DNA from: Xaviernesmea rhizosphaerae
GTDB taxonomy: Bacteria; Pseudomonadota; Alphaproteobacteria; Rhizobiales; Rhizobiaceae
Length of the DNA stretch: 64,000 nt
Assembly: GCF_001938945.1 (NCBI RefSeq)
Contig: NZ_MKIO01000027.1
Coordinates: forward strand, 105,551 to 169,550
Direction of reading: 5' to 3'
In this document: piece after piece, positions 1 through 64,000 of the stretch
Layout of the letters: every line of letters begins with the position of its first letter
Numbering within the stretch: the stretch's first letter is position 1
Program-made: the position numbers and the translations under genes
The notes under the pieces: generated by a model
Seen by the model: only the letters and a program-made list of their open reading frames with translations
What the model was told of the DNA's origin: nothing
The model's database searches: none

Positions 1-687
1 GCCGCCCGCCTGTGCGGCGCGACCGGATGTCGCGCTGCCGGATGGGGCACTGGCGGATGGGGCACTGGCGGATGGGGCAGGGCGCGATGTCGCGCCGCCG
101 GACTGCCGCAGCAGGCGGCGCAGCTTCTCCAGCGCCTCGTCGCGGTCGCTGCCATAGGCGATCATGTCCTTCAGCCGCCCGTCGGCGCCGATCAGCAGCA
201 GCGCGGTGGTGTGGCTCATGTGGTAATCGTCGATCTCGCCCGGCAGCCGCGAGGCATGCACCATCCAGCCCTCCACCACCTTCTTCATCTCGGCGTCGCT
301 GCCGGTGATGCCGGTGATGCGGTCGGTGAAGGCATTGACATAGCCATTCATGACTTCGGGCGTGTCGCGCGAAGGGTCGACGGTGAAGAACAGCGCCTGC
401 AGGCTCTCGCCCGAAGGCCCAAGCGCGTTGAGCCAGTCCGCCATTTCAAACAGTGTGGTCGGGCAAACCTCCGGGCAGTGGGTGTAGCCGAAATAGACGA
501 GCGAGGGCGCGCGGTGGAAGATCGTCTCGTCCACGGGCTGGCCGCGATCATTGACCAGCGCGAAGCGTGCCTGGAAGCGGCCGGGGCGCACATCGTCGGC
601 CGAGACCCAGATCATCACGCCCACGAGCGCGGCCACGAACAGCGCGGTGACGGCGGCGGCCAGCTTTGCCAGCGGCGAGAGCGTCAT
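1..687 (-). CDS. SCO1/SenC family copper chaperone (3' end cut by window edge)
   Basis: Membrane-anchored SCO1/SenC protein. The family delivers copper to the CuA site of cytochrome oxidase or acts as a periplasmic thiol-disulfide protein. Residues 8-28 form one N-terminal hydrophobic anchor. A thioredoxin-like domain follows, with the copper motif C71-P-E-V-C75 and a distal His (H159, in YHMSHTTALLLI) that fits the third ligand. The start ATG shares bases with the stop of the PCu(A)C gene (ATGA), so the two are probably translationally coupled. The frame stays open for 229 codons to base 1, so the stop lies outside. The last 25 or so residues are a Pro/Ala/Ser tail, which suggests the true end is near. 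Family assignment is firm; the exact client oxidase is unknown. Confidence 0.9.
   Translation of the reverse strand, partial: MTLSPLAKLAAAVTALFVAALVGVMIWVSADDVRPGRFQARFALVNDRGQPVDETIFHRAPSLVYFGYTHCPEVCPTTLFEMADWLNALGPSGESLQALFFTVDPSRDTPEVMNGYVNAFTDRITGITGSDAEMKKVVEGWMVHASRLPGEIDDYHMSHTTALLLIGADGRLKDMIAYGSDRDEALEKLRRLLRQSGGATSRPAPSASAPSASAPSGSATSGRAAQAGG
41..85. repeat. 15-bp tandem repeat in the SCO1 tail
   Basis: The unit GATGGGGCACTGGCG occurs twice perfectly and a third time in part. It encodes the Pro-Ser-Ala-rich C-terminal tail of the SCO1-like protein. In-frame 15-bp units can change tail length without breaking the reading frame. Confidence 0.8.
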
Positions 688-1364
688 TGCCCGTTCTCCT
701 GATGGTTCATCGCTCCGTGATCCATCGTCCCGTGATTCATTGCCCCATGGTCCATGCTCCCGTGATCCATGCTTTTATGATCCATGGTCTTGCCGTCCGC
801 GCCGGGCAGCGCGCCTGCCGCCGGGCCGACCAGGAACTCCACCTCGGCCGTCCCGGCCTTCTCGAAGGTCAGGCTGGCCTTGACGTGATCGCCCTGCTTG
901 AAGGGGGCCTTGGGGTTGACGAACATCAGGTGATAGCTGCCGGGCTTGAGCGCCAGCGTGCCGCCGGCAGGGATCTCCAGGCCCTCCTTCATCTCGCGCA
1001 TCTGCATCACCCCGCCATCCATCGTCATGGAATGGATCTGCACGCTGCCGGCCAAGGGCGAGGCGGCGGAGACGAGGCGGTCGGCCGTCTGGCCGCAGTT
1101 GACGATGGTGACATAGCCGCCGCCCACCTTGGCCCCCGGCAGCATGGCGCGCGCCACCGGCTGCTCGATCGTCAGATCGCCGAGCGTCACCGGCGGCTCG
1201 GCCGAGGCCGGCGCGGCAAGGCTCACGCCCACGAGCAGCGCGCCGGCGACAGCAAGGGTCTGGACGGGACGGCGCATCAGCGTAGCGCAAGGGGCCGCAA
1301 GGGTGGCAGCCGAAGGCAGGGAGGGTGCGGTGAAGGCCGCGCGAAGGGTTTTGGACAGCGTCAT
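684..1364 (-). CDS. PCu(A)C-type periplasmic copper chaperone with Met/His-rich tail
   Basis: A 226-residue periplasmic copper(I) chaperone of the PCu(A)C (DUF461) family, which passes copper to CuA sites, often together with SCO proteins. I start at this ATG because AGAGGAGA lies just upstream; longer upstream extensions have no such site. A hydrophobic export segment runs to about residue 55 (cut near APASA). The cupredoxin-like domain spans about 57-180 and carries H111, M122, H145 and M147, matching the His/Met copper motif. Residues about 194-221 are six near-repeats of a Met-Asp/Asn-His unit, an added metal-binding tail. An internal Met30 is an alternative start. It is translationally coupled to the downstream SCO1 gene. 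Confidence 0.9.
   Translation of the reverse strand: MTLSKTLRAAFTAPSLPSAATLAAPCATLMRRPVQTLAVAGALLVGVSLAAPASAEPPVTLGDLTIEQPVARAMLPGAKVGGGYVTIVNCGQTADRLVSAASPLAGSVQIHSMTMDGGVMQMREMKEGLEIPAGGTLALKPGSYHLMFVNPKAPFKQGDHVKASLTFEKAGTAEVEFLVGPAAGALPGADGKTMDHKSMDHGSMDHGAMNHGTMDHGAMNHQENGQ
697..790. repeat. Degenerate 15-bp repeats encoding the MDHGx tail
   Basis: Six successive 15-bp units read on the minus strand as MDHKS, MDHGS, MDHGA, MNHGT, MDHGA and MNH. The units differ mostly at third positions, so the peptide repeat is kept while the DNA has drifted. Confidence 0.75.
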
Positions 1365-1743
1365 GGCGAAATCTCCTCTGGAGACGAAAGGGAGCAAGAT
1401 CGAAGGGCGGGAGGGCGGCGCATGTCCTGCGCCGGCCAATATGGAACGGGATCGAGCGGCGCCCTCTGCCGCGCCCTGCTGCCAAGCCATGCCGCGGATG
1501 AGCCGCAGAGGTCTGGCGGGTAAGGGGAGAGCTCGCCGGGCTCGGGCAGGCCGCGGCCCCGGAGAGGATCGGGAGAGGACCGGGCGACGATCGGCAGACC
1601 TGGCTGCAGGCGGCGCCGGGAGGATGCCTGCCGGGCATGCCCGCGCGCGGGCGCCTGTCCTGTCGAGCGTCCCGGTCAGCCACTTCGGTCACGCGTTCCG
1701 GCTCGCTTGTGTGGGTGCCGGGTCGCCCGCCGGAGGCCTGCGC
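1365..1743. other. 379-bp gap without a convincing gene
   Basis: It lies between two leftward copper-related genes. Open frames here are high-GC shadows without recognisable protein character. Apart from the ribosome binding site of the PCu(A)C gene near 1368-1375, I see no clear hairpin or promoter. It may hold the promoter for the chaperone-SCO1 pair. Confidence 0.5.
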
Positions 1744-2217
1744 TCAGGCCGGCAGTACTGGCGGGGCGCGCGGCTGGCTTTCGCGCGGAATCCGCCGGAT
1801 CTCGGGCAGCGCGGTCATTGCCGGCAGCGGCGCCGCCAGCGCGGGACGCAGGCGCTGGCCGATTAGATCGGGTGGCGGGGGAAGCAGGATGGCCGCGCAG
1901 AGGCGGCAGGCGTCGCAGCGAGCGGAATTATGCCACGGGCCGTGCCGACCATCCTGCTCGTGACCGGCATCGGCCGGCCCGGCTGCGGAAGCGGCCGTCT
2001 CATGGCAGAGCTGCGGCAGGCTGCCATCCGGCAGGAGATAGGCGAAGCGCTCCGCCGGTGCGATCAGGATGGAGGACGCCGCCTGAAGGCTCTCGCCCGC
2101 AAGGACCGGAACGCGATGGGACAGCCCGACGCAGATCAGCGCCAGCGCGCACACAAGGCGCAGCGCCAGACGGTGCCAGCATCTGGTCGAAAACCTGTCG
2201 ACCCTCGCTTTCGCCAT
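1744..2217 (-). CDS. Small membrane-anchored Cys-rich protein (DUF2946-like)
   Basis: A 157-residue protein with one hydrophobic segment (about 18-34), then a probably periplasmic region with Cys71, a His/Asp/Gly-rich stretch (about 84-98) and the cysteine cluster C101-D-A-C104-R-L-C107. After that comes a proline-rich hydrophobic stretch. This build resembles DUF2946-type proteins found beside copper genes in Alphaproteobacteria, but I recognise the layout rather than a full domain. The start was chosen for GGAGAG about 4 bases upstream. It reads in the same direction as the copper chaperone and SCO1 genes, 379 bp upstream of them, so a role in periplasmic metal handling is an inference from context. 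Confidence 0.65.
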   Translation of the reverse strand: MAKARVDRFSTRCWHRLALRLVCALALICVGLSHRVPVLAGESLQAASSILIAPAERFAYLLPDGSLPQLCHETAASAAGPADAGHEQDGRHGPWHNSARCDACRLCAAILLPPPPDLIGQRLRPALAAPLPAMTALPEIRRIPRESQPRAPPVLPA

Positions 2218-2373
2218 TGCCCTCTCCAGATCCGCTCCTCTCCCGCCTATAGAGCCATGCGCGCTGCCGCAATGCGACATATTTCCACGCAGCCTATCGC
2301 GCTTGCCCCGGCGCGGCCATCTTGCCATGGCTTCGCTGTGGTCGCGCGGCGCCCCCCCGCGCGCCAAGGGCAT

Positions 2374-2422
2374 TTTGACATACGATCCTCAAGATCGCTG
2401 CAGGTGGATATCAAATGTCAAA
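2374..2422 (+). promoter_or_regulatory. Candidate promoter/operator ahead of the unknown gene at 2444
   Basis: A perfect -35-like TTGACA lies at 2375-2380. The octamer TTTGACAT (2374-2381) is repeated as its reverse complement ATGTCAAA at 2415-2422, and a smaller palindrome GATCCTCAAGATC sits between. The -10 position is poor (CTGCAG), so activator or repressor control is plausible. It also lies between divergent genes. Confidence 0.4.
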
Positions 2423-2443
2423 TTCATTCCACTGGGAAGCGCG

Positions 2444-3067
2444 ATGTATTACCTGATCAAGATCGAGCTGCACGAGCAACGGCCCGTGCTCGAAACGCGG
2501 ATCGGCGCTGAGCATCCGCTCTTTGAGCGCTATCCCGACGATCTCGTGCATCTGCGCCAGCGCCGCTGCCTCGCGCCCTGTGATTATGCCGAGCATGCCA
2601 CACTTCTCGACGCGGCCTTCGGTGTTTGCGAACAGAGGCCGCAAGACTATTGCGTGCGGGTCGAGGCGCATTCTCCCCTCCGGGATGTGCCTTATCTCAT
2701 CCACACAGGGTTCGAGCTTCCCCTAATGCTTGATGGCCTCAAGCCGCTCGCCGTCTTCTCGGACCTTTCCGACAGCGCGGTCATCACGGATACCAGAGCG
2801 CGGTTCGCGCCCTTCGTCGCGCAAGGGCGGATCGTCCTTGTCGAGCAGGGGCGGACGATGACCTTTGACGGCCGGTCGATCACGATGGTCGACCTGTTCT
2901 ATTACCTGCCGGGCGAAGGCTGGCGCGTGCCGGTGCTTGGCGCGCTGCGCGCTGAAGCCCGCCCCTGGAGCGAGGCTGCCGAGGAGATCGAGGGCCTGCT
3001 GCTCGGCTATAGTCCGGCGCAGAATGGCTGGTGGCGGGAGAGAAACCGCCGCGAAGCGCGTAAGTAG
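2444..3067 (+). CDS. Unrecognised cytoplasmic protein, 207 aa
   Basis: I do not recognise a family. The 207-residue product has no signal peptide and no membrane segment. It is rich in charged and aromatic residues, with three cysteines in the first 80 residues (near CLAPC and GVC) and a Trp/Arg-rich end (WWRERN). The start at MYYLIKIEL is preferred over an in-frame upstream start because the upstream part looks like noncoding leader carrying a promoter-like TTGACA. Codon use and frame continuity are like the neighbours. It sits between copper genes (divergent) and a cobalamin riboswitch (downstream), with no operon partner. Confidence 0.7.
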   Translation: MYYLIKIELHEQRPVLETRIGAEHPLFERYPDDLVHLRQRRCLAPCDYAEHATLLDAAFGVCEQRPQDYCVRVEAHSPLRDVPYLIHTGFELPLMLDGLKPLAVFSDLSDSAVITDTRARFAPFVAQGRIVLVEQGRTMTFDGRSITMVDLFYYLPGEGWRVPVLGALRAEARPWSEAAEEIEGLLLGYSPAQNGWWRERNRREARK

Positions 3068-3204
3068 AGGAATGGCGGGAACGAAATTGCATCCGTCGCG
3101 CCGCAGCGACGGGGTCCCGCGACAGGGACCGTTTCCACAACCACCCGCGTCCGCCCGACCCGGCGCCTCTTGCGCCGCGCCCTGCCTTGCGCTTAGCTGA
3201 GGGC

Positions 3205-3456
3205 CGATGGTTCCTGCGGTCATGACGTGCCGCGGGATGAAAAGGGAATGCGGTGAGGATGACCCTGATGGGGCCGAAACCGCAGCTGCCCCCGCAACTG
3301 TGAGCGGTGAACGACATCCAGACGGCCACTGGCGTCTTTTTTCGGTTTGCGTCGCCTTATCGACGCCGAAGCGCTGCCGCTTCGACCGGGAAGGACAGGA
3401 CGCCGGGAAGGCGGATGCCGTGTTGACCCGCAAGCCAGGAGACCTGCCATCGACAA
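3205..3456 (+). promoter_or_regulatory. Cobalamin riboswitch (upstream of CbiM-like gene)
   Basis: Hallmarks in order: GGTTCC-type P1/P2 strand, GATGAAAAGGGAA, CGGTG, the conserved CCCCCGCAACTGTGA core, then GAAGGCGGATGC and the B12-box end AGCCAGGAGACCTGCC. It lies about 130 bases ahead of the CbiM-like gene on the same strand. Such elements usually repress expression when adenosylcobalamin is abundant. Confidence 0.93.
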
Positions 3457-3583
3457 GCCGGGCGGAACGCGCCGGTCTCGTCGCCTGCGGCCCGTCCTTT
3501 CGGCCTGCCGCGCATCGCCGGGGGCCGCGCTGATGCCTTTCTTCAGCCGATGAACCGCGCGGTGGGCGCGGGGAGGGACTTTC

Positions 3584-4261
3584 ATGCATATCGAACCCGG
3601 CGTCGTGGACGGCGCCAAGATCATTCTGAGCTATGCCACGGCGGCGGGCGCCCTGGTGCTGACGGGCGGCATGGCCCGGCAAACCGTTCGGCGGGATGGC
3701 GCAGTGCCGCTCGCCTTGCGCAGCCTGGCGACGACGGCGCTGGTCTTCTGCTTCTTCGAGGTGCTGCCGCATCACCCGGTCGGCGTTTCCGAGGTACATC
3801 TGATCCTCGGCTCAACGCTGCTCCTGTTGTTCGGCGCGGGGCCGGCGGCCATCGGCCTGGCGCTGGGGCTCCTGATCCAGGGCCTGTTCTTCGCGCCCTT
3901 CGACCTGCCGCAATATGGCATGAACGTCACCACGCTCCTGGTGCCGCTCTGGGCCATCCACCGGCTCGCCGCCCGCATCGTGCCGGCGGGCACCGCCTAT
4001 GTCGACCTCCGCTATCGCCAGGCGCTTGCCCTGTCGGTCGCCTATCAGGGCGGCATCGTCGGCTGGGTCGCCTTCTGGGCGCTTTACGGCCATGGCTTCA
4101 GCGCGGAGAATCTCGCCAGCGTCGGCGCCTTCGGTGCGGCCTATATGAGCGTCGTGCTCGTCGAACCGCTGATCGACCTCGCGGTGCTGGCCGCCGCCAA
4201 GGCGGCAGCGGGCGCCACGCGCGGCCCGCTCTTCACGCCCCGCCTGCATCTGAAAGCGTAA
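3584..4261 (+). CDS. CbiM-type energy-coupling factor permease (cobalt/nickel uptake)
   Basis: A 225-residue integral membrane protein of the CbiM/NikM family, the substrate-binding S component of cobalt or nickel ECF transporters. The mature N-terminus begins Met-His-Ile-Glu-Pro-Gly, and His2 is a metal ligand in this family. H63, H64 and H72 in HHPVGVSEVH fit the further conserved histidines. About six or seven hydrophobic helices fill the rest. GGGAGGGA precedes the start. The gene follows a cobalamin riboswitch, so cobalt for B12 synthesis is the likely substrate. No CbiN, CbiQ or CbiO partner follows; the next gene is a Crp-type regulator. It may work alone, as reported for some CbiMN-type units, or use distant subunits. 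Confidence 0.85.
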   Translation: MHIEPGVVDGAKIILSYATAAGALVLTGGMARQTVRRDGAVPLALRSLATTALVFCFFEVLPHHPVGVSEVHLILGSTLLLLFGAGPAAIGLALGLLIQGLFFAPFDLPQYGMNVTTLLVPLWAIHRLAARIVPAGTAYVDLRYRQALALSVAYQGGIVGWVAFWALYGHGFSAENLASVGAFGAAYMSVVLVEPLIDLAVLAAAKAAAGATRGPLFTPRLHLKA

Positions 4262-4456
4262 GGACATGCCGGCCGGCGCAAGACGCCGGCCGGCGCATGG
4301 TCTTCCTTCTCCGGCCGCTTTCTCCCGACGCTTTTCTCTGCCCTCTTTTCTCCGGCTCTCTGGCATCCTTTCGGCTCTGGCCCAGTTCTCCTCTCGATGC
4401 GGCCGCTCGGTCCGCTGCCGGACAGTCGCGTGTTTGACGTTTCGAGGAGAGAGTTC

Positions 4457-5209
4457 ATGACCATATCCGCCCTGCCGCTCAAGCCAGCCGATCTCGACGG
4501 GCCGGACGAGGGTGCCGGAATTGTCAACCGGATGCTGGCGCCGCTGCCGGCAGAGGAGCGCGCCCTGCTCAAGCCCCATCTCGAACATGTGGATCTGCCG
4601 CGCGGCTTCGTCTTCATCGAGGCGGGCGAGGTGATCGAGCATGTCTATTTTCCCGATCAGGGACTGGCCTCGGTCATTGCCGTGTCTCCCGGCGGCCGCA
4701 AGGCGGAAGCCGGCATGATCGGGCGCGAGGGCTTCACCCCCGTCGCGCCGCTGGCGGGCGCGCAGGTGAGCCTGCACCGGGTGATCGCCCAGATCGCCGG
4801 CCATGGTTGGCGCCTGCCGATCGATGTCTTTCGCGAGGTCCTGCCGTCCTGCCCGCATCTGACCGCGCGGCTGATGCGGGCGGCGCATCACCTGGCCATG
4901 CAGGTCTCCTTCACCGCGCTCGCCAATGCCAGCGCGCCGGTGGAGGAGCGCCTCGCCCGCTGGCTTTTGATGTGCCATGACCGGCTGGAGGGCGAGGCGA
5001 TGCACCTGACCCACGACTTCATCGCGCTGATGCTGGCCGTGCGCCGGCCAAGCGTGACCACCGCGCTGCATATTCTGGAGGGGCGCGGCTGGATCCGCGC
5101 CGAGCGCGGCGTGATCCTGATGCGCGACCGCGCGGCGCTGGAAACCTTCGCTGGTGATATCTACGGCCAGGCCGAGGCGGAATATCGCCGGCTGCTGGGC
5201 GCCTTCTGA
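4457..5209 (+). CDS. Crp/Fnr family transcriptional regulator
   Basis: A 250-residue Crp/Fnr-type DNA-binding regulator. Residues about 20-135 form the cyclic-nucleotide-binding-like beta roll (LPRGFVFIEAGEVIEHVYF). The C-terminal winged helix-turn-helix spans about 155-235, with the recognition region near LAVRRPSVTTALHILEG. No Fnr-type N-terminal cysteine cluster is present, so it does not look like an iron-sulfur oxygen sensor. The ATG with AGGAGAGAG upstream was chosen; an upstream in-frame ATG has no such site. The subgroup resembles the many uncharacterised Crp-like proteins in rhizobia that bind no known effector. Neighbours give no clear target. Confidence 0.88.
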   Translation: MTISALPLKPADLDGPDEGAGIVNRMLAPLPAEERALLKPHLEHVDLPRGFVFIEAGEVIEHVYFPDQGLASVIAVSPGGRKAEAGMIGREGFTPVAPLAGAQVSLHRVIAQIAGHGWRLPIDVFREVLPSCPHLTARLMRAAHHLAMQVSFTALANASAPVEERLARWLLMCHDRLEGEAMHLTHDFIALMLAVRRPSVTTALHILEGRGWIRAERGVILMRDRAALETFAGDIYGQAEAEYRRLLGAF

Positions 5210-5382
5210 CAGCTGACGTCGCCTGGTCCGCCTGTCCCAGGGGTCTCTCGTCGACACTTGGATGAGGCGGGTCGGCGCACCGCGCGGGGGACACCGTCAG
5301 CCCCTATTTCAGAATTTTCTTTCATGCCTTGGAACAAAATTACGTGAGATTCATTCTCTCGCCGCTCACGGGAGATTGATTG

Positions 5383-6561
5383 ATGGGCTTTGTGTCACGC
5401 AACAGGTCATCCTCGCGGGGATGGCCGATATTTCTCTCGGGCTTTGTCTGCCTTGCGCCTTTGGCTGCGGCCCACGAGGAGAACAAGACGGCTGCCGAGC
5501 CCCCGGCCATTCCCGTGACCGCGATCGCCGCGACGAACGAGACGCTTGCGCGGGTGATCGACGGCATCGGCACGGTGGCGCCGCTCCAGTCGGTGACCGT
5601 GCGCCCGCGCATCGACGGTCTCGTGCTCGATGTCCCTTTTTCGGAAGGGCAGATCGTCGAGAAGGGCGCGGTGCTGCTGCGGCTCGACGACAGCCAGCTG
5701 CGCTCCGAGCTGAATTCCACCCGCGCCAAGCGCGCGCAGGACGAGGCGCAGCTGAAGAATGCGCAAGCCGATGCCGAGCGCTACGAGATGCTGGCGCAGA
5801 AGGGCGTGGCCGCGGCCGCGACGCTCGACCAGAAGCGCGCCTCCCTGCAGCAATATTCCGCCGCCGTCGATTATGACGATGCCATCATCAAGAATGCCGA
5901 GACGCAGCTGAGTTTCGCTACGGTCACCGCGCCCTTCACCGGCCGCGCCGGCTTCCGTCAGGTCGATCCCGGCAGCGTCATCAGCGCCAGCGCCTCCACC
6001 GGCATCGTCACCATCACCCAGATGAACCCGATCGGCGTGTCCTTCGTCGCGCCGGGCGACCGCTTCGGCGAAATCCGCGAGGCCATGCGCGAAGGGATCG
6101 CCACCGTCGAGGTTTCCACCACCGATGGCACCCGCCGGCTTGCCACGGGCGAGCTGAAGATCATGGACAATGCGGTGGACGCCGATAATGGTTCGATCCA
6201 TCTGCGCGCGGAGTTCGACAATGCCGGGCAGAATCTGTGGCCCGGCCTGCCCGTGGCCACACGGCTGACCGTCGAGCGGCGCGCAGGCGTGGTCGTGCCG
6301 GACAAGGCGCTGGCACGCAGCCCCGCCGGTCTCTACGCCTATGTGGTCAAGGACGGCAGGGTGGAGAAGCGCGCGGTCACCACAGCCTTCGTGACGGATG
6401 CGCGGGCGCTGGTGACCAAAGGCATCGCGACGGGCGAGCAGGTGGTGATGGACGGCCAGTCGCGCATCGGTGACGGCGCGCGCGTCAGCGTCAGCCCTTG
6501 GAAAGGCACGCCGGAGGGCGAGCTGCCAGCGGGCGCGCCGCAAGCGGGGGTCTCCCCATGA
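5383..6561 (+). CDS. RND efflux periplasmic adaptor (MdtA-like)
   Basis: A 392-residue membrane fusion protein linking an inner-membrane RND pump to an outer-membrane channel. An N-terminal signal segment ends near LAAAHEE. The barrel-sandwich halves are visible at PRIDGLVLDVPFSEGQ and FATVTAPFTGRAGFRQVD, with a coiled-coil hairpin between them (about 105-170) and beta-barrel and membrane-proximal domains beyond. Start ATG has GGGAGA about 7 bases upstream; the TTG immediately before it is unlikely. The stop overlaps the start of the pump gene (ATGA). Substrates cannot be told from sequence. No outer-membrane factor gene accompanies it. Confidence 0.92.
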   Translation: MGFVSRNRSSSRGWPIFLSGFVCLAPLAAAHEENKTAAEPPAIPVTAIAATNETLARVIDGIGTVAPLQSVTVRPRIDGLVLDVPFSEGQIVEKGAVLLRLDDSQLRSELNSTRAKRAQDEAQLKNAQADAERYEMLAQKGVAAAATLDQKRASLQQYSAAVDYDDAIIKNAETQLSFATVTAPFTGRAGFRQVDPGSVISASASTGIVTITQMNPIGVSFVAPGDRFGEIREAMREGIATVEVSTTDGTRRLATGELKIMDNAVDADNGSIHLRAEFDNAGQNLWPGLPVATRLTVERRAGVVVPDKALARSPAGLYAYVVKDGRVEKRAVTTAFVTDARALVTKGIATGEQVVMDGQSRIGDGARVSVSPWKGTPEGELPAGAPQAGVSP

Positions 6562-9500
6562 ACTCGACGGCGCAGGACAAGCTCTCGGGCGCGCGCACTT
6601 CCGGCTTCTTCGCCTTCTTCATCGATCATCCCGTCGCCACCTTTCTGATCATGGTCGGCATCTTCGTCATCGGGGCGGTCTGCTATCCCTTCCTGCCGGT
6701 CTCGGCCCTGCCGCAGATCGATTTTCCGACGATCCAGATCGAGGCGAGCCTGCCGGGCGCCTCGCCCGATACCATGGCGGCAAGCGTTGCCCAGCCGATC
6801 GAGCAGGCGCTCTCGCGCGTCAGCGGCATCACCGAAATGACCTCCAACAGCTCGCTCGGCACCACCTCCATCACCGTGCAGTTCGCGCTGGACCAGGACA
6901 TCCAGACCGCGGCGAGCGACGTGCAGACGGCGATCAGCGAGGCCTCGGGCTCGCTGCCCAAGGACATGCCGTCGGCGCCGACCGTGCATAAGGTCAATCC
7001 GGCCGATGCGCCGGTCATGCAGCTTTCGGCCACCTCCGATCTCCTGACCTTGCCGCAGCTCGACGAATATATCGAGCGCAACGTCGCCACCCGGATCGGA
7101 CAGGTCTCCGGCGTCGCCTATGTCAATATCGGCGGCAAGCAGAAGCCGGCGATCCGCATCGCCGTCGATCCCGGCCGGTTGGCCCAGGCCGACGTGACGC
7201 TGGAGGATGTGCGCACCGCCATCGGCTATTTGAGCCTCAGCGCGCCCAAGGGCAATATCGACGACCCGACGCGCACCTTTCCCATCACCACCAACGACCA
7301 GATTACCTCTTCGGCCGAGTGGAACGATGCGGTGATTGCCTATCGCAATGGCGGGCCGGTGCGCATTCGCGATATCGGCCGGGCGGTGGACGGCGCCGAG
7401 GACGCCAAGATGGCGCATTGGACCAACGGACAGCGCGGCATTGCGCTCGACGTGTTCCGCCAGCCGGGCGCCAATGTCATCGAGGTCGTCAATGCCATCA
7501 AGGCCCAGCTGCCGGCGCTCCAGGCCGCGCTGCCGCCCTCGATCAAGCTGGAGCTGGTGACGGACCGCACCACGACGATCCGCGCTTCGGTCGAGGACGT
7601 GCAGTTCACCCTCGTGCTGACCATCGGCCTGGTGGTGCTGGTGATCTTCCTGTTCCTGCGCAATGTCAGGGCGACGCTGATCCCGGCCGTCACCCTGCCG
7701 ATCGCGCTGGTGGGCGCGCTGGCGCCCATGTGGCTGCTCGGCTTCAGTCTCGACAATCTCTCGCTGATGGCTCTGGTGGTGGCGGTCGGCTTCGTGGTGG
7801 ACGACGCCATCGTCATGCTCGAGAACATCAGCCGCCATATCGAGGAGGGCGTGGCCCCGATGGAGGCCGCGCGGCGCGGCGCGGGCGAGATCGGCTTCAC
7901 CATCGTCTCCATCAGCCTGTCGCTGATCGCGGTGCTGATCCCCATCCTGCTGCTGGGCGGCATTGTCGGGCGTCTGTTCCGCGAGTTCGCGCTGACCTTG
8001 ACGGTCGCCATCGCGCTCTCCGCCTTCGTGTCGCTGACGCTGACGCCAATGCTCGCCGCGCGCTTCATCCGTGTGGTGCCAAAGGAGGCGCATGGCCGGC
8101 TCTACCGGATGGGCGAGGCCTTCTTCGACGGGCTGCTTTCGCTCTATGCCCGCAGCCTGACGCCGGCAATCCGTTATCGCTACGTGACGCTCGCCATCTT
8201 CCTCGCCACCATCGGGCTGACGGCCTATCTCTTCGTCACCATCCCCAAGGGCTTCTTTCCCGAACAGGACACCGGCTTCATCGCGGGGCTTTCCCAGGCC
8301 TCGCCGGACATTTCCTATAGCGAGATGGCGAAGCTTCAGGAAAAGGTCAGCGCCATCATCCTGAAAGACCCTGCTGTCTACAGCGTGTTCATGGATATCG
8401 GCGGCGGCAATGGCGGCAATGCCATGAACCAGGGCCATGTCAACATCACGCTCAAGCCGCGCGGCGAGCGCGACGCCAGCGCTCGGGAGGTGATCGACCG
8501 GCTGGGCACGGCGCTTAACGCGCAGCAGGGCATCCAGCTGTTCATGCAGTCGGCGCAGGACATCAATATCGGCGCACGCCCTGCGAAAACGCAGTATCAA
8601 TATACGCTGCAGGATGGCGATATCAGCGAACTGGCCGCCTGGTCCGGCAAGATCACCGCGGCCCTACAGGCCATGCCGGAGCTGCGCGATGTCGGCAGCG
8701 ACCGGCAGGCGGAAGCGCCCACCCTTGCCATCCGCATCGACCGTGCCGCCGCCAGCCTCTATGGCGTGCTGCCGGCCACCATCGACGAGACGCTGTACGA
8801 CGCCTTCGGCCAGCGCCAGGTGGCCTCCTATTCCACGCAGACCGATACGTTCCATGTGGTGCTGGAGGTGCTGCCCAATCTCCAGCGCGATATCGCCACG
8901 CTGGACCGGCTCTCCGTGCGGTCCTCGGGCGGCACGCTGGTGCCGCTGTCGGTGGTGGCCAAATGGTCGACCGACGGGGTTTCGCCTGTTTCGATCGCCC
9001 ATCAGGGCCAGTCGCCGGCCGTCACCGTCTCCTTCAATCTGGCGCCCTCGGTGGCGCTGGGGCAGGCGACCAAGGCGATCGAGGCGACGGTGGCGGCGCT
9101 GCATCCGCCAGCCGCGCTGCAGACGAGCTTTTCCGGCAGCGCCCGCGCCTTTCAGGAGTCGCTCTCCACCGTGCCGCTCTTGATCCTCGCCTCGCTCTTC
9201 GTGGTCTATCTCATCCTCGGCGTGCTCTACGAAAGCCTGATCCATCCCTTGACCATCCTGTCGACCCTGCCGTCTGCCGGCCTCGGCGCGCTTCTGGCGC
9301 TCGACTGGGCGGGGCTCGATTTCGGCCTCGTCGGCATGATCGGCGTGATCCTGCTGATCGGCATCGTCAAGAAGAACGGCATCATGCTGGTCGATTTCGC
9401 CATCCAGGCGGAGCGTGAGGGGATGAGCAGCGAGGAGGCGATCGTCAAGGCCGCGCATATGCGCTTCCGCCCGATCCTGATGACGACCATGGCCGCGCTG

Positions 9501-9692
9501 CTCGGCGGCATTCCGCTCGCCATCGGCCATGGCGCCGGATCCGAGCTGCGCCAGCCGCTCGGTTACGCCATTGTCGGCGGCCTGATCGTCAGCCAGCTGC
9601 TGACGCTCTATTCGACACCGGTGATCTACCTCCTGCTCGACGGCTTGCGCCGGCGCCAGCCGGCCCCGCAGGCGGATACGGCAGCCGCCTGA
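6558..9692 (+). CDS. RND family efflux pump permease (MdtC/AcrB-like)
   Basis: A 1044-residue inner-membrane proton-driven efflux transporter of the hydrophobe/amphiphile RND group. The first transmembrane helix is at about residues 16-36 (FIDHPVATFLIMVG). The two halves each show a large periplasmic porter loop, and the proton-relay region is seen at GFVVDDAIVMLENI in helix 4. The C-terminal half repeats the pattern (GIVKKNGIMLVDFAI). Length is standard for the family. Its start overlaps the adaptor stop, so the two are one operon. The MdtB/MdtC-like character is judged from the PFLPVSALPQIDFPTI start; drug range unknown. Confidence 0.93.
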   Translation: MNSTAQDKLSGARTSGFFAFFIDHPVATFLIMVGIFVIGAVCYPFLPVSALPQIDFPTIQIEASLPGASPDTMAASVAQPIEQALSRVSGITEMTSNSSLGTTSITVQFALDQDIQTAASDVQTAISEASGSLPKDMPSAPTVHKVNPADAPVMQLSATSDLLTLPQLDEYIERNVATRIGQVSGVAYVNIGGKQKPAIRIAVDPGRLAQADVTLEDVRTAIGYLSLSAPKGNIDDPTRTFPITTNDQITSSAEWNDAVIAYRNGGPVRIRDIGRAVDGAEDAKMAHWTNGQRGIALDVFRQPGANVIEVVNAIKAQLPALQAALPPSIKLELVTDRTTTIRASVEDVQFTLVLTIGLVVLVIFLFLRNVRATLIPAVTLPIALVGALAPMWLLGFSLDNLSLMALVVAVGFVVDDAIVMLENISRHIEEGVAPMEAARRGAGEIGFTIVSISLSLIAVLIPILLLGGIVGRLFREFALTLTVAIALSAFVSLTLTPMLAARFIRVVPKEAHGRLYRMGEAFFDGLLSLYARSLTPAIRYRYVTLAIFLATIGLTAYLFVTIPKGFFPEQDTGFIAGLSQASPDISYSEMAKLQEKVSAIILKDPAVYSVFMDIGGGNGGNAMNQGHVNITLKPRGERDASAREVIDRLGTALNAQQGIQLFMQSAQDINIGARPAKTQYQYTLQDGDISELAAWSGKITAALQAMPELRDVGSDRQAEAPTLAIRIDRAAASLYGVLPATIDETLYDAFGQRQVASYSTQTDTFHVVLEVLPNLQRDIATLDRLSVRSSGGTLVPLSVVAKWSTDGVSPVSIAHQGQSPAVTVSFNLAPSVALGQATKAIEATVAALHPPAALQTSFSGSARAFQESLSTVPLLILASLFVVYLILGVLYESLIHPLTILSTLPSAGLGALLALDWAGLDFGLVGMIGVILLIGIVKKNGIMLVDFAIQAEREGMSSEEAIVKAAHMRFRPILMTTMAALLGGIPLAIGHGAGSELRQPLGYAIVGGLIVSQLLTLYSTPVIYLLLDGLRRRQPAPQADTAAA

Positions 9693-9720
9693 TCCGGGCG
9701 GCTCTCGTCGCCCCTTCCGT

Positions 9721-9741
9721 TTCCCGCCCGCGCGGCGGGAA
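9721..9741 (+). terminator. GC hairpin after the RND pump gene
   Basis: TTCCCGCC and GGCGGGAA form an 8-bp stem with a 5-base loop 28 bases after the pump stop. No T-run follows, so it is at best a weak or factor-dependent terminator. Confidence 0.4.
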
Positions 9742-9829
9742 GCGCCGCCCATTCCTATGGGATTCCTATTTCTTTGCCGCGCCGCCCGTCTCGAACGCCT
9801 ATGCGCCGCGCGCGATAATCCTGTCCGAC

Positions 9830-9865
9830 CCGTTGCCGGGATCCGCATGATCCCAGGGGCAACGG
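9830..9865. repeat. Long inverted repeat upstream of the kdp genes
   Basis: CCGTTGCCGGGATC pairs with GATCCCAGGGGCAACGG around a short loop, broken by a few extra bases. It lies 25 bases before the 27-codon ORF that opens the kdp cluster. It could be an operator, an mRNA 5' structure or a terminator remnant; no T-run follows. Confidence 0.6.
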
Positions 9866-9890
9866 CGCATCGCACAACAGGATTCTTCCC

Positions 9891-9974
9891 ATGATGGACT
9901 TCCTCCTTCTCGGCGCGTCAGCCGCCTTCTTCGCCCTGTGTTTCGCCTACACGCATCTGTGCGACCGGCTGTGA
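9891..9974 (+). CDS. 27-aa single-helix membrane peptide ahead of kdpF
   Basis: A very short frame encoding a hydrophobic peptide (MMDFLLLGASAAFFALC then FAYTHLCDRL). A single transmembrane helix of about 18 residues is followed by a short polar tail ending in Cys-Asp-Arg-Leu. It starts 13 bases before kdpF begins, on the same strand, and sits where a kdp leader gene would be. Similar one-helix peptides occur ahead of kdpF in other Proteobacteria, to my recollection, but I cannot confirm that here. The tandem ATG at 9891 and 9894 leaves the start ambiguous. Ribosome binding site is weak (AGGA). It may be an extra small Kdp-associated subunit. Confidence 0.5.
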   Translation: MMDFLLLGASAAFFALCFAYTHLCDRL

Positions 9975-9987
9975 GCGGGAGAGCGCC

Positions 9988-10077
9988 ATGTTGCTCGATT
10001 ATCTCGCCGGCGGTGCCGTCACCGTCTTCCTCACCGTCTATCTCACCTATGCCCTCATTCGTCCGGAGCGCTTCTAG
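9988..10077 (+). CDS. kdpF: KdpF, small subunit of the K+-transporting ATPase
   Basis: A 29-residue one-helix membrane peptide ending Tyr-Ala-Leu-Ile-Arg-Pro-Glu-Arg-Phe. The LIRPERF ending is the signature of KdpF, which stabilises the KdpABC complex in the membrane. GGGAGAG lies just upstream of the start. It is followed by kdpA, kdpB and kdpC in the standard order. Confidence 0.9.
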   Translation: MLLDYLAGGAVTVFLTVYLTYALIRPERF

Positions 10078-10156
10078 GGCCCGCGCCCGCCAAGGCGCGG
10101 CCTTGGCGGTGACGATGGCTTGAGAACGCGCCGCCCCGGCCGGGAAAGCACCTTTC

Positions 10157-11860
10157 ATGACCCTCAACGGTTGGCTTCAGATCCTGATCTTCTGCGGGAT
10201 CGTTCTTGCGCTCGTCAGGCCGCTCGGCGGCTACATGACGCGCGTCTTCGCGGGCGAGCGCACGCTTCTCTCGCCGCTCCTTTCGCCCATCGAGCGCGGG
10301 CTTCTGGCGCTGGCGGGCCCCGCCGCGCGTGAGGAGCAGCACTGGACGGCCTATGCCGTCTCGCTGCTCCTGTTCAATCTCTTCGGCGTCGTCCTGCTCT
10401 ATGCGCTGCTGCGGCTTCAGGGCCTGCTGCCCTATAATCCAGCCGGCATGGGCGCGGTCGGGCCGGAGCTTTCCTTCAACACGGCAGTGAGCTTCGTCAC
10501 CAACACCAACTGGCAGAACTATGGCGGGGAGAGCACGCTTTCTTATCTGACGCAGATGCTGGGCCTGACGGTGCAGAACTTCGTGTCCGCCGCCACCGGC
10601 ATGGCGATCGCCATCGGCCTGATCCGTGGCTTCTCGCGGGCGTCGGCCCGGGCGATCGGCAATTTCTGGACCGATATGCTGCGCGCCACGCTGCATATCC
10701 TGCTGCCCTTGTGCATCGTGCTGACCCTCGTCTATGTCGCGCTCGGCGTGCCGCAGACGCTGGGGCCCTATATCGAGGCCACCACGCTGGAAGGCGCCAG
10801 GCAGACCATTGCGCTCGGGCCCGTCGCCTCGCAGCTCGCCATCAAGATGCTCGGCACCAATGGCGGCGGCTTCTTCAACGCCAATTCCGCCCATCCCTTC
10901 GAGAATCCGGACAATCTGTCGAACCTGTTGCAGATGGTGTCGATCTTCGCCATCGGCGCCGCCTTCACCAATGTCTTCGGCCGGATGGTGGGCAATCCGC
11001 GCCAGGGCTGGGCGATCCTCTCGGCCATGGGCATCCTGTTCCTGATCGGCGTCGGCGTGGTCTATGCGGCGGAAGCTTCGGGCAATCCGCTCCTGCAGTC
11101 GCTGCATCTGGCCGGCGGCAATATGGAAGGCAAGGAGGCGCGCTTCGGCATCGCCATGTCCTCGCTCTTCGCCGTCATCACCACGGCCGCCTCCTGCGGC
11201 GCGGTCAACGGCATGCTCGGTTCCTTCACCGCGCTCGGCGGCCTGGTGCCGCTGATCAACATGCAGCTCGGCGAGGTGATCGTCGGCGGCGTCGGCGCGG
11301 GCTTCTATGGCATCGTGCTGTTCATCATCATCGCCGTCTTCGTGGCCGGGCTGATGGTGGGCCGCACGCCGGAATATCTCGGCAAGAAGATCGAGGCCAA
11401 GGAAATGAAGATGGCGGTGCTGGCCGTGCTCTGCCTGCCGCTCGCCATGCTGGTCCTGGTGGCGATCTCCAGCGTGATGCCGTCGGCCGTCGCCTCTATC
11501 GGCACCGCCGGTCCGCACGGCTTCTCCGAGATCCTCTATGCCTATACCTCGGCAGCCGCCAACAACGGCTCGGCCTTCGGCGGGCTCTCGGGCAACACGC
11601 CCTGGTACAACGTCACGCTGGGGCTCGGCATGCTGATGGGCCGCTTCCTGGTGATCGTGCCCGCACTCGCCATTGCCGGCGCGCTGGTGGCAAAGAAGAC
11701 CGTGCCCGCCTCGGCCGGCACCTTCCCCACCGACGGGCCGCTCTTCGTCGGGCTGCTGGTCGGCACCATCGTCATCGTCGGCGGGCTCACCTTCTTCCCC
11801 GCTTTGGCGCTGGGCCCCGTGGTGGAACATCTGGTCGCCGTCGCCGGGGAGACCTTCTGA
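10157..11860 (+). CDS. kdpA: KdpA, K+-translocating subunit
   Basis: A 567-residue polytopic membrane protein that selects and binds K+ in the KdpFABC P-type ATPase. Ten or so hydrophobic helices are visible. The four pore-loop repeats expected of this channel-like subunit can be picked out, including [18 protein letters not shown] and the [20 protein letters not shown] loop. Length is that of the family. It is preceded by kdpF and followed by kdpB after 169 bases with no gene in between. Expression is expected under K+ limitation through KdpDE. Confidence 0.97.
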
Positions 11861-12029
11861 GGCGAAAGGCGCGGGTCTCCCTGCCTCGAGCGGGGACGAT
11901 CCGCGCCGTCCATGCCCCTGCATTCACGAACATGAAGCCGAGGCGCGCCCTCCCGCGCGCCGGTCTCACCCCTTTCCCCTGCCGCGACCGCATCCGGTCG
12001 CCTTTGAAAAAATTCCGCTGGAGTCTCTG

Positions 12030-14078
12030 ATGAGCCAGGCACAATCCGTCAGCATTCTCGACCGGCGCATCCTGCTGCCGGCCGTGGGCGCGGCCTTCCG
12101 CAAGCTCGATCCGCGCACGCTCGCCCGCAATCCCGTCATGTTCGTGGTCGCCACCGTCTCGGCTCTGACCACGCTTCTCTTCCTGCGCGATCTGGCGCGC
12201 GGCGGGCCGGATCTCGGCTTCTCCTTCCAGATCAATCTCTGGCTCTGGTTCACCGTGCTCTTCGCCAATTTCGCCGAAGCGGTCGCCGAAGGGCGCGGCA
12301 AGGCGCAGGCGGATTCGCTGCGCAAGGCCCGCACCGAGACCGAGGCCAAGCGGCTGACATCGGCGACCGGCCGCGATTATGAGCGCGTGCCCGGCACCAG
12401 CCTGAAGGTGGGCGATCTCGTTCTTGTCGAGGCGGGCGACATCATCCCCTCCGACGGCGAGGTGATCGAAGGCGTGGCCTCGGTCAACGAAGCGGCGATC
12501 ACGGGCGAGAGCGCCCCCGTCATCCGCGAATCCGGTGGCGACCGCTCGGCGGTCACAGGCGGTACGGAAGTGCTGTCCGACTGGATCCGCGTGCGCATCA
12601 CCGCGGCGGCCGGCGCCACCTTCCTCGACCGGATGATCTCGCTGGTGGAAGGCGCCGAGCGGCAGAAGACACCGAACGAGATCGCGCTCAACATCCTGCT
12701 GGCCGGCATGACGCTGATCTTCGTTCTGGCCACCGCCACCATTCCGAGCTTTGCCGCCTATGCCGGCGGCAGCATTCCCGTCATCGTGCTGGTGGCCCTG
12801 TTCGTCACGCTGATCCCCACCACCATCGGCGCGCTGCTCTCGGCCATCGGCATTGCCGGCATGGACCGCCTGGTGCGCTTCAACGTGCTGGCCATGTCCG
12901 GCCGCGCGGTGGAAGCCGCCGGCGACATCGACACGCTGCTGCTGGACAAGACCGGTACGATCACGCTCGGCAACCGTCAGGCCACCAGCTTCCGCCCGCT
13001 CAAGGGCGTGACGGAACAGGCGCTGGCCGATGCCGCCCAGCTCGCCTCGCTGGCCGACGAGACGCCGGAGGGGCGCTCCGTCGTGGTGCTGGCCAAGGAG
13101 AAATACGCCATCCGCGCCCGTGACATGGCCAGCCTGAAGGCGATCTTCGTGCCGTTCACCGCCCAGACCCGCATGAGCGGCGTCGATCTCGAGGGCTCGT
13201 CCATCCGCAAGGGCGCGGTGGAGGCGGTGCTCGCGGCCGTCGCCGGCCAGGCCGATGGCGCGGCGGTCAAGGAGCTGCGCGCCATCGCCGACGAGATCGC
13301 CAAGACCGGCGGCACGCCGCTGGCCGTGTCGCGCGACGGGCGGCTGCTCGGCGTCATCGCGCTGAAGGACATCGTCAAGGGCGGCATCCGCGAGCGCTTC
13401 GCCGAACTGCGGCGCATGGGCATCCGCACGGTCATGATTACCGGCGACAATCCGATCACGGCGGCGGCGATCGCGGCGGAGGCGGGCGTGGACGATTTCC
13501 TCGCCCAGGCGACGCCGGAAAACAAGTTGGAGCTGATCCGCGAGGAACAGGCCAAGGGCAAGCTGGTGGCCATGTGCGGCGACGGCACCAATGACGCGCC
13601 GGCGCTGGCCCAGGCCGATGTCGGCGTGGCGATGAACACCGGCACGGTCGCCGCCCGCGAGGCCGGCAACATGGTGGACCTCGACAGCGACCCGACCAAG
13701 CTGATCGAGATCGTCGAGATCGGCAAGCAGCTCCTGATGACGCGCGGCGCGCTGACGACCTTCTCGATCGCCAACGACATCGCCAAATATTTTGCCATCA
13801 TTCCGGCCATGTTCCTGACCTTCTATCCCCAGCTCGGCGTGCTCAACGTCATGGGGCTGGCCACACCGCAAAGCGCCATCCTGTCGGCCATCATCTTCAA
13901 CGCGCTGATCATCATCGCGCTGATCCCGCTCTCGCTCAAAGGGGTTGCCTACCGCCCCGTGGGCGCCGGCGCGCTGCTCTCGCGCAACCTCCTGATCTAT
14001 GGCCTGGGCGGCATCCTCGTGCCCTTCGTCGGCATCAAGGCGATCGATCTCCTCGTCACCGCCATCGGCCTGGCCTGA
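12030..14078 (+). CDS. kdpB: KdpB, P-type ATPase catalytic subunit
   Basis: A 682-residue P-type ATPase that hydrolyses ATP to drive K+ uptake with KdpA. The phosphorylation motif DKTGTIT places the aspartyl-phosphate at D306. The actuator motif is seen as TGESAPV, and the hinge motif as [16 protein letters not shown]. Helices flank these in the usual order. I start at [11 protein letters not shown] because the far longer upstream frame overlaps kdpA out of frame and has no protein character. The N-terminal residues [13 protein letters not shown] are typical of KdpB. The ribosome binding site is weak (GGAG at about 10 bases). Confidence 0.97.
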
Positions 14079-14155
14079 GGTCGGTCCCGCGCGCTTCGCA
14101 GCAAGGGCGCGCTCTCCACGCGTGCCCGTCGACCCTTCTTTCAAGGAATGCTTCC

Positions 14156-14767
14156 ATGTTCAAACAGCTTCGCCCCGCTCTCGTCCTGCTCTTCGCCACC
14201 GCGGCGATCACCGGTCTCGTCTACCCGCTCGCCATGACCGGCATCGCCCAGGCGGTCTTTCCCGCGCAGGCCAATGGCAGCCTGATCGAAAAGGACGGAA
14301 CCGTCATCGGCTCGGCCCTGATCGGCCAGTCCTTCACCAGCCCGCGCTACTTCCACGGCCGGCCCTCGGCCACCACGGGCGCCGACCCGGCCGATGCGAG
14401 CAAATCCGTTCCTCAGCCCTATAATGCCGCCAATTCCATGGGCTCCAATCTCGGCCCCACCAGCAAGGCGCTGATCGACCGGGTGACGGCGGCCACCGCC
14501 GCCGCGCGGGCCGACAATCCGGATGGGGTCTCGGCCGACGTGCCCGCCGATCTCGTCACCGCCTCGGGCAGCGGGGTCGACCCGCATCTGACGCCGCAGG
14601 CCGCCTACTGGCAGGTGGCGCGGGTGGCCAGGGCCCGTGGCCTGGACGAGGCCGCGGTGCGGGCGCTGGTGGACAGCCATATCGAGGCGCGCGAGCTGGG
14701 CGTGCTGGGCGAGCCCGTTGTCAATGTTCTGGCGCTGAACATGGCGCTCGACGCCCTGCGCTCCTGA
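14156..14767 (+). CDS. kdpC: KdpC, K+-transporting ATPase assembly subunit
   Basis: A 203-residue protein with one N-terminal transmembrane helix (about 8-30) and a periplasmic domain. Family signs include [31 protein letters not shown] and [11 protein letters not shown] near the end. KdpC stabilises the KdpFABC complex and has been proposed to raise its affinity for ATP. AAGGAATG precedes the start. It closes the structural part of the cluster: a strong GC hairpin with TTTT lies four bases after its stop. Confidence 0.96.
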
Positions 14768-14770
14768 TGG

Positions 14771-14795
14771 GGCGGGGCAGGCGCCCCGCCTTTTC
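14771..14795 (+). terminator. Rho-independent terminator after kdpC
   Basis: GGCGGGGC and GCCCCGCC form a perfect 8-bp stem with a 4-base loop, followed at once by TTTT. It should end most kdpFABC transcripts, leaving kdpDE to read-through or its own promoter. Confidence 0.75.
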
Positions 14796-14908
14796 AGGCC
14801 TGCGATGGGGGCTGCCGGCGAAAGCTTTTGACAGGCGCGCGCCGGCGTGCTGCTGACGGGCAGGGAAGGGCGCTTCATCGCGGGGCCCAAGCCGCTCTGG
14901 CGCTGATC

Positions 14909-14957
14909 GGCGCATCGGACCGAAAAGCGGGAACGGCGGTCTGATTATTCGATGCGA
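14909..14957. repeat. Rhizobial-type intergenic palindrome, copy 1
   Basis: Contains GCATCGGACCGAAAAGCGGGAAC followed, after divergence, by ATTCGATGCG. This is the most degenerate copy of the palindrome family in this window. It sits in the kdpC-kdpD gap, between the kdpC terminator and kdpD. Confidence 0.55.
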
Positions 14958-15014
14958 AAACCAGGGACCTCGCGCATCGCCCCGATGCCCCGAGGCTAGG
15001 AACAGGCTTGCAGC

Positions 15015-17732
15015 ATGGCAGACGACCGCCGCGACACCGATGGCAGGCCTTCGCCGGACGCGCTTCTGGCGCGCGCCGAGCGCGAGGGCCGGGGCCGGCT
15101 GAAGATCTTTCTCGGCGCCGCCCCCGGTGTCGGCAAGACCTATGAAATGCTGATGGAGGGCCGCGCGCGCCGCGCCGATGGCGTGGATGTGGCGATCGGC
15201 GTGGTCGAGACCCACGGCCGGCGCGAGACGCAGGCGCTGCTCGAGGGCTTCGAGATCCTGCCCCGCCGGGGCAGCGACTATCACGGTCAGGCACTCGCCG
15301 AGATGGATCTCGACGCCATTCTCGGCCGGCGGCCGTCGCTGGTGCTGGTGGACGAGCTGGCCCACACCAATGCCACCGGCAGCCGCCATCCCAAGCGCTA
15401 CATGGATGTCGAGGAGATCCTGGCGCGCGGCATCGACGTCTATGCCACGCTCAACATTCAGCATATCGAGAGCCTGAACGACATCGTCGCCCAGATCACC
15501 CGCGTGCGCGTGCGCGAGACCGTGCCGGATACGATCATCGACCGGGCCGACGATGTCGAGATCGTCGACATCACGCCCGACGACCTGATCAAGCGGCTGA
15601 AGGACGGCAAGATCTATCAGGAGGAGACGGCGCGCCGGGCGATCGAGAATTATTTCGTGCCCGGCAACCTCACCGCGCTGCGCGAGCTGGCGCTCAGGCG
15701 CACGGCGCAGCGGGTGGACGACCAGCTGCTGCACCATATGCAGGCCCATGCGATCTCCGGCCCCTGGCCGGCCGGCGAGCGGGTGCTGCTCTGCCTTGGC
15801 CATGGGCCGGAGGGGGCCGGCCTGGTGCGCACCGCCCGGCGGATCGCCGAGCGGCTGCGCGCGCCCTGGACGGTGCTGCATCTGGACCGGCCGCAGGCCG
15901 TGCTGCGCAGCGACGCGGAAAAGGACCGGCTGGCGGCCAATCTGCGGCTGGCCGAGCAGCTGGGCGGCGAAAGCGTCGTTCTGCCGGGCGTGCATCTGGC
16001 CCGCGAGATCCTGGCTTATGCGCAGGGGCGCAACGTCACCCATATCATCGTCGGCCGCCCCGCCCACGCCGGCTGGTCCCGCTTGGGTCTGCTCGGCTGG
16101 GGCGCCTCGGTCACCGAGGAGCTGGTGCGCCGCGCCGGGCGGATCAGCGTGCATGTGGTCTCGGGCGAGGCGGAGGAGGGCCCGCCGCGCCGGGGGGTGA
16201 AGACGGCAGCGCCGTCCGAGCCGTTCCACATCCTGCCCTATCTCATCAGCCTGGTTTTCGTCGGGCTCGCGGTGGGTGCCGGCGCGCTGCTCGATCAGGT
16301 GCTGAACGTGCAGAACCTGGCGCTCGGCTTTCTGATGGCCGTGCTGCTCTCGGCGGTCGCCGGCGGCCTGGGGCCGGCCCTCTGTGCCTCGGTGGCCGGC
16401 GCGCTGTCCTTCAACTTCTTCTTCCTGGAGCCGCGCTACACCTTCACCGTGCGCGATCCTGAAAGCCTGGTGGCGCTGTTCTTCTATCTCGGCACGGCGC
16501 TGGTGGCCTCCAACCTGACGGCGGCGGTGCAGCGCCAGGCGGCGGCGGCGCGCGCACGGGCGCGCACCACGGAGGATCTCTACCTCTTCTCGCGCAAGCT
16601 CGCGGGCACCGGCACGCTCGACGACGTGCTCTGGGCCACCGCCTTCCAGATCGCCTCCATGCTGAAGCTGCGCGTCGTCATCCTGCTGCCGGAGGGCGAC
16701 AGCATCGCGGTCAAGGCCGGCTATCCGCCCGACGACACGCTGGCGGACGCCGATATCGCCGCCGCGCACTGGGCCTGGGAGCATGACCGCCCGGCCGGGC
16801 GCGCCGCCGACACGCTTCCCGGCGCCCGGCGGCTCTACATGCCCTTGCGCACCGGGAGAAAGGCCATCGGCGTGATCGGGCTCGACGACGACCGCCAGGG
16901 CCCCTTGCTCACCCCTGCCGATCAGCGGCTGTTCGACGCGCTGGCCGATCAGGCGGCGCTCGCCATCGAGCGCATCCAGCTGGTCTCCGATGTCGATACG
17001 GCCCGGCTGGCGGCCGAGACCGACCGACTGCGCACCGCGCTGCTCACCTCGATCTCGCATGATCTGAAGACGCCGCTCGCCGCCATTCTCGGCTCGGCCG
17101 GCACGCTGAAGGATTTCGACGGGCAGCTCGATGCGGAGTCGCGCGGCGAACTTCTCGGCACCGTGATCGACGAGGCCGAGCGGCTGAACCGCTTCATCGC
17201 CAATCTGCTCGACATGACCCGGCTGGGCGCGGGCGCGATGGAGCCGAACCATGCCCTTCACTTTGCCGGCGATATCGTCGGCAGCGCGCTCGCCCGCGCC
17301 GCCAAGATCGCCGCCGGACACAGGGTGGCCGTGTCCCTGCCGGTCGACCTGCCGATGCTCAAGGTCGATCCCGTCCTGTTCGAGCAGGTGCTGTTCAACC
17401 TGATCGACAATGCCGCGAAATATGCGCCCGAAGGCAGCCTGATCACGCTGGGCGGCGGGCGGGATGCGCAGGGCCTGTTTCTCAGCGTGATGGATGAGGG
17501 GCCGGGCATTCCGCCGGAGGATATCGAGCGGATCTTCGACAGCTTTTACCGCGTGCGCAAGGGCGACCAGGTGCGCGCCGGCACCGGTCTCGGCCTTGCC
17601 ATCTGCCGCGGCTTCGTGGAAGCCATGGGCGGAACGATCCACGCCGCCAACCGCACCGACCGGCCGGGCGCCATCTTCACCCTGCGCATGCCGGTGGAGG
17701 AGCGCGCCCTACCATCGACCCCGCCGCCCTAG
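15015..17732 (+). CDS. kdpD: KdpD, osmosensitive K+ channel histidine kinase
   Basis: A 905-residue sensor kinase that senses K+ limitation or salt stress and phosphorylates KdpE. Domains in order: KdpD N-terminal domain with Walker A (GAAPGVGKTYEML, about 35-47), a universal-stress-protein-like domain (about 250-375), four transmembrane helices (about 405-510), GAF domain (about 530-660), and histidine kinase core with the phospho-acceptor H682 in SISHDLKTPLA. The ATP-binding domain shows NLIDNAAKYAP and GTGLGLAICRG. Full family length. It follows a terminator and a repeat, so separate control from kdpFABC is possible. Confidence 0.97.
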   Translation: MADDRRDTDGRPSPDALLARAEREGRGRLKIFLGAAPGVGKTYEMLMEGRARRADGVDVAIGVVETHGRRETQALLEGFEILPRRGSDYHGQALAEMDLDAILGRRPSLVLVDELAHTNATGSRHPKRYMDVEEILARGIDVYATLNIQHIESLNDIVAQITRVRVRETVPDTIIDRADDVEIVDITPDDLIKRLKDGKIYQEETARRAIENYFVPGNLTALRELALRRTAQRVDDQLLHHMQAHAISGPWPAGERVLLCLGHGPEGAGLVRTARRIAERLRAPWTVLHLDRPQAVLRSDAEKDRLAANLRLAEQLGGESVVLPGVHLAREILAYAQGRNVTHIIVGRPAHAGWSRLGLLGWGASVTEELVRRAGRISVHVVSGEAEEGPPRRGVKTAAPSEPFHILPYLISLVFVGLAVGAGALLDQVLNVQNLALGFLMAVLLSAVAGGLGPALCASVAGALSFNFFFLEPRYTFTVRDPESLVALFFYLGTALVASNLTAAVQRQAAAARARARTTEDLYLFSRKLAGTGTLDDVLWATAFQIASMLKLRVVILLPEGDSIAVKAGYPPDDTLADADIAAAHWAWEHDRPAGRAADTLPGARRLYMPLRTGRKAIGVIGLDDDRQGPLLTPADQRLFDALADQAALAIERIQLVSDVDTARLAAETDRLRTALLTSISHDLKTPLAAILGSAGTLKDFDGQLDAESRGELLGTVIDEAERLNRFIANLLDMTRLGAGAMEPNHALHFAGDIVGSALARAAKIAAGHRVAVSLPVDLPMLKVDPVLFEQVLFNLIDNAAKYAPEGSLITLGGGRDAQGLFLSVMDEGPGIPPEDIERIFDSFYRVRKGDQVRAGTGLGLAICRGFVEAMGGTIHAANRTDRPGAIFTLRMPVEERALPSTPPP

Positions 17733-17833
17733 AGAATCGGACTGAAAACAGTCCTCAGTGCGATGCTCTAGATTTTTGTTTTTGCATCGGATTTTTCCGA
17801 AAACCGGTTCCCACCTTTCGGTCCGATGCTCTA
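17731..17833. repeat. Rhizobial-type intergenic palindrome pair, copy 2
   Basis: Two adjoining palindromes. The first is AGAGAATCGGACTG paired with CGATGCTCT at 17731-17769. The second is GCATCGGATTTTTCCG paired with TTTCGGTCCGATGC at 17784-17828. It fills the space between kdpD and kdpE. Confidence 0.75.
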
Positions 17834-17863
17834 TACCCCGTCGCCCGCCCCCGGAGAGACGCC

Positions 17864-18556
17864 ATGACCCATCCCGCCATCCGCATCCTCGTCGTCGATG
17901 ACGAGCCGCCGATCCGCAAGCTGCTGCGCGTGGGCCTGTCGACCCAGGGCTATCAGATTCTCGAGGCGATGAACGGCAAGACGGCGATCGAGGCGGTGGC
18001 GGCCGAGAGCCCCGACCTGATCCTGCTCGATCTCGGCCTGCCGGACATGGCCGGACAGGCGCTGCTGCAGCGCTGGCGCGGCGAGGGGCTGACCGTGCCG
18101 ATCGTCATCCTCTCCAGCCGCACCGACGAGGCGGGCATCGTCGAGGCGCTGGAAACGGGCGCCGACGATTACGTCGCCAAGCCCTTCGGCATGAACGAGC
18201 TGGCGGCGCGCCTGCGCGTGGCGCTGCGCCACCGGCTGCAGAGCCAGGGCGAGAAGCCCCTGTTCCAGGCGGGTGATCTCCAGGTCGATCTGGTCCGCCG
18301 GATCGTGCGCGTGGCCGAACGCGAGGTGAAGCTCTCGCCGAAGGAATATGACATCCTGCGCATTCTCGTGCAGCATGCCGGCAAGGTGCTGACCCATCGC
18401 TTCCTCTTGGAGCAGGTCTGGGACGGGCTGACCGACGTGCAATATCTGCGCGTCTATGTGCGCCAGCTGCGCCAGAAGATCGAGGCGACGCCGGACCAGC
18501 CGCGCTATATCCTGACGGAAACCGGCGTGGGCTACCGGCTGGTGGAGCCGGGCTGA
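17864..18556 (+). CDS. kdpE: KdpE, OmpR-type response regulator
   Basis: A 230-residue response regulator that activates kdpFABC when phosphorylated by KdpD. The receiver domain spans about 7-120 with the acidic pocket D12/D13, phospho-acceptor D56 (LILLDLGLPD) and the conserved Lys in VAKPF. The winged-helix DNA-binding domain spans about 132-228 (LSPKEYDILRILVQHAG, then TETGVGYRL). The kdpD stop is 131 bases upstream, with palindromic repeats between. KdpDE is a recognised pair, so the target is most likely the kdp promoter upstream. Confidence 0.96.
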   Translation: MTHPAIRILVVDDEPPIRKLLRVGLSTQGYQILEAMNGKTAIEAVAAESPDLILLDLGLPDMAGQALLQRWRGEGLTVPIVILSSRTDEAGIVEALETGADDYVAKPFGMNELAARLRVALRHRLQSQGEKPLFQAGDLQVDLVRRIVRVAEREVKLSPKEYDILRILVQHAGKVLTHRFLLEQVWDGLTDVQYLRVYVRQLRQKIEATPDQPRYILTETGVGYRLVEPG

Positions 18557-18866
18557 GATGGGGTCCGCTGTCGCCCTCCCGTGCCGTCGGGAGGCGCCCG
18601 TTGTCGAGAGGCCCAGCCGATCTGGGCCTGTGGGCCGCAGGTTTCGAGAGGGTGCTTCATCGCTTTCTCAACACAATGCGGTAAAGACAGGCGCAGGCAA
18701 GGCGAGGGGCGGCGGCTGGACGGGCTGGCGCAACCGCGTCGCAGACGGCCCGCGGGTGGCTTGGAAAGCCGCGTTTGCGGCGGTTGGCCGGCGGAAAATT
18801 CTACCGGCGGGCTCCCGATCTCGGGAAACGGCGTCCCGCATGGCCGGGCGGCAAGGAGAGAGGCGA
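18557..18866. other. 310-bp gap after kdpE with two hairpins
   Basis: Just after kdpE two short stem-loops are visible: CCTCCCG with CGGGAGG (18578-18597) and GGCCCAG with CTGGGCC (18612-18630). Neither has a T-run. The rest shows no gene or motif I recognise. An in-frame extension of the following gene reaches back into this gap but reads as noncoding. Confidence 0.5.
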
Positions 18867-19316
18867 ATGATATTGCGTGACCATCTGCCGGCCGGCCATG
18901 TCCTGCTCGGACGCAAGGCGGCGTCGAAGTCGGCGCTGATCGCGCTGCTGGCGGAGGCGGCGGCCGAGCGCAGCGGGCTTGCGGCAACGCCGATCCGCGC
19001 GGCGCTTTCCGCGCGCGAGGCGCTGGGCTCCACCGGCGTCGGCAAGGGCGTGGCGGTGCCGCATGCCATGGTGGAAGGGCTGGACAAGGTCGTCTGCCTC
19101 TTCGTCCGGCTGGACAGGCCGGTGGATTTCGCCGCCGTCGATGACGAGCCGGTGGATCTCGTCTTCCTCGTTCTTGTGCCCCCGGTCCAGCGCAGCCAGA
19201 GCCTTTCGCTGCTCTCGGCGCTCGCCCGCCGATTGCGCGAAAGCGATGCCGCGCGGGGCCTGCGCGCCGCGCCGAGCGCCGAGGCCGCGCTGGCGATCCT
19301 GGCCCCGGAGGAGTGA
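18867..19316 (+). CDS. PTS EIIA domain protein, EIIA-Ntr (PtsN)-like
   Basis: A 149-residue single-domain PTS EIIA protein of the fructose/nitrogen (PtsN) type. The phospho-acceptor is probably H66 in GVAVPHAMVEGL. The fold continues with DRPVDFAAVDDEPVDLVFL and the end region LSALARRLRESD. AAGGAGAG precedes the start. Nitrogen-PTS EIIA proteins are regulators rather than sugar carriers, and in enterobacteria and rhizobia EIIA-Ntr is known to bind or affect KdpD and K+ homeostasis. Its place right after kdpE suggests a dedicated Kdp-linked EIIA. No EI-Ntr or NPr gene is nearby. Confidence 0.87.
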   Translation: MILRDHLPAGHVLLGRKAASKSALIALLAEAAAERSGLAATPIRAALSAREALGSTGVGKGVAVPHAMVEGLDKVVCLFVRLDRPVDFAAVDDEPVDLVFLVLVPPVQRSQSLSLLSALARRLRESDAARGLRAAPSAEAALAILAPEE

Positions 19317-19323
19317 GACTCCC

Positions 19324-19427
19324 AGAACATCGGGCTTAAAATCGCACGCAGTCCGATGTTATAAGGATTTGTTTTTGCGTCGATTTTTCCAGAAACCCGG
19401 TTCCCGCTTCTCGGCCCGATGCTCTCA
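19324..19427. repeat. Rhizobial-type intergenic palindrome pair, copy 3
   Basis: GAACATCGGGCTTAAAATC pairs with GCAGTCCGATGTT. A second arm follows (CGATTTTTCCAGAAACC to TCGGCCCGATGCTC). It lies between the convergent EIIA-like gene and the Na+/H+ antiporter gene, where transcripts meet. Confidence 0.7.
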
Positions 19428-19449
19428 TCTCGCCCATCCCGGTCGGGGG

Positions 19450-21084
19450 TCACCCGCCCCAGCGCGCCTCGGCCAGATCGACCTCGCGGATGAGCTTGCG
19501 GGCCACCTCATCCGGCAGGCGGCGCGCGCGGGAGGCGCGAAACAGGGCGTCGCGCTCGGCCCTGATCGCCGCCAGCCGCAGGCGCCGTTCCGCCGCCTCC
19601 ATCCGGCGCAGCGCCTCGGCCTCGCTGCCGGTCTTGGACCGGCCTTCGATGCGCCGGCGGTAGATCTCCTGCAGCCGCCCGCCGATCTCGGCATAGGCCT
19701 CGCCATTCTCCTGCTCGGCGGCTTCCTGCTGCAGCGCGGCGATCGCCTTCAGCGCGGCTTCGGCCGCCTCGATGCGCGCGGCATCTTCGGCGCGATCGTT
19801 TTCGGTTTCCGGCGGCAGTTCCAGATTGTGCAGAAGCGGCGGCAGGCCGATGCTGGCGGCCAGAAGCGAGACGATGATGACGCCGGCGGCTAGCAGAATG
19901 GCGAGATCGCGTGCGGGGAAGGCGCCGCCATCGGCGCCCAGCAGCGGCAGGGTGAGAATGCCGGCGAGCGTGATGGCGCCGCGCACGCCGGCCAGCGAGG
20001 TGGCCACCACGAGGCGCCAGTGCGGCCGCGGCGGCGCCTGCCCGTGGCGCGCGGCGCGGTAGAGCGTCAGCCGCAGCGACAGCCAGACCCAGGTGATCCG
20101 CAGCAGCGCCAGCGCCAGATTGATCGCCAGCACATAGAGGATCAGCCAGACCGGATCGTGATGGCCGGTCTCGCGCACCACCTGCGCGGCGCCGGCGACG
20201 ATCGACGGCAATTGTTCGCCGAGAATGACGAAGATGATGCCGTTCAGCGCGAACTGCACCGTATCCCAGACGATGCTGCGGCGCACGCGCGTGGCGGCCA
20301 TCACCTGGCCGCGCTGCTCGACATAGCTCATGGTGATGCCGGCGGAGACGGCGGCCAGAATGCCCGAGCAGCCCAGATGCTCGGCCAGGAGATAGGCGGC
20401 AAAGGGGATCAGCAGGCTGATCAGGATCTGCGATCCCACCTCCTCGCCGAGCCGGCGCGAGGCGGCATCCTTGGCAACCATCACGCCCCAGGTGACACAG
20501 AAGCCGAGCGCGATGCCGCCGAGAGCCAGCCAGAGGAAGGTGGCGAAAGCCTCCACCAGCGAGAAGCTGCCGGTGAGCGCCGCCGCCACGGCAAAGCGCA
20601 TGCAGACGAGGCCGGAGGCGTCGTTGAGCAGCGACTCGCCCTCCAGAATATGCATCAGCCGCTTGGGCACGGGCACGCGGGCGGCAATGGCCGAAACGGC
20701 GATCGGGTCCGTCGGCGACAGGATCGCCGCGAGTGCGAAGGCGACCGCAAGCGGCATGGCCGGGATCATCCAGTGCACGAACAGGCCGACGCCGATCACG
20801 GTGAAGACCACCAGCCCGAGCGCCAGCTCCAGGATCACGCCCTTGTCGCGGAACAGCCCCTCCTTGGGAATCCGCCAGCCGTCGAGAAACAGGAGCGGCG
20901 GCAGGAACAGGAGGAAGAACACCTCCGGATCGAGCGTGATGGTCGAGCCTGTGACGCTCGACAGAGCCGCGCCGAGCGCGATCTGCACCAGCGGCGCCGG
21001 CAGGCCGATCGGCAGGAGCCGGACCACCATGCTGCTGACCACCACGGCCAGAAGCAAGATCAGAACGATGCCGACGCTTTCCAT
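19450..21084 (-). CDS. Na+/H+ antiporter of the CPA1 (NhaP) family
   Basis: A 544-residue membrane exchanger. About twelve hydrophobic helices fill the first 410 residues. Family motifs include the LFLPPLLFLDGWRIP stretch, the transport-site region LSPTDPIAVSAIA and the acidic pair in EGESLLNDASGLV. The cytoplasmic tail from about residue 425 is charged and helical (many Glu/Arg), as in NhaP-type exchangers. The ATG is preceded by CCGGGAGAG, and a longer upstream frame has no such support. It likely exchanges Na+ or K+ for protons, fitting its position beside the K+ uptake genes. Confidence 0.92.
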   Translation of the reverse strand: MESVGIVLILLLAVVVSSMVVRLLPIGLPAPLVQIALGAALSSVTGSTITLDPEVFFLLFLPPLLFLDGWRIPKEGLFRDKGVILELALGLVVFTVIGVGLFVHWMIPAMPLAVAFALAAILSPTDPIAVSAIAARVPVPKRLMHILEGESLLNDASGLVCMRFAVAAALTGSFSLVEAFATFLWLALGGIALGFCVTWGVMVAKDAASRRLGEEVGSQILISLLIPFAAYLLAEHLGCSGILAAVSAGITMSYVEQRGQVMAATRVRRSIVWDTVQFALNGIIFVILGEQLPSIVAGAAQVVRETGHHDPVWLILYVLAINLALALLRITWVWLSLRLTLYRAARHGQAPPRPHWRLVVATSLAGVRGAITLAGILTLPLLGADGGAFPARDLAILLAAGVIIVSLLAASIGLPPLLHNLELPPETENDRAEDAARIEAAEAALKAIAALQQEAAEQENGEAYAEIGGRLQEIYRRRIEGRSKTGSEAEALRRMEAAERRLRLAAIRAERDALFRASRARRLPDEVARKLIREVDLAEARWGG

Positions 21085-21384
21085 CGTCTCTCCCGGGGAT
21101 TGGAGGTCGTCGCAGGGATCGGCCGGTGCGCCACACCCGTCACGGCGCAGGGCCGCGCCTCTCTGTGACACATCCGGAGGCCGGCCGCCACCGATGGCCT
21201 GTTGCGCCGGGGCCCGCGCGCTGCGTCATGAAAAGGCCTGGTCTGTGACGTTTTCCAGGATGCTTTAACATATTTTGCTGCAGCGACGTGTCATGATCCG
21301 GGAGACTGAAGGTTTGAAGGGTTGCTCGGCGTGCGGGAAGAGGGCCAAGGACAGCGGGTGCAGGAATCAGCTGAAGCCACGGAC

Positions 21385-22341
21385 ATGGAGGGCGCAATCA
21401 TTCCCCTGCAGTCCGGCAGGCTGAAGGACCCCGTTCTCGCGCAATTCTCCATCGACGCCGTGGCGGACATGATCATCTGGCTCGATCAGGATGGCCGTTA
21501 TGTCTTCGTGAACAAGGCGACCACGCAGCTGCTCGGCTACTCCTCCGAGGAGCTGACGACCCGGACGGTCTGTGACATGGACCCCGATGTCGATGCCGCG
21601 CGCTGGTCTGCGCACTGGGACGAACTCGGCCGCCTCGGTTCCGTCATGCTCGAAACCACCAACAGGGCCAAGGATGGAACGGTCATCCCCGTGGAGGTGC
21701 GGGCGACGATGGTGACCTATCGCGGGGTCAAATATAATTGCGCGATCGTGCGCGACATCACCGAGCGCAGGCGCGCGGAGGCGGAGCGGCGCGCACTCAC
21801 CGAACGCATCCGCCAGATGAGCATGACCGACGGGCTGACCGGGGTCGCCAATCGGCGCTGTTTCGACGAGCGGCTGGCCGCGTATGTCGAGGAGGCCGAC
21901 GCCATGGGCCGGCCGCTCTCGCTGATCATGCTCGATGTCGACCACTTCAAGTCCTTCAACGATCGCTATGGCCATCTGGCGGGCGATGATTGCCTGCGCC
22001 GCGTGGCGGGCGCGGTGGAAGACACGCTGCGCCCGGCCGGCGGCCTTGCCGCGCGCTATGGTGGCGAGGAATTCGCCTGCATCCTGCCCGGTGTGGATGG
22101 GGTCGAGGCCCTGCGCTGGGCGCAGAGGGTGCGGGGCGCGCTGCACGCGCTGGCGATCCCCCATGAGGGCGCGCCCGCCGGCTGTGTCACCGCCAGCATG
22201 GGGCTCGCCTCCGCCCGCCCATCCTTTCCGCTCAAGACTCCCGGCCCCTGGACCGTCGCCCTTGTGGCCGCCGCCGATGCCTGTCTCTATCGCGCCAAGA
22301 GCGAAGGGCGAGATCGTATCGTGGCCGGCGGCGGGCGCTGA
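21385..22341 (+). CDS. PAS-GGDEF diguanylate cyclase
   Basis: A cytoplasmic protein that probably makes cyclic di-GMP. A PAS domain (about residues 20-125 from this ATG, FSIDAVADMIIWLDQDGRY) precedes a GGDEF domain that starts at SMTDGLTGVANRR. The active-site motif is GGEEF at residues 226-230. The canonical RxxD inhibitory site five residues upstream is absent, so product inhibition may be weak. No EAL domain and no membrane segment. Start is uncertain: an in-frame TTG at 21322 has GAAGG upstream and would add 21 residues. It is divergent from the antiporter gene across an AT-rich promoter region. Confidence 0.85.
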   Translation: MEGAIIPLQSGRLKDPVLAQFSIDAVADMIIWLDQDGRYVFVNKATTQLLGYSSEELTTRTVCDMDPDVDAARWSAHWDELGRLGSVMLETTNRAKDGTVIPVEVRATMVTYRGVKYNCAIVRDITERRRAEAERRALTERIRQMSMTDGLTGVANRRCFDERLAAYVEEADAMGRPLSLIMLDVDHFKSFNDRYGHLAGDDCLRRVAGAVEDTLRPAGGLAARYGGEEFACILPGVDGVEALRWAQRVRGALHALAIPHEGAPAGCVTASMGLASARPSFPLKTPGPWTVALVAAADACLYRAKSEGRDRIVAGGGR

Positions 22342-22506
22342 GCGCCCTGCTTCCCGACCCGCCCGCAAGGCCTGCTGGGCGGAACGTTGCCCATTGGCCA
22401 GAACGCCGCCCGCTGCGCAGACCGGCGCCCGAAGCCCCTTGCCTTGAGGCGTGAGCGCATTGTAAGCCCCGGGGCAGTTCTTTAGCATGTGCGGAAAGGC
22501 GGCCCC

Positions 22507-22809
22507 ATGGCGGCGGATGACGACGACTATATCTATGACGAGGCAACCGGCGACTGGCGGCCGAAATCCGAGCTGGCGGCTGAGGCAGCCAAGGCTTCCG
22601 AAGTGCGCGACGCTGCCGGCAATGTGCTGGCCGATGGCGACAGTGTGACGCTGATCAAGGACCTGAAGGTCAAGGGCGCCAACCAGACGCTGAAGCAGGG
22701 AACGGTGATCCGTTCGATCCGGCTGACGGACAATCCTGAAGAGATCGACTGCCGCCACGACGCCATCAAGGGCCTGGTGCTGCGCACCGAATTCGTGCGG
22801 AAGCGGTAA
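22507..22809 (+). CDS. PhnA/YjdM-family protein lacking the zinc ribbon
   Basis: A 100-residue acidic protein. The C-terminal part (about 36-99, DAAGNVLADGDSVTLIKDL and onward) is the PhnA_Zn-ribbon family's conserved SH3-like domain. The usual N-terminal four-cysteine zinc ribbon is missing; instead there is an acidic stretch (DDDDYIYDEATGDW). Only one Cys is seen (EIDCRHD). Despite the name, the family is not shown to act in phosphonate breakdown. GGAAAGG supports this start over the ATG 18 bases upstream. Single gene; neighbours do not suggest a role. Confidence 0.8.
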   Translation: MAADDDDYIYDEATGDWRPKSELAAEAAKASEVRDAAGNVLADGDSVTLIKDLKVKGANQTLKQGTVIRSIRLTDNPEEIDCRHDAIKGLVLRTEFVRKR

Positions 22810-22887
22810 GCGGCTGGCTCAAATGGGGGCCGGAGGGCTTTGTCGGCGGCCTCTGCGGCCCGGCCCCGCGGCTTTCAGCCCTCCGCC

Positions 22888-23790
22888 TCACCCTTCCGGC
22901 GGCACCAGCCGCGCCTTGGCCGCTGCCAGCACGGCGCGCGTCAGCGGCTGCAGCTCCCCGGCCATCAGGCGGTTTACCTGCCAGTCCAGCGGCGTGTCGA
23001 TGACCGTGCCCGGAAGAAGCTCCACAAGCCGCCCTCTGGCGAGGTGATCGGCGACCAGCGGCGCGGGGTTCATGCCCCAGCCGAGCCCGATCAGCGCGCC
23101 GTCGACAAAGCCTTGTGTGGAGGGCAGCCAGTGTGTGGGGTGGCGGATCTCGCGGCCGAAGGCGCGCTTGATCCAGTCGCCCTGCAGCCGGTCCTTGGCA
23201 TTGAAGGTCAGCGCCGGGACCGCAGCGATCGCCTCCGGCGTGACGCCATCTGGAAAGTGCCGGGCGACGAAGGCGGGGCTTGCAGTGGCGTGGTAGCGCA
23301 GAGCGCCCAGCGCAACGCGGCGGCACCCCTGCACCGGCCGCCCCAGCGCGGTGATGGCGGCCACCACCCGGCCGCGGCGCAGCCAGTCGGCCGTGTGCTC
23401 CTGATCGTCCAGCGCGATATCCAGCAGCGGATGCTCCGCCTTGGCGTAGTCGGCCGCCGCCTGGAGAAACCAGGTGGCCAGGCTGTCGGCATTGACCGCG
23501 AGCCTGAGCGTCGGGCGCGGCGCGGCCTCATCGCCAAGCCCCGGCAGCGCCTTCAGAAGCGCGCTTTCCAGCATGCCGACATGCTCCATGTGCCGGCAGA
23601 GCCATGCACCCTTCTCTGTCGCCCGGCAGGGCGTTCCCCGCTCGATCAGGATCAGGCCCAGGCGCTCCTCCAGCTGACGCACGCGCTGGGAGATGGCCGA
23701 GGGCGTGACCGAGAGACGGCGTGCCGCGCGCTCGAAACTGCCGGTCTCCACCACGGCGGCGACGGCGGCAAGGGCGGGATAGTCGAGCAT
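22888..23790 (-). CDS. argP: ArgP (IciA) LysR-type regulator
   Basis: A 300-residue LysR-type regulator of the ArgP branch, which activates the adjacent LysE/ArgO amino-acid exporter in response to arginine or lysine. The N-terminal winged helix-turn-helix (residues 1-60) shows GSFERAARRLSVTPSAISQ followed by the linker helix VRQLEERLG. The effector domain follows from about residue 90. The start MLDYPALAAVAAV is typical of the branch. It is divergently transcribed from the exporter gene, the standard arrangement, with the shared control region between them. Confidence 0.93.
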   Translation of the reverse strand: MLDYPALAAVAAVVETGSFERAARRLSVTPSAISQRVRQLEERLGLILIERGTPCRATEKGAWLCRHMEHVGMLESALLKALPGLGDEAAPRPTLRLAVNADSLATWFLQAAADYAKAEHPLLDIALDDQEHTADWLRRGRVVAAITALGRPVQGCRRVALGALRYHATASPAFVARHFPDGVTPEAIAAVPALTFNAKDRLQGDWIKRAFGREIRHPTHWLPSTQGFVDGALIGLGWGMNPAPLVADHLARGRLVELLPGTVIDTPLDWQVNRLMAGELQPLTRAVLAAAKARLVPPEG

Positions 23791-23892
23791 CCGGGATTAA
23801 GCTCCGCTTCATCGCACTAAGATGCTTTCATTAGGCTAAATCTCACGCGACATCTAGAAGCGCCTTCATCAATGCTCTCTTCTGGATTGTCC
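23791..23892. promoter_or_regulatory. Divergent argP-exporter control region
   Basis: A short, relatively AT-rich interval (with TTCATTAGGCTAAATCT) between two divergent starts. In this gene pair the regulator binds here. I see no perfect palindrome long enough to mark the site. Confidence 0.5.
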
Positions 23893-24501
23893 ATGACCCC
23901 CGGCATCGTCCTCACCGGCTTCGGCACCGGCCTTGGCCTGATCGTCGCTATCGGCGCGCAGAATGCCTTCGTGCTGCGCCAGGGGCTGAAGCGCGAGCAT
24001 GTCTTCGCCGTCTGCCTGCTCTGCGCGCTGTCCGATGCCGCGCTGGTGTTGCTGGGGGTTACGGCCTTCGGCGTGGTCGCTCGGGTCATGCCCTGGCTCG
24101 ATCCGGCCTTTCGCTATGGCGGCGCGGCCTTCCTCGCACTCTATGCCCTGCGCAGCCTGCGCTCGGCGCTGAAGCCGCAAGGCGGATTGACGGCGCAGGG
24201 TGGCGCGCCGGCAAGCTTGCGCGCAACGCTCATGACCGCCCTGGCGCTGACCTTCCTCAATCCGCATGTCTATCTCGACACCGTCATCCTGCTCGGCAGC
24301 GTCTCCACCCGCTTTCCGGCCGACAGGCTCTCCTTCGCGCTCGGGGCAATGACGGCCTCGGCCCTGTTCTTCTTCTCGCTCGGTTACGGCGCGCGCCTTC
24401 TCGCCCCGCTCTTTGCTCGGCCCTCGGCCTGGCGGGTTCTCGACGGGCTGATCGCGGCGGTGATGGCCAGCATCGCGGTGAAGCTGGTGACGGGCGGCTG
24501 A
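23893..24501 (+). CDS. LysE/ArgO family amino-acid exporter
   Basis: A 202-residue inner-membrane exporter of basic amino acids (lysine, arginine, canavanine) in the LysE/ArgO family. Six hydrophobic helices are visible. The family signature IVAIGAQNAFVLRQGLKR is at about residues 16-33, and FLNPHVYLDTVILLGS marks the conserved mid region. The ATG 21 bases upstream is an alternative start that adds seven residues. Control by the divergent ArgP is expected from the paired arrangement. Confidence 0.92.
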   Translation: MTPGIVLTGFGTGLGLIVAIGAQNAFVLRQGLKREHVFAVCLLCALSDAALVLLGVTAFGVVARVMPWLDPAFRYGGAAFLALYALRSLRSALKPQGGLTAQGGAPASLRATLMTALALTFLNPHVYLDTVILLGSVSTRFPADRLSFALGAMTASALFFFSLGYGARLLAPLFARPSAWRVLDGLIAAVMASIAVKLVTGG

Positions 24502-24570
24502 GCGGAGCGCCGGCTTTCCACGCGCCTGCGAAACCCTGTGCGCTGCCGCAAATTTCATCTTTTTGTCTGC

Positions 24571-24599
24571 TTGACTTAAATTTATGCGATCCCTAAAAA
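24571..24599 (+). promoter_or_regulatory. Sigma70-type promoter of the BMP transporter operon
   Basis: TTGACT at 24571-24576, exactly 17 bases, then TAAAAA at 24594-24599. It stands out as AT-rich DNA in a GC-rich region and is correctly placed for the operon that starts at 24639. Confidence 0.6.
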
Positions 24600-24603
24600 T
24601 TTC

Positions 24604-24615
24604 TACCAATTGGTA
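24604..24615 (+). promoter_or_regulatory. Perfect 12-bp palindrome, candidate operator
   Basis: TACCAATTGGTA is its own reverse complement and sits just downstream of the -10 box, where a repressor would block transcription. GntR- or LacI-type repressors use sites of this general kind. No regulator gene lies adjacent in this window. Confidence 0.55.
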
Positions 24616-24638
24616 AAAATGCCAGAGGGGAAAACATC

Positions 24639-25628
24639 ATGCGCAATCCGATCATCCTGTCGCGCCGCGGCGTTCTTGCATCCGGTCTGGCGCTTGGCGC
24701 CAGCGCCGCGCTTGGGCCGCTGGCCCGCGCCGCCGCCCCGGTCAAGGTCGCGGGCATTCATGGCTCGCCGGTGGAAAATGCCTGGAATTCGGTGCTGCAC
24801 AAGGCGCTGCAGGATGCCGCCAAGGAAGGCGTGATCGAATATGTCTTCTCCGAGGGCGTCTCGGGTACCGACTATCCCCGCGCCATGCGCGAATATGCCG
24901 AGCAGGGCGCCAAGCTGATCATCGGCGAGACCTTCCCTGTGGAGAAGCAGGCGCGCGAGGTGGCGGCGGATTATCCCGACACCGCCTTCGTCATGGGCTC
25001 CAGCGGCAAGGAAGCGGGCGACAATTTCGGCGTCTTCGGCACCTGGAACTTCGATGGCGCCTATCTCGCCGGCATGCTGGCGGGCAAGATGACCAAGTCG
25101 AACGTGGTTGGCTCGGTCGGTGCCATGCCGATCCCGGAGGTCAACATGCTGATCAACGCCTTTGCCGAGGGGGTGAAGGCGGTCAATCCCGATGCAAAGC
25201 ATAGGGTGACCTTCATCGGCACCTTCTTCGATCCGCCGAAGGCCCGCGAGGCCGGCCTTGCCCAGATCGATGCCGGCGCCGACATCCTCTTCGGCGAGCG
25301 CATCGGCACGGCGGATGCGGCCAAGGAGCGCAAGATCAAGTCGGTTGGCTCGCTGATCGACTATACGCCGCGCTATCCCGACACGGTCTTCGCCAATGCG
25401 CTGTGGAATTTCCGCCCGATCCTCAATGCCGCGCTCGCTGATGTGGCGGCCGGCAAGCCGACGGGGCGTGACTATACCGCCTATGGCCTGATGAAGGAAG
25501 GCGGCAGCGATATCGTCTATGTGAAGGGCGTGGCCCCGGCCGAGGCGGAAGCCGCGATGGAGGCCAAGCGCGCCGAGATCAAGGCCGGCACCTTCGAGGT
25601 GCCCAAGATCATGACCGAACCCAAGTAA
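24639..25628 (+). CDS. BMP/PnrA-family ABC substrate-binding protein
   Basis: A 329-residue periplasmic binding protein of the BMP (basic membrane protein/PnrA) family, whose known members bind nucleosides or related compounds. A Tat-like twin-arginine signal (SRRGVLASGLALG) begins at about residue 8, with cleavage near AARAA. The mature start VKVAGIHGSPVENAWN and the region GVFGTWNFDGAYLAGMLAG are typical of the family. AGAGGGGA precedes the ATG. It is the first gene of an operon with an amidase, a double ATPase and two permeases. Ligand is not certain: BMP proteins also bind non-nucleoside ligands. Confidence 0.9.
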   Translation: MRNPIILSRRGVLASGLALGASAALGPLARAAAPVKVAGIHGSPVENAWNSVLHKALQDAAKEGVIEYVFSEGVSGTDYPRAMREYAEQGAKLIIGETFPVEKQAREVAADYPDTAFVMGSSGKEAGDNFGVFGTWNFDGAYLAGMLAGKMTKSNVVGSVGAMPIPEVNMLINAFAEGVKAVNPDAKHRVTFIGTFFDPPKAREAGLAQIDAGADILFGERIGTADAAKERKIKSVGSLIDYTPRYPDTVFANALWNFRPILNAALADVAAGKPTGRDYTAYGLMKEGGSDIVYVKGVAPAEAEAAMEAKRAEIKAGTFEVPKIMTEPK

Positions 25629-25640
25629 GCGGCCTTTGCG

Positions 25641-27137
25641 ATGATCGCGGATGCGACAGCGCTGGCTGACGCTATCAAGGCGGGCCGGTTCAGCGCGACG
25701 GCGGCCATGCAGGCCGCTCTCGCGGCCGCCGAGGCCGAAGCTGATCTTGGCGCACTGACGCATGTCGACAGCAGGCTGGGGCTTGCCGAAGCCGCCCGGA
25801 TCGATGCCATGTTCGCCGAAGGCGGCGCGGCGGCGGCCGAACTGGCAGCGCGGCCCTTTGCCGGCGTGCCGACGCTCGCCAAGGATCTCGGCGGCCCCTT
25901 TGTTGGCCTGCCCGTCAAGGCGGGATCTGCGCTGTTTGCCGCGCGCGATCCGGACATGCCATTAGAGGGGGCAGCAGACAGGTCCACCCCCGATTCCGAT
26001 CTCGCCGCCCGCTTCCGCGCGGCCGGCTTCTGCCTGTTCGGGCTGACCACCAGCCCGGAATTCGGCCTGTCGCTGTCAAGCGAGCCGGCGATCGGCCCGG
26101 CCTGCCGCAATCCGCTCGCCCCTACCTTAAGCGCCGGCGGCTCCTCCGGCGGCGCGGCGGCGGCCGTGGCGGCCGGCATCGTCGCCATCGCCCATGCCAC
26201 CGATGCCGGCGGCTCGATCCGCGTGCCCGCCGCCGCCTGCGGCCTTGTCGGGCTCAAGCCCGGGCGCGGGCTGATGCCGGGTGGCCCGGATTTTGGCAAC
26301 CATCTGGGCGGCATCGCCGCCGAGCTGGTGGTGAGCCGCAGCGTACGCGACACGGCCGCAAGCCTGACAGCACTTGCCGGGGCCGCGCGCGGGCCCTTTC
26401 CGCCAGCCGCCGCCCCCTCGATCTTCCCCACATTGCCGCAGCGACTGCGCATCGGCCTCGTCACCGATCTGGGAGCGGACTGTCCCGTCGAGCCTGCCCG
26501 GCAGGCGGCGGTCGAGGCCGCGGCCAGGAGCCTGGAAGCCGACGGGCATCTTGTTCGCCGGATCGACAAAAACGCGCTCGCCGCGCTCGCCGCCACCAGC
26601 CGGCGCGTTTTCGAGACGATCGTCTGCGTCAATCTCGCCGCGCTTTTCGATCGCCTTGCCCTGGATGAGGGCAGGGTGGAACCGATCTCGCGGGCTGCCA
26701 TCGCCAGGGGGCGGAGCCTCACCGGCGCCGGGCTCTGGCAGGATCTGAACGCCATGGTTCTGGTCTCCCGCGATCTCTGGGCGCTGTTTGACGATGTCGA
26801 CCTGATGCTGACCCCGATGCTCAGCCGCGCGCCCCTTCCGCTCGGCGCCATGCCGACCGACCATGCCGATCTCGACCTGCATTTTTCCCGCATGGCCTGC
26901 TTCGCACCTCTGGCGACGCTGGCCAATATTGCCGGCTGCCCGGCGCTGACGCTGCCTTTCGGCGCGGATGAGGACGGGCTGCCGCTGCCCTTGCAGCTTC
27001 TGGCGCCGATGGGCGGCGAGGGGCTGCTGCTGGCGGCCGCCGCCCGGCTGGAGGCCGAGGGGCGCTGGCGCCATCGCTTTCCCATCGCCACCCCTTTACC
27101 CGCAAGCCCGGGCGCCCGAGAGGACCTCAGCGCATGA
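25641..27137 (+). CDS. Amidase signature family enzyme
   Basis: A 498-residue amidase-signature hydrolase. The Ser-cisSer-Lys triad is visible: K81 in PTLAKDLGG, cis-Ser S168 in AGGSSGGAAAA and nucleophile S192 in DAGGSIRVPAA. The spacing of 24 between the two serines is that of the family. It hydrolyses an amide or related C-N bond, substrate unknown. It is not GatA: the context is not gatCAB, but an ABC importer operon. Its stop overlaps the ATPase start (ATGA), so it is tightly tied to transport. The imported compound may be its substrate; this is an inference. Confidence 0.9.
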   Translation: MIADATALADAIKAGRFSATAAMQAALAAAEAEADLGALTHVDSRLGLAEAARIDAMFAEGGAAAAELAARPFAGVPTLAKDLGGPFVGLPVKAGSALFAARDPDMPLEGAADRSTPDSDLAARFRAAGFCLFGLTTSPEFGLSLSSEPAIGPACRNPLAPTLSAGGSSGGAAAAVAAGIVAIAHATDAGGSIRVPAAACGLVGLKPGRGLMPGGPDFGNHLGGIAAELVVSRSVRDTAASLTALAGAARGPFPPAAAPSIFPTLPQRLRIGLVTDLGADCPVEPARQAAVEAAARSLEADGHLVRRIDKNALAALAATSRRVFETIVCVNLAALFDRLALDEGRVEPISRAAIARGRSLTGAGLWQDLNAMVLVSRDLWALFDDVDLMLTPMLSRAPLPLGAMPTDHADLDLHFSRMACFAPLATLANIAGCPALTLPFGADEDGLPLPLQLLAPMGGEGLLLAAAARLEAEGRWRHRFPIATPLPASPGAREDLSA

Positions 27138-28660
27138 GCACGCCGCTTCTGGAGATTGCCGGCGTCAGCAAGCGTTTCGGCGCCAATCTGGCCAATGACG
27201 ATATTTCCCTGACCCTTGCCAAGGGCGAGATCGTTGCCCTACTCGGCGAGAACGGGGCCGGCAAGACGACGCTGATGAGCATTCTCTTCGGCCATTACGT
27301 GCCGGATGCCGGCACGGTCTCGGTCGATGGCGCGGTGCTGCCGCCCGGCAAGCCGCGCGCCGCCATTCGCGCCGGCATCGGCATGGTACACCAGCATTTC
27401 GCGCTGGCGCCCAATCTCACCGTGCTGGAAAACATCATGACCGGCACCGAGCCGCTCTGGTCCTTGTCCGCGCGCAAGGGCCAGGCCCGCGCCAAGCTCG
27501 CCGCGCTCTCCGCCCGCTTCGGCCTGAAGGTCGATCCGCATGCGCGGCTCGGCGATCTCTCGGTCGGCGAGCAGCAGCGCGTCGAGATCCTCAAGGCGCT
27601 CTATAATGATGCGCGCATCCTGGTGCTGGACGAGCCGACGGCGGTGCTGACGCGCGCAGAGGCCGAGCATCTCTTCGCCACGCTGAAGGACATGGCGCGC
27701 CAGGGCCTGTCGCTGATCTTCATTTCCCACAAGCTGGACGAGGTGATGGCCACGGCCGACCGCATCGTCGTGCTGCGCGGCGGGCGCAAGGTGGCCGAAC
27801 GCAGGGCGGCCGAGACCAGCAAGGCCGAGCTTGCCGAGCTGATGGTCGGCCGCACGGTCGTGCGCCCTGTGCGCGAGCCGGCCACGCCCGGCCCGGTGGT
27901 GCTGGAGGCCGTGGGCGTCACGCTGCGCCAGAGCGGGGTCGACCGTCTCAAGGCGGTGGATTTCCGCCTGCGCGCCGGCGAGGTTCTGGGCATCATCGGC
28001 GTCTCGGGAAATGGCCAGGCCGAGCTTGCCCGGCTGCTCTGCGGCACGGCGCGGCCGACTTCGGGCGATCTCCTGCTGTTCGGCAAGCCGGTGGGCGAGC
28101 CTGGCGTGGCCGGGCTTGTTGAAGCCGGCATCGGCCGCGTGCCGGAGGACCGCAACAAGGAGGGCGCCATCGGCGACATGGCGGTCTGGGAAAATGCGGT
28201 GCTGGAGCGTCTCCCGCGCTTTTCCCGTCACGGCCTCGTCGCCCGCAAGGCGGGCATGGCCTTTGCGCAGGACATCATTGCGCGCTTCGACGTGCGCGGC
28301 GGGGGGCCTTCCACCCGCATCCGCCTGCTGTCGGGCGGAAATATGCAGAAGCTCATTCTCGGGCGCAATCTGATCGACCGGCCGCAGATCCTGATCGCTG
28401 CCCAGCCGGCGCGCGGGCTGGACGAAGGCGCGGTCGCCGCCGTGCATGAGCGTATTCTGGAGGCCCGAAGGGCCGGCACCGCCGTGCTGCTGATCTCCGA
28501 GGATCTGGAGGAGGTGATGGCGCTCGCCGACCGCATCCAGGCGATCACGGGCGGCCGGCTGTCGCCGCCGATTGCGGCGGAAGCGGCCGATACCCGCACG
28601 CTCGGCCTGATGATCTCGGGCGAATGGACCGCCGCGAAGGAAACAGCCCATGCGCTTTGA
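27134..28660 (+). CDS. ABC importer ATPase with two nucleotide-binding domains
   Basis: A 508-residue ATPase with two ABC modules in one chain, as in nucleoside and ribose-type importers. Module 1 has Walker A GENGAGKTTL (38-47), signature LSVGEQQR and Walker B VLDEPTAVL. Module 2 has the degenerate Walker A GVSGNGQAEL and signature LLSGGNMQKLILGR, normal for the family. It overlaps the amidase by four bases and the permease gene by eleven, so the operon is compact. Cytoplasmic motor of the BMP importer. Confidence 0.93.
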   Translation: MSTPLLEIAGVSKRFGANLANDDISLTLAKGEIVALLGENGAGKTTLMSILFGHYVPDAGTVSVDGAVLPPGKPRAAIRAGIGMVHQHFALAPNLTVLENIMTGTEPLWSLSARKGQARAKLAALSARFGLKVDPHARLGDLSVGEQQRVEILKALYNDARILVLDEPTAVLTRAEAEHLFATLKDMARQGLSLIFISHKLDEVMATADRIVVLRGGRKVAERRAAETSKAELAELMVGRTVVRPVREPATPGPVVLEAVGVTLRQSGVDRLKAVDFRLRAGEVLGIIGVSGNGQAELARLLCGTARPTSGDLLLFGKPVGEPGVAGLVEAGIGRVPEDRNKEGAIGDMAVWENAVLERLPRFSRHGLVARKAGMAFAQDIIARFDVRGGGPSTRIRLLSGGNMQKLILGRNLIDRPQILIAAQPARGLDEGAVAAVHERILEARRAGTAVLLISEDLEEVMALADRIQAITGGRLSPPIAAEAADTRTLGLMISGEWTAAKETAHAL

Positions 28661-29699
28661 ACGCCGCGACCACCGCCCGCTCGCTCTCGTCATTGCCACG
28701 TCGGTGCTCGCGGTCATCGCCGCGCTGGCGCTGTCGGGCATTCTCATCGCGCTGGCCGGCGCGCCGGTGCTTGAAGCCTATCGCCGCATCCTGATCGGCG
28801 CCTTCGGCTCGCGCCTGTCCACCACGGAAACGCTGACGCGCACAGCACCCCTGATGCTGACGGGCCTTGCCGCCGCCGTCGCCTTTCGCGCGCGACTGTG
28901 GAACATCGGCGCGGAGGGCCAGCTCTATCTCGGCGCCATCACCGTGGCCGCCGCCAGCTCCCATCTGCTCGGCGGCCTGCCGTCCGCTGTGCAGATCCCG
29001 CTGCTGCTGCTTCTCGGCGCCATGGCCGGCATGGTGCTGCTTCTGGTGCCGCTCTGGCTGCGGCTGCGCTTTCAGGTTGATGAGGTGGTGACCACGCTGA
29101 TCCTGAATTTCGTGGCGCTGCTCTTCGTCTCCATGCTGATCGACACGGTGCTGAAGGACCCGACCGCCTTTGGCTGGCCGCAGTCGCAATCGGTGGCCGA
29201 TGCCGCCATGCTGCCGAAGCTTCTGGCCCGCTCGCGCCTGCATATCGGGATCCTCGTCGCCGCGGCGCTGGCCATCCTCATCCATCTGGTCCAGTCGCGC
29301 ACGGTCTTCGGGCTGCAATCGCGCGCCGCCGGGCTCAATCCGGCCGGCGCGGTCTTTGCCGGCGTGCCGCTGGGCGCGACGCTCGTCAAAGTCGCCTGCC
29401 TCTCCGGCGGGCTGGCGGGCCTCGCCGGCGCCATCGAGGTCATGGGCGTCAAAGGCTATGTCACCACCGATCTTTCGCCCGGCTATGGCTATTCCGGTAT
29501 CGTCGTCGCCATGCTGGCGGGGCTCAATCCGCTGGGCGTGGTGCTGGCGGCCCTGTTTTCCGCCATCATGTTCGTCGGCGCCGACGGCATGAGCCGCGCG
29601 CTGCGCATTCCGAGCTATATTGCCGATGTCACCGTGGCGCTGTCGCTGCTGACCATGCTGGTCGCCCTGTTCTTCACCCAGTACCGGATCCGCCGATGA
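28650..29699 (+). CDS. ABC importer permease 1 (nucleoside-type)
   Basis: A 349-residue membrane subunit of the BMP-type importer, in the branched-chain-amino-acid/ribose permease superfamily (BPD_transp_2). Eight to ten hydrophobic helices are seen. Conserved stretches include AAVAFRARLWNIGAEGQLYLGA and GYGYSGIVVAMLAGLNPLGV. It overlaps the ATPase gene (11 bases) and the next permease (ATGA). The pair of permeases forms a heterodimer, as in the nucleoside importers of this group. Confidence 0.92.
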   Translation: MRFERRDHRPLALVIATSVLAVIAALALSGILIALAGAPVLEAYRRILIGAFGSRLSTTETLTRTAPLMLTGLAAAVAFRARLWNIGAEGQLYLGAITVAAASSHLLGGLPSAVQIPLLLLLGAMAGMVLLLVPLWLRLRFQVDEVVTTLILNFVALLFVSMLIDTVLKDPTAFGWPQSQSVADAAMLPKLLARSRLHIGILVAAALAILIHLVQSRTVFGLQSRAAGLNPAGAVFAGVPLGATLVKVACLSGGLAGLAGAIEVMGVKGYVTTDLSPGYGYSGIVVAMLAGLNPLGVVLAALFSAIMFVGADGMSRALRIPSYIADVTVALSLLTMLVALFFTQYRIRR

Positions 29700-30640
29700 G
29701 CACGCTGTTCGACATTCTCGCTTCGGCCGGCCTGTGGGCGGCGGTGCTGCGCATCGCCACGCCGCTGATCCTCGGCACGCTCGGCGCGCTGTTGAGCGAG
29801 CGGGCGGGCGTGCTGCATCTGGGCATCGAGGGCATCATGACCTTCGGCGCGATGATCGGCTGGCTGGCGGTCTATCATGGCGCGGATCTGTGGACCGGCT
29901 TTCTGGTCGCGGCCCTTGCGGGTGCGGCCTTCGGCCTTCTCCACGCTCTGCTCACGGTCTCGCTCGGCCTGTCGCAGCATGTGGCGGGCCTTGGCGTCAC
30001 GCTGTTTGCGGCGAGCTTCGCCTATTATGTCTTCCGCATGCTGGTGCCGGTGGCCGGTACGCCGCCGACCATCGTTCCCTTCCAGCCGCTCGACATTCCC
30101 GGCCTGACCGCCATTCCCTTCTTCGGCCCCGCCTTCTTCGCCCAGACCGCGCCGACCTATCTGGCGATCCTGCTCGCGATCGCGCTCGGCTACCTCCTGA
30201 AGCGCACGCCGCTCGGCCTCGCCATCCGCATGACCGGCGAAAATCCGCATGCGGCGGAAGCGCAGGGCATCAATCCGGTGGCGGTGCGCTATGGCGCGGT
30301 GATTGCCGGCAGCGCGCTGATGGGCATGGCCGGCGCCTTCCTCACGCTCTCGGCCTTCAACAGCTTCTTCCCCACCATGGTGCAGGGCCGCGGCTGGATC
30401 TGCATCGCGCTGGTCGTCTTCGCCTCCTGGCGGCCGGGCCGGGCGCTTCTCGGCGCTCTGCTCTTCGCCTTCTTCGACGGGGTGCAGCTGCGCCTGCAGC
30501 CGGCCCTGAACGGCATCGTGCCCTACCAGCTCTTCCTGATGATCCCTTATCTCATGTCCATCGTCGCGCTGGCCGTCATGGCCCGGCGCGCCCGCGTGCC
30601 GCAGGCGCTGATGCAGCCCTACCGGCGGGGCGAGCGTTAG
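29696..30640 (+). CDS. ABC importer permease 2 (nucleoside-type)
   Basis: A 314-residue second membrane subunit. The start (GALLSERAGVLHLGIEGIMTFGA) and the later GRGWICIALVVFASWRPGRALLG are the marks of the YufQ/NupQ-type partner permease. About eight helices. Its start overlaps the preceding permease stop by four bases, and it closes the operon. A palindromic repeat begins at its stop codon. Together with the binding protein and double ATPase it makes a complete importer. Confidence 0.92.
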   Translation: MSTLFDILASAGLWAAVLRIATPLILGTLGALLSERAGVLHLGIEGIMTFGAMIGWLAVYHGADLWTGFLVAALAGAAFGLLHALLTVSLGLSQHVAGLGVTLFAASFAYYVFRMLVPVAGTPPTIVPFQPLDIPGLTAIPFFGPAFFAQTAPTYLAILLAIALGYLLKRTPLGLAIRMTGENPHAAEAQGINPVAVRYGAVIAGSALMGMAGAFLTLSAFNSFFPTMVQGRGWICIALVVFASWRPGRALLGALLFAFFDGVQLRLQPALNGIVPYQLFLMIPYLMSIVALAVMARRARVPQALMQPYRRGER

Positions 30641-30690
30641 AGCATCGGGCCAAAAAGTGGGAGCCGGATTTCGGAAGACGTCGATGCAAA
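30639..30690. repeat. Rhizobial-type intergenic palindrome, copy 4
   Basis: AGCATCGGGCCAAAAAGTGG and GGATTTCGGAAGACGTCGATGC make an imperfect palindrome starting at the permease stop codon. After it comes an AT-rich stretch (TTCTAAATTAATAAATTCTC at about 30782-30802) that may hold the ABC-F gene promoter. Confidence 0.7.
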
Positions 30691-30918
30691 AGCAAATGCC
30701 GCGCGGAAGCGCTCCACCGCGCCGGCTTCCACGCGTGACAAAGCCCACGGCGCGGCCGGAGACGGCGTAGTCGAGCAGCGTATTCTAAATTAATAAATTC
30801 TCATTTTTCATTCGCACGGCCTCTCATCGGATGCAATGCAGCATGAACGAAAAAGGCGAGGACAGCCGGGCGGGCGCGTGCCATAAGGCGCGCAAACACG
30901 TCTTCAGGCCGCCTTGTC

Positions 30919-32541
30919 ATGATCCGCATCGAAAACATCTCCAAGCAGAACAGCCATCGTCTTCTGTTCATCGAGGCCTCGGCCGCGCTCAACAAGGGCG
31001 AGAAGATCGGCCTGGTCGGCCCGAACGGCGCGGGCAAGACCACGCTGTTTCGCATGATCACCGGCCAGGAGCTGCCGGACGAAGGCCAGGTCTCGGTCGA
31101 TAAGGGCGTGACGATTGGCTATTTCGACCAGGATGTCGGCGAAATGGCCGGGCGCAGCGCGGTGGCCGAGGTGATGGACGGGGCCGGCCCGGTCTCGCAA
31201 GTTGCCGCTGAACTCGCCGAGCTCGAAGCCGCCATGTCCGATCCCGACCGGATGGACGAGATGGAGGCGATCATCGAGCGCTATGGCGAGGTGCAGGGGC
31301 GCTATGAGGAGCTGGACGGCTATGCGCTGGAGGGCCGCGCGCGCGAGGTGCTGGCGGGCCTGAGCTTCACGCAAGGTATGATGGACGGCGATGTCGGCAA
31401 GCTTTCGGGCGGCTGGAAGATGCGCGTGGCGCTGGCGCGCATCCTCTTGATGCGCCCCGACGTGATGCTGCTCGACGAACCCTCGAACCATCTCGATCTT
31501 GAAAGCTTGATCTGGCTGGAATCCTTCCTCAAATCCTATGACGGCGCGCTGTTGATGACCTCGCACGACCGCGAGTTCATGAACCGCATCGTCACCAAGA
31601 TCATCGAGATCGATGGCGGATCGCTCACCAGCTATTCCGGCGATTATGAATTTTACGAGGGCCAGCGGGCGCTGTCGGAAAAGCACCAGCAGGCGCAGTT
31701 CGAGCGCCAGCAGGCAATGCTGGCCAAGGAGATCCGCTTCATCGAGCGGTTCAAGGCCCGCGCCTCCCATGCCGCCCAGGTGCAGAGCCGGGTGAAGAAG
31801 CTGGACAAGATCGAGCGCGTGGAGCCGCCGCGCCGCCGCCAGACGGTGGCCTTCGAGTTCCAGCCGGCCCCGCGCTCGGGCGAAGACGTGATCAACCTCA
31901 AGAACGTGCACAAGGCCTATGGCACGCGGGTGATCTATGAGGATTTCAGCTTCATCGTGCGCCGGCGCGAGCGCTGGTGCATTCTCGGCATCAACGGCGC
32001 GGGCAAATCCACCCTGCTGAAGCTGGTGGCCGGCGCGAGCGCGCCCGATGCCGGCAGCGTGGCGCTGGGCGCCAGCGTGAAGATGGGCTATTTCGCCCAG
32101 CATGCGATGGACCTGCTCTCCGGCGACCAGACCGTGTTCCAATGGCTGGAGGAGAGCTTTCCCAAGGCGGGGCAGGGGCCGCTCAGGGCGCTGGCCGGCT
32201 GCTTCGGCTTTTCCGGCGACGATGTGGAAAAGCGCTGCCGCGTGCTTTCGGGCGGGGAAAAGGCGCGCCTCGTCATGGCGGCCATGCTGTTCGATCCGCC
32301 AAATCTGCTGGTGCTGGACGAGCCGACCAACCATCTGGATCTCGACACCAAGGAGATGCTGATCAAGGCGCTCGCCCAGTTCGAGGGCACCATGCTGTTC
32401 GTCTCGCACGATCGGCATTTCCTCGGTGCGCTCTCCAACCGCGTGCTGGAATTGACGCCCGACGGCGTGCATCAATATGGCGGCGGCTATACCGACTATG
32501 TGGCGCGCACCGGCCAGGAAGCGCCGGGCCTGCACCCCTGA
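30919..32541 (+). CDS. ABC-F family ATPase (YbiT/Uup-like)
   Basis: A 540-residue soluble protein with two ABC domains and no membrane segment. Members act on ribosomes in translation control or antibiotic protection. Domain 1 has Walker A GPNGAGKTTLF (about 34-44), signature LSGGWKMR and LLDEPSNHLD. A charged inter-domain linker (about 245-310, QFERQQAMLAKEIRFIERF) follows. Domain 2 has GINGAGKSTLL, LSGGEKARL and VLDEPTNHLD. The full length and lack of the EttA arm pattern suggest a housekeeping ABC-F, not a clear resistance type. Monocistronic or with the following gene 43 bases away. Confidence 0.92.
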   Translation: MIRIENISKQNSHRLLFIEASAALNKGEKIGLVGPNGAGKTTLFRMITGQELPDEGQVSVDKGVTIGYFDQDVGEMAGRSAVAEVMDGAGPVSQVAAELAELEAAMSDPDRMDEMEAIIERYGEVQGRYEELDGYALEGRAREVLAGLSFTQGMMDGDVGKLSGGWKMRVALARILLMRPDVMLLDEPSNHLDLESLIWLESFLKSYDGALLMTSHDREFMNRIVTKIIEIDGGSLTSYSGDYEFYEGQRALSEKHQQAQFERQQAMLAKEIRFIERFKARASHAAQVQSRVKKLDKIERVEPPRRRQTVAFEFQPAPRSGEDVINLKNVHKAYGTRVIYEDFSFIVRRRERWCILGINGAGKSTLLKLVAGASAPDAGSVALGASVKMGYFAQHAMDLLSGDQTVFQWLEESFPKAGQGPLRALAGCFGFSGDDVEKRCRVLSGGEKARLVMAAMLFDPPNLLVLDEPTNHLDLDTKEMLIKALAQFEGTMLFVSHDRHFLGALSNRVLELTPDGVHQYGGGYTDYVARTGQEAPGLHP

Positions 32542-32584
32542 CGGACATCCATCGACCGACATCCATCGCATGGAGGCAAGCGGC

Positions 32585-33172
32585 ATGACGACGATCTATC
32601 TCGCGGGGCCGGAGGTGTTTCTTCCCGATGCGCCGGCGATCATGGCCGAGAAGCGCCGCCTGGCGCGCGCCCACGGCTTCGAGCCGACCGGGCCGGGCAG
32701 CGACGAGAACCAGGCGCCGCAGCATCCCGCATCCGGCGGCGTGCTGACGGCGGACGCCATCTACCGCCGCAACGATCTGGCCATGCGCTGCGCCGACATC
32801 TGCCTCGCCAACATCACCCCCTTCCGCGGCATCAGCGCCGATCCGGGCACGGTCTATGAGATCGGTTTCATGATCGCGCTCGAAAAGCGCGTCTGGGCCT
32901 ATTCGAACCACCCGGCCGACTATGGTAAGCGCGTGGCCGAGGACTGGTATCGCGGCGCGGCGCTGGACCGCAGCGATGGCCGCCCGCGCGGGCCGGACGG
33001 GCTGGCGGTGGAGGATCACGGCATGGCCGACAATCTGATGATCGACGGCGGCATCGCCGCCACAGGCGGCCGCCTCCTGCGCGCCGCCGCCCTGCCGGCC
33101 GATCCCGCGCGCGATCTCGCCACCTATGCGGCGGCGCTGGCCGCACTGGCGGAGGCCGTCGCCAAAGGCTGA
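32585..33172 (+). CDS. Nucleoside 2-deoxyribosyltransferase family protein
   Basis: A 195-residue enzyme of the nucleoside 2-deoxyribosyltransferase family, which moves deoxyribose between bases or hydrolyses nucleoside bonds in salvage. The N-terminus IYLAGPEVFLPDA is the substrate-loop signature. The nucleophile is probably E92 in DPGTVYEIGFMIALE. GGAGG lies eight bases upstream of the start. It follows the ABC-F gene by 43 bases and may be cotranscribed. It is 2 kb from a BMP-type importer that may carry nucleosides, but in a different operon. Confidence 0.87.
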   Translation: MTTIYLAGPEVFLPDAPAIMAEKRRLARAHGFEPTGPGSDENQAPQHPASGGVLTADAIYRRNDLAMRCADICLANITPFRGISADPGTVYEIGFMIALEKRVWAYSNHPADYGKRVAEDWYRGAALDRSDGRPRGPDGLAVEDHGMADNLMIDGGIAATGGRLLRAAALPADPARDLATYAAALAALAEAVAKG

Positions 33173-33284
33173 GCCGTGAGGCGATAACCACAGGACGGGC
33201 GACCGCGCCTGCCACTTGCCGCCGCTGCCCGGCGGGGAGGGGAGAGGGTTGCGGGGATCGCGCGGCATCTTATCCGCCTCGAGG

Positions 33285-33412
33285 CCTGATACGGTTTCCG
33301 GTTGATCAGACCGGAAACCGTATTCCGTCCATCGAAAATCTGGCCTTCCGGCCATGGATTTTCGATGGTTCTTGTTTCCGGTTCGCGAAGCGATCAGCTG
33401 GAAACCGTAGAA
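33285..33412. repeat. Cluster of three nested palindromes
   Basis: Hairpin 1 has 14-bp perfect arms ATACGGTTTCCGGT/ACCGGAAACCGTAT (33289-33323). Hairpin 2 has 12-bp arms CCATCGAAAATC/GATTTTCGATGG with an inner TGGCC/GGCCA stem (33329-33368). Hairpin 3 is imperfect (GTTTCCGGTT with GGAAAC, about 33374-33407). The GTTTCCGG core recurs in 1 and 3, so this looks like a composite intergenic repeat unlike the other family here. Confidence 0.8.
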
Positions 33413-33732
33413 GGTGTTTTGCCGGACCTGATCGTCTTTCTGCGCGAGACAGGCGAGCCCACCGACACCCGGCCCATCTCCGCTGCTTTCCTCCGCATGG
33501 CGCCCTGAAGGGGCTGGACAGGACAGGGCGTTCTCGTCTAGAGGATCGTAATGTTATTACGTTACGCACATAGAAATGCGGGCGGCACGAACCGGCCCGG
33601 CGCCCGGGGAGACCGCGCCCAGCCTATGGCACAGGGCCCTGCCGGGTGGGGCACTGCGAGCCAAAGCGGAGAGCCGGGTAAAAGCCCGACGGTCAGGCTT
33701 GACGCGCGCCCCTCGCGGCGTTTAGCCTTCAT

Positions 33733-33950
33733 GGTGACGGTTCCCCGAGGGAAGACTTCCGACGGGATCAAAAGGGAACACGGTGCGGACGACCCTGACG
33801 GGACCAAGACCGTGGCTGCCCCCGCAACTGTAAGCGGATTGTCGATCGGCCCCTGTGGCGCCTTCGGGCGCCATGCCACTGCGCGAAACGCGCGGGAAGG
33901 CAGGCCGGCGGCGCATATGCGCGAGCCAGGAGACCTGCCGTCCAGATATC
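33733..33950 (+). promoter_or_regulatory. Cobalamin riboswitch (upstream of B12-type ABC importer)
   Basis: Ordered hallmarks: GGTGACGGTTCC, GATCAAAAGGGAAC, ACGGTG, the core GCCCCCGCAACTGTAAGCGG, then GGAAGGCAGGCC and the B12 box GAGCCAGGAGACCTGCC. It lies about 140 bases ahead of the ABC importer ATPase gene on the same strand. A region with no gene (33413-33732) precedes it. Confidence 0.95.
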
Positions 33951-34090
33951 AACCAAAGTGGACGGGGTGTTCCCTATGGAGACTCTTCAGCCTTGCGGCT
34001 GCCTTTTCGGGCATGCCGCAAAGACGACGATCTTTCCGCGAGAAATCGGCCTTCGTGCCGGGCAAGCATGCATCAATGCCGGAGCCGCAG

Positions 34091-34888
34091 ATGAGCTGTG
34101 ACTCCAAGGGCGCGAGCGTGACGGTCGAGCGCCTGAGCTGGGGGCCGCGCGCCGGCCTGACGCTGGTCGATGATGTCAGCTTCGCGGTTCCCGCCGGTGC
34201 ACGGCTGGCGATTCTCGGGGCCAATGGCGCGGGCAAGACCTCGCTGCTGCGCTGCCTCTACCGCGCGGCTCAGCCGCGCAGCGGCCGCGTTCTGATTGAC
34301 GGGGAGGATCTGGCCGGGCTCACGCCGCGCCAGTCCGCCCGCAAGATCTCGGTGGTGCTGCAGGAAATGCCGGCCGACTTTCCCTTCACCGTGCGCGATG
34401 TGGTGATGATGGGCCGCATTCCGCGCCGGTCCGGCCTTGGCGGCTGGAGCGGCGAGGACAGGGCGGCCTGCGATCACGCGCTCGACCATCTCGCTCTTGG
34501 CGGTTTGGCCTCGCGCAATTTCGCCTCGCTTTCCGGCGGGGAGAAGCAGCGGGTGCTGGTGGCGCGCGCCCTGGCTCAGGCGCCCGAGATCGTCATTCTC
34601 GACGAGCCGACCAACCATCTCGACATCCGCCACCAGTTGGAGATCCTGGCGCTGCTCGAAGGCCTGGGGCTGACCGTCATCACCACGCTGCACGACATCA
34701 ACCTGGCTGGCCGCTTCGCCACCCATGTGGCGCTGATGGCGGCGGGCCGGCTCGTCGCCTTCGGCCCGCCGGAGACGGTTCTGTCGGCCGAGGCGGTGTC
34801 GGAGGCTTTCGGCGTGGCGGCGCGGGTGCACGCGCCGCGCGCCAGCGAGGCCCTGCGCTTCTCCTTCTCGCTGCCTGTATTTTTCTGA
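34091..34888 (+). CDS. ABC importer ATPase, cobalamin/iron-siderophore (BtuD/FecE) type
   Basis: A 265-residue ATPase of the FecCD/BtuCD importer class. Walker A GANGAGKTSLL (about 44-54), Q-loop VVLQEMPADF, signature LSGGEKQRVLVARAL and Walker B IVILDEPTNHLD are all present, as is the H-loop TTLHDINLAG. The start with GGAG upstream was chosen; a second in-frame ATG 15 bases earlier is possible. The cobalamin riboswitch upstream points to corrinoid uptake. Together with the binding protein and permease it forms a full importer, though the permease is displaced by an inserted toxin-antitoxin pair. Confidence 0.9.
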   Translation: MSCDSKGASVTVERLSWGPRAGLTLVDDVSFAVPAGARLAILGANGAGKTSLLRCLYRAAQPRSGRVLIDGEDLAGLTPRQSARKISVVLQEMPADFPFTVRDVVMMGRIPRRSGLGGWSGEDRAACDHALDHLALGGLASRNFASLSGGEKQRVLVARALAQAPEIVILDEPTNHLDIRHQLEILALLEGLGLTVITTLHDINLAGRFATHVALMAAGRLVAFGPPETVLSAEAVSEAFGVAARVHAPRASEALRFSFSLPVFF

Positions 34889-34916
34889 ATTTCAAAGCTT
34901 TTGAGGATTGGACCCC

Positions 34917-35867
34917 ATGATGCCTCGTTTTCTGGCGCCGCTGGCGCTTGCCCTGCTTCTGGCCACGCCGGCGCTGTCGGCCCCCGTCACCGTCAAGAGC
35001 TGCAACCGGGAGGTGACGTTCGACGCGCCACCCAAACGCGCCGTGTCCAACGACGTCAATCTTACCGAGATGATGCTGGCGCTGAAGCTGCAGGACCGGA
35101 TGGTCGGCTATACCGGCATTTCCGGCTGGAAAACCATCGACGAGCGGTTGCGGGCGGGCCTCAAGGCACTGCCGGAGCTCTCGCCGAAATATCCGACCAA
35201 GGAAGTGCTGCTAAACGCGGATGCCGATTTCTACTTCGCCGGCTGGAACTACGGCATGAAGGTGGGCGGCGAGGTGACGCCGGAGACGCTGGCGCCCTTC
35301 GGCATCAAGGTCTACGAGCTGACCGAAAGCTGCATCCACATCATGCCCAAGGCCAAGCCGACCATGGAGGACATGTTCGTCGATCTCCTCAATCTCGGCC
35401 GCATCTTCCAGGTGGAAGACCGGGCCGAGGCCTTGGTGAAAGGCTATCGCGACCAACTCGCCGCGCTGCAGGCCAGGCTGCCGAAGGGCGCTGCACCCGT
35501 GCGCGTCTTCGTCTATGATTCCGGCACGGACAAGCCGTTCACGTCAGGCGCCTATGGCATTCCCACCGCCATGATCGAGGCCGCCGGCGGCGTGAACATC
35601 ATGGAGGACGTGGCCAAGAGCTGGACCGAGGTCTCCTGGGAGCCGGTGATCGAGCGCAATCCGGAGGTGATCGTCATCGTCAACTACGGCGAGGTGACCG
35701 CCGAGCAGAAGATCGCCTTCCTCAAGGACAACCCGGCCTTCAAGAACCTCGACGCCGTGCGCAACAACCGCTTCGTCGTGCTCGACTACGTCGCCGCCAC
35801 CCCCGGCCCGCGCAACATCGAGGCGATCGAAAAGCTGGCGGCGGGGTTTCATCCCGGGGCGCTGTAG
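34917..35867 (+). CDS. ABC importer periplasmic binding protein, BtuF/FepB-like
   Basis: A 316-residue periplasmic binding protein of the class that carries cobalamin or siderophores. A signal peptide ends near PALSAPV (about residue 22). The mature protein begins VTVKSCNREVTFDAPPKRAV. Two lobes linked by a long helix fit the residue pattern. GAGGA lies about 10 bases before the ATG. It follows the ATPase gene after 28 bases and is under the same riboswitch. Its cognate permease lies 1.3 kb further on, past the toxin-antitoxin pair. Corrinoid ligand is inferred from the riboswitch. Confidence 0.88.
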   Translation: MMPRFLAPLALALLLATPALSAPVTVKSCNREVTFDAPPKRAVSNDVNLTEMMLALKLQDRMVGYTGISGWKTIDERLRAGLKALPELSPKYPTKEVLLNADADFYFAGWNYGMKVGGEVTPETLAPFGIKVYELTESCIHIMPKAKPTMEDMFVDLLNLGRIFQVEDRAEALVKGYRDQLAALQARLPKGAAPVRVFVYDSGTDKPFTSGAYGIPTAMIEAAGGVNIMEDVAKSWTEVSWEPVIERNPEVIVIVNYGEVTAEQKIAFLKDNPAFKNLDAVRNNRFVVLDYVAATPGPRNIEAIEKLAAGFHPGAL

Positions 35868-35970
35868 GGCATCGGACCGAAAAGTGGGTGCCGGCTTTCG
35901 GAAAAATCCGATGCAAAAACAAAGTCCTGAAGCATCTGACTGCATGTGATTTTTTAGTTCGATGCTTCAG
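35868..35970. repeat. Rhizobial-type intergenic palindrome pair, copy 5
   Basis: Begins directly at the binding-protein stop: GCATCGGACCGAAAAGTGGG with CTTTCGGAAAAATCCGATGC (first palindrome). A second unit follows (GAAGCATCTGACTGC to TTCGATGCTTC). It lies between the binding protein and the toxin-antitoxin pair. Confidence 0.8.
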
Positions 35971-36035
35971 GGCGCGCGGACCCGCGGCCCGGCCGAGGTC
36001 GGGCGGGTCGCTTGTCTCACGCCAGTAGATCGCAT

Positions 36036-36056
36036 AAATACATAAAATATGTATTT
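36036..36056. promoter_or_regulatory. Perfect inverted repeat, probable toxin-antitoxin operator
   Basis: AAATACATA and TATGTATTT are exact 9-bp reverse complements separated by three A bases. It sits 11 bases upstream of the antitoxin start in unusually AT-rich DNA. Phd/YefM-type antitoxins bind such sites to repress their own operon. Confidence 0.75.
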
Positions 36057-36067
36057 TGGAGGCGATT

Positions 36068-36418
36068 ATGCGGATCTTCACCTCGATTGATCTTCAGCGG
36101 CAAACGGGCGATGTGCAGCGCGCTGCGTCGCACGAGGGGGTGGTGATCACCTCGCACGGCAAGCCGCGCAATGTGATCCTGTCGGTGGAGGAGTTCTGCC
36201 GGCTCAAGCGCATGGCGCAGGAGCCGGTGCCGCCGGATCTTCTATCGCGCAAGCCCCTGGTGATCCGCCATCGCGCCGACCCGCTCGGCTATGATGTCAG
36301 CGATTTTTCGCGCGCCGCCGATCGAATGGCGCGTGACGCCCTCGACGGCGCGCATGAGGAAGCCGTGCAGGCGGAATTGGCGGATGTCAGGTCCAGGTTC
36401 AAGGAAGAGCGTCAATGA
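36068..36418 (+). CDS. Phd/YefM-type antitoxin
   Basis: A 116-residue antitoxin of a type II toxin-antitoxin pair. The Phd/YefM fold occupies about residues 1-55 (FTSIDLQRQTGDVQRAA, then SHGKPRNVILSVEEFCRLKR). The remaining half, Arg/Asp/Glu-rich, is likely the toxin-binding tail. GGAG lies upstream of the ATG, 11 bases after the operator palindrome. It overlaps the toxin gene by four bases (ATGA), the classic coupling. It interrupts the B12-type importer operon and is bracketed by palindromic repeats, so it looks acquired or moved in. Confidence 0.85.
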   Translation: MRIFTSIDLQRQTGDVQRAASHEGVVITSHGKPRNVILSVEEFCRLKRMAQEPVPPDLLSRKPLVIRHRADPLGYDVSDFSRAADRMARDALDGAHEEAVQAELADVRSRFKEERQ

Positions 36419-37038
36419 TTGACTGGCCGGCCGGGGCGGATGCCAAGCAGCCGCATGTGCTGATCATGGACACTACCCCTCTCTCGGTGCTTGCGATCAT
36501 TGAGGGGCTGGACTGGCTGTTCGCGCCGGGATGCCCTGTTATGATCACCGACATGGTGCTGGCCGAAGCCACGCGCGATCCGGGCGAGGGGCGGAATCTG
36601 CGCCGCCGGACTCGGACCTATGTGGCGCAGTGGCTGGAGCAAAACCGGCACAGGATTACGATCCTCTCGACGGTCGATGGCGAACGCTATGGGCGTGAGA
36701 TGCAGCTGTGGGAAAAGGCGGGGAAGCCGGCGGAGCTTCGCCCTGACTGGAGCGACAGGGGCGAGAGAAGCGTGCTCTCAGCCATCCAGGACTTGAAGCG
36801 CGCGCTTGCGCAAAACGAGGAAATCATCGTGATCATGGACGATCGGGATGGACGTGACGCGGTCAGGGCGATCCGCGCCGACATCACGCTGATGGGCACC
36901 CGCAGCTTCATCCGGTGGATGGAAGAGGATTTCGGCATTGCCGCGGCCGCCACCGCCTGGCAGACGGTCCGCCAGGCAACCGCCGGCACCGCCGACGACG
37001 GCGAGGAGGACGACCCCGTCCATATCCGGCCCGCGTGA
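36415..37038 (+). CDS. PIN-like domain toxin
   Basis: A 207-residue protein with the acidic-residue pattern of PIN-like nucleases. D19 in IMDTTPLSVL, E51 in VLAEATRD, the D/E pair at 114-117 (WSDRGERSVL) and D142/D143 in IVIMDDRDG fit the metal-binding quartet. Those toxins cut RNA. It is larger than typical VapC (about 130 residues), with an extra region at 60-110 and an acidic C-terminal tail (about 185-207). Paired with the Phd-type antitoxin just upstream. Activity is inferred from the fold signs. Confidence 0.78.
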   Translation: MIDWPAGADAKQPHVLIMDTTPLSVLAIIEGLDWLFAPGCPVMITDMVLAEATRDPGEGRNLRRRTRTYVAQWLEQNRHRITILSTVDGERYGREMQLWEKAGKPAELRPDWSDRGERSVLSAIQDLKRALAQNEEIIVIMDDRDGRDAVRAIRADITLMGTRSFIRWMEEDFGIAAAATAWQTVRQATAGTADDGEEDDPVHIRPA

Positions 37039-37070
37039 TGCTTTCCGACTTTTGACGTCATTCTGTCGGC

Positions 37071-37119
37071 GGGAGCATCGGTCCGAAAAGCGGGAACCGG
37101 TTTTCGGTCCGATGCTCTA
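37071..37119. repeat. Rhizobial-type intergenic palindrome, copy 6
   Basis: GGAGCATCGGTCCGAAAAGC pairs with TTTTCGGTCCGATGCTC with almost no mismatches. This is the cleanest single copy in the window. It stands between the toxin and the B12-type permease, mirroring the copy before the antitoxin. Confidence 0.85.
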
Positions 37120-37148
37120 ACACAAAAGACCGCTCCAAAGGACCCCTC

Positions 37149-38168
37149 ATGCCCCAGGGCAAACCGCTTCTCGTCGCGCTCCTGGCGCTGATCCTCATCC
37201 TCGCGGCGATCACAGCGGGTGTCTCGCTGGGCGCCGCGTCCATTCCGCTGAAGACGGTCTGGGGCGTGGTGGCCGACCGGCTGGTGCCGGGATCGGTCAT
37301 CAAGGACTGGTCGGCCGGGCGGGAGAGCATCGTCTGGGATGTGCGCTTTCCCCGCGTGGTGCTGGCCGCGCTGGTGGGGGCGGGGCTTGCCGTGGTCGGG
37401 GCCGTGCTGCAGGTCACGACCCGCAATCCGCTGGCCGATCCGCATCTGCTCGGCGTCTCCTCCGGCGGGGCCTGCGGGGCGATCTTCGCGCTTTTGCATA
37501 CGGGCATGGTGTTCGGGCTGATCACCGTGCCGCTCTTCGCCTTTCTCGGCGCGCTTGCCGCCACCCTCGCGGTCATCGGCGTCACCCGCTTTTCCGGCTC
37601 CTCGGCCGAGCGGCTGATCCTGTCGGGCGTGGCGGTCGCCTTCGTCGCCACGGCCCTGTCGAACCTTTTGATCTATCTCGGCGATCCGCGCGCGGTGCAG
37701 AGCGTGGTGTTCTGGATGCTCGGCGGGCTGGGGCTCGCCCAATGGCCGCATCTTCTCTATCCGGCGCTGGTGCTCGCCGGCAGCCTCGCCTGGCTCGCCC
37801 TGCGCGCGCGCGAGATCAACGGGCTGGCCATGGGCGACGAGACGGCGGCCACGCTCGGCCTGCCGGTGGCGCGGCTGCGTGCGCAGCTCTTCACCGTCAC
37901 GGCGCTGCTCACCGGCGTCATGGTCGCCTTTTCCGGCGCCATCGGCTTTATCGGGCTCATGGTGCCGCATGTCGTCAGGCTGTTTGCCGGCAGCGATCAT
38001 GGCCGCGTCATCCCCTTGAGCGCGGCTGTTGGCGCCATCGCTCTGGTGCTGGCCGATCTCGCCGCCCGAACGATCATGGCGCCGGAAGACATGCCCGTTG
38101 GCGTCATCACCGGCTTTGCCGGCGGTCTCGGCTTCATCCTCCTGATCAGCCGCCGGCCGGCGGCCTGA
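37149..38168 (+). CDS. ABC importer permease, BtuC/FecCD type
   Basis: A 339-residue membrane subunit of the FecCD/BtuC family. Signs include VRFPRVVLAALVGAGLAVVG and GVSSGGACGA. The conserved late region GAIGFIGLMVPHVVRLFAGSDH is followed by DLAARTIMAPEDMPVGVITG. About ten hydrophobic helices, with two subunits expected per transporter. It should complete the importer of the ATPase and binding protein 1.3 kb upstream. The intervening toxin-antitoxin pair and two repeats mean it may depend on its own promoter. Corrinoid specificity inferred from the riboswitch of the upstream genes. Confidence 0.92.
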   Translation: MPQGKPLLVALLALILILAAITAGVSLGAASIPLKTVWGVVADRLVPGSVIKDWSAGRESIVWDVRFPRVVLAALVGAGLAVVGAVLQVTTRNPLADPHLLGVSSGGACGAIFALLHTGMVFGLITVPLFAFLGALAATLAVIGVTRFSGSSAERLILSGVAVAFVATALSNLLIYLGDPRAVQSVVFWMLGGLGLAQWPHLLYPALVLAGSLAWLALRAREINGLAMGDETAATLGLPVARLRAQLFTVTALLTGVMVAFSGAIGFIGLMVPHVVRLFAGSDHGRVIPLSAAVGAIALVLADLAARTIMAPEDMPVGVITGFAGGLGFILLISRRPAA

Positions 38169-38193
38169 ATGCTGCTTCTCCCCTGACGCTGTC

Positions 38194-38232
38194 AGAAAAA
38201 AAGCCCTCCGCCGATGGATCGGCGAAGGCCAT
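38194..38232 (-). terminator. Rho-independent terminator for the leftward RND operon (distal)
   Basis: Read leftward, GGCCTTCGCCGATCC and ATCGGCGGAGGGC form a GC stem followed by TTTTTTT. It lies about 150 bp past the stop of the RND pump. A second such hairpin lies nearer. Confidence 0.8.
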
Positions 38233-38247
38233 CTCCGCTGGCAGCGC

Positions 38248-38287
38248 CAAAAGAAAGCCCTCCGCCGATCAATCGGCGAAGGGCTGG
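38248..38287 (-). terminator. Rho-independent terminator for the leftward RND operon (proximal)
   Basis: Read leftward, AGCCCTTCGCCGATTG and ATCGGCGGAGGGCT form a long stem followed by TTCTTTT. It nearly duplicates the distal hairpin, so the two are tandem terminators guarding the end of the B12-type permease gene from opposing transcription. Confidence 0.8.
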
Positions 38288-38333
38288 GGCAGGGTTCGTG
38301 AAATTGCCGGTCTGATGCGAAAACGGAAAATCG

Positions 38334-38372
38334 AGAGCATCGGACTGCGGATGATGTCCAATCCGATGCTCC
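38334..38372. repeat. Rhizobial-type intergenic palindrome, copy 7
   Basis: GAGCATCGGACTGCGG pairs imperfectly with CCAATCCGATGCTC. It starts just before the stop of the leftward RND pump gene. Confidence 0.65.
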
Positions 38373-38379
38373 GGACCGG

Positions 38380-41300
38380 TCAGGCCGAGGCCTCGCCGCT
38401 CTTGAGGTCGTCGGCCGGGGTGTCGCGGCGAATGCGGAACCAGGTGACGTAGAGCGCCGGCAGGAACAGGAGCGTCAGCACCGTGCCCACGACGATCCCG
38501 CCCATCATGGCATAGGCCATCGGCCCCCAGAAGATTTCGCGCGAGATCGGGATCAGCGCCAGCGTGGCGGCGGCCGCTGTCAGGAGGATCGGCCGCATGC
38601 GGTGCTCGGTCGCCTCGATCACGGCCGCCCAGGGCGCCATCCCCTCCCGCCTCAGATCCTCGATCTGCACCACGAGGATCACCGAGTTGCGGATGAGGAT
38701 GCCGATCAGCGCCAGAACGCCGAGAATGGCGACGAAGCCGAGCGGGGCATTGCTCGCCAGAAGCGCGATGACCACGCCGATCAGCGCCAGCGGCGCCACC
38801 GCGAAGACCAGGAACAGCCGGTTGAAGCTCTGCAGCTGGATCATCAGGATCGTGGCCATGATGAACAGCATCAGCGGCGCCACGGCGGCGATCGGCCCCT
38901 GCGCCTTGGCGCTCTCCTCCACCGAGCCGCCGGCCACGACATTGTAGCCGGCGGGCAGGGTCTTGGAGAATTCCGCCACCTTCGGCGCCAGCGCCTCGAC
39001 AATGGTCGCCGGCTGGGTCGGGCCGTCAATGCCGGCCTTGATGGTGATGGTCGCCTGGCGGGAGCGGCGCCAGATCGTCGGCTGCTCCAGCTCGTAGCGG
39101 AAGGTGGCGAAGGCCGAAAGCGGCACGGACTTGCCGTTGGAGCTCGGCAGCTGCAGGCTCTGCAGAGTGTCGATCGAGCCGCGATCGGCACTCTGCGCCC
39201 GGCCCACCACGTCGATCAGGTAGATGTCATCGCGCAGCTGCGTGGCCGCCGACCCTTCGACGATGCTGTTCAGCGCCGTGGCAATATCCTCCGAGGAAAC
39301 GCCGAGCTGGCGGGCCTTGTCCTGGAGCACGTCGACGCGCACCACGCGGGCCGGCTCGTTCCAGTCGAAGGTCATGGCGATCAGCCGGGGATCGCTGCCG
39401 ACGATGCCGGCCAGCCCCTGCGCCAGCCGGCGCACGGTCTGGATATCCGGGCCGCTGACGCGGTACTGCACGGGCTTGCCGACCGGCGGGCCGATGTCGA
39501 GCAGCTTGACGAAGGCATCCGTGCCGGGGAAGGCGCGGTTGAGATAGGCCTGCAGCTCGCGGCGGAGCGTATCGCGCACCTCCACGCTCTTGGTGACGAT
39601 CACCGTCTGCCCGAAGGTCGGGTCGGCCGGCTGCACGTCGAAGGAGAGGAGGAAGCGCGGCGCCCCCTGTCCGACATAGCTCGACCAGTGATCGATGCCG
39701 GGATTGCCCTGCAGCATCTCGCGCTCGAACTGCGCCATCTGGCGGTTGGTCTCGTGGATCGAGCCGTTCTGCGGCAGGTTCCAGTCCACCACCAGCTCCA
39801 CACGGTCGGAATTGGGGAAGAACTGCTGCTGGACGAAGCCCATGCCGAAGAGCGAGGCGCCGAAGGCAGCCACGGTCAGCAGGATGGTGATCCAGCGGAA
39901 CCGCATGGCAAGCCCCAGCGCCCCGGCAAAGCCACGCGCGAAGACGCCCTTGTGCTCGTGATGCTTCTTCATGCTGTTCGGCAGCAGCGTCACGCCGAGC
40001 AGCGGAGTGAACAGAACCGCCACGATCCAGGAAACCACCAGCGAGACCGCGATGACGACGAAGAGCGTGAAGGTGAACTCACCCGCGGCGCTGGAATTCA
40101 GCCCGATCGGAATGAAGCCGGCGACGGTGACCAGCGTGCCGGTCAGCATCGGGAAGGCGGTGGATGTATAGACATAGGTTGCCGCCTTGCGCAGGTCGTC
40201 GCCCGCCTCCAGCCGCGCCACCATCATTTCCACCGCGATCATCGCATCATCCACCAGAAGGCCGAGCGCGATAATCAGCGCGCCGAGCGAGATGCGCTGC
40301 AGCGACACGCCGGTATAGGCCATGACCAGGAAGGTGATGGCCAGCACCAGCGGAATGGAGATTGCCACCACAAGGCCGGCGCGCATGCCGAGCGAGATGA
40401 AGCTGATTGCCAGAACGATCACCACGGCCTCGAACAAGGCGCGGGTGAAGCCCGAAACCGCCTCTTCCACCACGGCCGGCTGGTCGGAAACGCGGCCGAT
40501 GGTGACGCCGATGGGCATTTCCGCCGTCACGCGCTCCATCTCCTTGTCCAGCGCCTTGCCGAATTCGAGCAGATTGGCGCCTTCCTTCATGCCGATGGCA
40601 AGGCCGATGGCCGGCTGGCCGTTGAAGCGGAACAGCGAGGAGGGTGGGTCGGCATAGCCGCGGGTGATGGTGGCAATGTCGGTCAGCGGGAAGAATCGGT
40701 CGCCGATGCGCAGGTTGATGGCGCGCAGGCTCTCTTCCGAGGCGAACTGGCCGCTGACACGCAGCGCCACACGCTCAGGCCCCGCCTCGATGAAGCCGGA
40801 GGCCGTGACGGCGTTCTGCGCCTGCAGGGTGGAGATCACCGCCTGGCGGTCGATGCCCAGCGCCGCGATCTTGCGGGTGGAAAATTCGAGATAGATCACC
40901 TCGTCCTGCGCGCCGATAATATCCACCTTGCCGACATTCTCGACGGTCAGGATCTTGGCGCGCGCGTCTTCCACCCGGTCGCGCAGCTGGCGCTGCGTCA
41001 GCCCGTCGCTGGTGAAGGCATAGATATTGCCGTAGACGTCGCCGAAGCGGTCGTTGAAGAAGGGGCCGACGACGCCGGAGGGAAACTGCCCCTTGATGTC
41101 GGCGATCATGTTGCGGATGCGCACCCAGGTGGGGGCCACGTCGCGCGCCTTCGTGGTGGGCAGGAGATCGACGAAGATGATCGTCTGGCCCGCGGTGGTG
41201 ACGCTGCGGGTGCGGTCGAGCGAGGCAAGCTCCTCGAGCTTCTTCTCGATCCTGTCGGTCACCTGCTTGGTCACCTCCTCGGCCGATGCGCCGGGCCATT

Positions 41301-41457
41301 GCGCCTGGATCACCATGGTCTTGATGGTGAAGTTCGGATCTTCCTCACGGCCAAGGCCAATATAGGCGAAGACCCCGGCGATCATGAAGACGATCATGAA
41401 ATACCAGACGAGCGAGCGGTGCTCGAGTGCCCAGTCGGAGAGGTTGAACTTCTTCAC
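38380..41457 (-). CDS. RND family efflux pump (TriC-like)
   Basis: A 1025-residue inner-membrane RND pump. The start NLSDWALEHRSLVWYFMIV, with ahead-of-helix charged residues and GREEDPNFTIKTMVIQAQWPG, is typical of the TriC/HAE-type group that pairs with two adaptors. The proton-relay helix is visible at LGLLVDDAMIAVEMM. Porter loops repeat in both halves. It is the third gene of a leftward operon (adaptor, adaptor, pump) and overlaps the second adaptor by four bases. Two tandem terminators follow. Substrate unknown; TriABC in Pseudomonas exports triclosan and detergents, which need not hold here. Confidence 0.92.
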   Translation of the reverse strand: MKKFNLSDWALEHRSLVWYFMIVFMIAGVFAYIGLGREEDPNFTIKTMVIQAQWPGASAEEVTKQVTDRIEKKLEELASLDRTRSVTTAGQTIIFVDLLPTTKARDVAPTWVRIRNMIADIKGQFPSGVVGPFFNDRFGDVYGNIYAFTSDGLTQRQLRDRVEDARAKILTVENVGKVDIIGAQDEVIYLEFSTRKIAALGIDRQAVISTLQAQNAVTASGFIEAGPERVALRVSGQFASEESLRAINLRIGDRFFPLTDIATITRGYADPPSSLFRFNGQPAIGLAIGMKEGANLLEFGKALDKEMERVTAEMPIGVTIGRVSDQPAVVEEAVSGFTRALFEAVVIVLAISFISLGMRAGLVVAISIPLVLAITFLVMAYTGVSLQRISLGALIIALGLLVDDAMIAVEMMVARLEAGDDLRKAATYVYTSTAFPMLTGTLVTVAGFIPIGLNSSAAGEFTFTLFVVIAVSLVVSWIVAVLFTPLLGVTLLPNSMKKHHEHKGVFARGFAGALGLAMRFRWITILLTVAAFGASLFGMGFVQQQFFPNSDRVELVVDWNLPQNGSIHETNRQMAQFEREMLQGNPGIDHWSSYVGQGAPRFLLSFDVQPADPTFGQTVIVTKSVEVRDTLRRELQAYLNRAFPGTDAFVKLLDIGPPVGKPVQYRVSGPDIQTVRRLAQGLAGIVGSDPRLIAMTFDWNEPARVVRVDVLQDKARQLGVSSEDIATALNSIVEGSAATQLRDDIYLIDVVGRAQSADRGSIDTLQSLQLPSSNGKSVPLSAFATFRYELEQPTIWRRSRQATITIKAGIDGPTQPATIVEALAPKVAEFSKTLPAGYNVVAGGSVEESAKAQGPIAAVAPLMLFIMATILMIQLQSFNRLFLVFAVAPLALIGVVIALLASNAPLGFVAILGVLALIGILIRNSVILVVQIEDLRREGMAPWAAVIEATEHRMRPILLTAAAATLALIPISREIFWGPMAYAMMGGIVVGTVLTLLFLPALYVTWFRIRRDTPADDLKSGEASA

Positions 41458-42551
41458 GGGGTCGTCTCCCTGACGATCTTGACCTTCTGGCCTTCCTTGA
41501 GCTGATGGACGCCGGCAACCGCGATGCGCTGGCCGGGCTCCAGCCCGGCGGAAACGACGACGCCATTGCCGTCGGCGGCGCCCTGCGCCAGAGTCACCTT
41601 GTGTCGGCTCACCGTCTGCGCCGCCTCGTCGACCAGCCAGACCGCGCTGCCGTCCTTGTCGGCAAGGATCGCGCTCGCCGGCACGACGAGCGTGGGCGAG
41701 GCATCGGTGGTGGAGGCGACGGTGACGATCGAGCCCAGGCGGAAGGCGTCGGACGGATTGACGAGCGCGATCTTGATACGCTGGGTGCGCGTGGTCGTGT
41801 CGGCTTCCGGCGCGATCTCGCGCACCTCGCCCGAGACGCGCACGCTTGGATCGAGCTGCAGCATGACCTCGAAGGGGGCGCCGATCGACAGGCGGCGCGC
41901 TTCCATTTCCGGCACGTCGATCACCGCATCGCGCAGCTCCGGGCGGGCAATGGTCAGCACCGTCTGGCCGGGGGAGACGACCTGGCCCACCTCGACGGCG
42001 GTTGCGGTGACCACGCCGTCGAATTCGGCATGGATCTGGGCGTAGCTCAGCTGCTCGCGCGCCTTGGCCAGATTGGCTTCCGCCTTCGCCAGCGTGGCGC
42101 GGGCGGTCTTTTCCGCCTGTTCGGCGGTTTCCAGCGAGGCTTCGCTGTCACTCTTGCTTTCGGCCAGCGTGCGCTGGCGCGTCGCCGTGGCGGCCGCATT
42201 GGTCAGCTGGGCCTGGGCATTGGCGATTTCGGCCTGGGCGCTGCGCACCGCAAGCTCCAGCGCCAGCGGGTCGATGGCGGCCAGAACCTCGTCCTTGGTG
42301 ACGAGATCGCCGACGCTGACATCGCGGGCGACCACGCGGCCGAGCACGCGGAAGCCGAGATCGGTGCTGATGCGCGGCTCGACGAGCCCGGGCAGCCGCA
42401 GCGTGGCGGCGGGACGAAGCGCCACGGTCTGCGACAGGAGCGGGCGCACAACCTCGGGCGCCTCGGCCTTCTTCTCGTCGCAGCCGGCCAGAGCAAGCGG
42501 CAAGGCTGCCGTCAGGATCATCAGGCCGCGGTTCATGGGGCCAGGATTCAT
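41454..42551 (-). CDS. RND periplasmic adaptor lipoprotein 2 (TriB-like)
   Basis: A 365-residue membrane fusion protein with a lipoprotein signal: hydrophobic segment then LALAGC with the lipid-linked Cys24. The barrel-sandwich parts are seen in GRVVARDVSVGDLVTKDEVL and the opposite half YAQIHAEFDGVVTATAVEVG. The coiled-coil hairpin spans about 90-165 (Ala/Glu/Lys rich). It overlaps both neighbours by four bases (ATGA), so it is translated as one unit with the first adaptor and the pump. The Met cluster at the start leaves alternative starts (Met6, Met11). Confidence 0.9.
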   Translation of the reverse strand: MNPGPMNRGLMILTAALPLALAGCDEKKAEAPEVVRPLLSQTVALRPAATLRLPGLVEPRISTDLGFRVLGRVVARDVSVGDLVTKDEVLAAIDPLALELAVRSAQAEIANAQAQLTNAAATATRQRTLAESKSDSEASLETAEQAEKTARATLAKAEANLAKAREQLSYAQIHAEFDGVVTATAVEVGQVVSPGQTVLTIARPELRDAVIDVPEMEARRLSIGAPFEVMLQLDPSVRVSGEVREIAPEADTTTRTQRIKIALVNPSDAFRLGSIVTVASTTDASPTLVVPASAILADKDGSAVWLVDEAAQTVSRHKVTLAQGAADGNGVVVSAGLEPGQRIAVAGVHQLKEGQKVKIVRETTP

Positions 42552-43693
42552 GGGCTTGCCTCCTTGGCGACGGTAACGCTCTTGCCCGGCAGCAGGAACT
42601 TGGTGCCGTCGATCACCACCTGCTCCTTGGGCGCCAGTCCGGAGGAGACGGCGAAGCGGCCGGTTTCGTATTCGGCGACCTCCACCTTCTTCATCGAGAC
42701 GGTCGAGGTCTTGGGATCGACGACCCAGACGGCCGGCGTGCCGCCATCCGAGGCAATCGCATTCCAGGGCAGGATGATCGCCTGGCGGGTGGGCGCGGTG
42801 AAGGTGCCGACGACAGGGGCGCCGAGCGGCAGCGCGCCGCCGGCGGCGTCCAGTGCCACCTTGACGCGGATGGTGCCGGTGGCGGTGTCGATGGTGGGCG
42901 AGACCTCGCGCACCGGGGCGGAGACCTTCTCGGATGGGTCCGACAGCGGCGCGACCTCGACATGGTCCAGCGACTTCTGCAGGAACAGCGCCTCGAACAC
43001 GTTGAACACGGCGTCGCGCGGGCCGTCATGGGCAAGCGTGAAGATCGACTGCGCGGCCTGCGCCACCTGGCCCACCTCGGCATTGCGCGCGGTGATGATG
43101 CCGTCGGCATCGGCCTTGAGCTCCGTATAGGAGAGCGCGTCGCGCGCCACATCCAGCTGGGTGCGCGCCGATTCCACCGTGGCCTGCGCCACCAGCAGCG
43201 CCTCCTGCGACTGGTCAAGCCGGGCGCGCGAGGTGACCCCGCTCTTGAACAGGTTCTGCTGGCGGTTGAAGTCCAGCTGGGCCTGGGTCAGCTGCGCTTC
43301 GGCTGCCTGAAGGCTGGCCGAGGCCACGTCGACATCGGCATTCTGCTCGCGCGGATCGATGCGGGCCAGCACCTGGCCCTTCGTCACCTTGGAGCCGACC
43401 TCGACGCTGCGCTCGGTGATGCGCCCGCTCACGCGGAAGGACAGCTCCGTCTGGATGCGCGCCTTGACCTCGCCGGTCACCGCCGTCGTCGGCGCATAAT
43501 CGGCCAGCGCCGCCTCTGTCACCACGACGGGACGCTCTTCCACGGCGGCATCCTGTCTGGGCTGGTTGCAGCCGGCCAGCACCAGGCCGGCGCCCAGCGC
43601 CAGCCACAGCCGGAATGAATGCGGCCAGGACCGGTGGGGCCAGGATGTCCTCGCCTTAGATCTTCTGGTCCGGGATTTGTTGGTTCGTCCCAT
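42548..43693 (-). CDS. RND periplasmic adaptor lipoprotein 1 (TriA-like)
   Basis: A 381-residue membrane fusion lipoprotein, first gene of the operon. The N-terminus is long and basic with an Arg/Ser/Trp-rich run, then LALGAGLVLAGC with lipid-linked Cys42. The barrel-sandwich halves are at SFRVSGRITERSVEVGSKVTK and LSYTELKADADGIITARNAEVG (split across the hairpin at about 105-180). Two different adaptors for one pump is the TriABC plan. Control is expected from the divergent TetR gene through the palindrome at 43739-43758. Confidence 0.9.
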   Translation of the reverse strand: MGRTNKSRTRRSKARTSWPHRSWPHSFRLWLALGAGLVLAGCNQPRQDAAVEERPVVVTEAALADYAPTTAVTGEVKARIQTELSFRVSGRITERSVEVGSKVTKGQVLARIDPREQNADVDVASASLQAAEAQLTQAQLDFNRQQNLFKSGVTSRARLDQSQEALLVAQATVESARTQLDVARDALSYTELKADADGIITARNAEVGQVAQAAQSIFTLAHDGPRDAVFNVFEALFLQKSLDHVEVAPLSDPSEKVSAPVREVSPTIDTATGTIRVKVALDAAGGALPLGAPVVGTFTAPTRQAIILPWNAIASDGGTPAVWVVDPKTSTVSMKKVEVAEYETGRFAVSSGLAPKEQVVIDGTKFLLPGKSVTVAKEASP

Positions 43694-43738
43694 GATCGCC
43701 TCGATTTATTGGGGGACCTCACAATCCGGTGAATAGAA

Positions 43739-43758
43739 TTGACTGACCCTTTAGTCAA
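43739..43758. promoter_or_regulatory. Candidate TetR operator over the RND operon promoter
   Basis: TTGACT and AGTCAA are exact reverse complements separated by eight bases. Read leftward, TTGACT also serves as a -35 box with TATTCA 17 bases beyond. A repressor bound here would cover the efflux operon promoter. It lies in the divergent gap between adaptor 1 and the TetR gene. Confidence 0.6.
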
Positions 43759-43950
43759 TGAAATAATTCAAGCCCAGTGCATGAAGCCAACCCTGCATCA
43801 AAATCTTGGCTTCGATCGTGCCGGCCATAAATGAATATTTCGGATGATGCGTATATGCCAATCGCGGGTTCTGGGGCCTTTTCGGGGACACGGAGGCGGC
43901 GCCCGGCCTTTCGCCAGCGGGCCGAACGACAGGAAGACAGGAGAACCGCT

Positions 43951-44622
43951 ATGAGCCCGACGGATGGAAAGGGACCGCGCGCCCAGCGCAAGGCGGCCCG
44001 GCCGATGGAAATTCTCGAAGCGGCCTTCGAGGAATTTTCCGCTCAGGGCTATGCGGCGACGAGGGTGGAGGACATCGCCCGGCGCGTCGGCGTCACCAAG
44101 GGCACGGTCTATGTCTATTTCGAAAGCAAGGAGGTGCTGTTCGGCGAGATGATGCGCCACCTTTCGACGCCGCTCGCCGATACCCGCGCCCATATCCGCA
44201 GCCTCGAAGGGCCCTATCCGCAGCGCATCGAGGCCTTTGTCCGCTATGTCTATCAACGGCTGGTCGCCGATCGCAAGACCCGCGAGCTCCTGCGCCTCGT
44301 GGTGGCCGAGGGCGCGCGTTTTCCGCATCTGGCCGACCGGCAGGACGAGGAGTTCATGCAGCCCCTGTGCGATGCCGCCGGCGAGATGATCCGCGAGGGC
44401 GTGGCCTGTGGCGCCTTTCGCCCGACGCCGCTTGCCGAAATCCCCGAGCTGCTGATCAGCCCGGCGCTTCTGCGCGCGGTCGAGCATCTGATGTTCGATG
44501 ACCGCAGAAGCACCGATCTCGAAGACTTCATCGCCGCCCATCTCGAGCTGCTCTGGTCCGCGCTGCTGCCCTGCGAGGAGCGCACGGGGACGAACGGGCG
44601 GACGGCGAGGCCGGACGCCTGA
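43951..44622 (+). CDS. TetR/AcrR family repressor
   Basis: A 223-residue TetR-type regulator. The DNA-binding N-terminal domain is at about 18-65, with the helix-turn-helix VEDIARRVGVTKGTVYVYF. The remaining residues form the helical ligand-binding and dimer domain. ACAGGAGAA precedes the chosen ATG; an in-frame start 120 bases upstream adds an unlikely extension. Divergent from the TriABC-like operon, the usual place for its local repressor. Ligand unknown. Confidence 0.92.
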   Translation: MSPTDGKGPRAQRKAARPMEILEAAFEEFSAQGYAATRVEDIARRVGVTKGTVYVYFESKEVLFGEMMRHLSTPLADTRAHIRSLEGPYPQRIEAFVRYVYQRLVADRKTRELLRLVVAEGARFPHLADRQDEEFMQPLCDAAGEMIREGVACGAFRPTPLAEIPELLISPALLRAVEHLMFDDRRSTDLEDFIAAHLELLWSALLPCEERTGTNGRTARPDA

Positions 44623-45116
44623 GGTCAGGGCCCGGGATCAGGGCTCGGGATCAGGCGGAGATGGCGCTGGCGTCGAACTGGAAATCGTCCGCCGCAGGGC
44701 AGGGCGCAATGCGTCGCGGCTCTGGCTGGCCCGCTAACACATCTGTCGTCTCCCGCGATCGCCTGCAGTCCGATGCTCCCGGCCCCTCCCGGCCGATGAC
44801 CGGCATGGGCGGATGGCGGCGGCGATCGTGGCTGAACGAGACCAAACTTGCTGCCGCCGATCCCCATGCGTCAGCCCGGGCCTGCCCCCTTTGAAATTCC
44901 CGCGCGGGGCTCGCCGCGTCTCGACAAGCGCGCGCGGAGGTCCATATGGGAATGAGGGAGCAAGGCGGCGCGCTTTTCCTTTCAGGCGGTTTTCAACCTG
45001 GGGACCGCTGAGAGTGTCCAGCCTGATGCCATTGGCCGGTTAGCCTTTGCCCGGTGCTTTTGAAGGGTGCTGCCGGTGTGGCCGCGGCCTGTGCAATGTC
45101 GATGTAGGAGCGAGCG
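44623..45116. other. 494-bp gap with no convincing gene
   Basis: It begins with a short near-duplication (CAGGGCCCGGGATCAGGGCTCGG, then GGGATCAGG). The rest is GC-rich DNA with no clear reading frame, hairpin or tRNA-like fold that I can see. The ribosome binding site of the gluconokinase gene (TAGGAGCGAGCG) closes it. Confidence 0.5.
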
Positions 45117-45692
45117 ATGCCTGAGTCCGAACCTGTTTCCACCGCCGCGCCGACGGTCGCCGGCGTCGCGTCCTGCGGGTTGCGCCCGGGTCTGTCGGTG
45201 GTGGTGATGGGCGTCAGCGGCTGCGGCAAGAGCTCGGTGGGCGCCGGCCTGTCCGCGCGCAGCGGACTGCCCTTCATGGAGGGCGACCGGCTGCACCCCA
45301 AAGCAAATGTCGACAAGATGGCCGCCGGTACGCCGCTGACGGATGAGGATCGCTGGCCCTGGCTCGACAGGATCGGCGCGGAGATCCACAAGGCCCAGCG
45401 CGACGGAGCCGCGGTGATCGTCGCCTGCTCGGCGCTGAAGCTGAGCTATCGCGACCGCCTGCGCGCGGCGGCCGGCGGGTCGCTCGCCTTCGTCTATCTC
45501 GAAGGCTCGTTCGAGCTCCTTAAGCAGCGGATGGCCGCGCGCACGGGCCATTTCATGCCCGTCTCGCTGCTGGAAAGCCAGCTGCAGACGCTGGAGTCCC
45601 CGACAGGCGAGCCCGGCGTGGTGACGGTTAATATCGACGCGGCGCTCGACGCAATCATCGAGGCAGCCTGCCTGGGTCTGACAGCGCTTTGA
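45117..45692 (+). CDS. Gluconokinase (GntK-type P-loop kinase)
   Basis: A 191-residue cytoplasmic kinase that makes 6-phosphogluconate from gluconate. Walker A GVSGCGKSS is at 32-40. The family residues EGDRLHPKANVDKMAAGTPL and TDEDRWPWLD are present, and VACSALKLSYRDRLR follows. Its first 25 residues are a nonconserved extension, so the start may lie at a later position, though this ATG has a good ribosome binding site. It ends 18 bases from the convergent sugar operon. GntK with no gluconate transporter nearby. Confidence 0.92.
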   Translation: MPESEPVSTAAPTVAGVASCGLRPGLSVVVMGVSGCGKSSVGAGLSARSGLPFMEGDRLHPKANVDKMAAGTPLTDEDRWPWLDRIGAEIHKAQRDGAAVIVACSALKLSYRDRLRAAAGGSLAFVYLEGSFELLKQRMAARTGHFMPVSLLESQLQTLESPTGEPGVVTVNIDAALDAIIEAACLGLTAL

Positions 45693-45710
45693 GCCTCGCG
45701 GGATTCGGTT

Positions 45711-46643
45711 TCAGCCGCCCTGCCGGCCGACGCGGCGCACCAGCACGGCGGCGAGGATGATGCTGCCGGTGATGATGTCCTGCAGGAAGGTGGAGACGCC
45801 GAGGATGGTCAGCCCATTGCCGATGACGGCGATGATCGCCGCGCCCACCAGCGTGCCCGGCACATTGGCTTCGCCCTCGCGAAAAGCCGTCATGCCGAGG
45901 AAGACGGCGGCATAGGCGGAGAGCAGATAGCCGCCTCCTCCTGTGGGATTGGCCGAACCGATGCGGGCGGTGAGCAGGATGCCGACCAGCGCCGAGAGCA
46001 CGGCCGAGACGGTGAAGGCGAACATGGTGTTGGGCACGATCCGCACGCCGGCAAGCCTTGCCGCTTCCCTGTTGCCGCCAATGGCATAGAGCCGCCGGCC
46101 GATTTCCAATTTGTCGAGCAGCAGCCAGGCGGCGAGTCCGGTGGCGATCAGCCACCAGGTCAAGGTCGGCAGGCCGAACAGCGTGCCGCGGCCGATATCG
46201 CGAAAGCCGGCGGGAATGTCGCCGAACAGCGTGGCGCCCTGGCAGAGCCAGAAGGTGACCCCGCCGATGATGGTGCCGACCGACAGCGTGGCGATGAAGG
46301 ACAGCACCTCGAAACGGGCGACGACGAAGCCGGACAGGGCGCCAAAAGCGGCGGCGGCCAGGAGAACCGCGAGGCAGGCGAGCGGTGGCGGCACGCCGAG
46401 CTTGAAGAGGGTGACTGCGAGAATGCCGCCGAAGGAGACGATCGCCGCCGTCGACAGATCGAACTCGCCCACCGCCATCACCACCGTCGCGCCGATGGCG
46501 ACGATGGCGAGCAGCGTCATCTGCTGGGTGATGTTGATCAGGTTTCCGGCCGAGCCGAACGCGCCGGGCGAGACCAGCGAGAAGGCGGCGATGAGGACGA
46601 GGAGCGCGGCGAGCGTGCCGAACCGTCTGACGAAACCGGTCAT
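45711..46643 (-). CDS. Ribose-type sugar ABC permease (RbsC-like)
   Basis: A 310-residue membrane subunit of a ribose/xylose-type ABC importer (BPD_transp_2 superfamily). About eight to ten hydrophobic helices are present. Recognisable stretches: NITQQMTLLAIVAIGATVVM, GEFDLSTAAIVSFGG and RRLYAIGGNREAARLAGVRI. The gene overlaps its ATPase gene by four bases and is last in the operon. Substrate is a sugar or polyol, identity unknown. Confidence 0.93.
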   Translation of the reverse strand: MTGFVRRFGTLAALLVLIAAFSLVSPGAFGSAGNLINITQQMTLLAIVAIGATVVMAVGEFDLSTAAIVSFGGILAVTLFKLGVPPPLACLAVLLAAAAFGALSGFVVARFEVLSFIATLSVGTIIGGVTFWLCQGATLFGDIPAGFRDIGRGTLFGLPTLTWWLIATGLAAWLLLDKLEIGRRLYAIGGNREAARLAGVRIVPNTMFAFTVSAVLSALVGILLTARIGSANPTGGGGYLLSAYAAVFLGMTAFREGEANVPGTLVGAAIIAVIGNGLTILGVSTFLQDIITGSIILAAVLVRRVGRQGG

Positions 46644-48154
46644 GCTGCGGGATCTTTCCGGGATGCGTGTTGAAAGGCGGCGTCGATGATGCGCGCCGGG
46701 GTCAGCGCCGCGCCGTCGAGCTCGGCCGTGATGCGCCCGCCGGCGAGCACCAGCACGCGCGAGGAGAGCGCGAGCAGCTCGTCCATGTCGGAAGTGGTCA
46801 TCAAAACGGCGGCGCCCGCCTCGGCGAAGCGTCGGGCGAGCGCGTGGATTTCCGCCTTGGCGCCGACATCGACGCCGCGGGTCGGCTCGTCGAGGATCAG
46901 GAGGCGGATCGGCCGGCCGAACCAGCGGCCGAAGAGCAGCTTCTGCTGGTTGCCGCCCGAAAGCGTCAGCGGCCGGTCGAAGGGCGAGCCCATCTTCACC
47001 GCCAGCGCCGCCTGGATCGCCAGCGCCCGGCGCTTCAGCGCGCCAAGCCCCGTCAGTGGCAGGCCGGGCTGGAGCCGCACGGCGGTGAGGTCGGCGATCG
47101 CCAGATTCTCGGCGATCGAACGGGAGGTGATCAGCCCCTCATGGCGGCGGTCCTCAGGCACATAGGCGCCGCCGGCCGCGATCCGGTCGCCGATGCTGCC
47201 GGGCCGCAAGCGCCGGCCGTCCAGCCGGATCTCGCCCTCATCATGGCCGCGCGCACCCCAGACGATCTTCATCAGCGAGGAGCGGCCGGCGCCGACAAGG
47301 CCGTAGAGGCCGAGGATCTCGCCCGAGCGGATCGCGAAGGAGATCCTCTCCTCGCCGGGCCCGAACGGCAGGGCGGAAACGGTGAGCACGGCAGGGCTTT
47401 GCGCCGGCACGGCGCGCGGCGCGGCCGCCAGCTCCTCCCGGCCGGACATGAGGCGCACGAGGCCGGGGCGATCGATTTCGGAAATGGCGCCACTGCCGGC
47501 CGTCGCCCCGTTGCGCAGCACGGTGAAGCGGTCGCAGAGCGCCATCACCTCGTCCAGCCTGTGGGAAATGAAGATCACCGCGACGCCGCGCGCGGAGAGC
47601 CGCCTGACGGCCTGATGCAGCCGCCGGGCCTCGCCATCCGAGAGCGAGGCCGTCGGCTCGTCCATGACGACGAGGCGCGCCGGCGCGCCGGTGAGCGCGC
47701 GGATGATTTCCACCAGCTGCTTCTGGCCCGTGGTGAGCCTTGCGGCGGGCACGTCGAGCGGCAGGTCGGGCGCGATGTCGCGGGCCACCTCGGCAATGGC
47801 CTGCGCCATGGCCCTGCGATCGATGAAGGGGCCGCGCCGGGGATAGCGCCGGCCGACAAAGGCATTTTCCACCGCCGTGAAATGCGGAACCAGGCTCAGT
47901 TCCTGATGGATGAAGCGGAAGCCCAGCGCTTCGGCCTCGGCCACGCCATCGATCGTCACGGGCGTGCCATCCAGCCGGATGGTGCCGGCGTCGGGTCTGA
48001 CGAGACCCGACAGCGCCTTGATCAGCGTCGACTTGCCCGCCCCGTTCTCGCCCAGAAGGCCATGAACGGAGCCGGCTGCGACCTCCAGATCGGCGCCGGC
48101 CAGCGCCCGGGCGCCGCTGAAGCGCTTTTCCAGCCCTCGAATGCTCAAAAGCAC
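46640..48154 (-). CDS. Ribose-type sugar ABC ATPase (RbsA-like)
   Basis: A 504-residue double ABC ATPase. Module 1 has Walker A GENGAGKSTLI, signature LTTGQKQLVEII and Walker B VVMDEPTASLSDGEA. Module 2 has the variant GLVGAGRSSLM, then SGGNQQKLLFGRW and DEPTRGVDVGAK. I propose a GTG start with GAGG eight bases upstream; the longer frame with an ATG further upstream adds 28 residues with no domain character. It lies 172 bases after the binding-protein gene. Cytoplasmic motor of the sugar importer. Confidence 0.9.
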   Translation of the reverse strand: MLLSIRGLEKRFSGARALAGADLEVAAGSVHGLLGENGAGKSTLIKALSGLVRPDAGTIRLDGTPVTIDGVAEAEALGFRFIHQELSLVPHFTAVENAFVGRRYPRRGPFIDRRAMAQAIAEVARDIAPDLPLDVPAARLTTGQKQLVEIIRALTGAPARLVVMDEPTASLSDGEARRLHQAVRRLSARGVAVIFISHRLDEVMALCDRFTVLRNGATAGSGAISEIDRPGLVRLMSGREELAAAPRAVPAQSPAVLTVSALPFGPGEERISFAIRSGEILGLYGLVGAGRSSLMKIVWGARGHDEGEIRLDGRRLRPGSIGDRIAAGGAYVPEDRRHEGLITSRSIAENLAIADLTAVRLQPGLPLTGLGALKRRALAIQAALAVKMGSPFDRPLTLSGGNQQKLLFGRWFGRPIRLLILDEPTRGVDVGAKAEIHALARRFAEAGAAVLMTTSDMDELLALSSRVLVLAGGRITAELDGAALTPARIIDAAFQHASRKDPAA

Positions 48155-48326
48155 GGGAAAACCTCGGCATTTGTGAATGAAGCAGCGGGTCGAGGGGCGG
48201 GATCCGGCCCCTGCACGGTCCGGTGCCCCGGCGCGCATCGCAGAAGCGCGGCATCGCTTGGGAGAGGGCGCGCGCAGGCGCTTCGCCCGGTCGATGCGGC
48301 CTGGCGAAGCCTGTTTGATGCGTTGA

Positions 48327-49238
48327 TCAGGAGCACTTGGCGCCGAGCGTTTCCGGCGTGATCATCACGGCCGGCACATACATTTCGTCCTTGTCGGCCC
48401 TGCCGCCCTTGAGGATCTTGTCCAGCTCTGCGGCGCCCAGTTCCGCCATCTTCGGGAAGTCCTGGCGGAAGGTCGCCTTGTAATGGGTACAGGACTTGAT
48501 CATGTCCACGGCCTGGGCATTGCCGTCGATGCCCATGATGATCAGCTTGGAATCGGGCTTTTCGGACTCGGTTGCCAGCTCCGCGCCGATGCCCGGATCG
48601 TCGAAGGCGGCCCAGACGCCGTCGATCTTGTCGCCATGCTGGCGCAGGATGTTTTCCATGGCCACCCGCCCGTCATCGACGGGGCCGGGAACCTTGACGA
48701 AGTGATCGGCGATCACCTTGATGTCGGGATAGTTCTTCAGCGTGGCGTCGAGGCCGAGCTCGCGCTGGTGCACGCCCGGATGGGCGGAGTGGAAGAACTT
48801 GACGATGTTGCCCTTGCCGCCCATAGCCTTGAACAGCGCTTCCGACAGCTGCGTGCCCAGCTCGAAATTGTTGGAGGTGACGTTGACGGCGACGTTGTCG
48901 CGCTTGGAGCCGTCGAGCGAGATCACCGGAATGCCGGCCTTGGCCGCCATGTCCACCTGATCGCCGACCTGGGCCGGATCGGTGGAGATCAGCACGATCG
49001 CATTGGCCTTGGCGTTGACGGTGTCTTCCATGCGCGAGGCCAGCTGGCCGAAATCATTGCGCGTGTCGATGATGGTCACCGTCCAGCCGCGCTTCTCGCC
49101 CTCGGCCTTGAAGCTCTGCGCCATCTCGTTGGTCGGGATCGAGCTGATATAGGGGGTCAGGATCGTCACATCCGTGGCGAAGGCGGCGCCGGCGCTGAGC
49201 GACAGGGCGAGGGCGGCGGGCAGCAGGGTCTTGATCAT
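48327..49238 (-). CDS. Ribose-type sugar-binding protein
   Basis: A 303-residue periplasmic binding protein of the ribose/galactose (Peripla_BP_4) group. The signal peptide spans about residues 1-21 (LALSLSAGAAFA, cut before TDVTIL). The mature protein begins with the paired-lobe pattern ILTPYISSIPTNEM and has the hinge-lobe stretch GIPVISLDGSKRDNVAVNVTS. Start at MIKTLLPA is backed by AGAGGAA; longer upstream frames overlap the kinase gene. Third gene of the operon after the TrpA-like and kinase genes. Ligand is a sugar or sugar-like molecule. Confidence 0.92.
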   Translation of the reverse strand: MIKTLLPAALALSLSAGAAFATDVTILTPYISSIPTNEMAQSFKAEGEKRGWTVTIIDTRNDFGQLASRMEDTVNAKANAIVLISTDPAQVGDQVDMAAKAGIPVISLDGSKRDNVAVNVTSNNFELGTQLSEALFKAMGGKGNIVKFFHSAHPGVHQRELGLDATLKNYPDIKVIADHFVKVPGPVDDGRVAMENILRQHGDKIDGVWAAFDDPGIGAELATESEKPDSKLIIMGIDGNAQAVDMIKSCTHYKATFRQDFPKMAELGAAELDKILKGGRADKDEMYVPAVMITPETLGAKCS

Positions 49239-49273
49239 GGGTGTTCCTCTCTTTGTTGTCAGAATCTTGTTGC

Positions 49274-50797
49274 TCAGCTTGCCGTTTCGGCGGGTTGCGC
49301 ATCGGTGTCGATGATCCCCAGCGGCCGCAGCGCGTCGATGGTCTTGCAATAGGCGTCGAACATGCGGTCGTAGCGCTTGAGCCGCTTCGGGTCGGGCTCG
49401 AACACGCGCTCCACCGAGGTCATGGCCGGCACGGCCTCCTCCAGCGTGGAAAAGGCGCCGACGCCGACGGCGGCGATGATCGCCGCGCCGAGACAGCCGA
49501 CATCCTGATAGGCGAAGCGGTGCAGCGCCACGCCGAGGCAATCGGCGCGGATCTGGCTCCAGAGATCGGAGCGGGCGCCGCCGCCGCCATAAAGCAGGCG
49601 ATCAGGGCGATAGCCGGCGGCCTTTGTCAGTGACTGGAACAGATGGCGCGCCGACAGCGCCACGCCTTCCAGCACTGCCAGCGCGAAGTCCGGCCCGCCG
49701 CTGCGGCTGTCCAGCCCGATGAAGGCGCCGCGAATATCGGCGTCCCAGAGCGGCGCGCGCTCGCCCTCCAGATGCGGCAGGAACAGGATGGGGCGGCCGT
49801 CGCGGTCGGCCCTGGCGGCGAGATCCGCAACCGCGCCGGGCTCGATGCCGGCCGTGCCGCTCCACCAGCGCAACGAGTCCGCTCCGCTCTGCGTCGGCCC
49901 GGCATTGACCACCAGCCCGTTCACCGTGGCGAAGGTGACGACCCCCGGCGCGCCGATGCGCTCAGCCCCCGCCAGCGCCAGGATCTCGCTGGTGCCGCTG
50001 ACATACATGCCCTGTCCGGGCGAGAAGACGCCGCAGCCGAAGAGATTGCCCCAGGCATCCATGGTGCCGACGGTGACGGGCACGCGGCGGGGATGGCTGC
50101 CGAGCTGCATCTCGCCGGCGATATCGGTGAAAAACTTCAGTGGCGGCAGGCGCTCGGCCGCGCCCTCCACCCGCGCGATCAGCGGCGCGATATAGGCGAG
50201 ATCCAGCCCCACCTGACCGAAGGAGGCGATCGGGTCGGCCACGGCCTGCCCGGTGAGCTTCAGCAGGCAGTAATCCTTGGGCGAAAGCACATGGGCCACG
50301 CGCGGCCAGAGATCGGGATGGTGCTTCCTGAACCACATCATCTTCGCCAGCGCATGGCTCGCGCCGATCGGCATCTCGGCGCCCCACCAGGCCTGCTTCT
50401 CGGCGGGCGTGATCGTGGCGTCCAGCGCCTGCGCCTCGCGTGCGGCGCGCACATCCTGCCAGACGATGGCCGGGGCCAGAGGCGTGCCGGCGGCATCGAC
50501 GAAGACATCCGTGTTTACCTGACTGCACAGGCCGACGGCGACGACACGGCCAGGATCGCGGCCGACAAGCAGCCCGTCAATGGCGTCGCGCACGCCATCC
50601 AGCCAGTGCTGCGGGTCCTGTTCCACCCGCCCCGGGCCGGGGCGCAGGGTGGGATAGGCGCGGCTCCAGTGGTCGACGACCGTGCCGCCGAGCGTGAACA
50701 GCCCCGCCTTCACGGCGGTGGAGCCGATATCGAATCCGATCACATAGGCGTCGCGTGTGGCATCCTCTCGGGCAGTGCCGGGGGCGAAATCAGGCAT
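49274..50797 (-). CDS. FGGY family carbohydrate kinase (xylulokinase-like)
   Basis: A 507-residue kinase that phosphorylates a sugar or sugar alcohol. The first actin-like domain starts with YVIGFDIGSTAVKAGLF. The conserved substrate-site region is AIVWQDVRAAREAQ. The second domain begins near the FGGY signature-like part and holds LYGGGGARSDLWSQIRADCL, near the ADP site. The start ATG overlaps the end of the TrpA-like gene by eight bases. Exact substrate unknown; xylulose-type is one choice among glycerol, xylulose and other FGGY members. Confidence 0.9.
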   Translation of the reverse strand: MPDFAPGTAREDATRDAYVIGFDIGSTAVKAGLFTLGGTVVDHWSRAYPTLRPGPGRVEQDPQHWLDGVRDAIDGLLVGRDPGRVVAVGLCSQVNTDVFVDAAGTPLAPAIVWQDVRAAREAQALDATITPAEKQAWWGAEMPIGASHALAKMMWFRKHHPDLWPRVAHVLSPKDYCLLKLTGQAVADPIASFGQVGLDLAYIAPLIARVEGAAERLPPLKFFTDIAGEMQLGSHPRRVPVTVGTMDAWGNLFGCGVFSPGQGMYVSGTSEILALAGAERIGAPGVVTFATVNGLVVNAGPTQSGADSLRWWSGTAGIEPGAVADLAARADRDGRPILFLPHLEGERAPLWDADIRGAFIGLDSRSGGPDFALAVLEGVALSARHLFQSLTKAAGYRPDRLLYGGGGARSDLWSQIRADCLGVALHRFAYQDVGCLGAAIIAAVGVGAFSTLEEAVPAMTSVERVFEPDPKRLKRYDRMFDAYCKTIDALRPLGIIDTDAQPAETAS

Positions 50798-51677
50798 CAA
50801 GGCCGCTCCTCATCTCGCGCAGCAATAGCCGCAGCGCCCCGGGCCCGGCAAGAGCGGCGCGCAGCACCTGAGAGCCGACGACCACGCCATCGGCGCCGAG
50901 ATCGCGCGCGGCCCGCGCCTGCTCCCCGGTGGAAATGCCGAAACCGAGCATGACAGGCGCTTTCACGCCTTCGGTGCGCAGCGACGCGATGCGCCCGCTG
51001 TTTTCAGGGTCGAGCCGCGCACGCGGGCCGGTCGGCCCGTCATGGGCCTGCAGCATCACATAGAAGCCCGCCTGCCGCGCCCGCATCAAGGCGGAGGGCG
51101 AGGGCGGCAGCGCCACGAAGGCGGAGAGCGCGGTGCCGGCCGAAAGCGCCGAGGCTTCCAGCCGGGCGGCAAGCGGATCGTTAGGGCGCGAGACGGCGAG
51201 CAGGCTGTCGATGCCGCGCCAGAGGCTTGTGTCGGAAAGCCCCGGATGGGCCGGATCCACATAGGTCATCAGCAGGGTGCGGGGCGGGTTTGGCAGGCGC
51301 GCGAGCCGGTCGAGCACGGCATCGAGATCGCCGCGCCAGCGGGTGCGGTCGGCGCGCGCCATGGAGGCGCGCACATCCGCCCCGTCGAGAAAGGGATCGG
51401 GCGCGGCCATGCCGATCTCCAGAACGTCCACGCCTTCGCCGGCATAGAGATCCAGGCAGTCGAGCGCGATCGCGGGATCGCCGAGGGGAAAGTAGCAGCT
51501 GAGCAGGGGGCGGCCTGTAGAACTTGCGGACAGGGGGGCGGGCAGGGTGGCCTGCGCCGGCTCCCTGCTGTCTGCAGCCGGCAGGGAAGGCTTTGCGTCA
51601 GCCTCGGCGGCGCTCGCGCCTGCCGCCGCTTCCTGCCCCGTGCTCGCCCCGCTCGTGCCTGCCTTGTCGATGCTCAT
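50790..51677 (-). CDS. TrpA-like TIM-barrel enzyme (possible sugar-phosphate aldolase)
   Basis: A 295-residue protein whose C-terminal 240 residues resemble tryptophan synthase alpha chain. The catalytic acids are both kept: E87 in VDVLEIGMAAPD matches TrpA Glu49, and D98 in FLDGADV matches Asp60, with the same spacing of 11. The phosphate-binding region APVMLGFGISTGEQARAARD is present. The first 55 residues are a low-complexity Ala/Ser/Pro-rich extension. There is no trpB or other trp gene nearby; it is the first gene of a kinase/ABC sugar operon and overlaps the kinase by eight bases. Retro-aldol cleavage of the phosphorylated substrate, as TrpA does, is my inference. Start uncertain: an upstream ATG at 51698 adds seven residues. 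Confidence 0.82.
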   Translation of the reverse strand: MSIDKAGTSGASTGQEAAAGASAAEADAKPSLPAADSREPAQATLPAPLSASSTGRPLLSCYFPLGDPAIALDCLDLYAGEGVDVLEIGMAAPDPFLDGADVRASMARADRTRWRGDLDAVLDRLARLPNPPRTLLMTYVDPAHPGLSDTSLWRGIDSLLAVSRPNDPLAARLEASALSAGTALSAFVALPPSPSALMRARQAGFYVMLQAHDGPTGPRARLDPENSGRIASLRTEGVKAPVMLGFGISTGEQARAARDLGADGVVVGSQVLRAALAGPGALRLLLREMRSGLDA

Positions 51678-51902
51678 TCTGCGTCTCACCTGCTGCATCC
51701 TGCCTGATATCGCGATCGCCCGCCGCCGTCACCGGCGATCACGGGCGGATGCGGCGTCGTCCTGTGATTTTCATGTCTGGAGCTAGGCCGGGAAGGGCCC
51801 CATGTCTGCGGATCGACCGCTTTTGGCCGGGCTTGCGCTTGACCGCGGCTCCCTGGAATGATGGTTGCGGCCGGATCACGACACGCGAACGGGAGCACCT
51901 CC

Positions 51903-52610
51903 ATGAAAACCATCGTCGTCTGTTCGGGCGGGCTCGATTCCGTCACGCTTGCCCACCGCATCGCCGCCGAGGCCACGCTGGTCGGGCTGCTCTCCTTCGA
52001 TTACGGCCAGCGCCACAAGAAGGAGATCACCTTCGCGGCCCGCGCCGCCGAGCGTCTCGGCGTGCCGCATGATGTGATCGACCTCTCGCCCGTGGGACGT
52101 CACCTGACCGGTTCGGCGCTGACGGATGATGTCGACGTGCCGGACGGGCATTATGCCGAGGAGACGATGAAGACCACGGTCGTGCCCAACCGCAACGCCA
52201 TCATGCTGGCCGTCGCCTTCGGTCTGGCGGCCGCGCGCGGCGCGGATGCTGTGGCGGCCGCCGTGCATGGCGGCGATCATTTCATCTATCCCGACTGCCG
52301 CCCCGGCTTCATCGATGCCTTCCAGGCCATGCAGGACCGGGCGCTGGAAGGCTATGCCAGCGTGCGGCTGGTCACGCCCTATGTCACGCGCTCGAAGGCG
52401 GATATCGTCGCCGATGGCGCGCGGCTGTCGGTGCCCTTTGCGCAGACCTGGTCCTGCTACAAGGGCGGCGCGCGCCATTGCGGCCGCTGCGGCACCTGCG
52501 TCGAGCGGCGCGAGGCCTTCCACCTGGCCGGCATTGCCGACCCGACCGATTACGAGGATCCGGATTTCTGGCAGGCGGCGACGAGCGCCTACGCGGCCCG
52601 TGAGGTCTGA
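51903..52610 (+). CDS. queC: QueC, 7-cyano-7-deazaguanine synthase
   Basis: A 235-residue cytoplasmic enzyme converting 7-carboxy-7-deazaguanine to preQ0 with ATP and ammonia, in queuosine synthesis. The N-terminal PP-loop SGGLDSVTLAHRI is at about residues 8-20. The zinc site near the end has four cysteines in CYKGGARHCGRCGTC. Family stretch FDYGQRHKKEI is present. GGAG supports the start. No other queuosine genes are near, and no preQ1 riboswitch is visible upstream. A MITE-like element begins at the stop codon and repeats the last bases of the gene. Confidence 0.96.
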   Translation: MKTIVVCSGGLDSVTLAHRIAAEATLVGLLSFDYGQRHKKEITFAARAAERLGVPHDVIDLSPVGRHLTGSALTDDVDVPDGHYAEETMKTTVVPNRNAIMLAVAFGLAAARGADAVAAAVHGGDHFIYPDCRPGFIDAFQAMQDRALEGYASVRLVTPYVTRSKADIVADGARLSVPFAQTWSCYKGGARHCGRCGTCVERREAFHLAGIADPTDYEDPDFWQAATSAYAAREV

Positions 52611-52750
52611 CAGTCTGTCCCATAATCGCCGTTGGCCGCCTGCAAATGGCAATTTCTGCGCTTCCGGTGCTCACGTACCTTAAGTACGCTGCGCTCCGGT
52701 TCTCGAAATCACCATTTTCGTCAGACCAACAGCAATTCTTGAACAGACTG
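52611..52750. mobile_element. 140-bp MITE-like palindromic element at the queC stop
   Basis: The two halves align as inverted repeats almost end to end: left CAGTCTGTCC and GTTGG, AAATGG, ATTTC in order, matched by the reverse complement of the right half. A central CGTAC-CTTAA-GTACG palindrome marks the middle. Flanks carry a direct repeat of about 12 bp (GTGAGGTCTGAC at 52600-52611 and 52750-52761), as expected for a target-site duplication. No transposase gene is inside. The boundary is uncertain by one or two bases because flanks and ends share letters. Confidence 0.7.
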
Positions 52751-52843
52751 TGAGGTCTGACGGCTGAGGGCTGGCGGCCGGACGGCTTGACCGTCCGCGC
52801 GCTCCACGCCTATCAGAGGTTTCGACAAAACGGAGATATTCGT

Positions 52844-53887
<1,044 letters not shown>

Positions 53888-54105
53888 GAGGCGAGGCGGC
53901 CGGTTGCCGGCCGCCCTTCCGCCCCCGACCATGACGGCCATCGCCGGCGTTTCTCTTTGCCAGCGGGGGCGAGCGGCGGCGCCAAGAAAGAGGCCAGGCC
54001 CGGCAGCGGAGGGCCTTGTCAAGCGCCTTGCGAATAACGATGTGCAACAGGCCTGTGATCGACGCGGACCAGACTGTCTGTCACGCCAAGCAAGGGACCC
54101 TTTCC

Positions 54106-55011
54106 ATGAGCGATTCGAAATTTCCGCCTGAGAACAATCTGCCGGCCGGCTATGAACCGGCGAAGGTGTGGCAGTGGGAGGCGGGCAATGGTGGCCAGTT
54201 CGCCTCGATCAACCGGCCGATCGCCGGCCCGACGCATGACAAGGATCTGCCCGTCGGCCAGCATCCGCTGCAACTCTATTCGCTGGGCACGCCGAACGGC
54301 GTCAAGGTGACCATCCTTCTGGAAGAGCTTCTGGATGCCGGCCACACGGAGGCCGAATACGATGCCTGGCTGATCAATATCGGCAAGGGCGACCAGTTCG
54401 GCTCGGGCTTCGTCGATGTGAACCCCAACTCCAAGATCCCGGCGCTGATGGACCACAAGCCGAAGGATGGCGGGGCGCCGCTGCGCCTGTTCGAATCCGG
54501 CTCGATCCTCGTCTATCTCGCCGAAAAATTCGGCGCCTTCCTGCCCGCCGACCTGCGCGGGCGCACGGAAGCGCTGAACTGGCTGTTCTGGCAGATGGGC
54601 TCGGCCCCCTTCGTCGGCGGCGGCTTCGGCCATTTCTTCGCCTATGCGCCGGTGAAGATCCAATATGCGATCGACCGCTACGCCATGGAGGCCAAGCGGC
54701 AGATGGACGTGCTGAACCGCCAGCTGGCTGCCAATGAATTCGTCGCCGGCAGCGATTATACCATCGCCGACATGGCGATCTGGCCCTGGTATGGCCGCCT
54801 CGCGCTGGATGATTCCTATCCCCGCGCTGGCGAATTCCTGGCCACGCATGAATATGAGCATGTTGTGCGCTGGGCCAAACAGCTCGGCGCGCGCCGGGGC
54901 GTGAAGCGCGGCGCCATGGTGAACCGCACCTCGGGCGATCCCTCCACCCAACTGCACGAGCGCCACGACGCCGCCGACTTCGACACGAAGACGCAGGACA
55001 AGCTCGGCTGA
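54106..55011 (+). CDS. yghU: YghU, glutathione-dependent disulfide-bond oxidoreductase
   Basis: A 301-residue glutathione transferase-like protein of the YghU/Nu class, which reduces disulfides using two glutathiones. The N-terminal thioredoxin-like domain holds QLYSLGTPNGVKVTILLEEL, then NPNSKIPALMDH and the glutathione motif FESGSILVYLAEKF. The C-terminal helical domain (about 155-270) has DYTIADMAIWPWYG. AAGGGA precedes the chosen ATG. Monocistronic. Length and motifs are standard. Confidence 0.95.
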   Translation: MSDSKFPPENNLPAGYEPAKVWQWEAGNGGQFASINRPIAGPTHDKDLPVGQHPLQLYSLGTPNGVKVTILLEELLDAGHTEAEYDAWLINIGKGDQFGSGFVDVNPNSKIPALMDHKPKDGGAPLRLFESGSILVYLAEKFGAFLPADLRGRTEALNWLFWQMGSAPFVGGGFGHFFAYAPVKIQYAIDRYAMEAKRQMDVLNRQLAANEFVAGSDYTIADMAIWPWYGRLALDDSYPRAGEFLATHEYEHVVRWAKQLGARRGVKRGAMVNRTSGDPSTQLHERHDAADFDTKTQDKLG

Positions 55012-55222
55012 TACCCTTGCCCGCTGTCCGCGCGCTTGCGCGCAGGCGCCGGACACCGCAAAAGAAGGCCGGAGCGCCCGAGCGATTCTGATCGATCGCG
55101 CGGCGCTTCGGCTGCCATGGCTTTGGGAGATCTCCTCAGCGATGGCGTGCGATGAAGAGAATGCGCGTTTCGGGCGATTACGGTGCCGCCGGAGATGCGG
55201 GAGACCGTGCGGAGAAAAAGAC

Positions 55223-55600
55223 ATGGCCAACCTGCCGGAAATGACCAAGCATCGCGGCTTTCCCAGCGGCATGCCGGGCACGGGCATCCAGTTCACCATC
55301 CGCCGCGCCAATCCCAAGGGCGTGACGCCGCTGAAGGCCCTGCCGCGAAAAGGCCGGCCGGGCACCAAGGAATATCGGATCGATGCCGCCTTCCTGCACG
55401 CGCTCTGGCACCATTTCGGCACCGAGCCGTTCGAGCGCGGAAATCTCGATGCCGCCCGGCTGAACCTGCTCTTCGGTCGCGAGGTCGTCGCCGTCGACAA
55501 GAGCTTCGATCCGCTGTCCTACGAGACGCTGCTGCAGATCAACGAGCGCGTGGCGCGCCAGAATTTCCCCGACTCGTTCGACGACGTGTTCGAGGTGTAA
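55223..55600 (+). CDS. Unrecognised small protein, 125 aa
   Basis: I do not recognise a domain. It is a basic, soluble protein with no signal peptide and no membrane segment. It has a PRxGxPGT-like stretch and a C-terminal acidic end (DDVFEV). GGAG precedes the ATG, and a longer upstream frame lacks one. It ends 11 bases from the convergent methylmalonyl-CoA epimerase gene. It may be one of the conserved small hypothetical proteins of this order, but I cannot confirm that. Confidence 0.65.
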   Translation: MANLPEMTKHRGFPSGMPGTGIQFTIRRANPKGVTPLKALPRKGRPGTKEYRIDAAFLHALWHHFGTEPFERGNLDAARLNLLFGREVVAVDKSFDPLSYETLLQINERVARQNFPDSFDDVFEV

Positions 55601-55611
55601 GGCGCGCGCAC

Positions 55612-56013
55612 TCACCCCTGCTCGAACTCCACCAGCGCGCCCTGAAAATCCTTGGGGTGCACGAAGATCACCGGCTTGCCATGCGCCCCATTTTTTGGCC
55701 TGCCATCGCCCAGCAGGCGCGCGCCGAGGCCGGTGACCGTTTCGGCTGCGGCCGCGATGTCCTCCACCTCCAGGCAAATGTGATGGATGCCGCCGGCCGG
55801 GTTCTTCTCCAGAAAGCCCGCGATCGGCGAGGCCTCGCCGAAGGGCGCGAGAAGCTCGATCTTGGTGTTGGGCAGGGTGACGAAGACGACGGTGACGCCA
55901 TGCTCCGCCAGGTCCTGCGGCGCGGAGACCTGAGCCCCCAGCGCGCGATAGGGGGCGGCGGCCTTTTCGAGATCCGGCACGGCGATGGCGACGTGGTTCA
56001 GCCCTGTGATCAT
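55612..56013 (-). CDS. mce: Methylmalonyl-CoA epimerase
   Basis: A 133-residue glyoxalase-fold enzyme that interconverts the (R) and (S) forms of methylmalonyl-CoA. The metal-binding pattern includes H7 in GLNHVAIAVPDLEKA and the His pair in GIHHICLEVEDI, plus the C-terminal Glu in GALVEFEQ. The start lies eight bases from the mutase stop, so it is the downstream member of the mutase operon. It makes the isomer needed by the B12-dependent mutase. Confidence 0.95.
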   Translation of the reverse strand: MITGLNHVAIAVPDLEKAAAPYRALGAQVSAPQDLAEHGVTVVFVTLPNTKIELLAPFGEASPIAGFLEKNPAGGIHHICLEVEDIAAAAETVTGLGARLLGDGRPKNGAHGKPVIFVHPKDFQGALVEFEQG

Positions 56014-56021
56014 GTTCTATC

Positions 56022-58160
56022 TCACTGGTTGCGGCGCTTGCCTTCGAGAAGATCGAGAACGGCATTGGCCGCCTCCAGAACCGGCGTGCCCGGCCCGAAC
56101 ACGGCGGCAACGCCGTGCTCCATCAGGAAGGCATAGTCCTGCCTGGGAATGACGCCGCCGACCACGACGATCACCTCGCTTGCGCCGCGCGCCTTCAAGG
56201 CCTCCACCAGCTGCGGCGCCAGCGTCTTGTGGCCGGCGGCGAGCGAGGAGAGGCCGACGACCTGCACGCCATTTTCCACCGCCATGGCCGCCGCCTCGTC
56301 CGGCGTCTGGAACAGGGGCCCAGCCAGCACGTCGAAGCCGATATCGCCGAAGGCCGAGGCGATCACCTTGGCGCCGCGATCATGTCCGTCCTGCCCGAGC
56401 TTGGCCACCATGATGCGCGGCGCGGCCCCGCGCGCCGCTGCGTGCGCGGCAAGCCGGCCGGTCAGCGTCTCATATTCGGGATCGTCGGCATAGGCCGGGC
56501 CGTAAATGTCGCCGACCACCTCGGGCCGGGCCGTGTGATCGCCGAAGCACTGGCGCAGCGTGTCGGAGATCTCGCCGACCGTGGCGCGCGCCCGCGCCGC
56601 CTCAACGGCCGCCTCCAGCAGATTGCCGGCCCCGGAGCGGGCAACCTCCGCCAGAAGGCCGAGCGTCTCGGCCACCCTCGCCGCGTCGCGCGTCTGCCGC
56701 GTTCTCTCCAGCCGCGCGATCTGCGCCAGGCGCACGGCGGTGTTGTCGATGGACAGGATGTCGATCGGCTCCTCGTTTTCGAGCCTGTAGGCGTTGACGC
56801 CGACGATGATCTCCTCGCGCCGGTCCACCCGCGCCTGGCGCAGCGTCGCCGCCTCCTCGATCAGCCGTTTCGGCAGGCCGTCCGCCACCGCGCGGGTCAT
56901 CCCGCCGAGCGCCTCCACCTCCTCGATCAGCGCCCAGGCCTTTTCCGCCAGTTCGTTGGTCAGGCTTTCCACATAATAGGAGCCGGCCAAGGGATCGACC
57001 ACGCGGGTCACGCCGGTCTCGTGCTGGAGGATCAGCTGGGTGTTGCGGGCGATGCGGGCGGAAAATTCCGTCGGCAGCGCCATGGCCTCATCCAGCGCAT
57101 TGGTGTGCAGCGACTGCGTGCCGCCGAGCACGGCCGAGAGCGCCTCATAGGCCGTGCGGATGACGTTGTTATAGGGGTCCTGCTCCTGCAGCGAGACGCC
57201 GGAGGTCTGGCAATGGGTGCGCAGCATCAGCGAGGCCGGCTTTTTCGGCTGGAATTCCTGCATGATCCGCGTCCACAAGAGCCGCGCCGCGCGCAGCTTG
57301 GCCGCCTCCATGAAGAAATTCATGCCGATGGCGAAGAAGAAGGAAAGCCGGCCGGCGAACTCGTCCACATCGAGCCCCTTGGCCAGCGCCGCGCGCACAT
57401 AGTCGCGCCCGTCGGCCAGCGTGAAGGCCAGCTCCTGCACCAATGTCGCGCCCGCCTCCTGCATGTGGTAGCCGGAGATGGAGACGGAATTGAAGCGCGG
57501 CATCTCCCGCGCGGTATAGTCGATGATGTCGGCAACGATCCGCATCGAGGGTTCGGGCGGATAGATATAGGTGTTGCGGACCATGAACTCCTTGAGAATG
57601 TCGTTCTGAATGGTGCCGGAGAGCACGGCGCGGGGACAGCCCTGCTCCTCGCCCGCGACGATGAAACAGGCGAGGATCGGGATGACCGCGCCGTTCATGG
57701 TCATGGAAACCGACATGTCTTTGAGCGGAATCCCGTCGAACAGGATCTTCATGTCCTCGACGCTGTCGATCGCCACGCCCGCCTTACCGACATCGCCTTC
57801 CACACGCGGATGGTCGCTGTCATAACCGCGATGTGTCGCGAGATCGAAGGCGACCGAGAGGCCCTTCTGGCCGGCCGCCAGATTGCGGCGGTAGAAGGCA
57901 TTGGATTCCTCCGCCGTTGAGAAGCCGGCATATTGGCGGATGGTCCAGGGCCTGCCGGCATACATGGTGGCCCTCGGGCCGCGCACGAAGGGCGCCAGGC
58001 CTGGCAGGCTGTCGAGATGCGCGAGCCCTTGCAGATCCTCGGCCGTATAGAGCGGCTTGACGGCGATGCCCTCGGGCGTGTTCCAGACCAGGGTGTCAGG
58101 CGAAGCTTTGAGTTCCTTTTCCGCCAGTGCCTGCCAGTCGGCGACGGTTTTCTTGCTCAT
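56022..58160 (-). CDS. scpA: Methylmalonyl-CoA mutase, adenosylcobalamin-dependent
   Basis: A 712-residue mutase that turns (R)-methylmalonyl-CoA into succinyl-CoA with adenosylcobalamin. The N-terminal TIM-barrel shows [20 protein letters not shown] and the substrate-site region [15 protein letters not shown]. The C-terminal B12-binding domain carries the lower-ligand motif [11 protein letters not shown] with H593. GGAGGATC stands before the start; a longer frame adds a stretch overlapping the antitoxin promoter. One polypeptide holds the whole enzyme, as in homodimeric forms. It is followed by the epimerase gene. Confidence 0.97.
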
Positions 58161-58266
58161 CGGCTGATCCTCCAAAAGGCCGGCATCCCGGTCCGCGCCG
58201 CTTTGAAATTGACGAGATTGCGACTGGGTAGCATTTTGGGTGCAGGTACCACGGGAGCCCCGCGCC

Positions 58267-58536
58267 ATGACCGTAAAAGCATCCGTCTCGATCTCCGACC
58301 AGCAGGACGCCTTTGCCCGCCGGCTCGTGGAAGAAGGCCGCTATGCCAGCGTGAGCGCCGTCGTCCAGCGCGGGCTGGAGCTCCTGCGGAAAGAGACGGA
58401 ACGGAAAGAGGCCGAAATAAAGGCCCTGCGCGCCTTGATCGAGGAAAGGAGCAAGGGGCCGTTTCTGACGATGGAGGAGAGCCGTCAACGGATTGACGAG
58501 ATGCTTGTGCGAAAGAAAGCCGCTCTCGGTCTATAA
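58267..58536 (+). CDS. ParD-like antitoxin (orphan)
   Basis: An 89-residue CopG/ribbon-helix-helix antitoxin of the ParD type. The beta strand and helix pair are at [19 protein letters not shown] and [15 protein letters not shown]. The rest is an acidic, helical tail ([17 protein letters not shown]) that would bind a toxin. No ParE toxin gene follows: the next 51 bases hold no frame and the next gene is the opposite-strand pccA. GGGAG precedes the start. It is divergent from the mutase gene. It may be a leftover of a lost pair or an antitoxin acting on a distant toxin. Confidence 0.8.
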
Positions 58537-58587
58537 GATCAAGCCCGCGGCGACGGCAAACGCCTGATCGCTGCCTTACCCCACGCA

Positions 58588-60597
<2,010 letters not shown>

Positions 60598-60688
60598 GGG
60601 GTCTGCGGCTCTTTGGCAATGTCAGAAGCAGGGAGGTTCGGAAGCCGGCGCATGGCCCGGCTGCCGCATGGCCGGAAGGCGCTGCGGC

Positions 60689-62221
60689 CTAAAGCGGAAT
60701 TGTGTCGTGCTTCTTCCAGTGCGTCTCCACCCGCTTGCCCCGGAGCGCGGCAAAGGCGCGGGCGATGCGCCTGCGGGAGGAATGCGGCATGATCACCTCG
60801 TCGATGAAGCCGCGCTCGGCCGCGACGAAGGGATTGGCGAAGCGCTCCTCGTAATCGCGGGTGCGCGCGGCGATCTTGTCGGGGTCGCCGAGTTCGGCGC
60901 GGTAGAGGATCTCGGCCGCGCCCTTGGCGCCCATCACGGCGATCTCGGCCGTCGGCCAGGCATAGTTGATGTCGGCGCCGATATGTTTGGAAGCCATCAC
61001 GTCATAGGCGCCGCCATAGGCCTTTCGGGTGATCAGCGTCACCATCGGCACGGTGGCCTCGGAATAGGCAAAGAGCAGCTTGGCGCCATGCTTGATCACG
61101 CCGCCATATTCCTGCGCCGTGCCGGGCAGGAAGCCGGGCACGTCCACCAGCGTCAGCAGCGGAATGGAGAAGGCATCGCAGAAGCGCACGAATTTCGCCG
61201 CCTTGCGGGCGCTGTCGATGTCGAGGCAGCCGGCCAGCACCATCGGCTGGTTGGCGACCACGCCGATCGTCTGCCCCTCCAGCCGGATGAAGCCGGTGAT
61301 GATGTTGCGAGCAAAGGCTTCCTGCAGCTCGAAGAAATCGCCCTCGTCGGCCAGCGCAAGGATCAGCTCCTTCATGTCATAGGGCTTGGTGGCGCTGTCG
61401 GGGATCAGCGTGTCGAGCCGCATCTCCAGCCGGGCGGGGTCGTCGTAAAACGGCCGGGTCGGCGGCTTCTCGCGGTTGTTAAGCGGCAGGAAATCGAAGA
61501 GCTGGCGCACGGCCTCCAGCGTCTCGATGTCGTTCTCGTAAGCGGCGTCGGCCACGGAGGAGCGCTTGGTATGGGTGGCCGCGCCGCCCAGCTCTTCGGC
61601 CGTGACGATCTCGTTGGTCACCGTCTTCACCACGTCGGGGCCGGTGACGAACATGTAGGAACTGTCGCGCACCATGAAGATGAAATCGGTCATGGCCGGC
61701 GAATAGACCGCACCGCCGGCGCAGGGGCCCATGATCACGGAGATCTGCGGGATGACGCCGGACGCCTCGGCATTGCGGCGGAACACCTCGGCATAGCCGG
61801 CGAGCGAGGCCACGCCTTCCTGGATGCGGGCGCCGCCGGAATCGTTGAGCCCGATCACCGGCGCACCGACGCGCACGGCCATGTCCATGATCTTGCAGAT
61901 CTTCTGCGCATGGGTTTCCGAGAGAGAGCCGCCGAGGACGGTGAAATCCTGGGAAAAGACATAGACCTGCCGGCCATTGATCGTGCCCCAGCCGGTGACC
62001 ACGCCATCGCCCGCCACCTTCTGCTCTGCCATGCCGAAATCCACGGCGCGGTGGGTGACATACATGTCCATCTCTTCAAACGACCCCTCGTCGAGCAGCA
62101 CCTCGATGCGCTCGCGGGCCGTGAGCTTGCCCTTGGCATGCTGCGCGTCGATCCGCTTCTTCCCGCCGCCGAGGCGGGCCTGCGCGCGCCGCAGCTCCAA
62201 TTGCTCGAGAATCGACCGCAT
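60689..62221 (-). CDS. pccB: Propionyl-CoA carboxylase beta (carboxyltransferase) subunit
   Basis: A 510-residue carboxyltransferase in the crotonase fold. Domain N shows the oxyanion region [19 protein letters not shown], and domain C holds [15 protein letters not shown] with [19 protein letters not shown]. Length is standard. GGAGGAAGAAG precedes the chosen ATG; the longer frame adds 72 residues of noncoding character. First gene in the leftward pccB-pccA pair. Acts with PccA on propionyl-CoA from odd-chain fat, valine and isoleucine breakdown. Confidence 0.97.
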
Positions 62222-62582
62222 CTTCTTCCTCCACACTGTGCGCCGCCCCGCTCCCCCAGGGTAAGGTCCGGCAAGAGCCTGACCGCAAACGCCAATCCGC
62301 CCTGCCGTCAGCCTGCCCGGGCCGCTGGTCGCGCGGGTAAACTGGTCCGGCTTGTCCGCTTCTGTCAATCGAGCCTTTTGTCTTGTGCGCCCTGAGCTAT
62401 GGAAAGGTTTCGCAATGGCGAGGCCGCCCGCGGCCACGGCCCCGCCGGCACATACCGGTCTTTCGCCCGCGGAACCTTCGCCCCCGCTTGCCGTTCACGC
62501 GATCGAGCACCATTTTCACTGCGCCGTGCTACAGCAGCGCCGTCGTCACGTGGGCGGCACTTCGTCCCGGGGGAGACGCCTT
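62222..62582. other. 361-bp divergent gap upstream of pccB and the RibD-like gene
   Basis: Between divergent genes. A modestly AT-richer stretch, TTCTGTCAATCGAGCC to TTTTGTCTTG (about 62361-62387), is the only place where promoters look likely. Leading frames that extend both genes into this gap read as noncoding. No palindrome is strong enough to call. Confidence 0.5.
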
Positions 62583-63476
62583 ATGCGCATGATCACCATG
62601 ACCGATGCTCTGTGGACACACATTCTCGCCTTGCGGGGCAGCGCGCAGGGCGCGGCGGCCGAAGAGCTGGATCCGGCCGTGGCGCTCTATGCCCCCATTG
62701 CGGCGGCGCCGTGCCGCTTCGTGCTGGCGCAGGTCGGCCAGTCGCTCGACGGGCGTGTGGCGACCCCTTCCGGCGATGCGCGCGATATTTCCTGCGCGGA
62801 GGGCATCGCCCATCTGCATCGCTGCCGGGCGCTGGTCGAGGCGGTGATCGTCGGCGTGCGCACCGTGCTGATGGACGATCCGCGCCTGTCGGTGCGCGCG
62901 GTCAAGGGACCGAACCCTGTCAGGGTGATCATCGACTGTCGCGCCGAGCTGACCGGCGCGGAAAGCCTGTTTCACGATGGCGGCGCGCCGGTGCTGGTGA
63001 TGCGCGCCGAGGATGCGCCGGAGCGTCCCTGCAAGGCGGAGATCATCCGCCTGCCGAAAAACGGCAACGGCCTGGACCCCGCCGCCATTCTGGACGTGCT
63101 TGCAGCAAGAGGTCTGAACAGGGTGCTTGTGGAAGGCGGCGCGCGCACCATCGCCCGCTTCATGGAGGCAGGGCTGGTCGATCGGCTGCATGTGTCGATC
63201 GCCCCGCTGATCATCGGCTCGGGCCCGCCCGGCATCGCCCTGTCGCCGATCGAGCGGCTGTCGAGCGCCCGCCGTCCGGCGGCGAGCCTCTTTCTGCTGG
63301 GCGAGGATATCCTCTTCGATTGCGACCTCAGGGCGCCGGACCGCTCATTCGCGGGGCAGGGTGTCGGGCAGGGCGCCGGGCAAAGCGAGGAAATCGGCGT
63401 GGCCGACCACGCACCGGCTTCCGGCCTTGCCGACCGCTGCCAGACGGAAGTCGAGCCATGTCCGGATGTCGCTTGA
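62583..63476 (+). CDS. RibD C-terminal domain reductase
   Basis: A 297-residue protein with the dihydrofolate-reductase-like RibD_C domain (about 45-245). Signs: LAQVGQSLDGRVATPSGDAR, GVRTVLMDDPRLSVR, VEGGARTIARFMEAGLVDRL and IIGSGPPGIALSP. It has no deaminase domain, so it is not full RibD; other members reduce flavin-pathway or folate-like intermediates. GGGAG precedes the ATG. The last 50 or so residues (after LFDCDLRAPD) are a Gly/Gln/Ala-rich tail antisense to the methyltransferase gene, which overlaps it by 132 bases. Confidence 0.85.
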   Translation: MRMITMTDALWTHILALRGSAQGAAAEELDPAVALYAPIAAAPCRFVLAQVGQSLDGRVATPSGDARDISCAEGIAHLHRCRALVEAVIVGVRTVLMDDPRLSVRAVKGPNPVRVIIDCRAELTGAESLFHDGGAPVLVMRAEDAPERPCKAEIIRLPKNGNGLDPAAILDVLAARGLNRVLVEGGARTIARFMEAGLVDRLHVSIAPLIIGSGPPGIALSPIERLSSARRPAASLFLLGEDILFDCDLRAPDRSFAGQGVGQGAGQSEEIGVADHAPASGLADRCQTEVEPCPDVA

Positions 63477-64000
63477 GGTCAGCGAGCCGATTTCGCCCAA
63501 CGGCTGCTCCAGCCCCTTGAGAAGGGCGGCCTGAAGCGCGGCCTCGTCCGGCCCCAGCTCCCACGGGCTCGATTCCACCTCCGTCCTGTAGCCGAGCGCC
63601 TCGAACTGCCTGACGAGATACGCGGTGGCCTCGGGGCCCAGAGCGGGGCCCAGGCCCTTGTCGATCCTCTGGTGCCGGTTGAAGTCCTCCACCACCTGAC
63701 GGTCCAGCGGATGGGCGATCGACCACTCCATGCGCCCGTCATAGTTCAGCGCCGCATAGAGGCCGACACCGCGCGCCGCCAGGAGGCAGGCGAAGCGAGC
63801 GCAGAAGGCATCCGAGCAAAGATCGAACAGGGCCGATGCGGTGACCATGGAGACGCCGTCGAGCGCCAAACTCTCGGCCTGGTTCAGGTCGAATTCGTGG
63901 AGCGAGACCGTCCCGGTCTCGCCGATCCGCCGTGCCGCCTCCGCCAAAAGCAGCGGATCATGGTCCAGCAGCCGCCAGCGGGTCTGCGCCGGGAAATCCG
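63345..64000 (-). CDS. SAM-dependent methyltransferase-like protein (5' end cut by window edge)
   Basis: The frame enters from the right edge and runs for about 218 codons to its stop. The part seen has WRLLDHDPLLLAEAARRIGE, an acidic-loop SAM-binding pattern, then ALDGVSMVTASALFDLCSDAF and LYAALNYDGRMEW. These fit a class I methyltransferase of the SAM-binding type. The glycine motif I region lies outside. The end is convergent with the RibD-like gene and overlaps it by 132 bases. Target unknown. Confidence 0.75.
   Translation of the reverse strand, partial: DFPAQTRWRLLDHDPLLLAEAARRIGETGTVSLHEFDLNQAESLALDGVSMVTASALFDLCSDAFCARFACLLAARGVGLYAALNYDGRMEWSIAHPLDRQVVEDFNRHQRIDKGLGPALGPEATAYLVRQFEALGYRTEVESSPWELGPDEAALQAALLKGLEQPLGEIGSLTSSDIRTWLDFRLAAVGKAGSRCVVGHADFLALPGALPDTLPRE

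Follow-up and report, generated by a model that had tools for sequence, protein, structure and literature searches.

A TrpA-like gene in an FGGY kinase/ABC importer operon of Xaviernesmea rhizosphaerae: a possible catabolic relative of tryptophan synthase

In Xaviernesmea rhizosphaerae, a gene for a relative of the tryptophan synthase alpha subunit (TrpA) lies in front of genes for an FGGY kinase and a ribose-type importer, raising the question of what this system imports, phosphorylates and cleaves. The locus was studied within a stretch of 64,000 nucleotides of contig NZ_MKIO01000027.1, here called the window (Table 1), within the organism's own genome (5.5 Mb, 48 contigs) and in related genomes. 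The original prediction had described the first gene, here termed TrpA1, as a TrpA-like frame that keeps both catalytic acids at a spacing of 11 as well as the phosphate-binding end, and had placed it at the head of an operon in which it overlaps the kinase gene by eight bases and is followed by a ribose-type importer. The first point was confirmed by a match to the Pfam family Trp_syntA and an alignment of 13 TrpA1 sequences, the second by the Pfam domains and by the frames, the kinase ATG (50797) and the TrpA1 stop overlapping by 8 bases. TrpA1 comprises 295 amino acids from its ATG, or 302 if an in-frame ATG further upstream is used; the starts of the binding-protein and ATPase genes were picked by comparison with relatives. 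For the kinase, xylulokinase was the best family model, with a score under the equivalog cut-off, as was also the case for the other kinase models among the matches listed.

Table 1. Features of the TrpA1 operon and its flanks in the window. L047 is the related locus used for comparison.
Feature	Position	Strand	Basis or remark
TrpA1, TrpA-fold lyase (predicted)	50790..51677	-	Pfam, residues, tree; nearest solved sequence BX1
TrpA1 upstream stretch	51678..51857	-	TATCCACATCCTGCA not matched at up to 3 mismatches
FGGY kinase	49274..50797	-	FGGY_N/FGGY_C; 86% identical to L047 kinase
Ribose-type periplasmic substrate-binding protein	48327..49238	-	Peripla_BP_4; 95% identical to L047 counterpart
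Sugar-type ABC ATPase	46640..48154	-	ABC_tran; 81% identical to L047 counterpart
Sugar-type ABC permease, final operon gene here	45711..46643	-	BPD_transp_2
GntK-type gluconokinase, flank outside operon, convergent	45117..45692	+	Family model

TrpA1 passes the Trp_syntA model (69.5 bits, E 2.8e-19; cut-off 27) and fails the NCBIfam trpA model TIGR00262, on which it scores 73.3 bits, under the equivalog cut-off of 102.35. Its residues E87 and D98, the equivalents of Glu49 and Asp60, are kept in all 13 aligned sequences, and T216-G217, G245-F246-G247 and G268-S269, which include the glycines and the serine of the phosphate site, are likewise invariant; the Thr183 column was misaligned for TrpA1 in the residue table, and alignment A2 has an invariant Thr-Gly at this place. 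Residues 1 to about 50 form an extension without counterpart in most relatives, which was modelled with low confidence (block means 41-59), the mean pLDDT of the predicted structure being 87. In favour of the original prediction, TrpA1 does not group with functional TrpA, nor is it the only trpA of its genome: a separate trpA (300 bits), adjoining the only trpB found, is located on contig C37. In the tree the 13 TrpA1 form one clade (support 100/99), the 12 products of a second TrpA-like gene of related operons (TrpA2) form another (100/100), and 28 anabolic TrpA lie elsewhere, in a data set of 54 rows with long branches, with an odd letter make-up of the window row and with L028 left out as it has no good trpA frame. 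A further trpA of 296-322 bits was present in 13 of 14 genomes examined, the exception being G441. The idea that TrpA1 is a duplicate of the anabolic trpA was therefore rejected, given the score below the trpA equivalog cut-off, the separate trpA and the clade of its own.

Both BX1 entries among the solved structures were closest to TrpA1 in sequence, at 79 and 78 bits against 57 for the next one; the identity to BX1 is 27%. BX1 of maize is a stand-alone indole-3-glycerol-phosphate lyase, and in the Glu/Asp mechanism of TrpA and BX1 the indole ring is protonated and tautomerised (PMC12930369, in excerpt). The BX1 entry 1tjr was also the top Foldseek match of the TrpA1 model (Z 29.7, TrpA chains reaching 28.4 and lower), but the second BX1 entry, 1rd5, ranked 34th among TrpA chains (Z 26.6), so that the fold alone does not decide between BX1 and TrpA. 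With the plant BX1/IGL enzymes TrpA1 has in common the TrpA fold, the Glu49/Asp60 pair and, in the window operon, the lack of a TrpB partner, in addition to these top matches in sequence and structure. It differs from them in being bacterial, in its low identity, in its position within an importer/kinase operon and in a presumably catabolic role, the lyase activity being predicted.

Among 61 genomes of the organism and its relatives, a close TrpA1 homologue was found, besides the own one, only in G014 (67% identity). Searching 397 genomes of the order with TrpA1 of G014 recovered the own genome, G317 (62%) and the distant G368 (36%), and a search of 398 genomes of the phylum with alignment A2 returned only the own genome at E 1e-25 or better. 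On plasmids, tblastn with TrpA1 of G014 gave 15 records, all below 60% identity, the top one at 33%. A scan of GTDB species contigs by two peptide patterns, in which 268 stretches matched, led to 12 relative loci; since the scan is built on these patterns, diverged members can be missed. The loci, nearly all alphaproteobacterial, belong to two Martelella, two further Rhizobiales, a record of Marinicella sp. W31, an Ancalomicrobiaceae MAG, Devosia, two Pacificibacter, Phaeobacter, Rhizobium and Mesorhizobium. Although Marinicella belongs to the Gammaproteobacteria, the operon of the W31 record (G435), in which the kinase and ATPase frames are split, shares 79-98% identity with the M. limonii operon. 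G014 is the genome of L047, as identical matches show, and L051 comes from G317; both genomes entered the set of 13 operon genomes a single time. All 12 loci share the order TrpA1, kinase, binding protein, ATPase, permease, TrpB-like, TrpA2, the permease at L047 and L048 being apparent in one of two gene-order comparisons only, and in 11 of them an AraC gene precedes TrpA1.

The TrpB-like protein of these full operons scores as a TrpB: that of G014, the only one scanned, reached 406.7 bits on the trpB equivalog (cut-off 392.45) and 359 bits against 5ey5, a reconstructed ancestral TrpB. In Salmonella numbering, the PLP lysine is lost in 12 of 12 sequences (K87Y), which also carry H86N, H115N and D305A/S; E109D occurs in 11, the Phaeobacter protein keeping E. 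Values of dN/dS between 0.03 and 0.09 (three pairs) indicate that the gene looks kept by selection; the predicted structure is poor (pLDDT 55). TrpA2 has Ala in place of the phosphate-site Gly234 in 12 of 12. We take E190 and D386 of the plant TSB-like protein to correspond to E109 and D305 of the bacterial one. This noncatalytic plant TSB paralogue, changed at two key positions, activates TSA with release of free indole (PMC12727527, in excerpt). As far as that excerpt allows a comparison, both are TrpB relatives with catalytic residues lost, and both plant key positions are changed in the bacterial protein. They differ in that D386 is replaced by Glu in the plant and D305 by Ala or Ser in the bacteria, and in that the bacterial protein also lacks the PLP lysine and is accompanied in its operon by a TrpA2, which it would putatively activate. 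By analogy, the TrpB-like protein is plausibly a bacterial parallel of the plant activator. There are two TrpA-like genes per full operon, and one reaction does not account for both.

The strongest clue to the substrate lies outside the window and is the linkage to a StyA-type oxygenase cluster. The oxygenase (PF17885) was found in 11 of 13 operon genomes, including that of the window; it was missing from G317, a MAG, and from G435, the W31 record. The baseline in the order sample was 13/297 with the window genome, that is 12/296 others, for which operon absence was not established genome by genome, and among the relatives it was 7/61, two of these being operon genomes, which leaves 5/59 others. 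Fisher tests gave p values of 1.9e-12 (order sample) and 9.6e-8 (relatives), with kinship ignored and the genomes not independent, and with three operon genomes belonging to the Rhodobacterales, for which there is no matched StyA baseline. G001, a genome of the same genus, lacks both TrpA1 and StyA. In all 11 StyA-bearing operon genomes the oxygenase gene is grouped with genes for a flavin reductase, an SDR and an AraC regulator. The cluster adjoins the TrpA operon at four of the 12 loci (L049, L053, L056 and L057), and in the window genome it is located on a different contig from the operon. In M. limonii (L079) the sole AraC detected beside StyA is of the operon's own type. M. mediterranea has an operon-type AraC (61% identical) next to StyA rather than next to TrpA1, which retains its upstream element. 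The layout of oxygenase, flavin reductase, SDR and AraC genes also occurs at three loci (L080-L082) from genomes where no TrpA1 was found, indicating that the cluster does not need the operon.

For the StyA protein of the own genome, the closest match is 7z4x (586 bits), which we take to be an indole monooxygenase, and the styrene monooxygenase 3ihm is far more distant (126 bits); on the styrene-monooxygenase equivalog the two proteins tested scored 208 and 215 bits, under the cut-off of 550. The grouping of oxygenase, flavin reductase, SDR and AraC genes resembles the iif/ind clusters, of which iif oxidises indole and carries iifR, D, B and C (PMC4577076 and PMC6221969, in excerpt); the likeness concerns the layout and not the IifC sequence, and differs in that most genomes here carry the cluster away from the TrpA operon. 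A salicylyl-CoA-type monooxygenase/reductase occurs within the same 20 kb in three of 14 StyA stretches (L071, L072 and partly L075), all from operon genomes, and was absent from the StyA stretch of the window genome and from nine operon loci searched. Aminobenzoyl-CoA enzymes have this architecture. A 2-aminobenzoyl-CoA route has been reported for anthranilate (PMC6221969, in excerpt). Tryptophanase exceeded its cut-off in one of the 13 operon genomes, the StyA-less G317.

From the genes, their order, the conserved residues and the co-occurrence, we infer a substrate, a kinase product, a lyase activity and an action of the pseudo-subunit. Our best reading, held with moderate confidence, is that the system imports an indolyl-polyol, that the kinase phosphorylates it and TrpA1 splits the product into indole and glyceraldehyde 3-phosphate, and that the indole is oxidised. 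The ribose-type ABC importer would take up the indolyl-polyol, most likely indole-3-glycerol, and the FGGY kinase would phosphorylate its terminal hydroxyl, giving indole-3-glycerol phosphate or a closely similar compound. TrpA1 alone, in the fashion of BX1, would then carry out the Glu/Asp-dependent retro-aldol cleavage; glyceraldehyde 3-phosphate would enter glycolysis, and the StyA-type oxygenase/flavin reductase/SDR cluster would convert indole towards anthranilate. In the full operons TrpA2, activated by the TrpB-like protein devoid of the PLP lysine, would provide a second lyase, with indole being freed and no tryptophan made, while the window copy, having presumably lost AraC, TrpB-like and TrpA2, would depend on TrpA1 alone. 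Indole-3-glycerol in its free form did not turn up as a natural substrate among the matches listed in the open-licence PMC literature, and the excerpt of PMC5041120 mentions indolylglycerol as the phosphate only. TrpA chemistry acts at indole C3, and C-mannosyl tryptophan was set aside as a substrate for this reason.

On the genomic evidence, the TrpA fold has probably been recruited for catabolism, as originally predicted, in a route of uptake, phosphorylation by the FGGY kinase and release of glyceraldehyde 3-phosphate by retro-aldol cleavage. The small aldehyde or ketone proposed as the second product is less supported, as the StyA cluster, the sequence resemblance to BX1 and the TrpB-like/TrpA2 pair point to indole. 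The corresponding alternative, that the operon handles an ordinary sugar or polyol, which after uptake and phosphorylation is cut by TrpA1 to glyceraldehyde 3-phosphate and such a small carbonyl compound, with the indole cluster being incidental, appears unlikely to us. It would agree with FGGY kinases and ribose-type importers normally being sugar systems, and with the occurrence of the StyA cluster without the operon. Sugar operons of the fucose, rhamnose and AI-2 types combine import, FGGY phosphorylation and aldol cleavage, a logic shared by the present operon, in which, however, the aldolase is a TrpA relative and not a class I or II enzyme. The alternative would also suit the distant G368, where a TrpA-like gene adjoins an FGGY kinase gene whose product is 37% identical to the window kinase, with an SDR alongside and a TrpB-like gene not recognised within the 20 kb read. 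The window kinase scores 285 bits against the G368 kinase and 166 bits against the best solved kinase, in different programs, and the G368-type TrpA-like gene was present in one of 397 genomes, G368 itself; the TrpA-like/FGGY pairing is thus present in two settings. The co-occurrence and adjacency of StyA, and the presence of TrpB-like and TrpA2 genes in full operons, speak against a sugar or polyol, and because the TrpA/BX1 mechanism runs through the indole ring, a leaving group that is not aromatic would call for a mechanism other than the Glu/Asp one (deduced from the excerpt of PMC12930369).

Somewhat less improbable, although still rather doubtful, is a variant in which the arene released is an indole analogue, such as a substituted indole or another N-heteroarene, or in which a longer indolyl-polyol is cut in two steps by both TrpA-like enzymes. 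TrpA1 and TrpA2 differ in active-site details, and skatole is a substrate of a related group E oxygenase (PMC13101512, in excerpt), but the own StyA protein is nearest to 7z4x and far from 3ihm, and a substituent has no direct support.

Beyond the indole reading of TrpA1 itself, we tentatively propose that these operons may encode a bacterial catabolic tryptophan-synthase-like system, with uptake of indole-3-glycerol, FGGY phosphorylation, and a BX1-like lyase next to a TrpA activated by a pseudo-subunit, both feeding indole oxidation; parallels to plant BX1 and plant TSB-like would thus be united in one operon, of which the window holds a reduced version.

As to this reduction, the element TATCCACATCCTGCA, with 0-2 mismatches, starts 63-172 bases before the TrpA1 start used at all 12 relative loci. 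Upstream of TrpA1 in the window, the 8-base core CATCCTGC alone is present, on the opposite strand (51696-51703). The element and AraC are both missing from the window, as if lost together. A regulator site common to the operon and StyA was considered and dismissed, as the element near four StyA clusters was only loosely similar (3 mismatches) and too weak. AraC, TrpB-like and TrpA2 genes were absent beside the window operon, and the gluconokinase gene follows 18 bases past the permease gene, at the site of TrpB-like and TrpA2 in relatives. Whole-genome search of the own genome revealed no TrpA2 elsewhere (a third TrpA match was weak and under the cut-off), and neither TrpB-like nor an operon-type AraC was found elsewhere in this genome, the sole trpB found being the anabolic one and the StyA-cluster AraC the only one matched (31%). 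The window operon appears to be a reduced form, in which, judged by the gene content of its relatives, we infer AraC, TrpB-like and TrpA2 to have been lost.

This leads to the question whether the window copy is a decaying remnant whose TrpA1 and kinase no longer serve the purpose they have in relatives, which we regard as quite improbable. The dN/dS of TrpA1 is 0.24-0.29 for window pairs versus 0.10-0.13 between full operons, and that of the remaining window operon genes against relatives is also somewhat above the closest full-operon pair; all these are simple pairwise counts with some dS close to or beyond saturation. On these comparisons, TrpA1 of the window looks to be under less constraint than that of the full operons. 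Together with the absence of AraC, the upstream element, TrpB-like and TrpA2 and with the N-terminal extension of low model confidence, the raised values would fit decay. Against it, all five operon frames of the window are open over their full length, dN/dS does not exceed 0.29 in the window pairs computed, the binding protein has remained 95% identical to that of L047, and the StyA cluster is retained.

Such an operon appears in no title among the matches listed in the open-licence PMC literature. Annotation by models would label its genes trpA and trpB, although the TrpB-like protein lacks the lysine needed for making tryptophan and the one scanned nevertheless passes the trpB equivalog cut-off. 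If the proposed pathway is true, indole production could draw on a lyase that naturally works alone and on a TrpA that is deregulated by nature. The final step of tryptophan synthesis would then have been re-used for degradation, with a bacterial TrpB pseudoenzyme as the likely activator, and this would point to indole-3-glycerol, or a relative of it, as a nutrient present in the environment.

The record NZ_JAQOMR010000002.1 is labelled Marinicella, a gammaproteobacterial genus (Marinicella sp. W31), whereas the operon it carries shares 79-98% identity with the one in Martelella limonii, and in the tree TrpA1 and TrpA2 of M. limonii group with TrpA1 and TrpA2 of this record. Either the label is wrong, or the operon was transferred. 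The kinase and ATPase genes of the same record are each broken across several reading frames, reflecting either true decay or an error of sequencing. StyA, the indole-oxygenase-type gene, was not found in this genome.

In genome G441, a weak TrpA match fell within a stretch of extreme strand asymmetry in which no sensible genes were seen, and the contig bearing it looks corrupted. A search of the G441 genome for trpA returned none with a normal score.

A distant second pair of TrpA-like and FGGY kinase genes was located in genome G368, its TrpA-like type being present in one of the 397 genomes searched; the names of the neighbouring SDR and SorC-like regulator were assigned by reading the translation. 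Separately, four StyA clusters carry an element that differs by three mismatches from the operon element, the short sequence upstream of TrpA1 in relatives.

Features in the DNA stretches of relatives
Stretch	Position	Feature	Remark
L034	8621-9808 and 7771-8619	TrpB-like and TrpA2	
L045	9404-12609	TrpA-like/FGGY pair and SDR	SorC-like regulator further along
L050 (W31)	10713-12182 and 13225-14736	kinase and ATPase genes	
L069	12495	operon-like element	near AraC start of StyA cluster
L071	7714	operon-like element	near AraC start of StyA cluster
L072	12243	operon-like element	near AraC start of StyA cluster
L075	12427	operon-like element	near AraC start of StyA cluster
L086	G441 C26:258500-278400	asymmetric stretch	AT skew 0.5-0.8

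The TrpB-like protein and TrpA2 of L034 exceeded the NCBIfam trpB and trpA cut-offs, and model-based annotation would therefore call a protein lacking the PLP lysine tryptophan synthase beta.
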